NCBI GenBank assembly: GCA_036925085.1
Contig: JAUPFP010000052.1
Location: 558,001 to 622,000, forward strand
Direction of reading: 5' to 3'
Source of the DNA: Brachycybe producta
Lineage: Eukaryota; Arthropoda; Diplopoda; Playtdesmida; Andrognathidae
DNA length: 64,000 nt
The position numbers and the translations under genes are program-made. The notes beneath the pieces are model-generated. The model ran no database searches, was not told where the DNA came from, and saw only the letters and a list, made by a program, of their open reading frames with translations. The first letter of the stretch is position 1, and each line of letters starts with the position of its first letter. This document shows positions 1 to 64,000 of the stretch, piece by piece.

Positions 1-2300
1 GGAATGTGGCGACGACGAGAACTGAAACAAATTGTCTCTTTTTCCTAAAGCGGCAATTCTCCAGATCTCGGACAATCCACCGACATCAGAAATTCCCTTG
101 ATGGCGATTATCGTAAGGACCGTAATCATGACCAACATCTGTGCCGCATCGGCCCAAACAACCGCTTTCAAACCACCCTAGAAAAATAAAACACACAAAT
201 TAAACTAATTAACTTTGCGCTTTAATTATCTTTTAAAATTCACAATTTGTCACCATTGATGTGTAAATGATGCAAATTATTCCGATCGAGACAACTGAAG
301 CCCATAAATTCATTCCAGTCACTGAAAATTAATTAAAGATTAATCCAATGTTAATTGAAAATTAACTTAAATGAAGTTAAACCCTCGTTTTCATCTTTTC
401 TAGTTTCATTTAAAATTTCATTCACCTTCACAGATCTTTTTTTATGTTAAGTTGGGGTGTTTGGATTTTAATATGTTTAAAAACTAGAAAGGTACACGGA
501 AATTTCTTTTATGTTTATGTTTTTAGATATGTTTTCTAGTTTCTATTAAAATGTCATTATGATTTTCACTGAATTGTTTAGTTTTTAGAAAAATATTTCA
601 TATTTCGATCTTATACTTGTTAAGTAGAGGTGCTGGGTATTTGATTTTATATTTAAAAACTAGAAGGTGCACGAAAATTTCCTTTTAATCTTGCAAATTA
701 AAGCAATTGCTAGCAATTCATATGAATAATAAAATATAAGCAAAAGGTTAAAAACAAATAACTATATTTTAGCAAATACTAAATGCTTTTTTCAATGATT
801 GAAAACAGAGTAAATGATTGGTTTTTGTAGTAAATACTATAAGATACTCAATATTTATCTTTATGCCATTTTCAAACCGCAATAAAAAGGTTATTTTAAA
901 AGATATATCATCTTGAAAAACAAACTTTTTGCTTCTTTTTCCTACTATTCTAGTTTTTTTAAAAACATTCATGATTTTTCAATACACTTAATGTCACCTT
1001 GATTTAAAGCCAATGCTGGAGCGTAAATAACACACGACGTGTACAACACCTAAAAATTAATTAAAACCAAATTAAGAATCATTTCTAAGGAAATTTTTGC
1101 GAATTCTAGTCTCTTTATTCTTGACACTGAAAATCTAATTAAGTTTTTTTTTATGAACAGCTGTTTTTTCTAACTGTTATTATTCCGTCTTTCAGAGGGG
1201 AAAAAAAGCAAAATGTAGAAAAACTAGAAAGTGTTCTAGAAACTAGAAGGGTAGCTCAGTCACTTCAGGGTAATTTTCACGTTGATATCTTTCAAAATAA
1301 ATATTTTATAAACAAAAGTTTAAAAAATATCATATGTTTAAAGTTAAGTCATTTTCAAACTTTACATAAAATGGTTTATTTTGAAAGTTATCAACATGAA
1401 AATCCCCTTAAGTGATTGAGAGAGCTACCCTTCTAGTTTCTAACACACTTTCAATTTCTTCTAAATATTTGCTTCTAAAATTAGTGTTCCAGTTGTTTCA
1501 AAGTTATCGCAATGAAAATATTGTTAAGTTTTCAAATAAATTTTGAATATTTGTTTTAATTTGAATCTGAATAATGACTCTGCAAGTAGCTCAGATGCGG
1601 AGCCTGTGGCAGAGGGACCATTTAGTCCAAAAGCAGCATAGAAATGCATTGTCAAAATGAATATTAATTCCTTGCGATATGAATATATTAAGTTCAATTG
1701 CAGCATATCATATTTTTCTTTTCAAAAAAAAAAAATGATTGAATTTGTAAAATGGCAGCAAGTTTTTTTCGAAACAACAACATTTAAAAAAAAATTACCA
1801 ATTAAATTAAATTACCAATTGAAAATTCATGATAATCGAAGATGCTAATCTCACGGACCGATTAAAACGAAACTCCAAATACTAATATACAAAATATAAA
1901 AAAAAATTACAATAATTATATTACAAATTGCAATATTTCCAAAAAAAGCCGTGAATACTTCGAAAATGGTCGTCGTTCCCAAATTAAAAAAAATAGGCAG
2001 AAATAAATAAATAGACATTGGTATGAGTAAAACGGTAGCGAAAGAGAATCCGATGAATACGGCTCCATTGGTATAAGTCTCGACCGGAAACCCCAAGATT
2101 CCGATTGCAGAAATAAACGAAGCGACGGCCGATAAGATGAGAGGTGCAAGACCGAGATCATGACTCGTAACCAGAAACTCACGAGCATTCTTAGAACTTC
2201 TGGCTGCAAACACATGATAGAGTCCGACACTCGATGCCATGATCACCACGAGAGACATCGTTACAAAATCCCATAGTCCAAGTCTCGACGGAACTTCCAT
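1..2300 (-). CDS. SLC5-family sodium-coupled transporter (SMCT/SMVT-like), 5' part
   Basis: A plasma-membrane Na+/solute symporter of the SLC5 clade that holds the monocarboxylate (SLC5A8/12) and multivitamin (SLC5A6) transporters. Five exons join in frame: 1959-2300, 1816-1881, 998-1049, 254-321 and 1-177, giving 235 codons before the window edge. Visible family features are the first transmembrane helices (WDFVTMSLVVIMASSVGLY), the REFL motif, the ASFISAIGILGFPVETY stretch, YLEFRFNRSVRLAS, YAPALALNQVTGMNLW and GGLKAVVWADAAQM. The start is ATG at 2298-2300; the frame stays open upstream to a GTG, but that part does not resemble the family. The first intron is only 77 bp. The second (1050-1815) holds a MITE. 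The remaining C-terminal two thirds lie outside. Substrate cannot be told from this part. Confidence 0.9.
401..700. repeat. Diverged copies of the 170-205 bp CTAGTTTC repeat
   Basis: Two degenerate units with TTTTCTAGTTTC near 398 and 533, and AAAACTAGAAGGTGCACG near 655, lie in SLC5 intron 3. They are related to the tandem array at 62.5-63.4 kb. Confidence 0.6.
1219..1466. mobile_element. A-family foldback MITE in SLC5 intron 2
   Basis: The inverted arms read TTCTAGAAACTAGAAGGGTAG on the left and CTACCCTTCTAGTTTCTAA on the right, each continuing into ATATCTTTCAAAATAAA or its complement. The A family is the commonest repeat of the window. It has about 100-bp arms and an outer tip ATTCTGTCTTTCAG. 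It has no coding capacity. Confidence 0.8.
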
Positions 2301-3927
2301 GACGAATACCCGGCTTCTTACGAGAGAGACGAAGATCCCGAGAATGTTTTTCGAAGTGTACAAAGACTTCGAAGAATCCCTTTTTGTCACTTGCTTCCGA
2401 CACTTGACAAAAACAAAAAGAAACTAGAGAACTTTAAATTAAGACACGGTCTTTTTTATACTTAGACTCTTGGAATAAATAATCCAATAGATTAAAAGAC
2501 ACTTGAACATATCAAGAGCCAACAATGTGGTTAGATTAATCGAAGGATTAATAAATCGATTTTGTGAAGCAATAAAGTTCACATGTTACAATCAGAAACC
2601 CTTTTTTTCTTCCATATTTAAGTAAAAATAGCCAGGAAATAAATGAATTTTTGAACCCATTTAATTAATTAATTAAGGATTGGCGACATCAACCGTTTTA
2701 TCTTAAAAGGTTAGGGGTCACTTCAAATTTGACCGAGTAGATATTACAATTTAAAGGGAAGAAAAAAACAAGCATTTCTCGTGAAATGAGTCCAACGTTT
2801 GACTTGGTAGATCTCGGAATCGAGGGTCGATTTCCATTTGTTTATGTTTATCTTTGCGTTTCTCGTAATTTTTATTTTCTTAATTGACTTATTTTGTTAA
2901 AATGAAAATTGTTTAACGATTTTTTGTTCTCAAAAACTTAGCTTTTGAGGTGAATTTTGAATAAATATAGAATATTTCAATTTTCATATTTCTTGTATTT
3001 GCATTTTTCTATGATTGTTTAATTTTTCTTCAATATTTAATAACTTTTTGTAATTACTTTAACAATCTTTGGCTCTAAATTCGCCTTTATTTTTAATTCA
3101 AAGCAAGAAAAAAAAAATTGAAAAAATCGTAAAAAATTGCAAACAAAAGAAATATAAAAATGAAATGTTAAATATTTATATTGAATTAATAATGACATGC
3201 TTCAAAATCACCTCATAAAATTATCAAAAGCCAAGTTTTTTTTTTGAAGAAAAAACCAAGAAACAATTGTTTTCTTGCTTTAAATTAAAAATAAAGGCGA
3301 ATTTAAAATCAAAGATTATTAAAATGCATTTAAGTACTTACGAAAAGTTATTAAACAAATATTTGTTTTAGAAAAATTCAAAGTTTCGGCATCAATCGAT
3401 TACTTTAATTTTATCCAGAACAATCGGCAAAATAATCGACATCACTCGAGTTCGACTTCATAAAGTTGTTTATAAAACAAAAATTGTGTTTCTGTTTACG
3501 TTGTTTTTCCGTCAAAACAAAACTAGTTTCGTACTCGAGTTAGAGACTATCAGATTTCTTTAAAACCGTAAGCGTCGTAACACCAAATATAAAAATAATT
3601 AATAAATCAAAATAAAAAATGTTATTCGAGAAAAGTTGTAACTCAATTTAATGGTCCATCAGTTCAGTTTTTAAATATTTATATCTCATTGCCATTATTA
3701 AATTGGCTACCGAATTACGCTCAAAGCAATTCACGAGAATAATCGAGAAACATCCTCAATTACACTTTCTTTTATGTCATATCTTCATCTTAAGTTCTTT
3801 CGAAGGACAATTTCATCGAAAGTATTAACATGAAATGATACTATTAAGTGATTTGGTTACACTTTCTAGTTTCTAAAACAATTTCATTTTCTTCTTTCTA
3901 CGTCTTAGAAGAGAGAACACTACGAAG

Positions 3928-4550
3928 AAATTGAAAGTGTTTTAGAAACTAGAAAGGTAGCTTAGTCACTTAAAGGTATTTTAATGTTTGACATATCGTT
4001 CAAAATAAACTTTTAATGTTTAAATGACTCAACTTTAGATAGACAATACTTTTTAAATTATTGTTCTAAATAAAGTTTATTTTGAAAGATATCAACATTG
4101 AAAATAGCCTGAAGTGATTGATCTACCCTTCTAGTTTCTCTAAAATACTTTCTAGTTTTTTTTCTAAAAGACTTTCTAGTTTTTTTTTCTAAAAGACTTT
4201 CTAGTTTTTTTTTTTCTAAAAGACTTTCTAGTTTTTTTCTAAAGCACTTTCTAGTTTTTTTCTAAAGCACTTTCTAGTTTTTTTCTAAAAGACTTTCTAG
4301 TTTTTTTTCTTTTCTAAAAGACTTTCTAGTTTCGCTTTATTCTGTCTTTCAGGAGCAAAATAAACAGAAACAACAGTGTTTTAAAAATTAGAAGGGTAAT
4401 TCAATCACTTAAGGAGTTATTTTCATGTTAGAGATATCTTTCAAAATAAACTTTCAATGTCTTATTAAAAAGTTGATTTGGAAAGATATCAACATAAAAA
4501 TTCCATCTTCAGTAAATGAGCTACCCTTCTAGTTTCTAAAAAAAACACTT
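3928..4550. mobile_element. Composite A-family cassette with internal minisatellite
   Basis: Order: an A-family foldback, about eight copies of a 24-bp unit CTAAAAGACTTTCTAGTTTT (4140-4330), then a second A-family foldback beginning ATTCTGTCTTTCAG. The same order recurs in reverse complement at 21.4-22.0 kb. Confidence 0.8.
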
Positions 4551-5446
4551 TCACTTTCTTCTTTCTATGTTTCAGAAGAAGAACACTAAGAAGAAATTGA
4601 AATTGTTTTAGAAACTAGAAAAGGTAACCGAATCCACTTAATATTATTTTCAAAATAAATAAGTCATTTTCAAACAAACATAAAAAGTTTATTTTGAAAG
4701 ATACCAATCATAAAAATATCCATAATTTAGAAAAATGAATTGCAAAGTTTCATAACAGCCATATAAATCCAAACAGGATTTACGAAAGCAATAGTTAAGA
4801 CCTTGACAATCAAAAAAGTTAATCCAGAGAAAAAAAGGATTAACAGGAAGTGTGGGGATGAAACCGCTTTGCATCTCCTTTCTCTCTTTCGAACATCCAA
4901 TCAGAATGAAATTATCGAATCGAAACTAATCCTAACCGAGAAACAATTGCCAAATATGCTAAGATACGAAACAATGTAACGAGAAATTAGCATAAACTCA
5001 CTTAATTGTTCTTGCATAGCTTTAAATGCAAGTCACTCGACTTTTACTCCGAGTTAAGGTTGAAAGATCTCATCTTAAAAAACACTCAATTCTATTTACT
5101 CGTCAAGATTCGAATACAATTTTTTGATTTAACCTTTTAAACCAGAGCCGGAACCAGAGTTCGGGCAGTGTGACCCACACGAGGTGAATCTATCTTCTTC
5201 GTCTTTAGCTGACCTCTTAAAAAAAAGTTTATTTTGAAAGATACAGCCATAAAAAGGCTTCCATTCGACCAAAACAAAAACTGACTTAATAAAATGCAAA
5301 GTCACTCGAAGGATTTACTAACGGATTAAGAAGGGATTTCCCTCTTAATTCTCGTTAAGCCAAAGAATTTTACTTCGAGTACGAAACTCTTTTTTTTTTC
5401 CTTCTTAAGAAACAAGAGAATTCAAATCGAAGAAATCTTAATGCAT

Positions 5447-5456
5447 TTTATTTATT
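5447..5456 (-). terminator. Candidate poly(A) signals of CCDC93
   Basis: Two overlapping AATAAA hexamers on the minus strand lie about 100 bp past the CCDC93 stop codon. Confidence 0.5.
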
Positions 5457-5558
5457 AATTATAAATTTGTTATGTAATTAAAGTGCGAGTTCGCAACTTT
5501 ACGATTAACCCCGAAGTTACATCTAATCTAGAAGAAGAAGATCCTCTCAATCTCTTTT

Positions 5559-8500
5559 CTATTGGTGGTAACCCTTTAGTTTCGACAAAAGAAGTTCGTT
5601 CTTACGACATTCCTGAAAAGATTTATCGAAAAAAAACAAAAAACAAACAAAAAGTATTTAAAGAGCCGTAATGACTTAAAAAGACGAATAGATAATATTT
5701 GAGGACCTCTTTGAAATCTTTGACGGTCTTGAAGTAGATTCTTTGTTTCTCGATGAAATCCAAATAAACGTCGTTCAGTTGATCTCGTCTCATCTTCTCT
5801 TCTTGTTTCTTCTTTTCCAGCTAAAAAAAGAAATCGTAAAAATTGGCTCATGTCTTATTCGTGTACAAATTGGACGGAAACAAATCTTCTAAAAACGAAA
5901 ATTGAAAGTTTGTTAGAAACTAGAATGATGTTAATGTACGTTATTTTAAAAAAAATTGTTCGTTTCGTGGAAATAAAAATATTACTTGGTCATAAACGAA
6001 ATTATTAAAATGACAGACGCAATCAGAAACAAAAACAATTGATTAAAATACAAAAATAAAAGAAATTTCAACATTAATTGCGTTTTTCATTTGAAAAACT
6101 AATCACATGAATTACTTAAATGAGTAATTTAATTACAGTAAATCATTTTAATAAAATACTTCGAATCAATCATTTAATGTTACGAAAATTTTGAGAAATT
6201 TAAGGTGGGTTCAGACTGGAATAGAACACCGAACAAAACACTGTTTGTAACTATTTCCAAAAAACATGACCGTTGTTCAGTTCGCCGTGGCCAGAGTGTT
6301 CAAACTTGAACAGAACATGTTCGCAACGTGTTCTGAGTTAGTAACCTCATAATGGATGTTCGGAAAAATGTTTGACGAAAAGTCCAAACTACTCCTGGCC
6401 CGAACACAAACATCCTTCGATGTGATGAGCAAAAACCGACAACTGGTGGATCGGAGCGAACAGAACAACAAACTGATTATATTACTGAGAAATGTTCGGA
6501 AAACCGTCCACACTGTTAGAAAATAGTGTTCTGTTCATTGTTCTCTTCTAGTCTGAACCCACTCTTAGACATTCTTTAATCTTTGTTCTTTTTTCAAGTT
6601 TTTTGTGATCAGTTAAGCCCTTCGGAGACCTTTTTAGAGCATTTAGTTGTTTTTTTTTCGATTTTTCGCCTTTTTCTTCCCCATTTTTTTTGGAATTTTA
6701 AAAATTACTGAATCTTTATATTTCTTTTTGTGTCTACTGAAAATGAAAAATCAATTTGACTGAAGAACCTTTTTGTAGAAATATTTTTCTCACAAAAAAA
6801 AAACTTTTAAAAGAACTAAATGAAATTATGAAACTTTATGCAATTTTCCTAAAAAATGATTCCATTTGTGCGTTTTACGTCATTTTCTTTTTACTTTCTA
6901 AAACACGAATATTTTATTCGATTGAAGATTCTTATACCTTAATCTTATTTTGATTAACTCCATCTACGATTCCTTCGAACTGTTTAAGAAACTGTTGCTT
7001 CGTAGATTGAGAATGCATCGCTCTTTTGAGAAACAAAAATAAAAAAGCTATTTTTATATCCGAAATCTCGTAAAAACAGAAAGAAAGAAAACACTTTCCG
7101 TACTCTGCGAAATTATCGAGAATCGAATTTAACAAATTCACTTCTTTAGACAAATAAAGTTTCGTATCGTCTAAAGTATTGTACAAAGTGTAAAACTGTT
7201 TCGTCTCCTTGTGTTTTGCCGCAACTGAAACATATTATTAAAACATCCCATTTTATATCTCGAATTGTAGTTCGAAAACAATAAAAATGTTCGAACCCTG
7301 ATTGTAAAGTTCGAGAAATCTTTGCTGATATTGTCCGAGTTCCGCTCGAGTCGGAACTTCGTCCAGTTTTCTCTGCAGTGTTGCGATCTCTCGATTCTTA
7401 CGAGCCTTTTTTTTTATGAAAAAGAAACGAGACTTTCGAGAAAAACATTTTCGTAACGAGAGACTAAAAAGTACAAAGATTACGAGCAAAAGACGAAGTT
7501 TCTGCAATTTCTCTTTATCGGCTTCATAATGTCTTTCGATCAATTTGCTTCGTTCCTGTAAAGAGATCGTTTCGAAATTAAATAAAAAACAATAACGAAG
7601 AACTACAGAACTTGATCTTCTTGATCGTCTTCCGTATGAGTCGATTTTAAGCTTTCGATGTTCGTCTGAAGCCGAATCATTTCTTCCTATAATAAAAGAA
7701 ACAACTAAGAAGTTTCGTAAAAACATCGTCGAAACAAAGATCGGATTCGGTTATTTACTTTGCACTGAGCTCTAAAACTCTGCTCTTGATTCTTAAGATT
7801 CTCATTCAGAGCCACCAAAGATCTAAGTTTCTTCAAGATCCTAACGAACGAAAGACGAGAAAATTCCAAATTCCGATGAAATTTCGTTTACGAACTTCCC
7901 TTTACCCTTGATTTGTTTCATTCTCCATCGATTCAAACTCTTTCATCTTATCTTCGAGTTTGTTATGAACGTTTTGAACCTAAAAATGGGGTTTAATCGT
8001 TACTTATAAAGAGTTTTAAATGAAACTTTTAAAAGTAACGACTAAAATACTTCTTCAAACTCTTCCGAATGTTTCTCGTGTCTTTTGCTCAAATCTTCTT
8101 TCAGTTTTTCACTCTGCAAAAAAAAACAAAAAGTAAACATTCAGATACAAACACTGTAAATAAAATTCTTGATTTGCTGCGTATCAGAAAAGCAGACATT
8201 AAGAAGAAATTGAAAGTGTTTTAGAAACCAGAAGAGAAAATGCAAAAAAAAGTTTATTATTTTAAAAATACAGCAACCGAAAATCCTCACAAGTATTTTC
8301 TTTACTCTTCTAGTTTCTAAAACACTTTCAATTTATTTTTAATGTCTGCTTTTTTTGAGATTGCAGAATAACCAGCGGTCATAAAATGTGGTTCGAGTCT
8401 TGTTTTTCTCTCGATCTTCACTAAGCACATTAGAACCTCTTGAACTTCGATCGTAAGTTGTTCAATTCGCTTCTTAAGAGTCGTAACGATACGATTATGT

Positions 8501-11020
8501 CTCAAAGTGTCGTTAGAAACGTCGTAACTTCCTTCCATGCGTTCCAGTTCAGATTGCTACAAGAAATAAAAGCGTAAAATAAGGTTAATGGCTTTATTCT
8601 TTTAGATTTCTTTATTATTTTCCAACCTTATCGGCATATTCCGAAGAAATCTGTTTGATTTCTTTCGATTGTAGGCTGACGATTGAGCCGACGACACTTG
8701 CGGGAAGTTTCTAGAATCGAAAATTCTTCATTTTTATTTCTGCAAAATACATCTGAAAACTCGAAACAAGTTTCAAAAGCACCTGATTATCTTCGGCCGT
8801 CGTCATCGAATTCATGGCTGCCTTAAACTGCGCCTAAAAGCAGAACAAACGAAACACAAAAAACGTCACAATTTAACTCTATAATGAATCGCTGGTTTTA
8901 AACCTGTCGTTCGGCAATTTCGACTTCGGAAAGAACGTCACATTGATCGTCATCGGATTCCGACGTTTTTCTTTCATTCTTCGGCTGAAAAAAAAAAACA
9001 AAAATTCGAACAAAAACAAACAAACAAATGAAATTCAAACCTTATCTGAAGAACCGGTTAAGAAGAAACGAAGACCTCTAATAAGAAAAACAAACGATGA
9101 GCTTCCGTAGCTCTCGTAATGAATACAAAAAGACAATAAATACAAACATTCCATATTCAATCAGAGTCGATTGAACTCTTTGTTCTTCTTCATCCAACTT
9201 CGATCCGTCCCTTCGACGATATCTTCGTTTCGGACCATAAACGTTCTGTAAAGATTCAAAGCCAGAAAAAAAGTTCACAGTTTGTTCGTTTTAGTTACAA
9301 AAATGAATAGAAATCAACATACGAGAAGATTGGAGATCGAATTCTTGGCCGAATCGATTAAATCTTCGAATTCCAAGTCCTGTTAAAAAATAAAATGAAG
9401 TTAAAATCAAAAACAAAACTCGACAAAACGCGAAATTTTAAAAATTTTGCCAAAATTAACTGAAAATAAAAATTGTACGTGAATTAATTAATTTTCAATA
9501 TAAAAGTCTGTGATTTTAATGTATTTTTGTAAAATTTTCATGAAGTTTCTGTCGTTTTTCATCTGAAATTTAAAATATTTTTTCTACAATTTTTGTTTCT
9601 GTAATTTATTAACATTTTTTGTTGGTATTTTTTTCAATAAGTTTCATGAATTTGAATTATTTTCAGCATTTTTTATATTTCTCGAGTTTCTCTCGATTTT
9701 AACCTCTGGAGTTTGATGTTTCCTATTAAACTGATAAATAGAATGAGCTCGAATCGTATCTCCTGTTTCTTTTCTAGTCTCAATCGCTCTTTTTACGAGC
9801 CACTATTAAAACGAAACAAAAACAAATTAAAGGTTGCGATAAATGCGAAGAAAAAAACCCTTAAAAATAACCTGAACGACTGGAAAAATATGAATGAAAT
9901 CAAGTCCTTGAATCTGATGTGGTTCCAACCGATGTGGACACTTCATTTTACCAAGAACAGCAACAATCTTTTCAGTCAAAGCTCTGAAAACAAAACAGAA
10001 CAAGAATCTAAGGTGGTTTTAAAGTATCAACACCTCAAGGAATTTTGTTTATTCTGTCTTTCAGCAGAAAAATTAAGCGAAACTTTAAAGTGTTTTAGAA
10101 ACTAGAAAGACAGCTCAAACATTCAAGGCTACTTTCTTGTTTAAATCTTTGAAAATAATTTTTTTTATGTTAGTAGACGATATTTTTTTAAATTTTTGTC
10201 TATAAAAGTTTTATTTTGAAAGATATCAACACGAAAATAACCTTAGGTGTTGAGCTACCCTTCTAGTTTCTAAAACACTTCATAGTTTCCTTAATTTTGC
10301 ACCTGAAAGACAGAATATTCAGTTAGAAAATCGATCAGCTGTTTGTAAAAGTTAAAAAAAGTCAAACATTTTCTGTCCGATTGTCGAATTTTCTTGAAAA
10401 AGAAGATCAATATCGATGTCCACGTTACAAACTTCAATGCACCAAGTCATTCCGCCAACAACCTAATAAAAAAAGACAAAAACTAATTAATTAATAAATA
10501 ATTTGCATTAAAAATGTCATTTTTCAGTAATTTTCAAGTATTTTCGTATGTTGCCATTGATCACCAATAGATGGCACCCTCAAAAACGCAAGTTGTTTCG
10601 CGTTATCCACACTAGATGACGCTACCTGTACAAAACTACACAAAATAACCGGTTATAAAACGCAAAATCTGTAACCGGTTACAGAGCTGATTGTTTTCCT
10701 CATTTAAAAGATAGATGGCGCAACATGTCATTTAGAAAAATAGTCAACTACATTTTGTTTCAGAACAGAATAACCTTGAATTAAACCGGTTTTTTCTAAA
10801 TGAAACCGGTTCAAATACCTTGTCAAAAGGTGAAAGGCCACTAATCCTTGCCCTGAAATAACCGGCATCCAATAACAAATCCACAATCTCTTCATATTTA
10901 ATTCCTTGTTCTTCATCTTCTCGTACATCAAATCGAGCCTTGAAAAATGTTTATTAAAAATGTCGTTTTGAATGTCAAAAACGTATTAAAATAAAATTAA
11001 TAAATTACTCTGTCCGCCAT
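5559..11020 (-). CDS. CCDC93: CCDC93, CCC-complex subunit, 22 coding exons
   Basis: CCDC93 is a subunit of the COMMD/CCDC22/CCDC93 complex that works with WASH and Retriever in endosome-to-plasma-membrane recycling. Exons in transcription order: 11009-11020, 10819-10938, 10368-10462, 9872-9983, 9704-9802, 9323-9379, 9148-9245, 9041-9077, 8904-8984, 8783-8833, 8627-8710, 8437-8556, 8051-8113, 7906-7979, 7759-7840, 7612-7686, 7484-7555, 7297-7405, 7104-7224, 6938-7022, 5707-5820, 5559-5612. All junctions are GT-AG with matching phase, total 604 aa (human about 631). The N-terminal CH-like domain contains [46 protein letters not shown] and [20 protein letters not shown]. The C-terminal half is coiled coil with [37 protein letters not shown] and [19 protein letters not shown]. 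Exon 1 codes for four residues only. Introns 3 and 12 carry MITEs and intron 20 carries a foldback element. Confidence 0.97.
5821..6937. other. CCDC93 intron 20 with foldback element E1
   Basis: The longest CCDC93 intron. 6204-6564 is a foldback element with ends GGTGGGTTCAGACT and AGTCTGAACCCAC. The remainder is AT-rich without recognisable genes. Confidence 0.75.
6204..6564. mobile_element. Foldback element E1
   Basis: The terminal inverted repeat is GGTGGGTTCAGACT with longer imperfect arms rich in GAACA. It is about 360 bp with no ORF of note. Similar architecture to the element at 14093-14432. Confidence 0.65.
8191..8357. mobile_element. Short A-family MITE in CCDC93 intron 12
   Basis: AGCAGACATTAAGAAGAAAT on the left pairs with ATTTATTTTTAATGTCTGCT on the right, enclosing the usual TTTTAGAAACCAGAAG arms. 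It lies just 3' of the exon 12 donor. Confidence 0.75.
10051..10316. mobile_element. Complete A-family MITE in CCDC93 intron 3
   Basis: It is bounded by ATTCTGTCTTTCAG and CTGAAAGACAGAAT, and is 266 bp with both arms intact. This is the best copy for defining the family ends. No clear target duplication is visible. Confidence 0.85.
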
Positions 11021-11496
11021 GTTGTTAACTGGTAATAATATAATACTTTTCAGAACGTAAATTTCACGTTAAACAAACGAAAATTCCCATTCAAAACCTT
11101 AAAACTGAACTCAGAAAATAAACAAACAGCTGGAAGACGCCATCTTGTTATAATAATCAAAAGACAGAAAAATTACAAATATAATTTGATGTTCAAAGCT
11201 GTATCCTACGGCTCATGCTATTTAAATAGAAAACATTGGTCAGTGTCCTTTATAATCATAACTTATGAATGCAATTGGACACAATATGGCGACGTGACCG
11301 TTTATTAGGATCGTTTTATTTTTTTTTATAAAAAAACCGCATGAGTCGGCTTGACAACTGATGCTGCCACCTAGTGATAAAATAATCAAAACTCGATTAA
11401 TATTTTCTAATTACTACAATTATTTAAAATAAAAATTTCGTAATATTATAATTATTAAAAAGTAATGATATTTTTATTATTTTAATTATTCGAACT

Positions 11497-11783
11497 TTTA
11501 ATTATTCTGTCTTTAAGAAGCAAAATTAAGTGAAACTTGAAAGTCTAAAGACTAGAATTGTATCTCCATCACTTAAATAGGGATATTTTCAGTTATCTTT
11601 TAAAATAAACTTTTTATTGCTAAAAATGAAAAATGCATTGTCTGCTTAAAAATGAGTCCCTTTTCAAACTGTCATAAAAAGCTTATTTTAAAAGATAAAC
11701 ATGAAAATAGCCTTAAGTGAATGAGCTGCCCTTCTAGTTTCTAAAAAAAACTTTCAAGTTTATTAATTTTACACCTGAAAGAC
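11497..11783. mobile_element. A-family MITE
   Basis: TTATTCTGTCTTTAAGAAGC opens the left arm and ACCTGAAAGACG closes the right arm. Arms carry CTAGAA and CTTCTAGTTTCT. Confidence 0.75.
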
Positions 11784-12989
11784 GTTAAAAAAAACTTAAT
11801 ATATATTTTTTTCAATAGTAAACTTTCTGCAGAAATTAATAAAAACAATCAAAACAACTTAGTAAAATTTATTATTTTGCACTTTTTATTTTTACAAAAA
11901 AAAAATGTGTGAAATTTCAAACAAAAAAAAAATCTCAAACCCGAATTTACAAAATAAAATTCAGGTTTCCAAATGCAATTAGAAAATTATGACTTTTTCT
12001 TTAAAATGTTTTTTCTTTTTTTCCTTTTAATTGCAAAAGATGAAATGATAAAGATTGCAAAAGAAAAAAAAAACTTTATTAATATAAATAATCTAATTTA
12101 ACTAACTGATATCCGAATTAAAAACAAACAAAAAGAAATCTCCCAATTTAATTAAAAGACCAGAAAAAATAAAGCCACTAAAAAGTTAACTTTTTCTTGT
12201 TAATTATTAATTAATTAGTAATAAAAAATACGAGAAAAATATGACTAATTTAGGTTTGTATTTTAGTTGAAAATTAATTTAAACTAGTTTAAAATTAGTA
12301 ATTAATTTTTCTAACAGTTAAAAAAAAACTTCAGACAAAAAAAATTGAGAAATTATTTCAAGAAGCAACTTCATAAAAGTTTGCTCTTAAAAAAACTAGA
12401 ATAGTAAAAACTTGAATTTCAAAAATGATATTTTTCATAATAAATTTTTATGTAAGTTTGAAAAACGACAGAAATTTCCTTTTTTTCAATTGCCCACATG
12501 TTACTATTCTAGTTTTTAACAAATTTTAATTTTTGTCCTGAAGTTACTACTTTATTGAGCCACTTTTTCAAAAGTTTGGCAATGGGCAACAACAAAGAAA
12601 TTGCCAAAATTGCATTTTTTTGCAATTAATTTTCACCAACCACCACTTTGGTTATCAACTTATGAGCCATTTTTTTCTAAAAAAAAAAATTAAAAGGGAC
12701 TTAAAACAAATCAAATCTTAAATAAAGTAACACTTAAGTTTAGCTTTATTTTAAACGTTATTTTATGTAAATGGCGGGGTTAAAAATGACGTTATTTTAA
12801 AAGAAAACTGGCAACAAAAACAAAACAATGGAAGATTGAGAATAATAATAACAATAATAATTATAATACTCTTGAATATAAATCATTTTGAATCAAGAAT
12901 AATTAAAAATTAATAAGAAAAAAATTATGAATTTTATATTTACAAAATGGCAAAAATGATTTTCATCCAAACTTCCATTTATTTGGGAA

Positions 12990-13183
12990 CAGACTAATCG
13001 TAGGTCGTAGGTCAGTGACCTACACTTCTTTGCAATCGGAGAGGGCTGCGCCCCTCAGTGCCCCTGCAACAAGCTTAATTTAATGTAACCCCACCTAATC
13101 GCCGATATAAGTTTTAAAGTGTAGGTCACGCAATGACCTACAGTTCTGAAAGTGTAGGTCACCTAGTGACCTACGATTAGCCG
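12990..13183. mobile_element. Foldback element with AGGTCA inverted repeats
   Basis: The ends GACTAATCGTAGGTC and GACCTACGATTAG are inverted. Inside are AGGTCAGTGACCT (13009-13021), AGGTCACGCAATGACCT (13123-13139) and AGGTCACCTAGTGACCT (13156-13172). Confidence 0.7.
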
Positions 13184-13479
13184 GTTCAAATTTGTTTCAA
13201 CAAACTTTTTTTTTGATCATATTTGCTTTCATGTTTAACCGGACATTAAATTTAAAACACAATTCGTATTTATAAATTGGTAAATAAAAATGTCTTTGAA
13301 AATTTGACACAATTTGTAATTTATTTAAAAAATTGTTACAAATTTTCATTGAAATATTTCGACATTTTTTTAAGACAAATTCGTATAAAGTTTCGCCTAA
13401 AATTTGACACAATTTGTAATTATAAATTTGTGAAAATCTTCAATGCAAATTTTTTCTTTTACATAATTTGTAAATTATT

Positions 13480-13743
13480 AGGGCTCGGATTTGTATGCAA
13501 TATCAAGCAACAGTTTCTCAATCTTTGGCTTAAGGGCCAATCACGTTTATAACAACCAACAATTGAGATTTCCTCAATAAAAAACCACTGGTTCGAAGCT
13601 AGAATTTTCTAGTTGGCAACTAATAGTAACCATACATTTAGCCTCTAACCAGACCAGTAATTATGACGATTACTTCACAATTAGCTCTTGGGCCACACAT
13701 TGAGAAACATTTGCTTGATATTTTGCATAAAAATCCGTGTCCT
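13480..13743. mobile_element. D-family foldback (copy 1)
   Basis: It runs from AGGGCTCGGATTTGTATGC to GCATAAAAATCCGTGTCCT. Internal words AGCCTCTAACCA and GGCCACA...TTGAGAAAC are shared with the copies at 28.37 and 58.90 kb. Confidence 0.8.
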
Positions 13744-14092
13744 AATAATTATAATTTTGGTAAAAAGTTTCACCAAAATTTTTTTTAGACAATTTTTTTT
13801 TTTTTTTTTCTGTAAATTTGTTTTATTAAAATGTTTAGTCATTTTTGTTTTGACAAATTGTCAAAATTAATTTATATAAAAAAAGACTTAAGAAATCTCT
13901 TAAATTGGTTTAAATTGCTTCCAATTAAACCGTTTAATCAATTTGTTTTAACAAATTGGCAAAAATTGTTTCAATGAAAATATTTAGCCAATTTGCAAAT
14001 TATAAATTTAAACAAATGTTTTATTTTTAAAAAAAGAACATTTTGAAACATAGACAGAAGAGAAAAAATCTGCCATTTTTCTGACAACTAAA

Positions 14093-14432
14093 GCTGGGTA
14101 TTCATCAAAAGAGCGAGCAAGAGCAAACATTCGCTCCTGCTCGGCGATGTCTGCTCGTGTTCCATTGAAATGCTCACATCTTGCGTTCATACCGGAACGA
14201 ATATGTTCTTGTTCGCAGTTGATTCATTGTAATTCAACAATGCAACAACAATGACCGTCAACACTAAATAAGCACAAACATTTTCTTTGATGTACCGCCA
14301 TCCACTCGATCTTTTTTTTCGAATACGAGCGAGCGAATGTTTGCTCGCTCGCTAACTGGTACTCACCAGACGATTATTGAATAATAATGCTCGCTCTCGC
14401 TCGTTCTTGTTCGCTCTTTTGGTGAATACCCC
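14093..14432. mobile_element. Foldback element E2
   Basis: GCTGGGTATTCATCAAAAGA and TCTTTTGGTGAATACCCC form the ends. Arms are dominated by GCGAGC/GCTCGC words. About 340 bp, no ORF of note. Confidence 0.75.
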
Positions 14433-14919
14433 TTTGCTTTATAAACTAACATCCATTCTCTTGATTAATTATGCAAATTAGAAGAAATTGCTCAAATTAC
14501 AATTAAAACAATTGTAATATAAATAATTATTAATTTAAAAAAAAACAATTTCATTTTGAGAAAAGAGACAGAGAAATTATTCTTTTTCAAAAAAAAAAAC
14601 TAACAAATTCTTTAAAAAATTTCAGATAATACTGCAATTCATTTTCAATAAAAACGTGAATATTAAAAGATTGTGATCGTCGATTTTAGAAAAAAACAAC
14701 AAAAAAAATTGTAAATATTAAAATATAGAAAGAAAGAAAAATTAACAAAAAATAAGTAGATTAAAAAAAATATAAAATTGGTTTTCTAAAAAAAATGCAT
14801 TTTCAAAATTATGCATAAAAGTTAATTAAGAAACAAAGTTTCTCAAAAGCTGAGAGTTTATTTTTTGTCTATCTGAGAGTTGGATTTTAAATCACTTTCT
14901 GAAAACAAAATTATATTTT

Positions 14920-15380
14920 AGACAATTTCAACTTGAACCCTGTTCAGAGGCTTCAAGATGAAGTTCAATTCTCAAGTTTTCTTCTTGAATTTAGTCCTAA
15001 AAGTGAACTTCAACTTGAACTCTGGTCTGAGGGTTCAAGTTGAAGTTCAAGTGATAAATTTTCTTCTTGAATTTGAGATCAAAGCTAAAATTTTAGAAGC
15101 AACTTTAAAAAAAATTCAAAAGTTTATTAGAAACTAGAATAGTAAACAAGAAAGAAATAATTACTGAAGCAATCTTTGAAAATGAACTTTTTATGCAACT
15201 TATTCAAATCGTTCATTTTTAAAAATAACTTCAGAAAAAATATATAATTATTTCATTAATTTTACTATTTCTAGTTTAAAATTCCATTCAACTTCATTTA
15301 AAGTTGCTTCTAAAAAGTTAATTTGAGCTGAAATTCAAGAAGAAACCTTAGCACTTGAAGTTTACACTTGTACCCTCAAA
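14920..15380. repeat. Dispersed CCCTGTTCAGAGG / TTGAAGTTCAAG repeats
   Basis: Partial units of the repeat that forms the tandem array at 18.3-19.0 kb, on both strands, sharing GAACCCTGTTCAGAGG, AAGTTCAA and TTCTTCTTGAATTT. Confidence 0.6.
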
Positions 15381-15899
15381 ACTGGATTCAAGTGACAAAA
15401 TTTTTTTTTTAGTTAGGATACTCTTAAGAAACTCTCAGATATTAAACTAAAAACAGTTTGCAACAAAATATGAAAATCTATTCAAGCAAAACCAGAAATG
15501 TTTTAAAACAAAAAAATTTGCGTTTGTTGCAAATTTTAAAAAAAATTGCTCAAAATACCACAAGAAGGGCAACCAACTTGTTGACCGAAACAAGTCAACT
15601 TTAAAAATCCTAACTTTGTTCGAAATGAATTCTAAATTCTTAAAACGGAAGGCACAAAGATATTCCGGAAATTAATAAATTAATTAATAATCGAAGCAAA
15701 TTTTGTTGTATCCAAAAAGAGAATAAAATGGGAAAATAACGACAATCGTGAACTATTTAAGATTGCCTGTGATTATTTACATAGATCAATAACGAAGTCC
15801 GAAGACACGAAAAACCTTCTTCGATTCCCACGAGAATCATAGAAAGTAGAACCAAAAAAGAAAAACCACTCGAAACTTTCCATATTTCAGCCTCGAAGA

Positions 15900-16400
15900 G
15901 TTGCCATTTTCGGCCTTTCTAGCGTCTTTCGGACTCTTTTGAGATCATTGGAGTCTTTAAAACCCTCTGAATTCGAAACTCTGATAAATCATCAAGAGGC
16001 TTTCAGATTATAGAGCCTTCCAGAGTGTTACATACTTACTCTGAAGGCATCGGGGTGTTGCAAACCCTGTCGGACCATTCAGTCTTTCGAAGTCTTCCGC
16101 ACACTCCGATGGACCCCTCGGAGTCTTCCGCACTCCGATGGACCCTTCAAAGTCTTCTAAACTCCGATGGACCCTTCGGAGTCTTCTTTACGATCCTAAT
16201 AAATCCTTAGGAATCTTTCATACCTTTGATGTAGTCTTCGGAGTCTTTCGGAATCTTGCAGGCTCCAATATACACCCTCTGGACTTTTTCGAACCCTTGA
16301 GAATTTCGGAATCTTTAAGACTTCAGAAAATCCTGAGACTTTGAGACTCTTCCGGCTCCAGAATCTTTCTATGTCTTCCAGATTTCTCGTGTCTAAGGGC
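15900..16400. repeat. Degenerate CGGAGTCTTC array
   Basis: About 32-bp units such as ACTCCGATGGACCCTTCGGA (clearest at 16.08-16.19 kb) grade into a looser TTCGGAGTCTTTCG pattern on both sides. Confidence 0.65.
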
Positions 16401-16756
16401 TCTGAAGTCCTCGACACCCAACCTTTTTTTTGTACAAACATTTCATATATACAAATTTCATGGAAGTTTTCCGATTTCCGAATTCTTCGGTACAATTTAA
16501 CCCCACCATTTTTTTTCGTAACCAAAAAAAAAAACCCCACATTTTTTTCTGTACAATTTCCCACCCACCTCTCCCCCAATTAAACCTGAATAATTTCGAT
16601 ACATATCGATATATCATCCCCCATTTTCAATGGATACCCTGAAGTTTTATGTAAATTAAGTAAAAGGACTAAAAGGAAGACACTTTGTGTGTTTTGTGGC
16701 AAAAAAACAAAACGAATTTCAAAAGTCTCTCGGCGTTTTTTTTTTCTTCTTTGTTC

Positions 16757-17092
16757 TTAACTCGAGTTTATCTCTTTGGATGCGATTGTCGTTTGCGTCT
16801 GCGACACTTTGTTCGTCTCACGACTTAAATCTCTAGAAGTTCTCATGGAATCCGTTCTGTTTGCGTCTTTGAATTCGGCAGCAACTTGTTGTTCGGACAG
16901 TCGATTAATGTCGTCCGTCATTTCTCCAACCTCGATGTCGTATTGTTCGCTCTCGAGAACATCGTCTTTTGATACGACATGAGTCAGGATTCCGTACGGC
17001 CTCAGGTGGTAGATCAGGTACTCCATTACGTACATCATATTAGGTGAAATGTAATGGAAGGAAACTGCAGTGTCACTACAACAATCGAGACC
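16757..17092 (-). CDS. C1GALT1: C1GALT1 exon 3: C-terminal catalytic end and acidic tail
   Basis: It opens with [14 protein letters not shown], conserved in C1GALT1 proteins, and continues through [11 protein letters not shown]. The last 70 or so residues are Glu/Asp/Ser/Thr-rich and have no counterpart I recognise. Stop TAA at 16757-16759. Confidence 0.92.
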
Positions 17093-20000
17093 CTGTTTTC
17101 AAACACAAAAATAATCGATTTAAAAAATTATCGAGAAAAGTTGGCAACAAAATCAGTGGCTCCATTTCGTGTTAAAAGATTTTTTCTTTGTAACTGGGGT
17201 CCTTTTTTTAAGCCATCATACAAATTGAGGCCCTAACGATAAGGAGGTTCCAACAACAACTACCTAACGTGTCCCAAATTTTTGAAGAAAACGTGGCACT
17301 TCAACCCTCTGAACAGGGTTCCAACACAGAAAAAAACCTGGTTTTAGAGGTGGCAACGGGTAGAACCGAACCGAATCTACTCGGTTCGAAACCAGTTCTG
17401 CCAGTTCCAGTAATTACTGGAACAGACAGAACCGGTTCTACTGGTTCCGAACTATTGACATATCTCTACCTGTTTTACTGTGTGTTCTTGAAGACGGTGT
17501 GTGTTTCTATGTTGGAACCCGGATCAAAGGGCCAAATTCCAAGTGCCAAAGCCCCAACTTTAAGTGGGTAAACTTGGCACTTATACTTGAACCCTCTCAA
17601 CAGGGTTCCAACATATACTACCACCATGTTCGAGAGTATTCAGTTAAACATGCTTCAGAGGGCTTGCAAAAAAAGGCCTCAAAATCCATAAAACGTCATA
17701 CTTCAACCCTCTAAATAGGGTTCCAAAGCCAAAATCTAGTGGAAGAAACCACAAATAAAAACCAGAAATCGATTTCGCGTTCCAGTTATTTAACGATGTT
17801 TTTTTCTCTTCTCGATTTTGATCGAAGTTCCAAAATGTCCAGTTAAATGTGCCCCCCCCCCCTCCCTCCCTTCCAAGGTGTTAAATCAAGTGGTTACTTG
17901 GGGGTGGGGGTGGTTCATGTGATCCAAACTAGAACCAACCATAATAATAATAATAAATGTCAATGCCAATTGTTCTCTTCTTTTATTATTTTCATGAACA
18001 ATTGACTTTCTTCTTTTAGGTTTTTTTGATCAACTTTTAAGGTTGGTGTTTTTTTCTTCCGCCATCTTTTTTTCTTTCTCTGAAACAATTGGTTCATTTG
18101 TTGTTTTTTTTTATCGGTTTTTGGGAATTTGTCACACAATTTAGGTGGGTTTTATTAACCCATTTTCGGATCTTTTTTGTATAGAAAAGTAGAAAGTTCA
18201 TCTTACATAAAACACAATTGCAACAACACATGTTACCAACATTTCACTTCTTTCTTTGCTCCACACCCTGTGTTTTATTGAAAATCTCTTACAAAAGAAG
18301 ATTTTTCTATGTTTCGAACCCTGTTCTGAGGCTACAAAAGTTGAAGTTCAAGATGCCAAGTTTCCTTCTTGTATTTCAGACGTAGCCTTCAAGCTTGAAG
18401 CCTCCAAGCAGGCTTTCATCAAATGAAGAAACCCCCTGTTTTATTGAGTACCATTTTCAAAAAGAACTTACTTATGTTTGAAACCCTGTTCTGAGGCTAC
18501 AAGTTGAAGTTCAAGTGCCAAGCCTTCATGTATTTTAGCTTTAATACAAGAGTTCAACTTGAAGCCTCTAAAGCAGGCTCCAAATGAAGAAACTAAAAGT
18601 TTTATTTGAAAATCCCTTACAAAAAGGATCATTCTATGTTTGGAACCCTGTTCTGAGGCTACAAGTTGCAGTTCAAGATGCCAAGTTTCCTTCTTGTATT
18701 TAGCTTTAGTAAAAGAACTTCAAATTTGAAGCCTCCAAGCACGCTACAAATGAAGAAACCTCCTGTTTTATCTGAAAATTCCTTTCAAAGAGGATTATTC
18801 TATGTTTGGAACCCTGTTTAGAGAGTTCAAGTTGAAGTTCAAGAAGCCTTCATGTATTTTAGCTTTAATACAAGAGTTCAACTTGAAGCCTCTAAAGCAG
18901 GCTTCATATGAAGAAAACACCCCTGTTTTATTAAGTACCCTTTTCGAAGAGGATTATTCTGTATTTGGAACCCTGTTCTGAGGATACAAGTTGAAGTTCA
19001 AGTGCCAAGTCGTCTTCTTGTATTTGTGCCTGAATTTGTGACCAAAAACACTTGAATCTGGGAGTTTAAAGTATTCACTTAACACTCGAAAGTTAACGCC
19101 CTGATGACACAAATGATTTCCATTCGACACCCTTTTTGTTAAAAACTAGAAGAATTTGGCCCATTTAATTACTATTCTAGTTTTTAGAGTGGGTACTCTA
19201 AAAACTAGAATAGTAATTAAATGGGCCAATTGTATTTTCATGTTGATATCTTTCAAAATAAACTTTTTATTGCTTTTTTTGTTTATAAAAGTTCATCTTG
19301 AAAGATATCAACATGAAGTTACCCTTTCTAGTTTCTAAGACATTTTCAAATTTCAAACGGAAGTAGTTAAAAATGGGATTTCCTCACCTCTTTACTGGGA
19401 TAGTAAATGTACTTCCAGTACCAAAAGTCCTTCGGAACGTGATTCGGAATGAGATGATGTTCGGGAACGAAAGGAAAGAACCGACCTCTTCCCATTTCAT
19501 CCCGAGAATCACCGGCTCGAACTCCGACCTTCTCGAGACACTTTCCGATCTCCACATCTTCGGCGCCACCGTTATCCTGCCGACACTTCGCCTTATTCGG
19601 AACCCCTTCGACGACTAACCTCCTTACGGCTTCTCGACTCAAAACGTATCCGGCGCCACCACTCATGTAACCCTGTTTCATGAACGGACGAAACCGACAA
19701 CCGAAATAAACCGGATCCGAAGCGTTATGAGGCAGCAACATATAACGAAGGTTCTCGACAACGACGTAAGTGTCGTCGTCCGCCTTCATGAACCAATCGG
19801 CGTCGTTCCGATGGTTCTCGTAGACGTACTCGTAAGCGGCCTTCGTCTTGGCCCACAAATTGTTCCGACCCTCGCTCACGTTCAGCACGACCGCCGGAAT
19901 GCTCGAGTCCGCTTTCGACGTCATGAAGAGGAGCACGTTGCAACGCTTGCCCCAGGTGGCCGCCACGTGTTTCGCCTTGCTCGCGTGGTTCTTCGGACCG

Positions 20001-22288
20001 GTCATCACCCAGCACAGGACTCGGATCTTACGGAACAGATTCTGAGCAATCTGATCCTCATCTAAACATATCGGAACAAGAATTTAACGAAACGGATTAA
20101 GGAGGGGGGCTTTATAGATCTTTTATTTTGTTTTTGTTCTCCTCAGATGGCGCCACTTCCTCCTTTAACCGCAGTTTATATTTTTCAAGCGAACGTTTTT
20201 CACGAGAAACATTACGAAAAAATTCAAAGTGTTTTAGAAACTAGAATAGTTGGTGATCATGCTAAAAGTTTTTTTTTTTTAATGATGATATCTTTCAAAA
20301 TAAACTTTTTAAGACAGTTTGAAAAAAAAAGGCCGAAAATAGTTTTTCAATAAATTTCAATGGAAAAACCACAAAAAAACGCGCCATTTTTCAAACTGAG
20401 CTATAAAATTGTTTATTTTGTAAGACATTGCAATGAAAAAAATTTTACCATAATTTTTTACCATTCTAGTTTTTAAAATAATTTGAATTTTTCATAATGT
20501 TTCTAAAAAAAACGTTTTTGCGTCCAAATTTTACAAAAAAAACTGCTATGGCTCCATAGCCATAGCAAGTAGCGCCATCTGGAGGGACACCAAAGCAAAA
20601 TATCTATTCAGCCACTGTAATCGACTTTAAAAAAAAGCACATTCCAGTAATTCCTCGATTTATTTAGCAATGTGACGTCATTTCCATATATAGAAATATA
20701 AGGAAGTGATGTCACAACACACCGATGAATAAAACAGGCATCTGTAGACAGCTTCAGAATTTCTTTGGCTCCGCCCTTTTATGAGCGTCATCAATTTCTA
20801 ATTGGGTCTGATGCCACACATGCTCCGCCCCTTTTTAATTTCTAATTGGTTGATGATATAAAAGGGCGGAGCCAAAGAAATTCTGAAGCTGTCCACAGAT
20901 GCCTGTGATGGATAAATCGATGAATAACGAAGATTCTTTCGACGATTCTTCATCGATTTCATCGGCCACACAGGCAATTAGAAATCGGAACGAACAGAAG
21001 TTGGCTCCGCCCCTTTTTATGACGACCGGCAACTTCTAATTGGTTTGTTGTGTAATTCGACGTTGAAAAGGGCGGATCATGTGACGTCAGACTACATAAC
21101 CAACCAATTAGAAGTTGCCGGTCGTCATAAAAAGGGCGGAGCCAATTTCTGTTCGTCCCGATTTCTAATTGCCTGTGTCAGTAGAGGGGAGGTCAAGTCT
21201 CCCCCCCTAAAGAGTAACGAATTTCACCTGTTTTTTTTCCCCACCCGTTCGATGGAAACCACCTGTTTCTGCGTATCAATTACACTTCATGACGTCATCA
21301 AAAAGACGCACGTGCGAAAGGGGAGCTCGTGTTCTACAGAGTTTAATTCTTTCTGGTCCACAAAATTAAACAGAAACTAGAAAATGTTTTAGAAAACTAG
21401 AAGGGTAGCTCAGCCATTTAAGGATCCATTTTTGCATGTTGATGATATCTTTCAAAATAAACTTTCAATAACACATTGAAAGTTTATTTTGAAAGATATC
21501 TCTAACATGAAAATAACTCGTTAAGTGATTGAATTACCCTTCTAGTTTCTAAAACACTGTTGTTTCTGTTTATTTTGCTCCTGAAAGACAGAATAAAGCG
21601 AAACTAGAAAGTCTTTTAGAAAAGAAAAAAAACTAGAAAGTCTTTTAGAAAAGAAAAAAAACTAGAAAGACTTTTAGAAAAAAAAAACTAGAAAGTCTTT
21701 TAGAAAAAAAAAAAAACTAGAAAGTCTTTTAGAAAAAAAAAAAACTAGAAAGTCTTTTAAAAACTAGAAAGTCTTTTAGAAAAAAAAACAACTAGAAAGT
21801 CTTTTAGAAAAAAACTAGAAGGGTAGATCAATCACTTCAGGCTATTTTCAATGTTGATATCTTTCAAAATAAACTTTATTTAGAACATTATTATTATAAC
21901 TATTTTAAACATAAAGTTAATTTTGAACGATATGTCAAACATGAAAATACCTTTAAGTGACTGGGTGAGTGACCTAACCCTTCTAGTTTCTAAAACACTA
22001 TTGTTTCTGCTTTGAATAATAATTTTTCTTTACTATTTTAAGTACAAGGATATCCGAAAATATGGTGGCTATACCGAATAATTGAAATCTTTCGGATATT
22101 CGAAGCTAATTGTAGTTCTGGCGGCCATTTTTAATAATGCACCTGATGCAATTTACATTAAAAAAGTCTTATTTGAACGATTTTTTTTTTGTTCTTGGCA
22201 CACTTTTTATTGTTAAGACTAGAAAAAGTGTATTTTATAATATTATAAAAAATATAAGTTCACCCTCTCTCTCTCTCTTTCTAGCTAT

Positions 22289-22321
<33 letters not shown>

Positions 22322-25300
22322 CTTCAATGAAGAAAAAAAAAAAGACCTGAAAATTGGTCCACTTTTTTCGTTTCCATTTTGCACCAACCCCCCCTTTACA
22401 CCTGCCCTGAAAATGCCTCCTGATTCTCCCTCTCTTTCTATTATATGAATGTAAATGAAGAATCATCTATTCATATTTTAATTTCTATCACGAAATGAAC
22501 CAATTTTTGTGAACAGAAATTAAAACCTCATCTAATTCTGTAATAATAGATGCGGGTTGAATGGTTATGTATCACATTTTGTGTGCAGGTGGTTTATTTA
22601 ACCAGTCATAATTATTATTAATATTATTATTATTATGGTGAAATATCATTCCAGTGTACAGGGTGTCACACTTAAAAGTGTCACTTCAACTGCCACTTCG
22701 CCATTTCACAGGCAATTAGAAAACGGGATGAACAGAAGTTGGCTCCGCCCTTTTTATGACGACCGGTAACTTCTAATTGGTTGGTTCTATAGTCTGACGT
22801 CACATGCTCCGGTCCTTTTCAACGTCGAACCACACAACAAACCAATTAGAAGTTGCCGGTCGTCATAAAAAGGGCGGAGCCAACTTGTGTTCATCCCGTT
22901 TTCTCTTTGATTATTCTGCTCTTCAGGTGCAGAAAATTAGAAAGTGTTTTAGAAACTAGAAGGGTATAAAGCTCAATCACTGTAAGGTATTTTCATGTTG
23001 ATATCTTTTAAAATAAACTTTTTATGTCAGTTTGAGAAATGACTCAACTGGAAGCAGACAAAATTATTTCATTTTTGTTCTACAAAACGTTCATTTTGAA
23101 AGATACCAACATGAAAATAGCCTGAATGATGGATCTACCCTTCTAGTTTCTAAAACACTTTCTAGTTTCTCTAAGCGTGAGCTGTTACTATTGTATACAA
23201 TGAGAACCTGTCATTTGAAAACATGGCGGCCATTTTTTATACTACAATTCGGCCATTTTTTATACTTCAATTCGGTCATTTCTACATACACTCCGGCCAT
23301 TTCTACCTACACTCCGGCCATTTCTACCTACACTCCGGCCATTTCTACCTACACTCCGGCCATTTCTATCTACAGTTCGGCCATTCATTAAAGGAAACCA
23401 CGAACTCCGCTACTGACTGTTAAGCGCGCCATCTAGTAGCTGTCATTAAGTTCAAAACTATAATTGAGACATTCAAATTGTTCAAGGTAGAAAAATTATG
23501 TTTGGCGGCCAAAATCGCGTGACACTTAAGCGAACTTCCGGTCAGAAGAAGAGGAAAAAGAAAAAAATATCGATTACGCGTGTCTAAAAAAGTAGACTAA
23601 TAAAAAAATGCTTCCCAGTAATCTTATATTTAGAACACACAGGTCTAAAAATCTCATATCAGCTGCAGGTTGATGAATGAAAATGATAAAACCAGACAGT
23701 GATCGATTAGTCACAGGTGGCGCCAAAATCGCATCCTACTTGTTGTGCCCCTAAATGTTCTTCTCACCCCTTGCTGTGAAAATATAAAATCCTGATAAGA
23801 CTAATAAAAAAAGGCAAATAGATGGATGGAGGAGGAGGGGGGAAAAAGGGTCCTACTGTGAAAAGTACAATTGATTCCGTGTGCTGCCCCCTACTGAGTA
23901 AAATGTACTACTTCTTTGCAGTTATTACACTCATTATTACTAAACCACACCAAAACAACGAATTAATCTTGTAATAATCAAAATAAAATCTGTGTTAATA
24001 ATCGAAATGAATGAGAAGAAACTTGATTTTTCTTTTAACTTGGAAATTATATCGCAATTTGTTTCGCTAAATTTACTACCAAAAGAGGCGCCACCGTCGC
24101 CACGCAACGGCAAATATGAACAATTGTCTCATAAATCAAAAAAAAAAAAAAAAAAGAGAAAAACGTGAGAAATTCCTGCTGTTAAAATTTATGTTTAAAA
24201 AAAACCGCAGAGAAAAATAATGAAAAAAATATAAACAAATTTTGTTAAAATACTAGAAAAATCAAAAGCAAAAAAATTTCACAGCCATTATTATCTTTCA
24301 AAATAAACCATTTATTGCTTTGTTTTTACTGTAGGTCTCTACTCCATTTTTTAAGAAAACAAATTTACCATTTATCTTGTGCGTGTAGCGTTAGATGGCG
24401 CCACTAGCCCCTCCTTCCATAGAAATGTACTGACTGACTTCTTTTTTTTTTTTGCACGTGGCCAAACTTTTAATTGCGTCATCGCTATTTCTCTACACGT
24501 GCTCTCTTTCTTCTCTTATATTGTGTTCTCAGGGGTAAGTTTGTCCACGTGCTCTGATAATTAAGGTTGTTTTGGACGCCTTTTTAGAGGCTAAAAGGGT
24601 GCATATACCATATCTAGCGGCCGATGTGTGTAAAACTGTGAACTTAACACTGTTTACCACGGATAGTACTTGACAAGCTGATTCATTAGATGTAAAAATC
24701 GTTTTTTTTTTTTTAAATGTGACTTAACACAGTTTACCTCCGAGGAACTAATAATGAAAATTTACCTATTAGGTCTATATATTCCTTTTACTCTTCTAGT
24801 TTCTAATAGATTTTCAGTTGAAATTCATTTACTAAACAGAAGAAATTCGAAATCGTTTTAAAGAAACCATTTAAAAAAAAAAGCATTGATGGAGCAATTT
24901 TCATCACTAGATTGTTCAAAATGAACTTTTATATCATATTTCTAGAACTTTAAAAGATATCAATTTTTTTTTACTGATTTACTCTTCTAGTTTCTAACAG
25001 TTTGAATTTGTTTCTTCACCTCTAATTAGAAGAAATCAAAAATACGTTAGAAGCTAGAAGAAATACTAGATCTTTCTTGAAAATATCGTTCAAAATGAAC
25101 TTTTATAAAAACTTTACTTGTTCCTTTTGTTTTACTTCTAAAATAAAATAATTCGGAATTCGTCAAAAAGTTTATTTTGAAAGATAACATCCATGAAATT
25201 TTTAAACCGCCATTTTATTTACTGATTTACTCTTCTAGTTTCTTTGTCGTTAATTAGAAGAAATCAAAAATACGTTAGAAACTTGAAGACCAGACCAATT

Positions 25301-28300
25301 CAATGGTGATATCGTTCAAAATGAACTTTTATGTCAGCCAGATTTTTTTTTAAAAAAGTTTTACCAGTTCCTTTTTTTTTTTACTTTAAAATGAAATAAT
25401 TCGAAATTCGTCAAACTACCATAAATAGTTTATTTTGAACAATTTTACACCGCTAGTTTTTTACTGATTTACTTTTCTAGTTTCTTAACAAAATCAAGAG
25501 TTGTTTCTATGCGTGTGCTCATCACAAAATATATTTTTAAACGGCGATTAGAAACTAGAATAGTAAAAATTAAGTTATTTCGATTAAATATTTTCATAAT
25601 ATCTTTCAAAATAAACTTTTTACGAAAAGTTTTCCAAGATTTTTTTTCTTCTTTCTGGTCCGAATTGAATTGAGTGGGGTCCTCTCTTTAGAAGACCCTA
25701 GAAGACCCCTTAAACATTGCTCTTATTCATTATTCAATTTGTAAAATAGTGAATTATATAACTTTGCAAAATAACAACCAGCCTGTGGTTTAATAGTTCA
25801 CTGAAAAATACGTCAATTTTTGAGATTTGTTATTGAGGTCCCCCCTTCCCCCCCCCCCCCCCCCCCAGGATGTTATGAACTATTTTTCTGATCTGATTTT
25901 ATGTTAAACAAACCGGAAGTGCCTTTGACATTCGCCTGAGTGTCATATAGTGTATATGAGGCTAGCAGCCCCAAATAGGCATTGTCCGTGTAACCTCTAT
26001 TTTGACCTTTAACAACCAATTGAGTCTCATTAATATATATATTTTATATAATTGTTCATTTTGAGACAACTTCCTCCATCTTTTTTTATTATTTGCAATC
26101 TCTCTCCTTTCCTTTATATATTTTTTTAAATGGACAAATTATAAAATGAACGATTCTTTCTTTAAGTTCAAAAGAAAAATGAACTCAATTAGGAAACTTT
26201 ATTGTTTTTCTTTTAATATTATATTACAAAGTTTACAATAAGATAATTAATCCACTGTCTTGGAACTTACTTCCCTATTAAATATTGTATTATTAGCTAT
26301 AATGATAAAAATGGGAACAAATATTGTTTATTTTGTACAAAAATAACCGATAACAACACATTGGACAAAATACTATTTATTTTATAAAAACAAAAGAGGA
26401 AATTACGGAGCCCTGCAAAGGACATGAGAGATTTTTTATTTAAATCTCGACAGTTCCGACTTTTATTCTCGACAGTTCCGGACTTTTATTCTCGACAGTT
26501 CCGGACTTTCATTCTCGACAGTCCCGGAATTTCATTCTCGACAGTTCCGGACTTTCATTCTCGACAGTTCCGGACTTTCATTCTCGACAGTTCCGGACTT
26601 TCATTCTCGACAGTTCCGGACTTTTATTCTCGACAGTTCCGGACTTTTATTCTCGACAGTTCCGACTTTTATTCTCGACAGTTCCGACTTTCATTCTCGA
26701 CAGTTCCGACTTTCATTCTCGACAGTTCCGACTTTTATTCTCGACAGTTCCGACTTTCATTCTCGACAGTTCCGACTTTTATTCTCGACAGTTCCGACTT
26801 TTATTCTATTTTATTCGTCCATTGTTAATTATTCCATGTTGTGCGCACCATACTCTTAATAATTAGATTATTGCTGCTACACAAGAGGGCGCTTGTAATA
26901 ATTTAATTATTAAGAGTAGGGTGCGCGCCACATGGCATAATTAACATTCCCGAATAAAAGAGATTAAAAGTTGAAATGTAGAGAATAAATTCGACATTTC
27001 GAGATTTAAAAAAATAAAATCTTGCAGGTCCTTTACAGGGCTCCGTAGGAAATTGAACTTTTAGGGAGACTTATTTAAAAAAAACGCGTTTTCTTCTTCT
27101 AAGCGGCCATTTTGCATAATATTCAAATGAAGAAAAACAAGAATAACTTCCGGTTATTCTCAAAATTCAGAAGCAGGCACTTATTAAGACGTTAGAAACT
27201 AGAAGAGTAGCTGAGTCACTTTATACTAGTATTTTCATGTTGATATTTTTCAAAATAAGCTTTTTTTTTATGTGAGTTTGAAAATGACCTAATATTCTTA
27301 AAATTCTTCTCAATGAAACGTTTATTTTGAACGATATAAACATGAAAATACTCCTTTTAAGTGGTGGAGCTGATATTTTTCAAAAAGTTTCTTTCTAGTC
27401 TATAAAAAAGTCAATTTCCTCTTCCAGTTTATAAAACACTTTCAATTCTTACAGAGTTCAATTAAAACCCTGATTGTCATACGTTCAAGAATAAATTAAA
27501 AAGTATTCTAGAAACTAGAAGAGTAACTGAATCACTTGAAAAAACTTTCATATATTTCAAAATAAACAATTTTATGGCAATTACTCCATTTTTATTTTTC
27601 AATTTTTAAGTTTTGATTCTTTTCAAACTTACAAAAAAGTTTATTTTGAAAGATAAGAAAATAAAGATACTCTTCTAGTTTCTAAGACACTTTCAAATTT
27701 CATCTTGAAACCAGTTTTTTATTTACTTTTTTACTTGAAATGGTCGATAGACAAGACTAGAAAGGGTCAAAGTAGGAGGGAGCTCTCTATGAAATGTCAT
27801 ACAGAAGCGACACCTGGTGTTAATTCTAAATCCATTTAAACTTGAAACTATAACCAGGTTTCTCTTTTTCTAAAAAAAAAGTTGTTTTATCTCTCTTTAA
27901 AGATTCATTAAGTTAAAACTAGATTGGAATTCAAATGTGATCACATTATGTGTGAGAGAACCATGAGAATCAAATTGTGAATAATAATAGTAATAGTGAA
28001 AAATAAGATTCTTTTAAAATGGACAATGACCTTTCTCATTCCACATCCAATTAACATTGGAAAATAGAAAATAAACGAGTTAAAAATACAAAAACCCATC
28101 AAAATTTGAAAGAAAGGAAAAAACCCGGGTGTTCCAAGATGGCCGCCTTTCACTTTCACTCCAAATATGCAATAGGGTCGCCATATTGGATCCCTCGCTC
28201 ACGTTAACACCAACATAATAAACGTGGAGGTAGCTCAACTCCATTCAGAGATTAAAAATAAGTTGTGAGTGAGTGAGCTTTTAATTGTTTAGCCTCTCTT

Positions 28301-31300
28301 CAAGGTTCTCCTTATTCCTCTTAAGGTTTTTTTTAAAGGTGTAGGACGGGGGCCTCTCAAACTGTAGGGCTCGAATTTTTATGCAATATCAAGTAAATGT
28401 TTCTCAACTTGTGGCCCTCGAGTGCCAATAGTGAAGTACCACCAATCCCATTTAAGATTAACCAACAACTGTTATTTTTTCATTAAAATATTTGGTTAGA
28501 GGCTAGAACTTTCTAGTTAACTGATAGTAACCAGACATATAGCCTCTAACCAACCTTTTATTAGAAAAAGTATAATTGCAGTTGCTCTAATGTTGATGAT
28601 TACTTCATAATTGGCACTTGAGGGCCACAAATTGAGAAACCATTGTTTGATTTTGCATAAAAATCCTGTCTTCACATGCAAAATTACGAGAAACTAGGAA
28701 AGTGTTTTATAAACTAGAAGGGTAACTGAATCCCACAGGGGTGTTTTTTTCTTAAGTTTGATATCGTATAAAATAAACTTTAAACAGACAATAATTTTAA
28801 ATTTTTGTCTATAAAAAGTTTATTTTGAAAGATAATTATAATATGTGAAAGTTAAATCACACTTAAATGAAGTCAATTACCTCCATAAGATCAGAGTGGC
28901 GCCATCTATAGACCACACTCAGCTATATGTGACAGAATGCTATGCGAGACACAAGAACTCGCAGTTGGGATACCTCTCAGTAAATAAAATTAGGCCACGC
29001 CCTTTATTATGGCGGCTGTTAATATTCTTTCAGGTCACCTGTTGTTGCATTCAAAAAAATCTGATGCAATTGAAGATTGAATATGAAAAATTGATGTTAT
29101 ATCAATAATCTTCAGATTTAACTCGCCTACACAATTTTATTGTCGTCATCATCATCATCTTCATCATCATGATATTTATTATTGAGGTTTATGAGTGGAT
29201 TGTAACCAAAAAAAAAATAACATATCCAATTTAGTTCACACAAAGCGCCCCCTATCGGCCTGTCTGTCACGAAATCACTATAATACTAAAATACTTCTCC
29301 TACACATTTTTTAATTATATTCATGTTCATTATAGATGTTTGTGTGGTTTATTAACAGAAATAGTATTTCGTTCACAAAAAGCGCCCCCTATCGGCCTAC
29401 CTCATGAAACCCGTATAATACTAAAATACATCTCTCCTACACATTTTTTAATTATATTCATGTTCATTACAGATGTTTGTGTGGTTTATTAACAGAAATA
29501 GTATTTCGTTCACAAAAAGCGCCCCCTATCGGCCTATCTGTCATGAAACCCATATAATACTAAAATACAACTCTCCTACACATTTTTTTAATTATATTTA
29601 TGTTCATTATAGATGTTTGGGTGGTTTATTAACAGAAAAGAATTACTATTTCGTTCACAGAAAGCGCCCCCTATCGGCCTGTCTGTCACGAAATCACTAT
29701 AATACTAAAATACATCTCTCCTACACATTTTTTAATTATATTCATGTTCATTACAGATGTTTGTGTGGTTTATTAACAGAAATAGTATTTCGTTCACAAA
29801 AAGCGCCCCCTATCGGCCTATCTGTCATGAAACCCATATAATACTAAAATACAACTCTCCTACACATTTTTTTAATTATATTTATGTTCATTATAGATGT
29901 TTGGGTGGTTTATTAACAGAAAAGAATTACTATTTCGTTCACAGAAAGCGCCCCCTATCGGCCTGTCTGTCACAAAACCACTATAATAGTAAAATACCTC
30001 TCTCCTACACATTTTTTAAAATTATATTTATGTTCATTATAGATGTTTGTATGGTTTATTAACAGAAAATACTATTTCGTTCACAAAAAGCGCCCCCTAT
30101 CGGCCTGTCTGTCATGAAACCACTATACTACATCTCTCCTACACATTTTTTTATTATATTTATGTTCATTATAGATGTTTATTCGTGGTTTATTAACAGA
30201 AAAAAAAAATACTATTTCGTTCACAAAAAGCGCCCCCTATCGGTCTGTCTGTCAAAACCACCACATACCATATAATTTTCTAAATTGAAACATGGATGAT
30301 TACTAGAATATATCATGAATAATAAAAAAAAAGATGAACCCCAATTTTAGTTCCTCCTTTTTTGTGAGGGAGGAGGGGGAGGAGGATTCATTCAAATCAA
30401 TAAAAAGAGACAAATTCACACAATTATAGTGTTTGAAATTGATCTCTTTTTTTGTAGACATTTTTAATGAAAAACATCCCCAAAAAAAAGAAGTTTTTTT
30501 TCTCTCTCCTAATTCCCATCATCAATTGTGATAAAAGTTTAAAAACTAGAATATAAAAAAATGGTTCCATTCATGAAAAAATGGTGGGGTTTTTTTGTTG
30601 GTTTTTATGAGAAAAATAAAATTAGCACCCAATTTTTTTTATTTAAATGAAAGTGCTTCTGAATTTGAAGTCAGTGTCCAATCATAATGGGAAAATAGAA
30701 TAGAGAGTGTGACACGCCCATCAACCTAACATTAGAATATAATGAATATTTTAAAACAGCAACAAAAAAAATACCTTTTGATTTTTCTTTCTCTCTCTCT
30801 CTCTCTGAGTTGACTTGTTGAGAGATTCATTCATTCAATTCATTCTTCATTCATACAATTCATTCATTGTCCACCACCCCACCCCCACCCCCTTAATCAC
30901 CATCATTATCATCATAACACAGGATATCCACAAATTCGGATAACTTTCTATTATATAAAGGTTTTTTGTTTAACTTTCGTTAAAAGTTTAAAAAAAAACT
31001 ATCTTCAAATTAAAATTACCTCAATTTAAAAGGTCTAAACCTCAGAGGTAAACTATGTTAAGTCACCAAAAGCCTAATACCTTGTACACACATGAGTTAA
31101 ATGAATTCAAATTAAATGTGTTTAGGTGAATTATTACGGAATCCAGTTAAGGACATAAATCAAATCAAAATTGACATTATTATTTTAAATTAAAATACTA
31201 AATCAATATTTGTCAATAGTTTATATATTTAAGTATTAACTCAATATTTTCAGATTATTAACTGAATAAATTGAATTCGACGACATAGTTTGTTTGTCCT

Positions 31301-34300
31301 TCACAGGGCTCTGTAGAACACGTTTATTATTTAAATGCATTTAAATTATCAGCTGTGTACTAGGTATAAGTGATTAAAGCTACCCTTCTAGTTTCTAAAA
31401 CACATTCTAGTTTTTCTTCATTTTTTTCAATAAAAAATAAATATTTAATAAAATGAGCTGTTCATAAACCACCGTAAAAAACCGTTAAAATTAAATTTCT
31501 TTGCAAACAACGTAATTATTTGAGTAAAGTTAATTAATTATTAACTTTATTAATTTATTAACTGAAATAATTACGTTGTTTTGCAAAGAAATTTAATTTT
31601 CTAGTTTTTTTCAATAAAAATTAAGAAAAGTGTGCCAAGGTGAAAAAAATAAAAGAAGATTATTTTGGCTGACGGATTTTTAAATTTCACTTTAAAATCT
31701 TTTAAACTTCACCTTTTTAGATTTGAAAACATTTCAAAATTCATTACGTTTCTTCCTTCATTTTTTGACAACAAAAAAAAAAACGCAAAGAAATTAATAT
31801 TAAATGAGTTAGGATATATTTATGATATATTTATGATAATGTCCATTATTTGTCAACGAGGTTAAAATTCATAATTATTATTATTATTATTACGATGTCT
31901 CCCCCCCCCCTCCATTCTAACTATGTAATCTAATAAACATGGCGTCAGGTTTCCAAAATACGCCATAAAACGCCTACTTATTATTGAATTTAACAGCTGA
32001 GAAAATAAAACAAAATGGCCGCCATTTTAGGCATAATCTCAAACAGGCAATTAGAAAAAGGGATGAACCGAAGTCGGCTCCGCCCTTTTTTATGACGACC
32101 AGCAACTTCTAATTGGTTTGTTGTGTGTAAACCTGTGCGCCGCCGGGCGAAACCGCAGCCGCCGGTGTTTTTGAAGCAAAAAACGCCGCCGCTCACCGCT
32201 TGTACTTTTTTTAAAAAACCCGCCGCCACTCGCCGCCGGTGTATGACTGGCGGCCGCCGAATTCAAATTTGTTTTGGTTGGTTTTGTTTCAAAAACTGCC
32301 ATAGGAATGAAATGATACCATATTCGATATTTATCGATTTCAATTTATATCGATAATTACCACATTCAATATATCGATAATTCCATATATATACACTCGC
32401 CCGCCGCCGCCGATCAATATGCTACGGCGCACAAGTCTAGTTGTGTGGTTCGACGTTGAAAAAGAGCGGAGCATATGACGTCAGACACTACATAACCAAC
32501 CAAATTAGAAGTTGCCGGTCGTCATAAAAAGGACGGAGCCAACTTCTGTTTGTCCCGATTTCTAATTGTCGGTAGAGACGTCTGTCATAAAAACGAAGAC
32601 AATTAGAAAACGAGACAAACAGCAGTTGGCTCCGCCCTTTTTATGACGACCGGCAACTTCTAATTGGTTGGTTATGTAGTGTCTGACGTCACATGCTCTC
32701 CGCCTTTTTCAACGTCGAACCACACAACAAACCAATTAGAAGTTGACGGTCGTCATAAAAAGGGGCGGAGCCAACTTCAGTTCGTCCCAATTTCTAATTG
32801 CCTGTCTACAATGGCGCCATCTGGGAGGACGAATACAAAATATGTATTTATGAAGCCACCTTTACTATTCTAGTTTCTAATAAACTTTTGAATTTCACCT
32901 TGAGGCTAATATTTTTAAAGAAAAACAAACCTGAGAGCCGTTAATTTAGTTCAAATTTCGTCCTTCGTATTCAGCGACAGTTTTTTTCTATTTAATAATT
33001 CTGTATTCGTTTTGTAATTTTTGTTTACAGTAATTTATGACAAAAAAAACAAGAAAAATTATGATGAAGATGCGACAAAAAACGAAATTCGTGACTAGAA
33101 TAATCAAAACTAATAAATATAAAAAGAAGCGAGAAAAAACAATACCAAAATACCTCTCCAGCCCCCCCCCCCTTTTTTCTCCTAAATTCTATAAGATAAG
33201 TTTTCGTTTTTTTTTTGTTGCTAAAATCCCTAAAAATTGCAATAAAAACTAAACTAGTTTAAAATCAAATCTGAAGTTATTTATTACCGGATTTATTTAT
33301 GGATATTTTTCTCAAAAATATTATATAATCGAGATGAAAACCCAAGTTTACTCAGGTATTTTTAGTTCTTTTAATTAAAAATCCGGATCATCTTCTATTT
33401 CTAATCTAAAAAAAGCTAAATTAGCTTTCAATTTTAGCATTCAATAAATCAAAGAGACTAGAAAGGAAAAATAACTGCGCATCCGGGCAACCGACCATGA
33501 ACACAGGCATCTGTAGGCACAGCCCGTTAGAAATAGGTGAAAACTTCAGTTGGCTCCGCCCTTTTTTATGACGACAGGAAACTTCTAATTGGCTGGTTAT
33601 GAAGTCTGACGTCACATGCTCCGCCCTTTTCAACGTCAGACTACATAACCAGCCAATTAGAAGATGCCGTTAGAAATAGGTGAAAACTTCAGTTGGCTCC
33701 GCCCTTTTTTATGACGACAGGAAACTTCTAATTGGCTGGTTATGAAGTCTGACGTCACATGCTCCGCCCTTTTCAACGTCGAACCACACAACAAACCAAT
33801 TGGAAGTTGCCGGTCGTCATAACAAGTACAGAGCCAACTGAAGTTCTGACCTATTTCTAACAACCTGTTCTGTAGACAGCTTCAGAATTTATTTGGCTCC
33901 GCCCCTTTTATGAGCGTAGTCAATTTCTAATTGGTTTGTTACTGGGTCTGATGTCACACATGCTCCGCCCTTTTCAATTTCTAATTGGTTTATATTTGGT
34001 CTGACGATCATAAAAGGGCGGAGCCACAGAAATGCTGAAGCTGTCTACAGATGCCTGTGTTAATGGACGCGCCGGCGCATGCGCGCCGACAACATAAAAC
34101 CTTTTTTTTTCTCGGTTCCTGATCGAACTTTTAAACTCTTTACTAGTCGTTCATTTTTTTCATTCTTTAGCCTTAAAATCCATTCCTTATGTTAAGTCTT
34201 TCAGTCCGTTCCTGATGAGATTTTAAACTTTATTCCTGATCTAGCCCTTCCAGTCCCTCTTTACTGTTCCTGATCATACCTTTTCATTCCATCTCTGATC

Positions 34301-36464
34301 TAACCCTCCTAAAATTTATTTCATTCCTATACCAACCTAGGTTCCTAGGAAAGATCTTTCAAAAGGACAGGCAATTAGAAAACGGGACAAACAGAAGTTG
34401 GCTCCGCCCCTTTTTATGACGATCGGCAACATCGAACTACACAACAAACCAATTAGAAGTTGCCAGTCGTCATAAAAAGGGCGGAGCCAACTTATGTTCA
34501 TCCCGTTTTCTAATTAGCTGTTTCGAAAGATCATTATTCCGAAAAAAAAAAAAAAAAAAAACACACACAAGCAATCAGTTGCAAGTGGCGCCCTCTAACA
34601 ACTCCTTAACCTCTTTTAAATCTCGTTTTCGTCTTCTTTTAACGTAAATTATAAATTAAAAACCCATTTGACAAATGATAAGAAAAAATCCAAACAAAAA
34701 TAGTAAAAGAAAGCTAATTATTAATTCAGACAACGAAATAACGAAAAAGATAGAAAGAAAGAAAGAAAAACACGTGACCCATTACGGAATGGTACCTGAA
34801 CACGTGACCATTGTCAAGGGTTTTAGCCCTGAAATATTTTATCGGAGAAAAAACTTGTCTTTTTTTAATCTCTTGACATTGGTGGGGCCCGGGCCCCCCT
34901 CCCTTCTATATATAAAAATTATGTAAGTAAATTGTTTGTCATTTGTTTACTAAACAAATTCCAAGTAAAAGCTTTTAATTTCTAAGCATCTGCTTAATGA
35001 TACTAAATGGTACCAAACTTGTGCAATTTAGCACTTTGTGTTTAGCACTTTCGCAACAAAAAAAACCTGTCAATTCAAATGACTCGCAGCCGCCTGTCTG
35101 TGACTTAACACAGTTTACTTCTGAGAAACCTGAAAACTGAAACCTTAAGGTTGTTTTAAACCTTTTAAAAATGATTAATTATCATTTCTGTCTTTCAGAA
35201 GAGAAAAGTGTTTTAAAAACTAGAAGGGTAGCAAGCAACCCCCTCTTAAGGTGGCTTTATAAATATTTATTTTGTTTTTGTCCTCCCAGATGGCGCCACT
35301 GTTATTTAGAAGGTCTCTTCTCGTCCCCGAAATCCGCGGTTTTGAGAAAAAATTTCTATTTTTCAAGCGAACGTTTTTCAGAAAAAAATTCAAAGCTGTT
35401 TTAAAAACTAGAATAGTTGGTAATAATATTAAAAGTTTTTTTTTCAATGATGATATCTTTCAAAATAAACTTTTTATGACAAGTTTCATAAAGACCGAAA
35501 ATAGTTTTTTCATGAAATTTCAATGTAAAAACCAAAAAAACCCGGGGTCATTTTTCAAACTGAACTATGAAATTGTATATTTTTTAAGATATTGTCATGA
35601 AAAATTGCCATATTCTTTTACCATTCTAGTTTTGAAAACTATTTAAATTGTTTCATAATGTTGTTTCTAAAAAAAAACGTTCGCTTGACATTTTTGCGTC
35701 CAAATTTGACAAAAAAAAATCGTCTATGAAACTTAGAACAACAGCCGCTGCAGTGACGCCATCTGGAGAGACATAAAAGCAAAATAAATATCTATAAAGC
35801 CACCCTAAGGCTATTTTCATGTTGATATTCTTTTAAAATAAGCTTTTTATGTCAGTTTGAAAAATGACGCAACTTATTTTTCGGTTCATAAAAAGTTTAT
35901 TTTGAAAGATATCACTCACAACACGAAAATACAATTAATTGAATTACCCTTCTAGTTTCTAAAACACTTTCAAAATTTCTCTTATATATCGCAATGGACT
36001 GCTAATCAACATATGGTTTTTATCGTGTGTCTGTGTGAAATGGTGACGTCATTTTGTATTTTTTATAACAAGTCAATATTAAATTTTAAAAGGTGTCAAA
36101 ATAAACGATTTTAAACACAAAACAATTATTATTTACCTTTATGTTCATGAAATTTTAATGGAACTTCCGGTCCTTTAGCATCGTCCATATCGAAGTGATC
36201 ATGAGGGTCGTGTAGTGAATTGGTGGGTCCCTGAGTCCCTTGTAGCAACGGTGACCCACTTCCGACTTCATTCAATTCGTCGTGACCAATGAAAGAAGGG
36301 GAGGAGGAGGAGCCAACGAGAGACCTCTCGTAATTGGTCATATTGAGCAAAACGTAGGCAAAACTAAAGCCGAAAGTGATGCCCACTGCGAGGGTCAATA
36401 TAAACGTACGACCCAAATGACCCACAGGTCCAGACGACCCACCTCCAGAACTAGACCAAGTCAT
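16757..36464 (-). CDS. C1GALT1: C1GALT1, core 1 beta-1,3-galactosyltransferase
   Basis: This Golgi type II membrane enzyme transfers galactose from UDP-Gal to GalNAc-alpha-Ser/Thr, making core 1 (T antigen). Coding exons 36137-36464, 19388-20061 and 16757-17092 join in phase to 445 aa (human 363). Order: short cytosolic N-terminus, membrane anchor about residues 19-41, a Ser/Pro/His/Asp-rich stem, then the GT31 catalytic domain. That domain shows [13 protein letters not shown], the metal-binding DDD at about 204-206, [23 protein letters not shown] and [11 protein letters not shown]. The extra length is stem plus an acidic C-terminal tail of about 70 residues. Intron 1 is 16 kb and almost wholly repetitive, while the coding exons are intact. 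It lies on the same strand as a GALNT gene, which performs the preceding pathway step. Confidence 0.95.
17350..17460. repeat. ACCGGTTC-rich palindromic repeat
   Basis: Contains CTACTCGGTTCG, CCAGTTCCAGTAATTACTGG and AACCGGTTCTACTGGTTCC. A related copy lies at 58.16-58.41 kb. Confidence 0.6.
18310..19030. repeat. Tandem array, units about 140-180 bp
   Basis: Four to five units each contain GAACCCTGTTCTGAGGCTAC (one reads GTTTAGAGAGTTC), TTGAAGTTCAAG, TTCTTGTATTT, AACTTGAAGCCTC and CCTGTTTTAT. Units differ by small indels. Confidence 0.75.
19388..20061 (-). CDS. C1GALT1: C1GALT1 exon 2: main catalytic domain
   Basis: A 674-bp exon coding for 224 full codons of the GT31 domain. It contains [20 protein letters not shown], the [20 protein letters not shown] region and the [10 protein letters not shown] segment. 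It ends at PSKE before a GTGAGG donor. Its G+C content is visibly higher than that of the surrounding repeats. Confidence 0.95.
20106..20615. mobile_element. C-family foldback (copy 1)
   Basis: The arms are GGCTTTATAGA...AGATGGCGCC on the left and AGCGCCATCT...TCTATTCAGCC on the right. The inner part contains GCGAACGTTTTTC and AAACTAGAATAGTTGGTGAT. The CTCF-like core is present in both arms (20143-20152 and 20571-20580). Confidence 0.8.
20734..20906. mobile_element. B-family foldback, short variant
   Basis: ACAGGCATCTGTAGACAGC on the left and GCTGTCCACAGATGCCTGT on the right. Flanks GATGAATAAA and GATGGATAAA may be a 10-bp target duplication with one mismatch. Confidence 0.8.
20970..21176. 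mobile_element. B-family foldback, full length
   Basis: ACAGGCAATTAGAAATCGG ... CCGATTTCTAATTGCCTGT (207 bp). Arms include GGCTCCGCCC and its complement. The centre holds GTGACGTCAGAC. Confidence 0.85.
21362..22012. mobile_element. Composite A-family cassette, inverted copy
   Basis: Reverse-complement counterpart of 3928-4550: A-family foldback, minisatellite of AACTAGAAAGTCTTTTAGAA (21.60-21.80 kb), second A-family foldback. Confidence 0.8.
22270..22322. repeat. (CT)n microsatellite
   Basis: A near-pure CT run interrupted twice. Confidence 0.9.
22708..22903. mobile_element. B-family foldback, right tip missing
   Basis: The left tip ACAGGCAATTAGAAAACGGG is intact. The right arm stops at CCCGTTTTCT and abuts an A-family MITE. 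Confidence 0.8.
22906..23180. mobile_element. A-family MITE abutting a B element
   Basis: TTATTCTGCTCTTCAGGTGC then TTTTAGAAACTAGAAGGGTA on the left, and GATCTACCCTTCTAGTTTCT on the right. Confidence 0.75.
23244..23390. repeat. 21-bp minisatellite
   Basis: About six to seven units of GGCCATTTCTACCTACACTCC, the outer ones diverged. Confidence 0.85.
24780..25620. repeat. Diverged A-like arms (CTTCTAGTTTCTAA)
   Basis: At least four pairs of TTACTCTTCTAGTTTCT and TTAGAAACTAGAA-type words separated by CAAAATGAACTTTTAT, consistent with several short foldbacks end to end. Confidence 0.6.
26397..27054. mobile_element. TIR element with perfect 8-bp target duplication
   Basis: AGGAAATT flanks the element on both sides (26397-26404 and 27047-27054). 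The ends are ACGGAGCCCTGCAAAGGAC and GTCCTTTACAGGGCTCCGT, inverted with one mismatch over 19 bp. The 642-bp body contains a 22-23 bp minisatellite and an inner foldback (26824-26943). No transposase frame. An 8-bp duplication fits hAT or P-type elements. Confidence 0.88.
26440..26815. repeat. 22-23 bp minisatellite CTCGACAGTTCCGGACTTTTATT
   Basis: About 16 units in two length classes: 23 bp with CCGGACTT at first, then 22 bp with CCGACTT. The long open frame through it is a product of the repeat. Confidence 0.9.
27178..27710. mobile_element. Two A-family MITEs
   Basis: Arms at 27.19-27.45 and 27.50-27.70 kb with TTAGAAACTAGAAGAGTA and its complement, and inner TTTATTTTGAA(A/C)GATA. Confidence 0.7.
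28367..28671. mobile_element. D-family foldback (copy 2)
   Basis: AGGGCTCGAATTTTTATGC ... GCATAAAAATCCTGTCT. The interior carries GGCCCTCGAGTGCC, CCAGACATATAGCCTCTAACC and an inverted partner. Confidence 0.8.
29225..30260. repeat. About 140-bp tandem array, eight CTCF-like cores
   Basis: Eight units, each with GTGGTTTATTAACAGAAA, TTTCGTTCACA and AGCGCCCCCTATCGG. The last word begins near 29244, 29381, 29518, 29663, 29802, 29947, 30089 and 30229. Its complement holds AGGGGGCGCT, the canonical CTCF core. Units 3-4 and 5-6 form a 284-bp higher-order repeat. Confidence 0.9.
31136..31314. mobile_element. Short relative of the 26.4-kb TIR element
   Basis: ACGGAATCCAGTTAAGGACA on the left and TGTCCTTCACAGGGCTCTGT on the right. 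179 bp, AT-rich inside, no clear target duplication. Confidence 0.65.
32043..32566. mobile_element. B-family foldback split by a nested element
   Basis: The left arm 32043-32127 and right arm 32440-32566 together make one B element. They are separated by a GC-rich insertion. Confidence 0.85.
32120..32447. mobile_element. Nested GC-rich hAT-like element with 8-bp target duplication
   Basis: The target GTTGTGTG occurs at 32120-32127 and 32440-32447. The 312-bp insert has ends TAAACCTGTGCGCCG and CGGCGCACAAGTCTA, inverted with two mismatches over 15. GCCGCC-rich flanks surround an AT-rich core with ATATCGATA words. Confidence 0.88.
32598..32805. mobile_element. B-family foldback
   Basis: GACAATTAGAAAACGAGAC ... 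AATTTCTAATTGCCTGT, with GGCTCCGCCC arms and GTCTGACGTCAC in the loop. Confidence 0.82.
32813..32880. mobile_element. Solo terminal repeat of the C family
   Basis: GGCGCCATCTGGGAGGAC then ATTTATGAAGCCACC, next to the B element. No partner arm nearby. Confidence 0.65.
33499..34058. mobile_element. Rearranged cluster of B-family elements
   Basis: It begins ACAGGCATCTGTAGGC and ends CTACAGATGCCTGT. Inside, a segment of about 142 bp starting CGTTAGAAATAGGTGAAAAC is duplicated in tandem (33526 and 33668). A short-variant B element follows (from about 33866). Confidence 0.75.
34367..34521. mobile_element. B-family foldback, internally deleted
   Basis: ACAGGCAATTAGAAAACGGG ... CCCGTTTTCTAATTAGCTGT, 155 bp. 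The usual TGACGTCA loop is lost and the arms nearly meet. Confidence 0.8.
35190..35960. mobile_element. C-family foldback nested inside an A-family MITE
   Basis: The A left arm (TTCTGTCTTTCAG ... CTAGAAGGGTAG) is interrupted at CTCTTAAG by a C element (35249-35804). The A element resumes at CTAAGGCTATTTTCATG. The C ends TGGCTTTATAAAT and TATAAAGCCA are inverted. Confidence 0.82.
36137..36464 (-). CDS. C1GALT1: C1GALT1 exon 1: cytosolic tail, membrane anchor and stem
   Basis: It starts at ATG 36462-36464 with a Gly/Ser-rich head, then a single hydrophobic helix [20 protein letters not shown] and an acidic stem. It ends in phase 1 at a GTAAAT donor. A possible splice acceptor (CTTAG) about 25 bp 5' of the ATG suggests an upstream non-coding exon. 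Confidence 0.88.
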
Positions 36465-36499
36465 TTTTTAATGGATGATCACATTCCACCCTAAGACAG

Positions 36500-37390
36500 T
36501 TAAAGAGAGTTAAAATTACGACTCTTAGTTTAACTTTGCGAGCCAGAGAAGACTTTAAAGCAAGAAAGCTCTCAAGAAAATTTACTCTCAGAATGTTTAA
36601 CTCTCAAGAAAAGTTACTTTCCGATATTTTAAAACAAATAAAAATCAGAAAGTAACTTATTGAGAGCTCATTCTGTTTGAACATCTGAGAGCAGCTTTTC
36701 TTGAGAGTTTGGATTGAACCCTTTTGATAGTAACTTTTAGAAAAAAATTACTCTCAAGAAAAATTACTTTCTAATGTTTAACCACATTAGAAAGTAATTT
36801 TTCTTGAGAGTTTCTTCTTTGAAATTGTCTTTAGAAACTCAATAAACTTTCAGTTGTTCAAACTATTCACTTAACTACAAAGTTACTCAAAAGTTACTCT
36901 CAGATATGCAAACAGCACAAATTAAAAGTCACTCTCAGATGTTAATAACTTTCAGTCTTTCTTCTGAAAGTAACTTTCATTGACAGTCTTTTTCCATATT
37001 TAAAAACAAACATTTGCAATTAACTTTTCTACACAGTTTGTTCTCTATTATAGCAACTGAGAGTAACTTTCATTGAGAGTTAGTTTCCTCCATTTCATAA
37101 ATCTGAAATTGAAACTTTTCTTTTGCTCTCAGTATAGCCAACTGAGAGTTAATCTTTCATTGAGAGTTTCTTCATTTTCATACATCTGAAATTGAAACTT
37201 CTTTAACTCTCAGTATAGCAACTGAGAGTAACTTTCATTGAGAGTAACTTTCATTGAGAGTTTTCTCACTTTCACATCTGAAATTAAAACTTTTCTTGGA
37301 AGTTTTCTACAAATTTATCTGAGAGTGAAGATTTTAAAACATCTTATCTGAGAGTTTTATTGACACTTTTTTTTCAGATTGACCAACTTT
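36500..37390. repeat. ACTGAGAGTAACTTTCATTGAGAG repeats upstream of C1GALT1
   Basis: More than a dozen irregular units of CTGAGAGTAACTTTCATTGA and of the complementary ACTCTCAG occur, giving many short hairpins directly 5' of C1GALT1 exon 1. Confidence 0.7.
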
Positions 37391-37401
37391 TTTTTTTCTT
37401 A

Positions 37402-37960
37402 AAAGAAAGTGACGTCACAAATAATGACGTCATTTTTCTTTCTTGTTAGCAAAACTTTTAAGAAGACAAAACTATTTACAAGTTTCTTTTAGAAAGAAAA
37501 AATTCAGTAAAAACATAAAAGTTGCATAAAAATTTCAAGGTAATATATTTCCAATGGTTTATTTATCTCCCCCTCCCCTCATTTTTAAATGCCACGGGCA
37601 AAATTACACGCGTCTCACTCTCAAAATAACTTCTCTCTCTCAAGGAAAAACCTTTTTTTTTTGTTTTGCGAGTAATTTTTATTACTCAGAATGTTCCAAT
37701 GGATGATGATCAAGATCAGGGAGAGAGAGAGAGAGAAAAAAATTGACCAGTCGACCTTGACCGCAAACAGGTGGCGCCACCAGTCTTGCCTTCACATTGT
37801 GTGTGTGCGCGTGCACGTGCTCAAAACATTGAACAACAATAGAAGACAAAATGGTTCTCGTCCCTTCCACCAAGGCTGGCAAAAAGAATGACGTCACACT
37901 TCAATTAAAAGAAAAGGGGGCGTGTCTTGTCAAGAAACGCAAGGTCGTGACGTCATCATT
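37402..37960. promoter_or_regulatory. Putative upstream control region of C1GALT1
   Basis: TGACGTCA occurs near 37410, 37425, 37889 and 37948. A CACGTG and AGGTGGCGCC (37769-37778) also lie in this less AT-rich stretch, about 1 kb 5' of the C1GALT1 start codon. Position makes a promoter plausible; no TSS is visible. Confidence 0.35.
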
Positions 37961-38084
37961 ACCAAAATAAAATGACCTCGTTTGTAAAGTGCACGTGGCA
38001 AAAAATATATTACAACCAATGAACCTGATTGGAAGATGAAAGGTTCAAAGTGTAAACGAGAGCCAATCGAACTCTTTGATTATT

Positions 38085-41000
38085 TCTGTTTTTTTCAGAA
38101 GAGCAAAATGAAAAAGAAACTAGAAAGTGTTTTAAAAACTAGAAGGGTAGCTCTCAATCACTAAAAGATGGTATTAATTTCATGGTTGATATCTTTCAAA
38201 ATAAGCTTTTTTTATGATCCGTTTTGAAAATAATTCAAATTTATGCAGACATTTTTTAATTTATGTTGAATATAAAAAGTTTATTTTGAAAGATATCAAA
38301 AACATGAAAATAATAACCTCTTTTAGTGATTTGAGCTACCCTTCTAGTTCCTACAAAACCCTTTTTCTAGTTTTTATTCATTTTGCTTTGCTGCTTAATT
38401 TTTCACCTGTTCATTAAAAATCTTATGAGAAACTTAAGTTTTTTCTTCTAGAAACTAGAAGGGTAGCCACAATTGTTTTTTCATGCTAAAAAAAAGCTAA
38501 GAAAAAACTTATCTTTCAAAATAAACTATTTTTGGACAAAAATATTTTTAAAAAAATATCTTCTTAAAGTTGGCTCATTTTAAAAACAGCCATAAAAAAG
38601 CTTATTTTAAAAGATATCAACATGAAAATAACCTAACGTGATTAAGCTACCCTTCTAGTTTCTAACACTTTCCGGTTTCTCTTCACTTTGCACCTGAATG
38701 ATTTTTACAGACGATATTTTTTTTAAAGTTTTGATCGATAAAAAGTTTATTTTGAAAGATATCAAAACATGAAAATATTATCTTAAGTGATTGAGCTACC
38801 CTTCTAGTTTCTAAAACACTTTCTAGTATTTCGTTATTTTTTTTTTCCTAAAAGACGGAATTAATCAGATTGATGAGAAACTTGAATGTGTTTTAGAAAC
38901 TAGAAGAGTAGCTTCAATCACTTAAGGAGGTCTTTTCATGTTTGATATCTTTCAAAATAAACTTTTTAGTGCATTTTGGGAAAAAAAGGCCGAAAATAGT
39001 TTTTATGAAATTTTAATAAAAAAACGACACAAAACGGGGCTCATTTTTTCAAACTGAACTTTAAAATTGTTTCTTTTTTAAAACTTAAAAACGACAATAT
39101 TTTTTAAAAGATCGATAAAAAGTTTATTTTGAAAGATATAAAAAAACATGAAAATACATCCTTAAGTGATTTAAGCTACTCTTCTAGTTTCTAAAACATT
39201 TTCAAAGTTTCTCATCATTTTGCTCTTCCGAAAGACAGAAAAATCAACTTGAAAAAATTGAAAAGTGTTAGAAACTAGAAGAGTAGCTTAAATCACTTAA
39301 GGATGTATTTTCATGTTTGATATCTTTCAAAATAAACTTTTTTTTACGGAAATAATCAAATAATTCAATACTCAGCTAATTCCTTATGGGGGGGGGGGGG
39401 GTTCTCGCGGCTTCACGTGCGCCGTATTTTTGTGTGACGTCACTTTTTATGAAATGAAAAATTTCATCAATAAAAAATAACGGTGTCATCATCAACTCAA
39501 TGTGGATGACGTCATCAAATCTTGCGTATTTCACGCGAAATTAAAAGTTTTACAAAGAAAAGTAAAAATAACTTTTTGTTTTCTTAATTTTCTTTTGTAA
39601 ATTTTTTTTTTGTATCAAATTTGAATGAAAATAAAAATTTTCTGACACAGAATTTTAATAATTGAATTAAAAAAATAAAAGAATTAATAAATTCCAAACA
39701 TTTTGGGCTAAAAATTTGACAAAAAAAAACTTTAATTATATAAAAAAAAATACACGAAGAGAGAGAAAAATAACAATTGAAATTTCACTTTCTAAAAGAA
39801 TTTCATATTTTTGTTGTTTTATTTTCGGTGTGTGTGTGTAGGTCAAATTTGTATGTGTGGGTCACGGACGTATGTGAAAATATAGGGGACGACCCATCCC
39901 AACTCTCTTTAATACAGTTAGACTGTTTAGAGGCTAGAATTTTTTCTTTAGAAAAAAAAAAGCCTTTCTAGAAACTAAGGTGGTTTTGAAGTTTTTTTGT
40001 CTTTCTCGGCGAAAAAAATGAAGAAAGAAACTAGAAAATGTTTTAGAAAGTAGAATAACAATTTTCACGTTGATATGTTTCAAAATAAACTTTTTATAGA
40101 CAGAAAAATTAAATAATATCTTCTGTTTAAAAGTTCGGTTAAATTTTCAAAACACTGACATAAAAAGTTTATTTTAATAGATTTCTAACTTGAAAATGCA
40201 TCATTAAGAGATTGAGCTACCCTTCTAGTTTCTAAAACACTTTCAGTTACTTCTACAGCTTCGGAAGAGCAACACTGAAAAGAAATTAAAAGTGTGTTAG
40301 AAACTAGAAGGGTACTTTTATCACTTAATAGTAATTTCATGTTGATATATCTAAGCATATCTTTCAAAATGAACTTTTTATCATCTGCTTAAAGTTTGTT
40401 CAATTTCAAACTGACATAAAAAGTTTATTTTAAAAGATTTCTAACTTGAAAATATCATTAAGTGATTGAGCTACCCTTCTAGTTTCTAAAACACTTCCAA
40501 GTTTTTCTTAATTTTAACCAGAGTGAAGTCGAGGGGGAGGGGGGGGGTGTCATTCACCACATTAAACTTCGGCTATTTTCAAAACCGACATAAAAAGTTT
40601 ATTTTGAAAAATATCTCAACATGAAAGTAGTTATTATTGAGCTACCCTTCTAGTTTCTAAAAGATTTTCAAGTTTCTCTTCATTTTGCTCTTCTGAAAAG
40701 ACAGAAATAACCAAGAATTTGAGAGACGTTTAGAAACTAGAAGGGTTATAGTTCAATCACTTAATGTTTGATATCTTTCAAAATGAACTTTTTATTGATC
40801 AAAACTTTTTTAAAAAAAATATCGTCTATAAAAATAGCTTTCAGGTGCAAAGTGTACAGGGTTTTTGGAAACTAGAAGGGTCAACCAATCATTTAAACCT
40901 ATTTTCATGTTGATATCTTTCAAAATAAGCTTTTTATGGCCGTTTTTAAAATTATACAACTTTTAAGCAGTCCGATATCTTTTAAATTTTTGTCCTTAAA

Positions 41001-41110
41001 AAGTTTATTTTGAAAGATATTAGCAAAAAAAAAAAAATTATTACAAAGTGATTGAGCATAGGGTTACCCTTCTAGTTTTTAAAATACTTTCTAGTTTATG
41101 TTTATTTCAA
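38085..41110. mobile_element. Cluster of A-family MITEs
   Basis: At least ten arms pair as adjacent foldbacks: about 38.09-38.40, 38.44-38.70, 38.87-39.33, 40.02-40.26, 40.27-40.51 and 40.72-41.10 kb. All share CTAGAAGGGTAGCT, TATCTTTCAAAATAA and complements. 39.35-39.78 kb is non-A DNA with a G run and two TGACGTCA. Confidence 0.75.
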
Positions 41111-41743
41111 CTCCTAAAAGGAAAGTCAAATTAATTAGAAAATAAATCTCTCTTGTTTATAAAACAATCTTAATTAACAGTTTATCAACGGACCTTGGAA
41201 TTAATTATTAAACAAATACTAGCCTCTAAACAGGTCTCACTGATTGAAAAATGCCGTAATTCTCCTCATAACGAAAAGAGAAAGAATTTAATAATTTTCA
41301 ACCAATCAGAAAAAAAAACAACAAATTTTTAATAAAATTTTCAAAATTAATAAACAACCAATCAAATCGATTAATAAAAAAAAGGAGCGCGAGTGGCGAG
41401 TCACGTGACTATCCGTAAGAAATGAAGGAGAGGAAGAAAAAAAAAAAGCGCACGTGCCGCAGAGAGAGAGAGAGACCCCCCCCCCTCCCATGTTTTTCTA
41501 TGCGAAAGGTCACACTGTGACCAGCTCTATAGGGAATACTAACCGCCCAATTCCCTATTATGAATACTAAAAAGGACCCCCTTTTACGGCCCTTTGAAGC
41601 AGTTCAAAGCCCTAAAGACGTTGCAAATGAATGATCAATAGCAACTTATTGCTTAATAAAGCTTACGAAATCGGCTATTTAGAAAAACCGCCCTTGAAAC
41701 AGTTAAAAAGCGTCGAATTTTTTTGTTTTGTTGCTAAACTCAC

Positions 41744-41792
41744 CTGAGGAGGTGATGATCGTCACCACACCTGAGACTTTCTCCTCTGTCAT
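41744..41792 (-). other. Candidate orphan 5' exon (MTEEKVSGVVTIITSS)
   Basis: An ATG-started frame of 16 codons runs into a consensus donor CAG|GTGAGT on the minus strand, in a region with CpGs that contrasts with AT-rich flanks. No continuing exon was found between here and C1GALT1 exon 1 at 36464. Spliced to the CTTAG acceptor just 5' of C1GALT1 it would hit a stop before the C1GALT1 ATG, so it could be a leader exon with an upstream ORF. It could also belong to an unseen gene or be chance. Confidence 0.3.
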
Positions 41793-42334
41793 CTTCGATT
41801 AAAACACATGCAATTCAATACGCGACTATAATACATGACTACTTTAAACTCTATAGAATTCGATAGGACGCGAAAACAGTTCAATTCAACGCGACGACAA
41901 ACCGTAAAATGTTCATTTTTTAGTTATTTAGTAGAAGCCGCAATGAGAGAGAAAAAACAACTCCTCCTCCATCACCTTCTCCAAGACACACACACACAAC
42001 GCCTCTAGTGGCAAATTTACGTATCAAAACAATGTAATCCTATAGGCGATCATAAACAATAGAAAAAGTGCAGTTAGATTACTTTCTAAAACAAAACAAA
42101 AAACAACGTATCTTACTGCTCGGAGTAGTTAAAAGTATACACATACAAAAAAAAAGAGGAGGAGCTGATCGCGAGCAGACGGAGCACATAATTTACCATA
42201 ACAAAACATTAAATGAATGCTCAGAGCTGATAAAAGTATACGCACGGGATTCAATATGACGTTGAAGAGAGGAGGAGCCAATGAGGTATATACTAATGCA
42301 ATGGAGGCAAAAAATATAGGTACGGCAACTTCAG

Positions 42335-42760
42335 GTTAGTAAAAAAAATGCTAAAAGTGAGTGAAGAGAACTGTCTGCTTTTGAAGCTAGAATGTCATCC
42401 CCGTTTGTTTGTAAACTTTGTATGCCTCTTTAAGCCTAACGTAACGTAAGCAGTAAGTACAGTTTGTGCCATCTATGCGCCACAATCAGTTTTGGCATGA
42501 ACTGCTCCATAGGAAGAGATCTTACTTGAGTTACCTCTGTATATCAGCTCCATGTTAGAAAAAAAAATGCCAAAAATGAGTGAATAATCGTCTGCTTTTT
42601 GAAGCTAGAAAAATAAATACATCTTGCTTAAAAGGTCATCCATTTTTTCATAACAACCCTACTATAATTAAAGCACTAAGTATAGTTTGCGCCATCTACT
42701 GGCCAGAATCAGCGTTGTCACGAAATGATTTACCTCTATCATTAGTCTTTCCGCTCCCTG
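42335..42760. repeat. Direct duplication, about 210 bp, with CTCF-like cores
   Basis: Both copies read AAAAATGC(T/C)AAAA(G/A)TGAGTGAA, GTCTGCTTTT and GAAGCTAGAA, then a GCCATCTA core and an ATCAG tail. The second core, GCGCCATCTACTGG (42689-42702), fits the 14-base CTCF consensus. Confidence 0.7.
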
Positions 42761-42984
42761 TGTCATTACAGTTGAGAAAATTACTTACGTGGCGCCATCT
42801 AGTGAGCAAACACATAGTTAATCTTTCGAAATCAAGATTCTCACCCTTTATCGTCGTTTTTCTTATGTTTTCGATCGAAAATCGACTCGTAACTCACTCA
42901 GATGATACTTTTCTATAGACTGAAACGTATAATACGTAATTTAACTGTAATTAAGGTAATTAAAAAGAGTTAATTACAGGTATT

Positions 42985-43086
42985 TGACGTCAGGCGACCA
43001 CGTGGCCGCCCCTTCTCCTCCATCTTTCGGGCGCCACGTGGCCTCGACGATGACGCAATTCTTCAACAAGTAAACAAACCCACGTG
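42985..43086 (+). promoter_or_regulatory. Candidate THG1L promoter with CRE and three E-boxes
   Basis: TGACGTCA at 42985-42992 is followed by CACGTG at 42999-43004, 43035-43040 and 43081-43086, all before the start codon at 43166. The GC-rich island contrasts with AT-rich flanks. CACGTG is the palindrome bound by USF/MITF/Myc-type bHLH factors. Function is inferred. Confidence 0.5.
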
Positions 43087-43165
43087 GTTTTCTTCTTCTC
43101 ATTTGTAGATAGGAAGACCTTATTATCATCTTTGCAATTCGATCGAACTGAAAGATAAGCACAAG

Positions 43166-43936
43166 ATGGCGAAGAGTAAATACGAATACGTGAAGACGTT
43201 CGAATGCGAAGACCGTTGTCTTCCGAACACTTGGCTCGTAGTGCGTCTGGACGGTAAAGGTTTCCATCGATTCTCAACCGAACACGGTTTTGCAAAACCA
43301 AACGACGAGAGAGCGTTGAAACTGATGAACAAAGCAGCGATTTCAGTTCTGAAAGACTTTACCGAGGTTTGCATCGCTTACGGACAGAGCGACGAATACA
43401 GTTTTGTCTTTTGCAGGAATACGCAGCTGCACAACCGACGTGGAATGAAGATTCTGACGAATGTCTGCAGTTGTTTTACGAGCAATTACGTCTTTCATTG
43501 GTCCGAGTTCTTTCCCGATACGAAACTTCGATATCCGCCTTCGTTCGACGGTCGAATCGTTCTTTATCCGACCGACGAGAACCTAAAAGATTATCTCAGT
43601 TGGCGTCAAGCCGATTGTCACATTAATAATCTGTATAATACGACGTTTTGGAGTTTGGTTCAGAAAGGAGGACTTACACCGGTCGAAGCCGAGAAGAGAT
43701 TGAGCGGGACTGTTTCAGCCGACAAGAACGAGATTCTCTTTTCGCAGTTCGGAGTCAATTACAATAACGAGGATCAGTTGTTTCGTAAGGGAACGACTCT
43801 GGTTAGAAAGAAAATCGCACCGGAAATGAAGAAAAATCGACGGAAAGATCAGAATCTTCAGCCGGAAATCTTAGTTCTTAATGTTGATATTATTAAAGAT
43901 GATTTCTGGAAATCTAATCCGGAAATTCTAGAATAA
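43166..43936 (+). CDS. THG1L: THG1L, tRNA-His guanylyltransferase
   Basis: This enzyme adds G-1 to the 5' end of tRNA-His by 3'-5' polymerisation, which HisRS needs for recognition. The single open frame codes for 256 aa starting MAKSKYEYVKTFE. Metal-binding residues D29 (VVRLDGKGFHRF) and D76/E77 (AYGQSDEYSF) sit at the same positions as in the human enzyme. The HINNLYNT motif, SWRQADCHI and GTVSADKNEILF are also present. No mitochondrial presequence is seen. Unlike every other full gene here it has no intron. It is convergent with INSIG. The start context is CACAAGATGG. Three CACGTG boxes and a TGACGTCA lie within 185 bp upstream. Confidence 0.97.
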   Translation: MAKSKYEYVKTFECEDRCLPNTWLVVRLDGKGFHRFSTEHGFAKPNDERALKLMNKAAISVLKDFTEVCIAYGQSDEYSFVFCRNTQLHNRRGMKILTNVCSCFTSNYVFHWSEFFPDTKLRYPPSFDGRIVLYPTDENLKDYLSWRQADCHINNLYNTTFWSLVQKGGLTPVEAEKRLSGTVSADKNEILFSQFGVNYNNEDQLFRKGTTLVRKKIAPEMKKNRRKDQNLQPEILVLNVDIIKDDFWKSNPEILE

Positions 43937-44024
43937 GAAAAACATACATGTAAAATGTAAATTGTGTGCAATTGTAATCGTGTAAAATGTAAAATATTGT
44001 GTATTTTTTAAAAGCAAATTTTCG

Positions 44025-44030
44025 AATAAA
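44025..44030 (+). terminator. Candidate poly(A) signal of THG1L
   Basis: AATAAA about 90 bp after the THG1L stop codon. Confidence 0.5.
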
Positions 44031-44710
44031 AATCACAACAAACTATGAATTGATTTTTGGTTCAACTTTTTCTAAGCATATATTCAATTTGTTAGAAACT
44101 AGAATAGTAAAATGTGCTAAAAGTATATTAAAATATCTTTCAAAATTAACTTTCTATTGCAGCTTGAAAATGGTTACGCTTGTTTTAAAGTGTAAATTTC
44201 AAAACCTTCCTGAAACTCATGATTATTCTGTCTTTTAGACGCAAAACTAAGAGAAACTTCCAAGTGTTTAAAAACTAGAAAGGTAGCTCAATCACTTAAA
44301 GGCATTTTCATGTTAGCTATCTTTCAAAATAAGCTTTTCATACGCAAATTTAAGTGTTTTTTCATATTCGGTTTTTCCATTGACATTTCATGAAAACCTA
44401 TTTTCGGTCTTTTTCAAACTCTCATAAAAGTTTATTTTGAAAGATATCATCATAGAAAAAAACCTTTTAGCATTATCACCAACTATTCTAGTTTCTAAAA
44501 CACTTTTGAATTTTTTTTCGTAATGTTTCTTCTGAAAAACGTTCGCTTGAAAAACATTAATTTTCTCAAAACCGCAGGAACTCCTATAGAACAGTCGCGC
44601 CATCTGGGAAGACAAAAACAAAATAAATACCTATAAAGCCACCTTAAATAAAAAGTTTAATTTTAAAAGATATTACTGTAAACTTTCAAACGTTAGTTTT
44701 TTTTTAAAAT

Positions 44711-44716
44711 TTTATT
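44711..44716 (-). terminator. Candidate poly(A) signal of INSIG
   Basis: A minus-strand AATAAA about 107 bp past the INSIG stop codon. Confidence 0.4.
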
Positions 44717-44822
44717 GCAAATAAAAGAAAAAAACTTAATAAAATATAAATAAATGATGAAAAAATATGTACAATAAATTACATAATTATAATTTTTCCT
44801 TTGTTTTTGTTAAAATTAATTA

Positions 44823-47349
44823 TCATTGTTGTTTCAGTTTGATTTCTATTCGATTTTCAGTTGCAAGTTGCCTTCCGATGTTTCCAACGGTGATTCCACC
44901 GGAGAAGAAAACGTAAGGAAGCCAAGAACGGATGTGAGAAATGTCTTTTTCGCTAAAACTGTAAAAATATGCAAATTATATGCAAATGAAGTCAAAACAA
45001 TTCTGATTATTTTGCGTTTACTCTTCTAGTATTCTTATTATTTGAAAAATATTTTGAAAATCTTTACTCTTCTAGTATTTTAAAATATTTGAAAACTATT
45101 TTGAAAATCCCTTTACTCTTCTAGTAATTTAAAATATTTTGAAAATCTTTTGAAAATCTTTTTTACTCTTCTAGTTTTTTAATTAATTTGAAAACTATTT
45201 TGAAAATCTTTACTCTTCTAGTATTTTAAAATATTTGAAAAATATTATGAAAATCTTTACCCTTCTAGTATTTTTAATTATTTGAAAAATCTTTTGAAAA
45301 TCCCTTTACTCTTCTAGTATTTTAAAATATTTGAAAACTATTTTGAAAATCCCTTTACTCTTCTAGTATTTTAAAATATTTGAAAATCTCCTTTACTCTT
45401 CTAGTATTTTAAAATATTTGAAAAATATTTTGAAAATCTTTTTTACTCTTCTAGTTAATTTGAAAACTATTTTGAAAATCTTTACTCTTCTAGTATTTTA
45501 AAATATTTTCAAAATATTTTGAAAATCTTTTTTACTCTTCTAGTATTTTAAAATATTTGAAAAATATTTTGAAAATTTTCTTTACTCTTCTAGTTTTTTA
45601 ATTAATTTGAAAACTATTTTGAAAATCTTTACTCTTCTAGTATTTTAAAATATTTTCAAAATATTTTGAAAATCTCTTTTACTATTCTAGTATTTTGAAA
45701 ATCTCCTTTACTCTTCTAGCATTTTTAAAAATTTGAAAAATATTTTGAAAATCTCCTTTACTCTTCTAGTATTTTAATTATTACATTTTCAAGCATTTCT
45801 TAAAAGTTGTGGCTGAAAAACGCAAAATATTAACAACAGATGGAATTCAGATAAAACATTACTTGTAAACGCCCTGTTCCAGAAGGACCTGAGTGACCAA
45901 CATGGCCAAAAGAGCGGATCCAAGTCCGAGACCGAGTCCACCACGAGTTCGGTCGAACGTCCACCAAAGAGCGGCCGACATTACCGTCAACGTCAGTATC
46001 AATTGAAGATTACTGGGAAAATCAAATTTCTGATAACGAAAACCAGTTAAAGAAAAACTTTAGCTTTTTAATTGGTTAACGGATTATTTAGCCGTAAATT
46101 ATTTTGAAGGATACGGCGCAGACATGATTGATTCCGACAAATATCGCCGTACAACGCATCGCACTCGCCCATTCCTTCTGAAGCGACAAACATTCGCCGA
46201 ATTTCTTATCGACACACGGATACAAAAGACCCACCAGAGCTGGAAAAATAAAAACCCCCCCTCATTAGATTTTAACAAACATTAAAAAACTAGAATAGCA
46301 AAGAAATATGTTTCACAACGGAGATAATATTGCTAAAAACACGTGTTATTCGGCTTAGAAAATGTTATTAACTTTTCGAAATCACCATATTTGTTGATAA
46401 CACTTGCTATTAACATTGTTAAAATTATCTAGAAATAGATTATTTTGCTATTAACTTTTGTCAATAACACTTTGCTATTAACTTTTTTAATAACATTTTG
46501 CTATTAACTTTTTTAATAACATTTTGCTATTAACTTTTTTAATAACATTTTGCTATTAACTTTTGTCAATAACATTTTGCTATTAACTTTTGTCAATAAC
46601 ATTTTGCTATTAGCTTTTGTCAATAACATTTTGCTATTAACTTTTGTCAATAACAGTTTGCTATTGACTTTTGTCAATAACATTTTGCTATTAACTTTTG
46701 TCAATAACATTTTGCTATTAACTTTTGTCAATAACATTTTGCTATTAACTTTTTTAATAACATTTTGCTATTAACTTTTGTCAATAACACTTTGCTATTG
46801 ACTTTTGTCAATAACATTTGCTTTTACCATTGGTTATTTTTTCCATTAACATGTCGATAACATTGTTGCTAACTATGTTAATAGCAGCAATTTTACGACC
46901 GCTCTGAAGGCGGCGTCTTGATCAAAACATGTTGATAACAAAATGTTACTAGCAAGTTATTTCTGACGTTTTTACAAATGGATCAGTTTTCCTGCCAACA
47001 TGCTACACACATTTTTGGACAAAAACATTTGTTATTAACATTTTGTTGCCGACATTTATCCAAATCTCACACTAAACCACGCCCCCAAACATGTTAACCA
47101 CGCCCTCAAACATGTTAACCACGCCCATTTATTATTATTTATTAAATTTATAGTAAAAATACAGAAGGTGGTTTTACCGGCTGCGATGCCACAAGCAGTC
47201 GGAACCCACCAGGTGGCCTGAAATATCGTCTCGACAGACGGGAATGCAAGAATAGGAACTGCCTTCTGGACCTGATGGATTCGGAACATGAGGGAGAATG
47301 TGGCTCCAACAGAGAACAAAATGGCGCCGCGACAGAAATAGACCAACAT
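44823..47349 (-). CDS. INSIG: INSIG, ER sterol-regulatory protein
   Basis: INSIG is an ER membrane protein that retains SCAP/SREBP and targets HMG-CoA reductase for degradation. Exons 47178-47349, 46115-46239, 45863-46029 and 44823-44958 join in phase to 199 aa (human INSIG2 225). Family marks are [85 protein letters not shown] and GRQLA, matching the six-helix fold. The start is the first ATG of the exon. A splice acceptor (TATGTAG) sits 16 bp upstream in frame, so a short N-terminal exon may be missed. Introns 1 and 3 are filled by minisatellites. Invertebrates commonly have one INSIG, so 1 versus 2 is not assigned. Confidence 0.95.
45010..45790. repeat. Minisatellite in INSIG intron 3
   Basis: About 15 units of 40-60 bp with TTTACTCTTCTAGTATTTT, AAAATATTTGAAAA and TATTTTGAAAATC. 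It fills most of the intron. Confidence 0.85.
46440..47050. repeat. 27-bp minisatellite and flanks in INSIG intron 1
   Basis: About 13 units of CTTTTGTCAATAACATTTTG plus CTATTAA. The distal flank (GACCGCTCTGAAGGCGGC, ACTAGCAAGTTATTTCTG) matches the complement of 58.6-58.7 kb. Both strands are open through the array. Confidence 0.85.
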
Positions 47350-47407
47350 TTTTTCTGTAATTTCCTACATAATTCAAAGAGAAAGTAGTTAATAACACCC
47401 TTTTTAG

Positions 47408-47617
47408 ACAGGCAATTAGAAATCGGGATGAACACAAGTTGGCTCCGCCCTTTTTATGATGAACGGCAACTTCTAATTGGTTTGTTGTGTGGTTTGACGT
47501 TGAAAAGGGCGGAGAGCATGTGACGTCAGACTACATAACCAACCAATTAGAAGTTGCCAGTCATCATAAAAAAGAGGCGAAGCCAACTTCTGTTTGCCCC
47601 GATTTCTAATTGCCTGT
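47408..47617. mobile_element. B-family foldback with near-perfect 8-bp target duplication
   Basis: ACAGGCAATTAGAAATCGGG ... CCGATTTCTAATTGCCTGT, flanked by CTTTTTAG and CTTTTTAC. It lies less than 60 bp upstream of the INSIG start codon. Confidence 0.87.
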
Positions 47618-47639
47618 CTTTTTACTTATAATCAACTGG

Positions 47640-48440
47640 CTCCATTTATTTTCATGGCCCCGCCTCTTATGAGCTACCATGGTTCCACCCCTTTGTGTAT
47701 TACTATGACTCCGCCCCTTTGTGCCTTAGTATGACTCCGCCCCTTTGTGCCTTAGTATGACTCCGCCCATGTGTGCATTAGTATGACTCCGCCCCTTTTC
47801 ACATTACCACCTTTTTATATTCCACATCTTTACATGAAATTTAGGCAGCAAATCAGCATATTTTTTAATCAAAAATCTTTCATCATGTAGCTCCACCCCT
47901 TTTCATCTCGTAATTTCTCCGCCCTTTCTGCCAAACCATAACCGTTTAGCTCCGCCTCTTTTTATGAACTCACTAAAAACCACACCCTCCACCATGAATC
48001 TTGTCAATCAATACATAGCTCCACCCACTTTTCAACTAGGAAACTGTTTGCTCCACCAGCCACATTATTAATAAATGTAATATTTTGAACTGTCCTTTTT
48101 TTCAGTTGACTCACTTCAAGTTTGTCAATTGCTCCGCCCCTTTTTCTAGTCAACTAGTACTCCACCCCTTTCGCAGTCACTCAAAATGCTCCGCCCCTTT
48201 CGCAGTCACTCAAAATGCTCCGCCCCTTTTGCAGTCACTCAAAATGCTCCACCCCTTTTGCAGTCACTCAAAATGCTCCACCCCTTTTGCAGTCACCCAG
48301 AATGCTCCGCCCCTTTTGCAGTCAAATACAGCACGTGCCCTTATGAAGCTCCGCCCCTTTTCAGGCACTTATGAAGCTCCGCCCCTTTTGCAATCACCGC
48401 CCCTTTTGCAGTCACCTATAACGCTCCGCCCCCTTCATCA
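47640..48440. repeat. GC-box array (GCTCCGCCCCTTTT)
   Basis: Around 20 copies of CTCC(G/A)CCCCTTT at irregular spacing to 48.12 kb. Then come tight 28-bp units ACTCAAAATGCTCCGCCCCT with TTTGCAGTC. CCGCCCC is the Sp/KLF GC-box word and is also the core of the B-family arms. Confidence 0.8.
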
Positions 48441-48609
48441 GTCATTAATTTAGCCTCTTCCCATCCCACAACAAAAAACAAAACAAATCACGTGAACAGA
48501 TCAGACGTTCAATACGCTTATTTAAAAAATAATTAATGAAATGTTTAATCTTTCATTTCGGACCTGTCAATCATTTCATTAAAATAATGCATTTTAAAAC
48601 AAAAAAGTA

Positions 48610-48760
48610 CAAAGGAAAAACACGTGACGCGCATTGAGAGACAATATAACGATCGTCATTAATCACGCGGCAAAGCTGGTGCTCGGAGGATCGTCATTGG
48701 TCGCGCTTTGTCACGCGATCGCGCTCTGATTGGACAATTTGCATAATATGTTAATTGAGG
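48610..48760 (-). promoter_or_regulatory. Candidate INSIG promoter
   Basis: CACGTGAC, two ATTGG (inverted CCAAT) words, clustered CGCG and ATTTGCATAA sit in a CpG-rich pocket 1.3 kb 5' of INSIG exon 1. It would require an untranslated first exon. E-box and CCAAT words are typical of SREBP-responsive promoters, but this is inference. Confidence 0.3.
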
Positions 48761-49772
48761 AAGCTATACACAAATCAATTATAATATATTAAAAATAATT
48801 AAATTTACTTACTTTAAATAAACGAGGAAAATTTATGAAAAATAATCCGTTGAAAAAATACACAAAAAGCTAAAAATAAGTTAAAAAAGCGTCTGAAGGA
48901 AAGAAAACTAAACTGCAATCAAACAGAATAAAAAGTAAATACTTGACATAAATATATAAATGTAATTTCCCATTGAATTAGAATGAAAAGACGGTGAAAG
49001 TCGTCCCGTCAAACAGGTGATTCAAATCAACCAATCAATAAACGCTAATCGGGTAGTCTTACGTCTCAGCTGTTTAACAACGGACCAATCAGAAATTAGA
49101 ACGCGACCTACTTTCTATTTTTTGCTTAGTGGTGTGACGTCAGTCACGTCATATACGATCACCCCACACTCCATTCCCCCTCCCTCATTTCTCACCCACC
49201 TCATTGTTGCTCGATATATCGTACGACACAATAGAAAACACGCGACGTCCGTGACGTCATTAAAATCCATGGTCCATTTTTTTTTTTAAATTAATTAGTA
49301 ACCGATTATTTGTTAATTACCGAGTATCGCATGATTATGTATAGGATGTCATTATGATATCCGTATATGAATGAATGTATGCATATTAAAGCGACGTGAC
49401 GTCACGTCTATATAAATCTATAGCCGTGACATCATTGTTGAATAAATCGATGAGTAAAAGAATAAATGACATGTTGTGAATCGTAAGATAATAAAAACGA
49501 CACGACCGAACCGTCATTAGTGAAAGTTTGAAGCATAAAACGTGAAATAAATAACATACAATCATAAAGATATAAAGTGTACCAATATGGCGTAAAACTT
49601 TAATTAACAACATCAAATCCCATATTAGTACACCTAAATACATCTTTGTAAAACTTCACAATACTGACGGATTGTCTTTTTATTAAAAATACACACACAC
49701 AGGACAGTTTTACCTGTTATGTGCTGCCATCTATGAATTATTTCTTGAAACTCTTTCCTTGACCTTTTCAAG

Positions 49773-52119
49773 ATGGCGGCCTCCATGTCAATATCAATTT
49801 TAAAGCCAATTTGTTCGCATTTTTCATCGTTTTCCAGCCGTAATTTCCTTACATCAAGGTCACAACAATGGAGTCGTCAACTGTTGGCTCCCTCTGCGTG
49901 GCGTTGCATGCCTCAGTCCTCATCCGCACGTGGAATGGCGGGACACAGCAAGTGGCAGAACATCCGGCACGTGAAGGCCGCGACGGACTTGGCGCGCGCA
50001 AAGACCTTCATGAAACTGGCGCGAATGATGAAGGCTGCAATCAGAGGTGGTGGTCTATGACGTCACTATGGTCTTTTTTATCCCCCCCCCTCCATTTACT
50101 GACATCCTTCTGTTTTCCTATTGGTTGTAATGCAAAAGGGGGAGGAGTAAAGTGATAGGGGCGTGGTTTTAATCCATTTGACACACCCTCACGCTTTACC
50201 CCATCTTATTGGTTATTCTAATAAAAGGGGCGTGGTTGAAGCGGGCTGACGCGTCACGCGAGTAAGGCAGTTACCTTTCTAGTTTTTAACGCACTTTCAA
50301 CTACTTCCTCCGTCCTTCAGAAACAGAAGTGTTTTAAAAACTAGAAGGGTAGCTCTCTCGCTCAAGTGGTATTTTCATGTTGTTTATCTTTCAAAATAAA
50401 CTTTTTATTTTGAAACTGTTTAAAAATGTATAATTTGAAAGATAATCAACATGAAAATACCATTGAAGTGATAGAGCTACCCTTCTAGTTTCTAAAACAC
50501 ATTTAAGTTTCTCGTAAGTTCGAAGGTCATTTTTTTTCCTTTTCTAATTTCTAAATAGATGGCAACAGCAATGATCCTAAATTCAATACGAAACTAGCTC
50601 ATGCTGTGGATCAAGCGAGGCGAGTGAGCATGCCAACATCGAAAATAGAAAGTATATTGAAGGAAAAGGAGGTACGAAACAGCCTTAAGGACCCTCCCCC
50701 TTTCTGAATGACGTGGGTCTCAAAAAATGGTTCTTTTCAGGTTTCGAAGGAACTTCTCGTACCTTTCACCCTAGAAGCCAAAGGACCTGGAGGTTGTTTC
50801 TTGATTTTAGAAGGTTTAACGGACAACTTCAGGCGAACTCGACAAACGGCCAAAAGTTACATGAATAAAGTTGGGTAAGAAAAGTAATGGCGCCGATGAA
50901 ACGCGCTTCAATTCGGCACTTAATCAGTTTGGAAGTTCCGTTCTATTATGTCGTTTACGAACAGAGGGTTCATGTTATTGGAGAACGGACCGAAACACTT
51001 GTTTGATCATAAGGGTATCTTATGCGTGGATCCGATCAAAACAGGTCTCAACCTGGAAAAAGCGGTCGAAATAGCGATCGAAGTCGGAGCGGAAGATGTG
51101 ATCCAAGTCACGGAAGAAGATGGAACGAATATTTTACAGGTGGAGTACGGTTCAATGTCCCAGTAAATCGAAAAGAAAAAGTGTTGGAACAAATTACTTT
51201 TCAGATTAATAACAATCACTCTTATTCCTCGTTTAAGGTGGCTTTATTTTGTTTTTGTCCTCCCAGATGGCGCCACTGTAGTGGCTATTCTGCTCTATAG
51301 GAAGTCTCTGAGAAAATTCGCATTTTTCATGCGAACGTTTTTCAGGAGAAACATTACAAAAAAATTCAAAGTGTTTTAGAAACTAGAACAGTTGGTGATA
51401 ATGCTAAAAGTTTTTTAAATGATATCTTTCAAAATAAACTTTTTATGGCAATTTGAAAAAAAAAGGCGAAAATAGTTTTTCGTGAAATTTCAATGAAAAA
51501 TCCCTTAAAAAACGGGTCATTTTTCAAACTGAACTATAAAATTGTTTATTTTTTAAGATATTGCCATGAAATTTTTTCAACATAATCTTTTACCCTTCTA
51601 GTTTTTTTCATAATTGTTTCAAAAAAATGTTCGTTTGACATTTTTGCATCTGAACTTTACAAACGTCTATGGAGCTCAGCATTAGTCACTACAGTGGCGC
51701 CATTCGGTGGTACAAAAGCAAAATGAATATCTATAGAGCCACCATAAGTATTTGAATTACTTACCAATTACAAATCAGATGGTAGAAATAAAGGTGACGT
51801 CATCATTTGAGAACAAAAATAGTTTAAAATAGAAAGCAAAAGTAATTTAAATTAATTACTTTTAGCAAATGCACTGAAATTGAAATTTCGGCCATTTTTT
51901 TTTGTTTTTCCCCTGTAGTTCTCTTGCGAACCGAACGATTTCTACACGGTGAGGAAGCAACTGACCGAAAAAGGGTTCGAACTCTTGAGTTCGGAAGTGA
52001 CGTACATCGCAAACACAAAAGTAGACCTGGACGAAGATCAACTCGCACGCGTTGACAGATTAAACGATTTTCTCGACGAAGATCAAGATATAATGAAATG
52101 TTACGATAACATTAACTAA
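49773..52119 (+). CDS. TACO1: TACO1, mitochondrial translational activator (YebC family)
   Basis: TACO1 is a mitochondrial YebC-family protein needed for efficient translation of COX1. Exons 49773-50046, 50559-50671, 50741-50874, 50965-51139 and 51919-52119 join in phase to 298 aa (human 297). The first 50 or so residues are Ser/Arg/Gln-rich without acidic residues, as in a mitochondrial presequence. The conserved AGHSKWQNIRH follows at about 56-66. Later marks are AHAVDQARRVSMPTSKIES, EAKGPGGCFLILEGL, HLFDHKGIL, AIEVGAEDV and an acidic C-terminus ending YDNIN. Intron 1 contains an A-family MITE and intron 4 a complete C-family foldback element. The gene is divergent from INSIG and convergent with GALNT. 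Confidence 0.96.
50325..50512. mobile_element. A-family MITE in TACO1 intron 1
   Basis: AGTGTTTTAAAAACTAGAAG ... CTTCTAGTTTCTAAAACACA, with inner CTTTCAAAATAAAC and TTTGAAAGATAA. Confidence 0.75.
51239..51741. mobile_element. C-family foldback in TACO1 intron 4
   Basis: TGGCTTTATTTTG ... CTATAGAGCCA. The left arm holds AGATGGCGCC (51265-51274). The right arm core is mutated to GGCGCCATTC (51695-51704). Inner GCGAACGTTTTTCAGGAG and AAACTAGAACAGTTGGTGAT are family words. Confidence 0.82.
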
Positions 52120-52133
52120 TAATTATTATTTCA

Positions 52134-52139
52134 AATAAA
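52134..52139 (+). terminator. Candidate poly(A) signal of TACO1
   Basis: AATAAA 14 bp after the TACO1 stop codon, with a second copy about 20 bp further on. This is close for a 3' end, so a downstream signal may also be used. Confidence 0.4.
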
Positions 52140-52608
52140 AAAAAATTTAACAACGAAAATAAAAAGTGCGTTTATTTATTTTGGTCCCATATTTTGTTTG
52201 TTTGTTTCTTTTCCATAAAATGTATGATTTACACACCAACCAAACGATTATTCAGGCAAAATTTACTGGCAAATAAAACAAACCCACCCTTCAATTTGTT
52301 ATGGCACAAACAAGTATTTTTTTTTTTGCGAGACTAGGATTGACGATTAGATGTTTGTTTGTCCCGAGATTTCGATACGAAAAAAAAGGCCAATTTTCTT
52401 GTTGTATAATTAATTATTAAAAGTATTTTCTCAAATTAAAGAGTTTTAACATTTTGTGATTAAATATTATTATGCTTTTTGTTAACAATTATGTTACAAA
52501 ATAAAATATTTCTCTCTCATCGTAACTTATTCATTCGTCAAAAAGTGGAGAAAAGAAAACTCAAGATCGTTGTGCTGCGTTTATAGTTTACATTTCACGT
52601 AAAACCGT

Positions 52609-53168
52609 TTAAGAGGCTATCAAGAAAAAGGAGTATGATGCAATATCCGGTATAGCCGTTTAATATGGCGTGTGTTCGGTTTTGCGTTTAGTTCTTTTCG
52701 TGCGCAGTTATTTTTGAAACTTAATTTAAAGTGTAATAAGCACTCAAATATACTGTGAATCTACTGACACTTTTGCAAAACTTAAGTTATGATTTCTTCT
52801 AAAGTTAAGTTTGAGAATAGCCTACATGTTAATTTCCATAGACGAATCGAAACAAACTATTCGTTTATGGAAATTAGCATGTAGGCTATTTTTCAGAATT
52901 ATTTTAAAAATAGACAGAACCATAACTAAGTTTTGCAAATCTATCAGCGGATTCCAAGTATATTTGAGAGCTTATTCCACTTTAAATTACGTTTCAAAAA
53001 TAACTGTGTAAACGAAAACTGAAAACACACCATGTTAAATGGCTATACCAGATATTGCATCATCGTAATTTCATTTTTAATACATAGGAAAAATGTAGCA
53101 ATGGAGAAGCTAGCGCCATCTATTGGTCTTTTTTTTTCCAACTTACTCATGCAGATAGCCTCTTAACA
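52609..53168. mobile_element. Long foldback element F
   Basis: AAGAGGCTATC and GATAGCCTCTT are the ends. Arms of 250 bp or more include GATGCAATATC(C/T)GGTATAGCC and CATGTTAATTTCCATA with their complements, meeting near 52.85 kb. The right arm carries AGCGCCATCTATTGG (53112-53126). Confidence 0.8.
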
Positions 53169-53329
53169 CGAAACGGAAGGTATCAAGACTTATTTTTTCG
53201 TGTTAAAAGAATGTTTGCTGATGTATTTTTTTATGTTAAAGTAGTTTTCATTGTACTTTTGAATTACAAAAATATGGAAAGAAATAACCGCGAAGTGCCA
53301 ACCATAAACGTGGCACCAGAATCACACAC

Positions 53330-53720
53330 ACAAGTGCTTCAATAAGGCTCAAATCCAAGAAGAAAAACTTGGCATTTGAACCCTCTTAACAGGGTTCCAC
53401 ACTATGTTTTAAAGGGTATTCAATAAAACGAGGTTTTTCTATGTTGAAACCCTGTTCTGAGGGTTCAAAAGTTGAAGTTCAAGATACATGTTTTCTTCTT
53501 GAACTTCAAAACTTGAACCCTCAGAACAGGGTTCCAAAATAGTAAAAAAAATTTTTAATTACGTTATTTGAACTGTGGTTTTCTATGTTTGAAACCCTGT
53601 TCTGAGGGTTCAAATGTTGAAGTGCCAAAATCTTCTTGAATCATGTTTTATTGAATACCCTTGAAGGGATGGTTCATCTATGTTGGAACCTTGGCTAGAG
53701 GGTTCGAGTGTTAAGTTTCT
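53330..53720. repeat. GAACCCTGTTCTGAGGGTTC repeats
   Basis: Four or so units, some inverted, related to the 18.3-kb array in C1GALT1 intron 2. Confidence 0.65.
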
Positions 53721-54174
53721 TCCTTGAATTTATGCACGCAGGAGTTTCTCTTTTTCCATATTTTAACCAGTTAAACCCCTCAATTATAAAACGTTCTCCC
53801 CCCCCCCCAAATCACGAATAGAAAAATTCCGCTCATCGTTGTATAAAATAAATTACCCGAATTTTCTTCGTTCCGATCAACCGATAACGAAGAATATAAT
53901 AATATTAAACATTTTTCAAAATATAATATAAAATAAAACGTCACAATAAAAAATATCAAAGGTTTTTCTTCTTCTTTCAATAATAATTCTAATAATAATT
54001 TTGCTGCCCCCAAAAAATTACGATTTCATTTCATTTTGATTTTCAATTTGATTGTTAAAAACTTTTGTTCCGATGATCGGATTTCTGAGTTCATTTCTAA
54101 TTTCCTCGCTCGATCAAAGGTGCAAAACCAACTTACGTTATGTATAACTTACATCCTTAGGACCCACGCATCTC

Positions 54175-55628
54175 TCAGATGTAGACGTCGAAAGACCAAT
54201 TCTGCGTTTTAGATCCATCGCACTCACGAACCAGGACCTCGTCGTCGCTACCGAGGTTCGTAAGGTCCAGGCACTTGCCACTCTTCTTGTGAATCACTGG
54301 ACCGTGCTACACATCAAAATCACGAAATGTTAAAAAGGGGGCTCCCCCACCTCGAACTTATGGTTATTCTGTCTTTCAGGCTCAGCCCAATAAAGCAAAA
54401 CGTAAAGTGTTCTAGAAACTATAAAGGTTACCCTTCTAGCTTCTAAAACTCTTTCAATTTCTTCTTAATGTTCCTTTTAAGAAACAGTCATTTAATCTTT
54501 CTAGTTTCTAAAACCCTTTGAATTTCTTAGTGCTGCTTTTCTTAAACAGTGATTTACTCTTCTAGTTTTTAAAACCATTTCAACTTCTTCTAAATGTTGC
54601 TTTTTAGAAATAATAATTTCCTCTTCTAGTTTCTAAAACTATTTCAACTTCTTCTATAAATGTTGTTTTTCAAAAACAATAATTTACTCTTCTAGTTTTT
54701 AAAACCGTTTCAATTTCTTCTTAATATTTCCTGAAACAGTAATTCACTCTTCTAGTTTCTAAAACCGTTTCAATTTCAGAAACTGATTAATTTCCTCTTC
54801 TAGTTTCTAATACCATTTCAACTTCTTCTTAATTTTACTTTTCAGAAACAAAATCATTTACTCTTCTAGTTTCTAAATCCCTTTAAATTTCATAAACCGA
54901 TTAATTTCCTCTTCTAGTTTCTAAAACCATTTTTCAACATCTTCTAAATGTTTTTTTTTTTTTTCAAAAACAATAATTGACTCTTCTAGTTTTTAAAACC
55001 CTTTCAATTCCTGTTCGCCGTTGCTTTTCTGAAAGTGCAGAATAACTCAAAGTGTTTCCCGCATTCATTTGCATATTATGCAAATTAGTCTGCTTTGAGA
55101 AAAGAATAAAAAACCGTCGCTTCTCACTTTCGTGTGAGTCCACTCTTGACTTCCTTGCAACCCGTGGCATTTCGTCATCAGCACGCGGTCCGTATACATC
55201 AACATACTTTTGGTGACTTCGGCACAAACTTCCTCTCTTCGGAATTCGTTGTTTTTGCTCAAAGCCATAAACTTCCATCAAAACAGACAGCGAGAGACAA
55301 AACAAGAGACGGTTAAAACCACTTGTGAGACGAGACGCGGCCTCTCTCTCTCTCTTCACCTGAAAATCAAGGGCACTTTTACCTGACTGGCTCCGACAAA
55401 CATGTGACAACTGTAAAGACCCAAGTTATAAGGAGATTTCTCGTCCCTTTGTAACATATCCAAGCAGATGTTCTCGTTCTGTCCGTTTCGTACTCTTCCG
55501 TATGCGACCACGTCCTCGTCCAGAATGAACTTTTCGGGAATTATGTTCTCGAGGAACCACTGAAATGACGTGCAGCCAAGTTTCTTACGGAGTTCCTTGC
55601 GTTCGCTTACGTCTCCATAATCTACAGT
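54175..55628 (-). CDS. GALNT exons 6-8: end of catalytic domain and lectin domain
   Basis: Exons 55383-55628, 55128-55271 and 54175-54306. The beta-trefoil lectin repeats show CLD in [12 protein letters not shown] and in [10 protein letters not shown]. The QxW-type ends are GSQEW and TQNWSF. The middle repeat reads VCAEV where CLDV is usual, so its GalNAc-binding aspartate is not obvious. The stop TGA follows FDVYI. Confidence 0.9.
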
Positions 55629-58600
55629 CTGACAAACGATAACAAAACAAAAAAACCGCATTTCGGTTTTATTTAAACCGATTTTAAAAGTGTAAACTCG
55701 TGTTTCGAACTCTGGTTTAATTCTGTCTTTCAAATGCAAAATCAAGAGAAATTTGAATTTGTTTTAGAAACTAGAAGGGTTGCTCAATCATTTAAAAGGG
55801 TTTTTTTGCTTGTTGATATCTTTCAAAATAAGCTTTTTTTTAAGTTTTCTCTATAAAAAGTTTATTTTGAAAGATATCAACTTGAAGTACAGCAATCCTT
55901 CTAGTTTTTAACACATTTTCAATTCCTTCTAGAAAATTGCCAGTCACTCGAAGTTGCTCAAATTGAAACTCGCTCAAACTTAATTAAACTTTTTTCAAAA
56001 ATTGCTCAAATTCAAAAAAGTTTATTTTGAAAGATATTCATTTCTGAAAGAAAAGAAAAAAACCATTTGTAGCTCATTCTAGTTTGTAACAAATTTCATT
56101 TCAAGTTGTTTTTCTCAAAATCCATAGATAAAAAATGTTCATTTTTGACAATTTCTTTTCTTTAAAAAAATAATTCAAAATAAAACATTTGTTAAGAAAT
56201 GAACTAACTTCCAATTCCTTTCGATACAAGTAGAAGAGCCTCTTGTAATCGTCCATCCAAACTTCGGCCATTCGAACCGTGTTAATCCCGTGAGTGTCTT
56301 TGTTTCCGGGAAATGTGTAAGGATGGAAAGAGCGGAAAATGTGTCCCACGTGAGAACAAGGAATCGTTTCCAGTAAACCTCCGCACATCCAAATCTAACC
56401 ATAAAAAAAAACCAAGACTAGAAAAGAGACTTTTCCCGGAGTTTATAATCTTAAGAATTACCGTACCCTGAAAGACATTTCAAGGTTCTCTCCACCCCAA
56501 ACGTCCATTCCGCTGTCGTAACCTCCGATTTCCCAAAAGAACTTACGATCGACGGCGAACAGACCTCCGGCCATCGTCGGAGATCTTTTAACCAGGAAAT
56601 AAAACGAAATTCAATCGAAAACTATTGATTTTTCACATTTTTTAAATTTAAATAACAGTTTTTAAATTAATTTTCATGGTTTTTATTCATTTTCCTGATT
56701 TTCTTTAATATTTTTTATTTAATGATTGATTTTCCTGAATTTCTCGATTTTTCTGATCAGGAAAAATCAATAAATATCAGGAAAATAGATAAAAAAAAAA
56801 TCAGGAAGATTTTTTTTTAATCGATTTTCCTGATATTTACTCATTTTTCTTCATTTTTATTTTCATGATTTTTCTTGGTTTTCTTCATTTTTATTGATTT
56901 TCTCGATTTTTTACTTATTTTCCTGATTATTCTTGATTTTCATTGATTTTTCCTGATATTGATTTTCCTGATTTTTTTTATTTTCATGATTTCCTAATTT
57001 TTGTATTGATTTTCTCGATTTTCCTGATTTTCATTGACTTTTTTGATTTTATTGACTTTCCTAATATTTATTGATTTTCCTAATTTTTTATTTTCATGAT
57101 TTTCTTCATTTTTTATTGATTTTCTCAATTTTTCGTGATTTTCTCTATTTTCATTGACTTTTTTGATTTTATTGATTTTCTCGATTTTTATTTATTTTCC
57201 TGATTATTCTTGATTTTCATTGATTTTTCTTGTTTTTCCTTATTTTTTTTATTGATTTTTCTTGTTTTTCCTTATTTTTTTTATTGATTTTCCTTGGCTT
57301 TCCTGATTTTATTGATTTTGTTGAATTTTCTCGACTTATTGATTAATATTGATTTTCTTATTATTTTTTATTGATTTCTGCAAAAAAAAAATCTTTAAAA
57401 TAAACCCGCAAAGAAAGATGTTTAATTTTAAAAGATAGCGTAATTTAAAACATGTGGAAGAAGAAGAAGAAGAAGTTGGGTGCGTACCTGGTGGGAGCGA
57501 TGAGACTTCCCCTCCGATCGAGTTCTCGTTGCGGAATATTAATCCAAGTGAAATGTCCGCTCCAAGTGAAAGATCCAACTTGAAAATGGCTTCCGTCATT
57601 CGTAAAGAACTTCATCGTAGCATCATCGATGACATCGATGACCGGAAGTAGAACTGCATGACGGTTCTCCTTGATCCTCTGAAGGAGCGGTTCCAACCAA
57701 CCGACCGTAGCCTCGCAGTGAGAATCGAGGAACACGAGAACCCTTCCAGTTGCGGCTTTTGCTCCTTCCAACCGAGCACGGATCAGACCGAGGCGCTCTT
57801 TAGAACGGATCAGTTTCACTTTGCTCGGTAGGTGGCGCTCCACGTACCGATCCAACCGGTCTTTCATTTCGACTGTAAATAATTTTAATAGAAAACACAC
57901 AATCGTTAGGAAGGAAGAAAAGCTAGAAAAAAGTGGTTCGATCGAAAAGACGACCCCGACCGAACCTCGGTCGCTGAAGTCGTCAATGAGGACGATCTCG
58001 TGCAGAAGCGAAGCCGGAGTATAATTGATCACGGTGTGAATCGTCCTTAGAAGCGGTGACCAAGCCTCGTTCGTGAAGATGATCACCACGCTCGCACTCG
58101 GAAGATCATCGTCGTAAGCCACATTCTTACACCTGTCATTTTTAAGAAAAGAAACTAGAGGTCGCAACGGTTCGGAACCGGTTTAATGGTCTCGGAACCG
58201 GGTTAATCGGCTCGGGACCGGTTTGATCGGCTTGGAAACCGATTCTGATCATTAAATGGATCTTTACGAACCGGTTCCCAATATGCAATAGCAAATTTAC
58301 TCAGCAAATGGGTAGAACGGAACCGTTTCTACTCGGTTCGGAAACGGAACCAGTTCTATCTGTTCCAGTAATTGGCGAACCGGTTCCATCAGTTCCGAAC
58401 CGTTGACATCACTAAATAAAACACGACTTGAAACTTCAACCCTCTAAGCTGGGTTTAAAAAAAGTCAATAGAAAAATGTTATTAACATTTCTAGAGACTT
58501 ATAACAATATTAATGGCAAATGTTATTAACATATATGCTAATAACAATGGTTATGACCTAAAAATGTTAGTAGCATGTCGGGTAGGAGAAACTGATCCCC

Positions 58601-61600
58601 ACGAGTAGAATGTTATTAACAGTGTTGACAACAGAAATAACTTGCTAGTAACATTTTTGTTATCAACATTCTTTGATCAGGACCCGCCTTCAGAGCGGTT
58701 GCAAAATTTCAGCTATTAACAATGTTAATAACAAAATTATCGACACGTTAATCATAAAAAATAAATTTGGAAAGCACAAATGTTATTGACAAAAAATGTT
58801 ATTAACATTTCTAGAAACTTTTAACTAAGCTAATAGCAAAAGTTAATAACATTTCATAGGACAACTTTTAATATTTGTTTAAAACATTGTTAATAACTAG
58901 GGCTCGGATTTTTATGCAAAATAGCAAAAGCAAATTGTTTCTCAATCTGTGGCCCACGAGCCAATTGTGAGGGTAACAATCCCCATTCAGATCAACCAAT
59001 AATTGATTTTTTTCAATCAAAACTACTGGTTAGAGGCTAGAACTATCTAGTTGACAACTGATAGTAACCAGACATTTAGCCTCTAACCAACCATGATTAG
59101 AAAAAGCCATAATTGCAGTTGTTCTCCTACTGATGATGATTAGTTGATTACTTCACAATTGGCACTTGGGGGCCACAGATTGAGAAACATTTTGCTTTTG
59201 CTTGATTTTGCATAAAAATCCGAACAACTGCAATTATAGCTTTTTCAAATCAAGGTTGGTTAGAGGCTGTCAACTAGAGAGTTCTAGCCTCTAACCAGTA
59301 GTTTTGATTGAAAAAAGTCAATTATTGGTTGATCTGAATGGAGATTGTTACCCTCACAATTGGCTCGTGGGCCACAGATTGAGAAACACTTTGCTTATGT
59401 ATTTTGCATAAAAATCCGAACCCTACGAGTAACATGTGTTTTCAACAATGTTACCTCCGGATTCCGAATTTAACGATGTAGCGTTTTTTCATAAATTTGT
59501 CATCCAAATAAATTGAATGGAAAACCAATTTTCGTGTTTTTGTCTCTCCATTGTTTGTGACAAATGTCACATGTGACAACAGGTGTGACAAATTCAAGTC
59601 TTATTTTTTATAGTTTGACATCTGTCAACATTATTATTATTATTATTAATATATATACAGGATGTGGTTTCAAAAAAAAAAACATCCTAAAAAAAACGAA
59701 CCATCCTCACTAAATCGTTTAAAATAAAATATTTCAGAAATTATTTAAAATTTAAGGTGATTATCAACAGGTTTATTGATTATTCAACAGGTTTCATTAG
59801 AAATCTATCAGCTTTATAAGAAGAAATTGAAAGATATGTTTAGAAACTAGAAATCAGGCGAGGGTTTTTCTTTCTAGTATCGTTCAAAATAAACTTTTAA
59901 TAAGACAAAAATTAAAAAAAATAGTTGTAACTTTCAAATTATTGTCTTAAAAAGTTTATTTTGAAAAATATTCAACATGAAAATCAGCCTTGAGTGATTG
60001 AGTTACCCTTCTAGTTTCTAAAACACTTTCCAGTTTCTCTAAGTTGCTTTCCAAACAGCTGATTTTCGGAACTTTTTTTTTTATTATTCCGTCTTTCAGA
60101 AGAGTAAAATTAAGAGAAACTAGAAAGTGTTTTTTTTTATAAACTAGAAGTGTAACTCTCAATCATTTAAAAGAATTTTTCATGTCGAAATCTTTCAAAA
60201 TAAACTTTTTATAGGACAAAACATTTTTAAAAATATCGTCTGCTAAAAATTGGGTCATTTTCAAACTGAACATATAAAGTTTATTTTGAAAGATATTAAA
60301 AATGAAAGACTGAGCTACCCTTCTAGTTTCTAAAACACAACTTTTCAAGCGGCGTTTACATTTTAGAACCACCTTTACAAACTAGAAGAGTAACCTTAAT
60401 TTAATTAAATCTCTTTTTAAGTTGATATCTTTCAAAATAAACGTTTTATTGAACAAAAATTAAAGAAAAATCTGTTTAAAAGTTCCGTTATTTTCAAACT
60501 CAACATAAAAAGTTTATTTTGAAAGATATTAAAAATGAAAGATTGAGCTACCCCTTCCAGTTTTTAAAACTTTTTAAGTTTCTCTTAATTTTATACTTTA
60601 AAAACTAGAAAAAAATGAAACAAATTTGTTTAAAATAGATTTTTTTCTTCTGATTTTAAAACGTTCATTTTCAAAAATTAATTAACTTTCTTAATTAAAT
60701 ACTAATTTATTTTATTTTTTATTATAAATATATTTTGAATATGTTACTAACAACCACCTTAAATCTTAAATGTGTAATTTTTCTAGTTTTTAAGATATTA
60801 AATTTTAAACAATAAGACATTGAAATCTCAATTAAACTTTGATGATGACAGACAGACAGGGCGTTGGTGTTCTGAGGACACCCTGTATAATACATATTCA
60901 ATGACAAAAGTAAAAACATAACAAAAAAAATTGAAGTTTTCTTCAAAATCAAAAATAAATTGGGGGAAACTATTATTAATAACGATTATTGAAATGATGC
61001 GGAGGTTTAGAAGCAATTTCAATAACACATACAAAGAACCAACTAATGATAATAACATCCTTCGAAATAATAACAAACAATTTGTTATTTTTAATATCGG
61101 AAGAAAAAAAAACCTTTTTCTGAGGTCATGTGGGTGTATCAATATGGTGGAATTTTCCATTAAAAATACACTAAAAAACCTACCATAATGGTCCACCCAA
61201 TACTCAACATCGGTGACGTCATAATTCATGTTCATGTCAACATTCAATAAATTCTAAATTGGTTACACATGAACAAACCACCTCGTTTTTGAAGTTATTG
61301 TAAACGTACTAACATGGCTGCCATTCATACTGAAAAAGCACAGTAAAAGAACGCCATATTTGTTACACATGCGTACATCTCAATATAGCATCATATGCCC
61401 TAATGTTTTGCGTACGCTAATGTCGTCTCACAAGAGCTCGCGATGACATGAATACAACTTCTAATATTTGAAGCTAAAGGTGTACGAAAATGGCTTCTTA
61501 ATGATATACAAAACGGGGAAAAAAGACGCCATGTTAGTTCACCTAGAGCTATCCTTACCACACAATTCAGTCCTTCAAATAGTTATCTTAAGAAACATAC

Positions 61601-62137
61601 ATTATGCCCTCTAATGAACCAAACTTACATTGAATGCCTGTTATCAGGCGTAGTTCGATTAACAGTAATCTTATCGCTTGCTAAAATATTAAATGCTTCC
61701 TTCTTCATTAATTTATCAGCTATTTCTTTCTCTTCCGCAGTCAATTTCACTTCTGCGCCTTTTTCACCAACTCCAGGTACAACTTTTGCGAATTCGGCGG
61801 CTATTTCACGATCAATCTCCGTCCAATCTCTCGTCGTTTTCACAAACGCTTCTTCCACTTTAGGAACGTCCAACACGTGGTCGCTCACGGAGTCGGCCGC
61901 GTGCGCCTCCGCCTTCGGCACGTGTTGGACAATCCGTTCTTCTTGAACTTCGACGGAACCGTGTTTATCTTCTACCGCCTTTTTGTCCTTTTCATCGGCG
62001 GCCGTCAAAGTCAATTCAAACAGCGCCGATGAATTCCGCCTCCTCCACGCCAATATCAAACAAATTATAAAAAGTACGACTAAAAGTTTCAATAATAACT
62101 TTTTAACTAAATAACGTCTTGGACGAAAGAATGACAT
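54175..62137 (-). CDS. Polypeptide N-acetylgalactosaminyltransferase (GALNT/PGANT)
   Basis: This enzyme (EC 2.4.1.41, CAZy GT27) starts mucin-type O-glycosylation by moving GalNAc from UDP-GalNAc to Ser/Thr in the Golgi. Exons 61629-62137, 57966-58132, 57488-57872, 56467-56584, 56209-56394, 55383-55628, 55128-55271 and 54175-54306 join in phase to 628 aa. Order: cytosolic Arg/Lys head, anchor at about 14-30, charged stem to about 150, catalytic domain, then a ricin-type lectin domain from about 485. Catalytic marks are [20 protein letters not shown], metal-binding DSH at about 275-277, SPTMAGGLF and [25 protein letters not shown] recalls the GALNT11 group, but the exact paralogue is unsettled. 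Intron 1 is 3.5 kb of repeats. Confidence 0.95.
54420..55000. repeat. 60-65 bp minisatellite in GALNT intron 7
   Basis: About eight units of CTCTTCTAGTTTCTAAAACC, TTTCAATTTCTTCT and CAGAAACA, resembling the tip of the A-family MITE. Confidence 0.85.
55718..55925. mobile_element. A-family MITE in GALNT intron 5
   Basis: ATTCTGTCTTTCAAATGC and TTTTAGAAACTAGAAGGGT on the left, CCTTCTAGTTTTTAACACA on the right. More arm-like DNA follows to 56.1 kb. Confidence 0.75.
56209..58132 (-). CDS. GALNT exons 2-5: GT27 catalytic domain
   Basis: Exons 57966-58132, 57488-57872, 56467-56584 and 56209-56394 hold the whole catalytic core. The GT-A half has [19 protein letters not shown] and [19 protein letters not shown]. 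The acceptor half has [27 protein letters not shown] and the [13 protein letters not shown] motif. Intron 3 (56585-57487) is a degenerate TTTTCCTGA array and the other introns are short. Confidence 0.95.
56590..57370. repeat. Degenerate TTTTCCTGATTTTTATTGA array in GALNT intron 3
   Basis: Dozens of loose 20-30 bp units built from GATTTTC, CTGATT and TTTATTG, strongly strand-asymmetric in T over A. Confidence 0.8.
58155..58410. repeat. ACCGGTTC-rich repeat, copy 2
   Basis: It starts 15 bp or so into the intron. Words GGAACCGGTTTAATGG, GGTAGAACGGAACCG and TGTTCCAGTAATTGG relate it to 17.35 kb. Confidence 0.6.
58480..58890. repeat. AATGTTATTAACATT repeat region
   Basis: Many TGTTATTAACA palindromes, plus GACCCGCCTTCAGAGCGGTT and AATAACTTGCTAGTAACATT. 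These are the reverse complement of the flank of the INSIG intron 1 array. Confidence 0.7.
58899..59425. mobile_element. D-family foldback (copy 3) with an inverted extra half
   Basis: AGGGCTCGGATTTTTATGC to GCATAAAAATCCGAAC (59222) is a full element. From 59225 a second half repeats TTAGAGGCT...CTAGAGAGTTCTAGC and ends GCATAAAAATCCGAACCCT. Confidence 0.8.
59812..60600. mobile_element. Three A-family MITEs in GALNT intron 1
   Basis: Paired arms at 59.83-60.03, 60.14-60.34 and 60.37-60.57 kb with the usual CTAGAAG and CTTCTAGTTTCTAAAAC words. Confidence 0.75.
61629..62137 (-). CDS. GALNT exon 1: membrane anchor and stem
   Basis: It starts at ATG 62135-62137. A basic head ([14 protein letters not shown]) precedes one hydrophobic helix, then a long Glu/Lys/Val stem with a predicted helical [20 protein letters not shown] run. 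It ends in phase 2 at an AT|GTAAGT donor that joins [12 protein letters not shown] in exon 2. Confidence 0.92.
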
Positions 62138-63888
62138 TCTAAAAAGCAGTTGTTAACTTAACAAAACGAATAAAAAGTGTCATAAATGACGAAAAAAGAA
62201 TTAAAATGTGAACAGAATAAAACAAACGTCGACAAAACAGATTACATGTTTGCTCAACGGCGGCCGCTAAAAAAAAATACCAAACTACTAGCCGCCGCCG
62301 CAGTAGATGATGTACATATCGGTCATAATTAAAATACGATTTATATCGATATTAATAAAATCATTTTAAGGGAAATTTTCTAATAGCGCTTCTGTATAAA
62401 GTTGTTATATTTTTAACATAGATCCTATGACAATCTTATATTTTTCAACATTTTAAAAAAATTAAATTTTATATTAATAAAAAATTTACATATTTTTTTA
62501 AAATTTAGAACTTTGTTTATAGAGATGTTTTCTAGTTTCTTTTAAAATTTCATTCATTTTCACGCAGTTATTTAATTGTTATAAAATTATTTCTTGCTTT
62601 GAATCTTCTCATGTTAAGTGTATGGAGAGGTTCAGGGAGCTCGGTTTTTAATATTCTATTTAGAAACTAGAAGGTTCACGTGAATTTCCTTTTAGGGTTA
62701 TGTTTATGAATACTTTTTCTAGTTTATTATAAAATTTCATTCATTTCCACCCGAGCTATTTAGTTTTTAGAAAATATTTCATTGTTTCAATCTCAATGAC
62801 GTGTTGAGGTACACTCAGTATTTAATTGACTAATTAAAAACTAGAAAGTTCACGGCAATTTCCTTATAGAGCTGAGTTTGCAGATGTGTTTTCTAGTTTC
62901 TTTTAAAAATTTCATTCATTTTCATCCAACTGTTTAGTTTATAGAAAATATTGAAATACGAGCTCGTATTTGGTGTTTCGATCTTCTCATGTTAAAAGTG
63001 TATAGAGAGTTAGGGTTCCCGGTTTTTAATTTTCCATTTAAAAACTAGAAGATGTACAGAAATTTCCTTTTAAGGCTATGTCTGTGAATATCGTTTCTAG
63101 TTTCTTTTAAACATTTCATTTATTTCTACAGAAATGTTTAGTTTTTATAAAATATTTCGTGTTTCGATCCTCTCAAATGCTGTTTCCGGTTTTTGATTTT
63201 CAATTTAAAAACTGGAAGGTGCACACCAGAAATTTCCTTTTAGTGTTATGTTTGTGGATGCTCTTTCTAGTTAATTTTGAAATTTTATTCAATTCCACTA
63301 AGCTATTTATAAAGTGTTAAATGTAGGCCTATTGGGAGGTTGAGGGAGATCGGTTTTATATTTTCTGTTTAAAAACTAGAGAGGTAAATTGGCGTCCTTG
63401 TACTTTGACTTTCAAAGACACAAAAAGAGACCTAATAATTAAAAAATTCAAAATATTATTTATCTGTATTTTTGGAAGCCTCGAGATCATAAATTACTTA
63501 ATTTTCTTTTTACATAATTAAAAATGCAATAAATAAAAAGATAATAATTTTAAAAAATGCAATTTGTATGAATTTCAAACACTTTTTTTTCTCATAAATC
63601 CAACAACAACAATATTAATAATTTAACCCCCTATTTTTTTTTGTTTATAAATCCACTTGTGGTGTTCACATTAAAAAAATATCACATAATGTCCAACATG
63701 TGTTGTGGTCACTCTACATAAAAAAAAGACTGACCAGTGTCCATATATCTAAATTGTACGATTTCGTCACTTTCAATGGCTCATCGTACGATTCCGTATA
63801 ATTGGTAGCCACTCGACTCACTCAAACTGAAAAAAATACATATATTCATATAATAAAATATATATTACTTTTTGTGTGAAGTTATAAG
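62138..63888. other. Right-hand intergenic stretch
   Basis: 62.14-62.5 kb: probable GALNT upstream region, with a short GCCGCCGC patch (62.26-62.30) that recalls the hAT-like insert at 32.1 kb. 62.52-63.4 kb: tandem array. 63.4-63.88 kb: AT-rich. Confidence 0.65.
62520..63400. repeat. 170-205 bp tandem array
   Basis: Five units marked by TTTTCTAGTTTCTTTTAAAA near 62525, 62718, 62890, 63095 and 63263. Each has a later TTTAAAAACTAGAAGGT and AATTTCCTTTTAG. Diverged units also lie at 0.4-0.7 kb. Confidence 0.75.
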
Positions 63889-63999
63889 TTACTTTTCCGA
63901 GAGATCGCTCCCTCGAAGTTCCGAGTAAACTTTGACGTTTTCGTCGTCTTTCTCGGATCTTTCCGAACAGTAATCTTCTTCCCAATCCATTTCACGATC
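63889..63999 (-). CDS. C-terminal end of an unidentified gene
   Basis: A minus-strand frame enters from the right edge and runs 36 codons to a TAA at 63889-63891. It is acidic (about a dozen Asp/Glu) and ends VYSELRGSDLSEK. Codon use resembles the known exons here and the DNA is less AT-rich than its surroundings. Two other frames are also open over this short stretch, so the reading is not secure. I do not recognise the protein. Confidence 0.4.
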   Translation of the reverse strand, partial: DREMDWEEDYCSERSEKDDENVKVYSELRGSDLSEK

Positions 64000-64000
64000 T

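Follow-up and report, generated by a model that had tools for sequence, protein, structure and literature searches.

A TTAA-target MITE family of Brachycybe producta with inverted CTCF-like core words in its terminal repeats

Introduction

B2 and other CTCF-carrying SINEs of mammals are reported to bring a CTCF-like word to many places (PMC3368268). In Drosophila, the transposon ISX spreads sites of the dosage compensation complex, which are reported to be functional (PMC4384637), and in ctenophores, the description of loop anchors bound by CTEP1/2 ties loop architecture to transposable elements outside vertebrates (PMC12221973). Among DNA transposons, the Kolobok/T2-MITEs of Xenopus are described as combining a TTAA target, RR terminal bases, MITE structure and high copy number (PMC6004289).

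Here we describe family C, a repeat found in a window of 64,000 nucleotides (the whole stretch of DNA that was analysed) belonging to a genome assembly of 295 Mb in 442 contigs. It shares with the T2-MITEs the four features named above, and like the mammalian SINEs it brings a CTCF-like word to many places. In contrast to B2, it is a DNA transposon whose copies each have an inverted pair of cores, known here from sequence alone. It could resemble ISX as an invertebrate transposon spreading sites for a chromatin complex, but the ISX sites are not CTCF sites, and the ctenophore anchors involve other proteins and another motif. Among the matches listed in the open-licence literature, judged by titles and abstract openings, we found no description of an invertebrate DNA transposon that spreads CTCF sites.

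Structure and target site of family C

We read family C as a non-autonomous DNA transposon, namely a MITE that targets TTAA, whose arms are partly foldback-like and whose terminal inverted repeats measure ~65 bp. The window holds three complete copies of 507-555 bp, a half copy ending at 44643 and a solo end (Table 1). Their comparison within the window demonstrates that they are mutually homologous with inverted ends, and the homology spans most of the element length. The MITE nature and the inverted pair of cores proposed in the initial annotation hold. The copies and the half copy had also been recognized there, with boundaries that are corrected in Table 1; the solo end occupies 32808-32860 and not 32813-32880. 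The outer 54 bp of the arms are 87% identical, and the inner inverted match, to another copy, is 67% identical. In the one copy inspected (35250-35804), a 127-aa stop-to-stop frame matches nothing in Pfam at E values up to 1. The family is short, has terminal inverted repeats and reaches high copy number, with the strict tip TTAAGGTGGCNNNATANATATTTATTTTG occurring 732 times genome-wide and its reversed control 0 times. As diverged copies fall outside that count, the family is larger than the 732 strict tips.

Table 1. Positions in the window of family C copies, their target sites and cores, and of the family D core
Feature	Position	Strand	Remarks
Family C copy, complete	35250..35804	+	sequence comparison
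Left TTAA target site of the 35250 copy	35246..35249	.	right counterpart 35805-35808 is CTAA
Core AGATGGCGCC, exact, end A of the 35250-35804 copy	35288..35297	+	motif search
Core AGATGGCGTC, 1 mismatch, end B of the 35250-35804 copy	35755..35764	-	motif search
Family C copy	20101..20616	+	flanked by TTAA (left, 20097-20100) and GTAA (right, 20617-20620); degenerate tip on the left (GGAGGGGGGC)
Core AGATGGCGCC, exact, in the 20101-20616 copy	20145..20154	+	motif search
Core AGATGGCGCT in the 20101-20616 copy	20571..20580	-	motif search
Family C copy	51237..51743	+	left TTAA 51233-51236, right ATAA 51744-51747; left arm ~10 bp short
Core AGATGGCGCC, exact, in the 51237-51743 copy	51265..51274	+	motif search
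Core GAATGGCGCC in the 51237-51743 copy	51696..51705	-	motif search
Half copy of family C, one end	44367..44643	-	TTAA 44644-44647
Core AGATGGCGCG in the half copy	44596..44605	-	motif search
Solo end of family C	32808..32860	-	next bases TTTA
Core AGATGGCGCC, exact, in the solo end	32813..32822	-	motif search
Core in the left end of a family D copy	24393..24402	+	right end not recognised in aligned stretch

The true tip of family C is TTAA followed by GGTGGCTTTATA (beginning GGTGGC), which is degenerate in the copy at 20101, and the longer tip consensus reads TTAA followed by GGTGGCTTTATA(A/G)ATATTTATTTTG(T/C)TTTTGTCC. The word TGGCTTTATA, originally taken for the end of the element, is present, but it lies inside this longer tip and is not the terminus. 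The two ends, referred to as A (for example CTCCCAGATGGCGCC) and B (for example CCACCAGATGGCGCC), are related but distinct, A continuing with CACTGCAGTGGCTATTATGTTCTATAGGAGGTCTCT and B with CACTGCAGTGGCTAATGCTATGCTCCATAGACG.

Of the 24 paired copies, among which two have an end in common, 9 keep TTAA at both tips. The complete window copies have it intact on the left only, and on the right read CTAA, GTAA or ATAA (0 of 3 keep both sides). Among the matches listed, the joined flanks of family C match uninterrupted repeats bearing a single TTAA; for the 35250-35804 copy, such empty sites are found at 11746-11594 and 1465-1283. The TTAA pairs and the single-TTAA repeats together identify family C as a TTAA insertion with target-site duplication. 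Several copies are inserted at the TTAA of repeat F, which is much commoner than family C and which the interior of C resembles. Repeat F (GAAACTAGAAGGGTAGCTCAATCACTTAAGG...TTTTCATGTTGATATC) is very abundant across the window, for example at 1283-1465 and 11594-11746, and its TTAA is a recurrent target of family C.

Superfamily and candidate transposases

We then compared family C with the two TTAA-targeting superfamilies. piggyBac shares the TTAA target, and the genome holds piggyBac transposase matches with long open frames. The piggyBac tip, target included, reads TTAACCC. A piggyBac-type tip TTAACAC is also given in PMC13405395, and the family C tip, TTAAGGTGGC, has neither CC nor CA after TTAA. 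An open-frame piggyBac copy (L052) has the apparent end TTAACCCTTTAAAGGCC (one end read), unlike TTAAGGTGGC of family C. The right end of piggyBat, as given in PMC13405395, also holds AAGATGGCGC ~37 bases inside, which is a coincidence. As for Kolobok, its defining features in PMC6004289 are the TTAA target and RR terminal bases, and both are found here, the terminal bases being GG in family C and GA in all three right tips of family D (see below). The RR tip fits Kolobok better than piggyBac, although the T2 tip given in the same source, AGGRR, is unlike that of family C, and no Kolobok transposase is tied to family C.

No transposase with C-type ends was found when C ends were compared with piggyBac positions (by eye, first 100 of 732) and with the 106 THAP matches of the genome. 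On the piggyBac side, no strict C end on contig C1 within those 100 adjoined an open piggyBac frame. One THAP match lies 2.2 kb from a family C end (C9:2906060 and C9:2908297). It was rejected as an autonomous partner, as no second C end occurs in the 1.05 kb beyond, within a stretch that leaves out 2906094-2907199 and the sequence past 2909700; THAP is the sole Pfam match of this frame above cut-off.

Four piggyBac transposase matches (C1:6141124, C1:12714159, C1:13384735, and C26:525118) have equal scores and 620-aa open frames, which suggests recent activity. The region of C1 at ~8-16 Mb has few strict C ends, few CCANYAGATGGCGC sites and many piggyBac matches, and is perhaps pericentromeric.

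A second family with inverted cores

A second MITE family, D, also bears inverted cores; its copies are the one at window position 24393 and those at loci L016, L020, and L045. Three of its copies have inverted AGATGGCGCC near both ends, and the window copy has it at one end. The right tip is TTAAGAGG in 3 of 3 copies. On the left, all four copies share AGATGGCGCCACT with family C and three of the four share TTATTTTG, and the right end, compared by eye, has little in common with C beyond AGATGGCGCC. Among the first 100 of 4658 AGATGGCGCC occurrences, 13 adjacent pairs lie within 700 bp, 8 of them convergent, 2 divergent and 3 in the same direction. Seven of the eight convergent pairs are spaced by 215-304 or 459-488 bp, matching the prediction for C and D elements.

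Presence and decay of the core word

Allowing 2 mismatches, CCAGATGGCGCC has 18 matches in the window against 0.47 expected. Eight are family C ends and ten lie elsewhere, one of the ten in family D. The eight ends carry the 12-mer exactly (3), with 1 mismatch (4) or with 2 mismatches (1), and AGATGGCGCC is exact in four of them. The core lies 26-42 bp inside the corrected tips rather than the 40-50 bp proposed before. The core is present in the family C consensus of both ends, in the form of the word ATGGCGCCACT, as the initial annotation had anticipated.

The consensus loci had been picked with a core-bearing query and are biased for conservation, so we used tip-only searches and whole-genome pattern counts instead. 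Among 35 ends found by tip alone, 13 keep AGATGGCGCC, namely 7 of the 16 ends in the window and a 200 kb systematic sample, and 6 of the 19 second ends in loci fetched by the core-bearing query. These 35 derive from 37 non-query tip hits after dropping L049 at 1040 (inside an element) and L007 at 2100 (an arm of a query copy); the alignment row of L044 is stitched over a gap, and its 1-mismatch core is only apparent. Genome-wide, 577 ends have ATTTATTTTGNTTTTGTCC. Of these, 127 carry ATGGCGCC at a distance of 1-8 bases inward, 97 have GATGGCGCC when a single spacing is required, and 206 keep 11 further tip letters. The tip and core counts compare unequal patterns (11 letters at fixed spacing and 8 letters at a spacing of 1-8, respectively), and with 127 against 206 they indicate that the core is a consensus feature decaying with the copies and not better protected than the tip.

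We then inspected conservation along 32 of the 35 ends, which were retained by an alignment score that includes the core. Mismatches amount to 10% in the core columns and 19% in the 12 columns that follow (p = 0.056). For the block ATGGCGCCACT, chosen post hoc, they amount to 6%, against 24% in the 11 bases after it (p = 4e-5). The best-conserved block in this post hoc view is ATGGCGCCACT and not the CTCF-side bases; of the 32 ends, 66% retain the A that opens the core and 84% the G that follows it.

With moderate confidence, we favor the reading that family C is a TTAA MITE whose core word is part of the terminal repeat and is kept mainly by transposition, while intact copies are possible weak CTCF sites. 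Family C would be moved in trans by a putative TTAA transposase, of Kolobok type by the RR tip, and ATGGCGCCACT would be kept mainly as part of the terminal repeat that the transposase must recognize. We infer this recognition, as no transposase with C-type ends came to light. As the word is compatible with the host CTCF core, intact copies could serve as weak CTCF sites, most of all through B ends that read CCACCAGATGGCGCC, but many copies are partial matches. This reading is supported by the TTAA target sites, the 732 strict tips and the core in the consensus of both ends, by the better preservation of the tip than of the core, by the low mismatch of the ATGGCGCCACT block, and by the rarity of the upstream CTCF part (see below). 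Against it, a common host factor would equally explain why the right end of family D resembles C in hardly anything but AGATGGCGCC, and the 10-base core differs from the next 12 bases only at the above p value, in ends retained by a score that includes the core.

Host CTCF and the full motif

A CTCF orthologue is encoded at C16:1697722-1699045, found as three exon matches that are 44-71% identical to human by exon. The best PDB match of its fingers 1-6 is CTCF. The contact residues (-1, 2, 3, 6) of ZF3-5 are identical to those of human (TGER, ESKR, and DYKR), for which the human finger list includes two overlapping false fingers, its hZF4-6 being fingers 3-5; those of ZF6 and ZF7 are similar. 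Genome-wide, AGATGGCGC occurs 8842 times against 1854 for the reversed word, AGATGGCGCC 4658 times against 312, and CCANYAGATGGCGC 1144 times against 0. The prefix CCANY precedes AGATGGCGC 24 times more often than expected from base composition, with part of the CCANY/CCANYAGATGGCGC sites sitting in repeats and hence not independent (for example, pairs 72-73 bp apart). The conserved fingers, the motif excess and the CCANY excess together indicate that AGATGGCGC is probably the host CTCF core. The functional fly CTCF site ATGTCAGAGGGCGCT, as given in PMC7880997, fits AGANGGCGCY. No printed fly motif was located in PMC4528719, and a literature search for AGATGGCGC as a word returned no title about CTCF motifs among the matches listed.

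The window and sample contain 23 AGATGGCGC sites, 10 in family C, 3 in family D and 10 elsewhere. CANY directly precedes the word in 1 of 10 C sites, 0 of 3 D sites and 5 of 10 others (C and D versus others, Fisher's p = 0.052 two-sided, 0.035 one-sided). Over the 349 kb compared, 8 of the 10 other sites have no second copy spanning the core. Hence, family C mostly offers the core without the upstream CCA part that a full motif has; exceptions are B ends such as CCACCAGATGGCGCC at L033, and single B ends elsewhere do carry CCA. The initial claim that each insertion delivers two CTCF-like sites is too strong for copies that keep AGATGGCGCC in 13 of 35 ends and CANY in 1 of 10 sites, and whose best-conserved block, in the post hoc view, is ATGGCGCCACT and not the CTCF side.

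Dispersal of CTCF sites by family C is possible, yet we regard it as doubtful that the family disperses real ones, with host CTCF binding the inverted cores of intact copies and turning them into insulators or loop anchors. The finger contacts shared with human CTCF, the fit of the fly site and the CCANYAGATGGCGC and CCANY excesses, partly in repeats, argue for it, as do the full-motif sites found no more than 700 bp from a strict C end (4 of the 100 listed, all on C1), and the share of families C and D in the AGATGGCGCC words of the window and sample (11 of 14). The near lack of CANY in C and D sites and the faster decay of the core than of the tip argue against it. A bolder version appears unlikely, namely that C and D are the main carriers of the host CTCF core word, that every insertion brings a convergent pair of CTCF sites spaced by 200-500 bp, and that DNA transposons have in this way rewired the architecture that depends on CTCF outside vertebrates. 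Echinoderm domains are reported to be independent of motif orientation (PMC13317027). If intact copies were bound, family C would be a DNA transposon that supplies CTCF sites in convergent pairs, and its many natural insertions, some perhaps still polymorphic, could reveal whether the orientation and pairing of CTCF sites are important outside vertebrates. If they are not bound, the family warns against equating a short core in a transposon end with a CTCF site.

It is improbable that the relevant binder is another host factor reading ATGGC, such as a YY1/Pho-like protein: the best-kept bases are indeed ATGGCGCCACT and not the CTCF-side AG, but the CCANY excess beside the same core points to CTCF. 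An origin of the core words by chance or base composition is very improbable: the reversed 9-mer is itself not rare, but the 18 window matches and the AGATGGCGCC excess contradict such an origin.

Other CTCF-like words

A tandem array at window positions 29229-30261 repeats a 145-bp unit ~7 times. The unit consensus contains AGCGCCCCCTATCGG, and the reverse strand of the array reads AGGGGGCGCT in 8 occurrences. As AGGGGGCGCT fits the CTCF core AGRKGGCGCY, the array may be a cluster of CTCF-like sites. At 42688-42800, the CTCF-like words CACTAGATGGCGCC and CCAGTAGATGGCGC lie ~100 bp apart; the distance to the open frame downstream of them (43109-43936), which has Thg1 domains, is ~310-420 bp. 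On C1, direct-orientation CCAATAGATGGCGC pairs 72-73 bp apart occur at 11633285/11633358, 13876438/13876510, and 16137587/16137659, with further pairs at 18031581/18031653 and 18315791/18315863; these apparently represent another repeat carrying the full CTCF-like word. Dense open-frame arrays matching CTCF-type C2H2 zinc fingers are found at C33:1.89-2.11 Mb, with dozens of matches, and at C68:96-128 kb.
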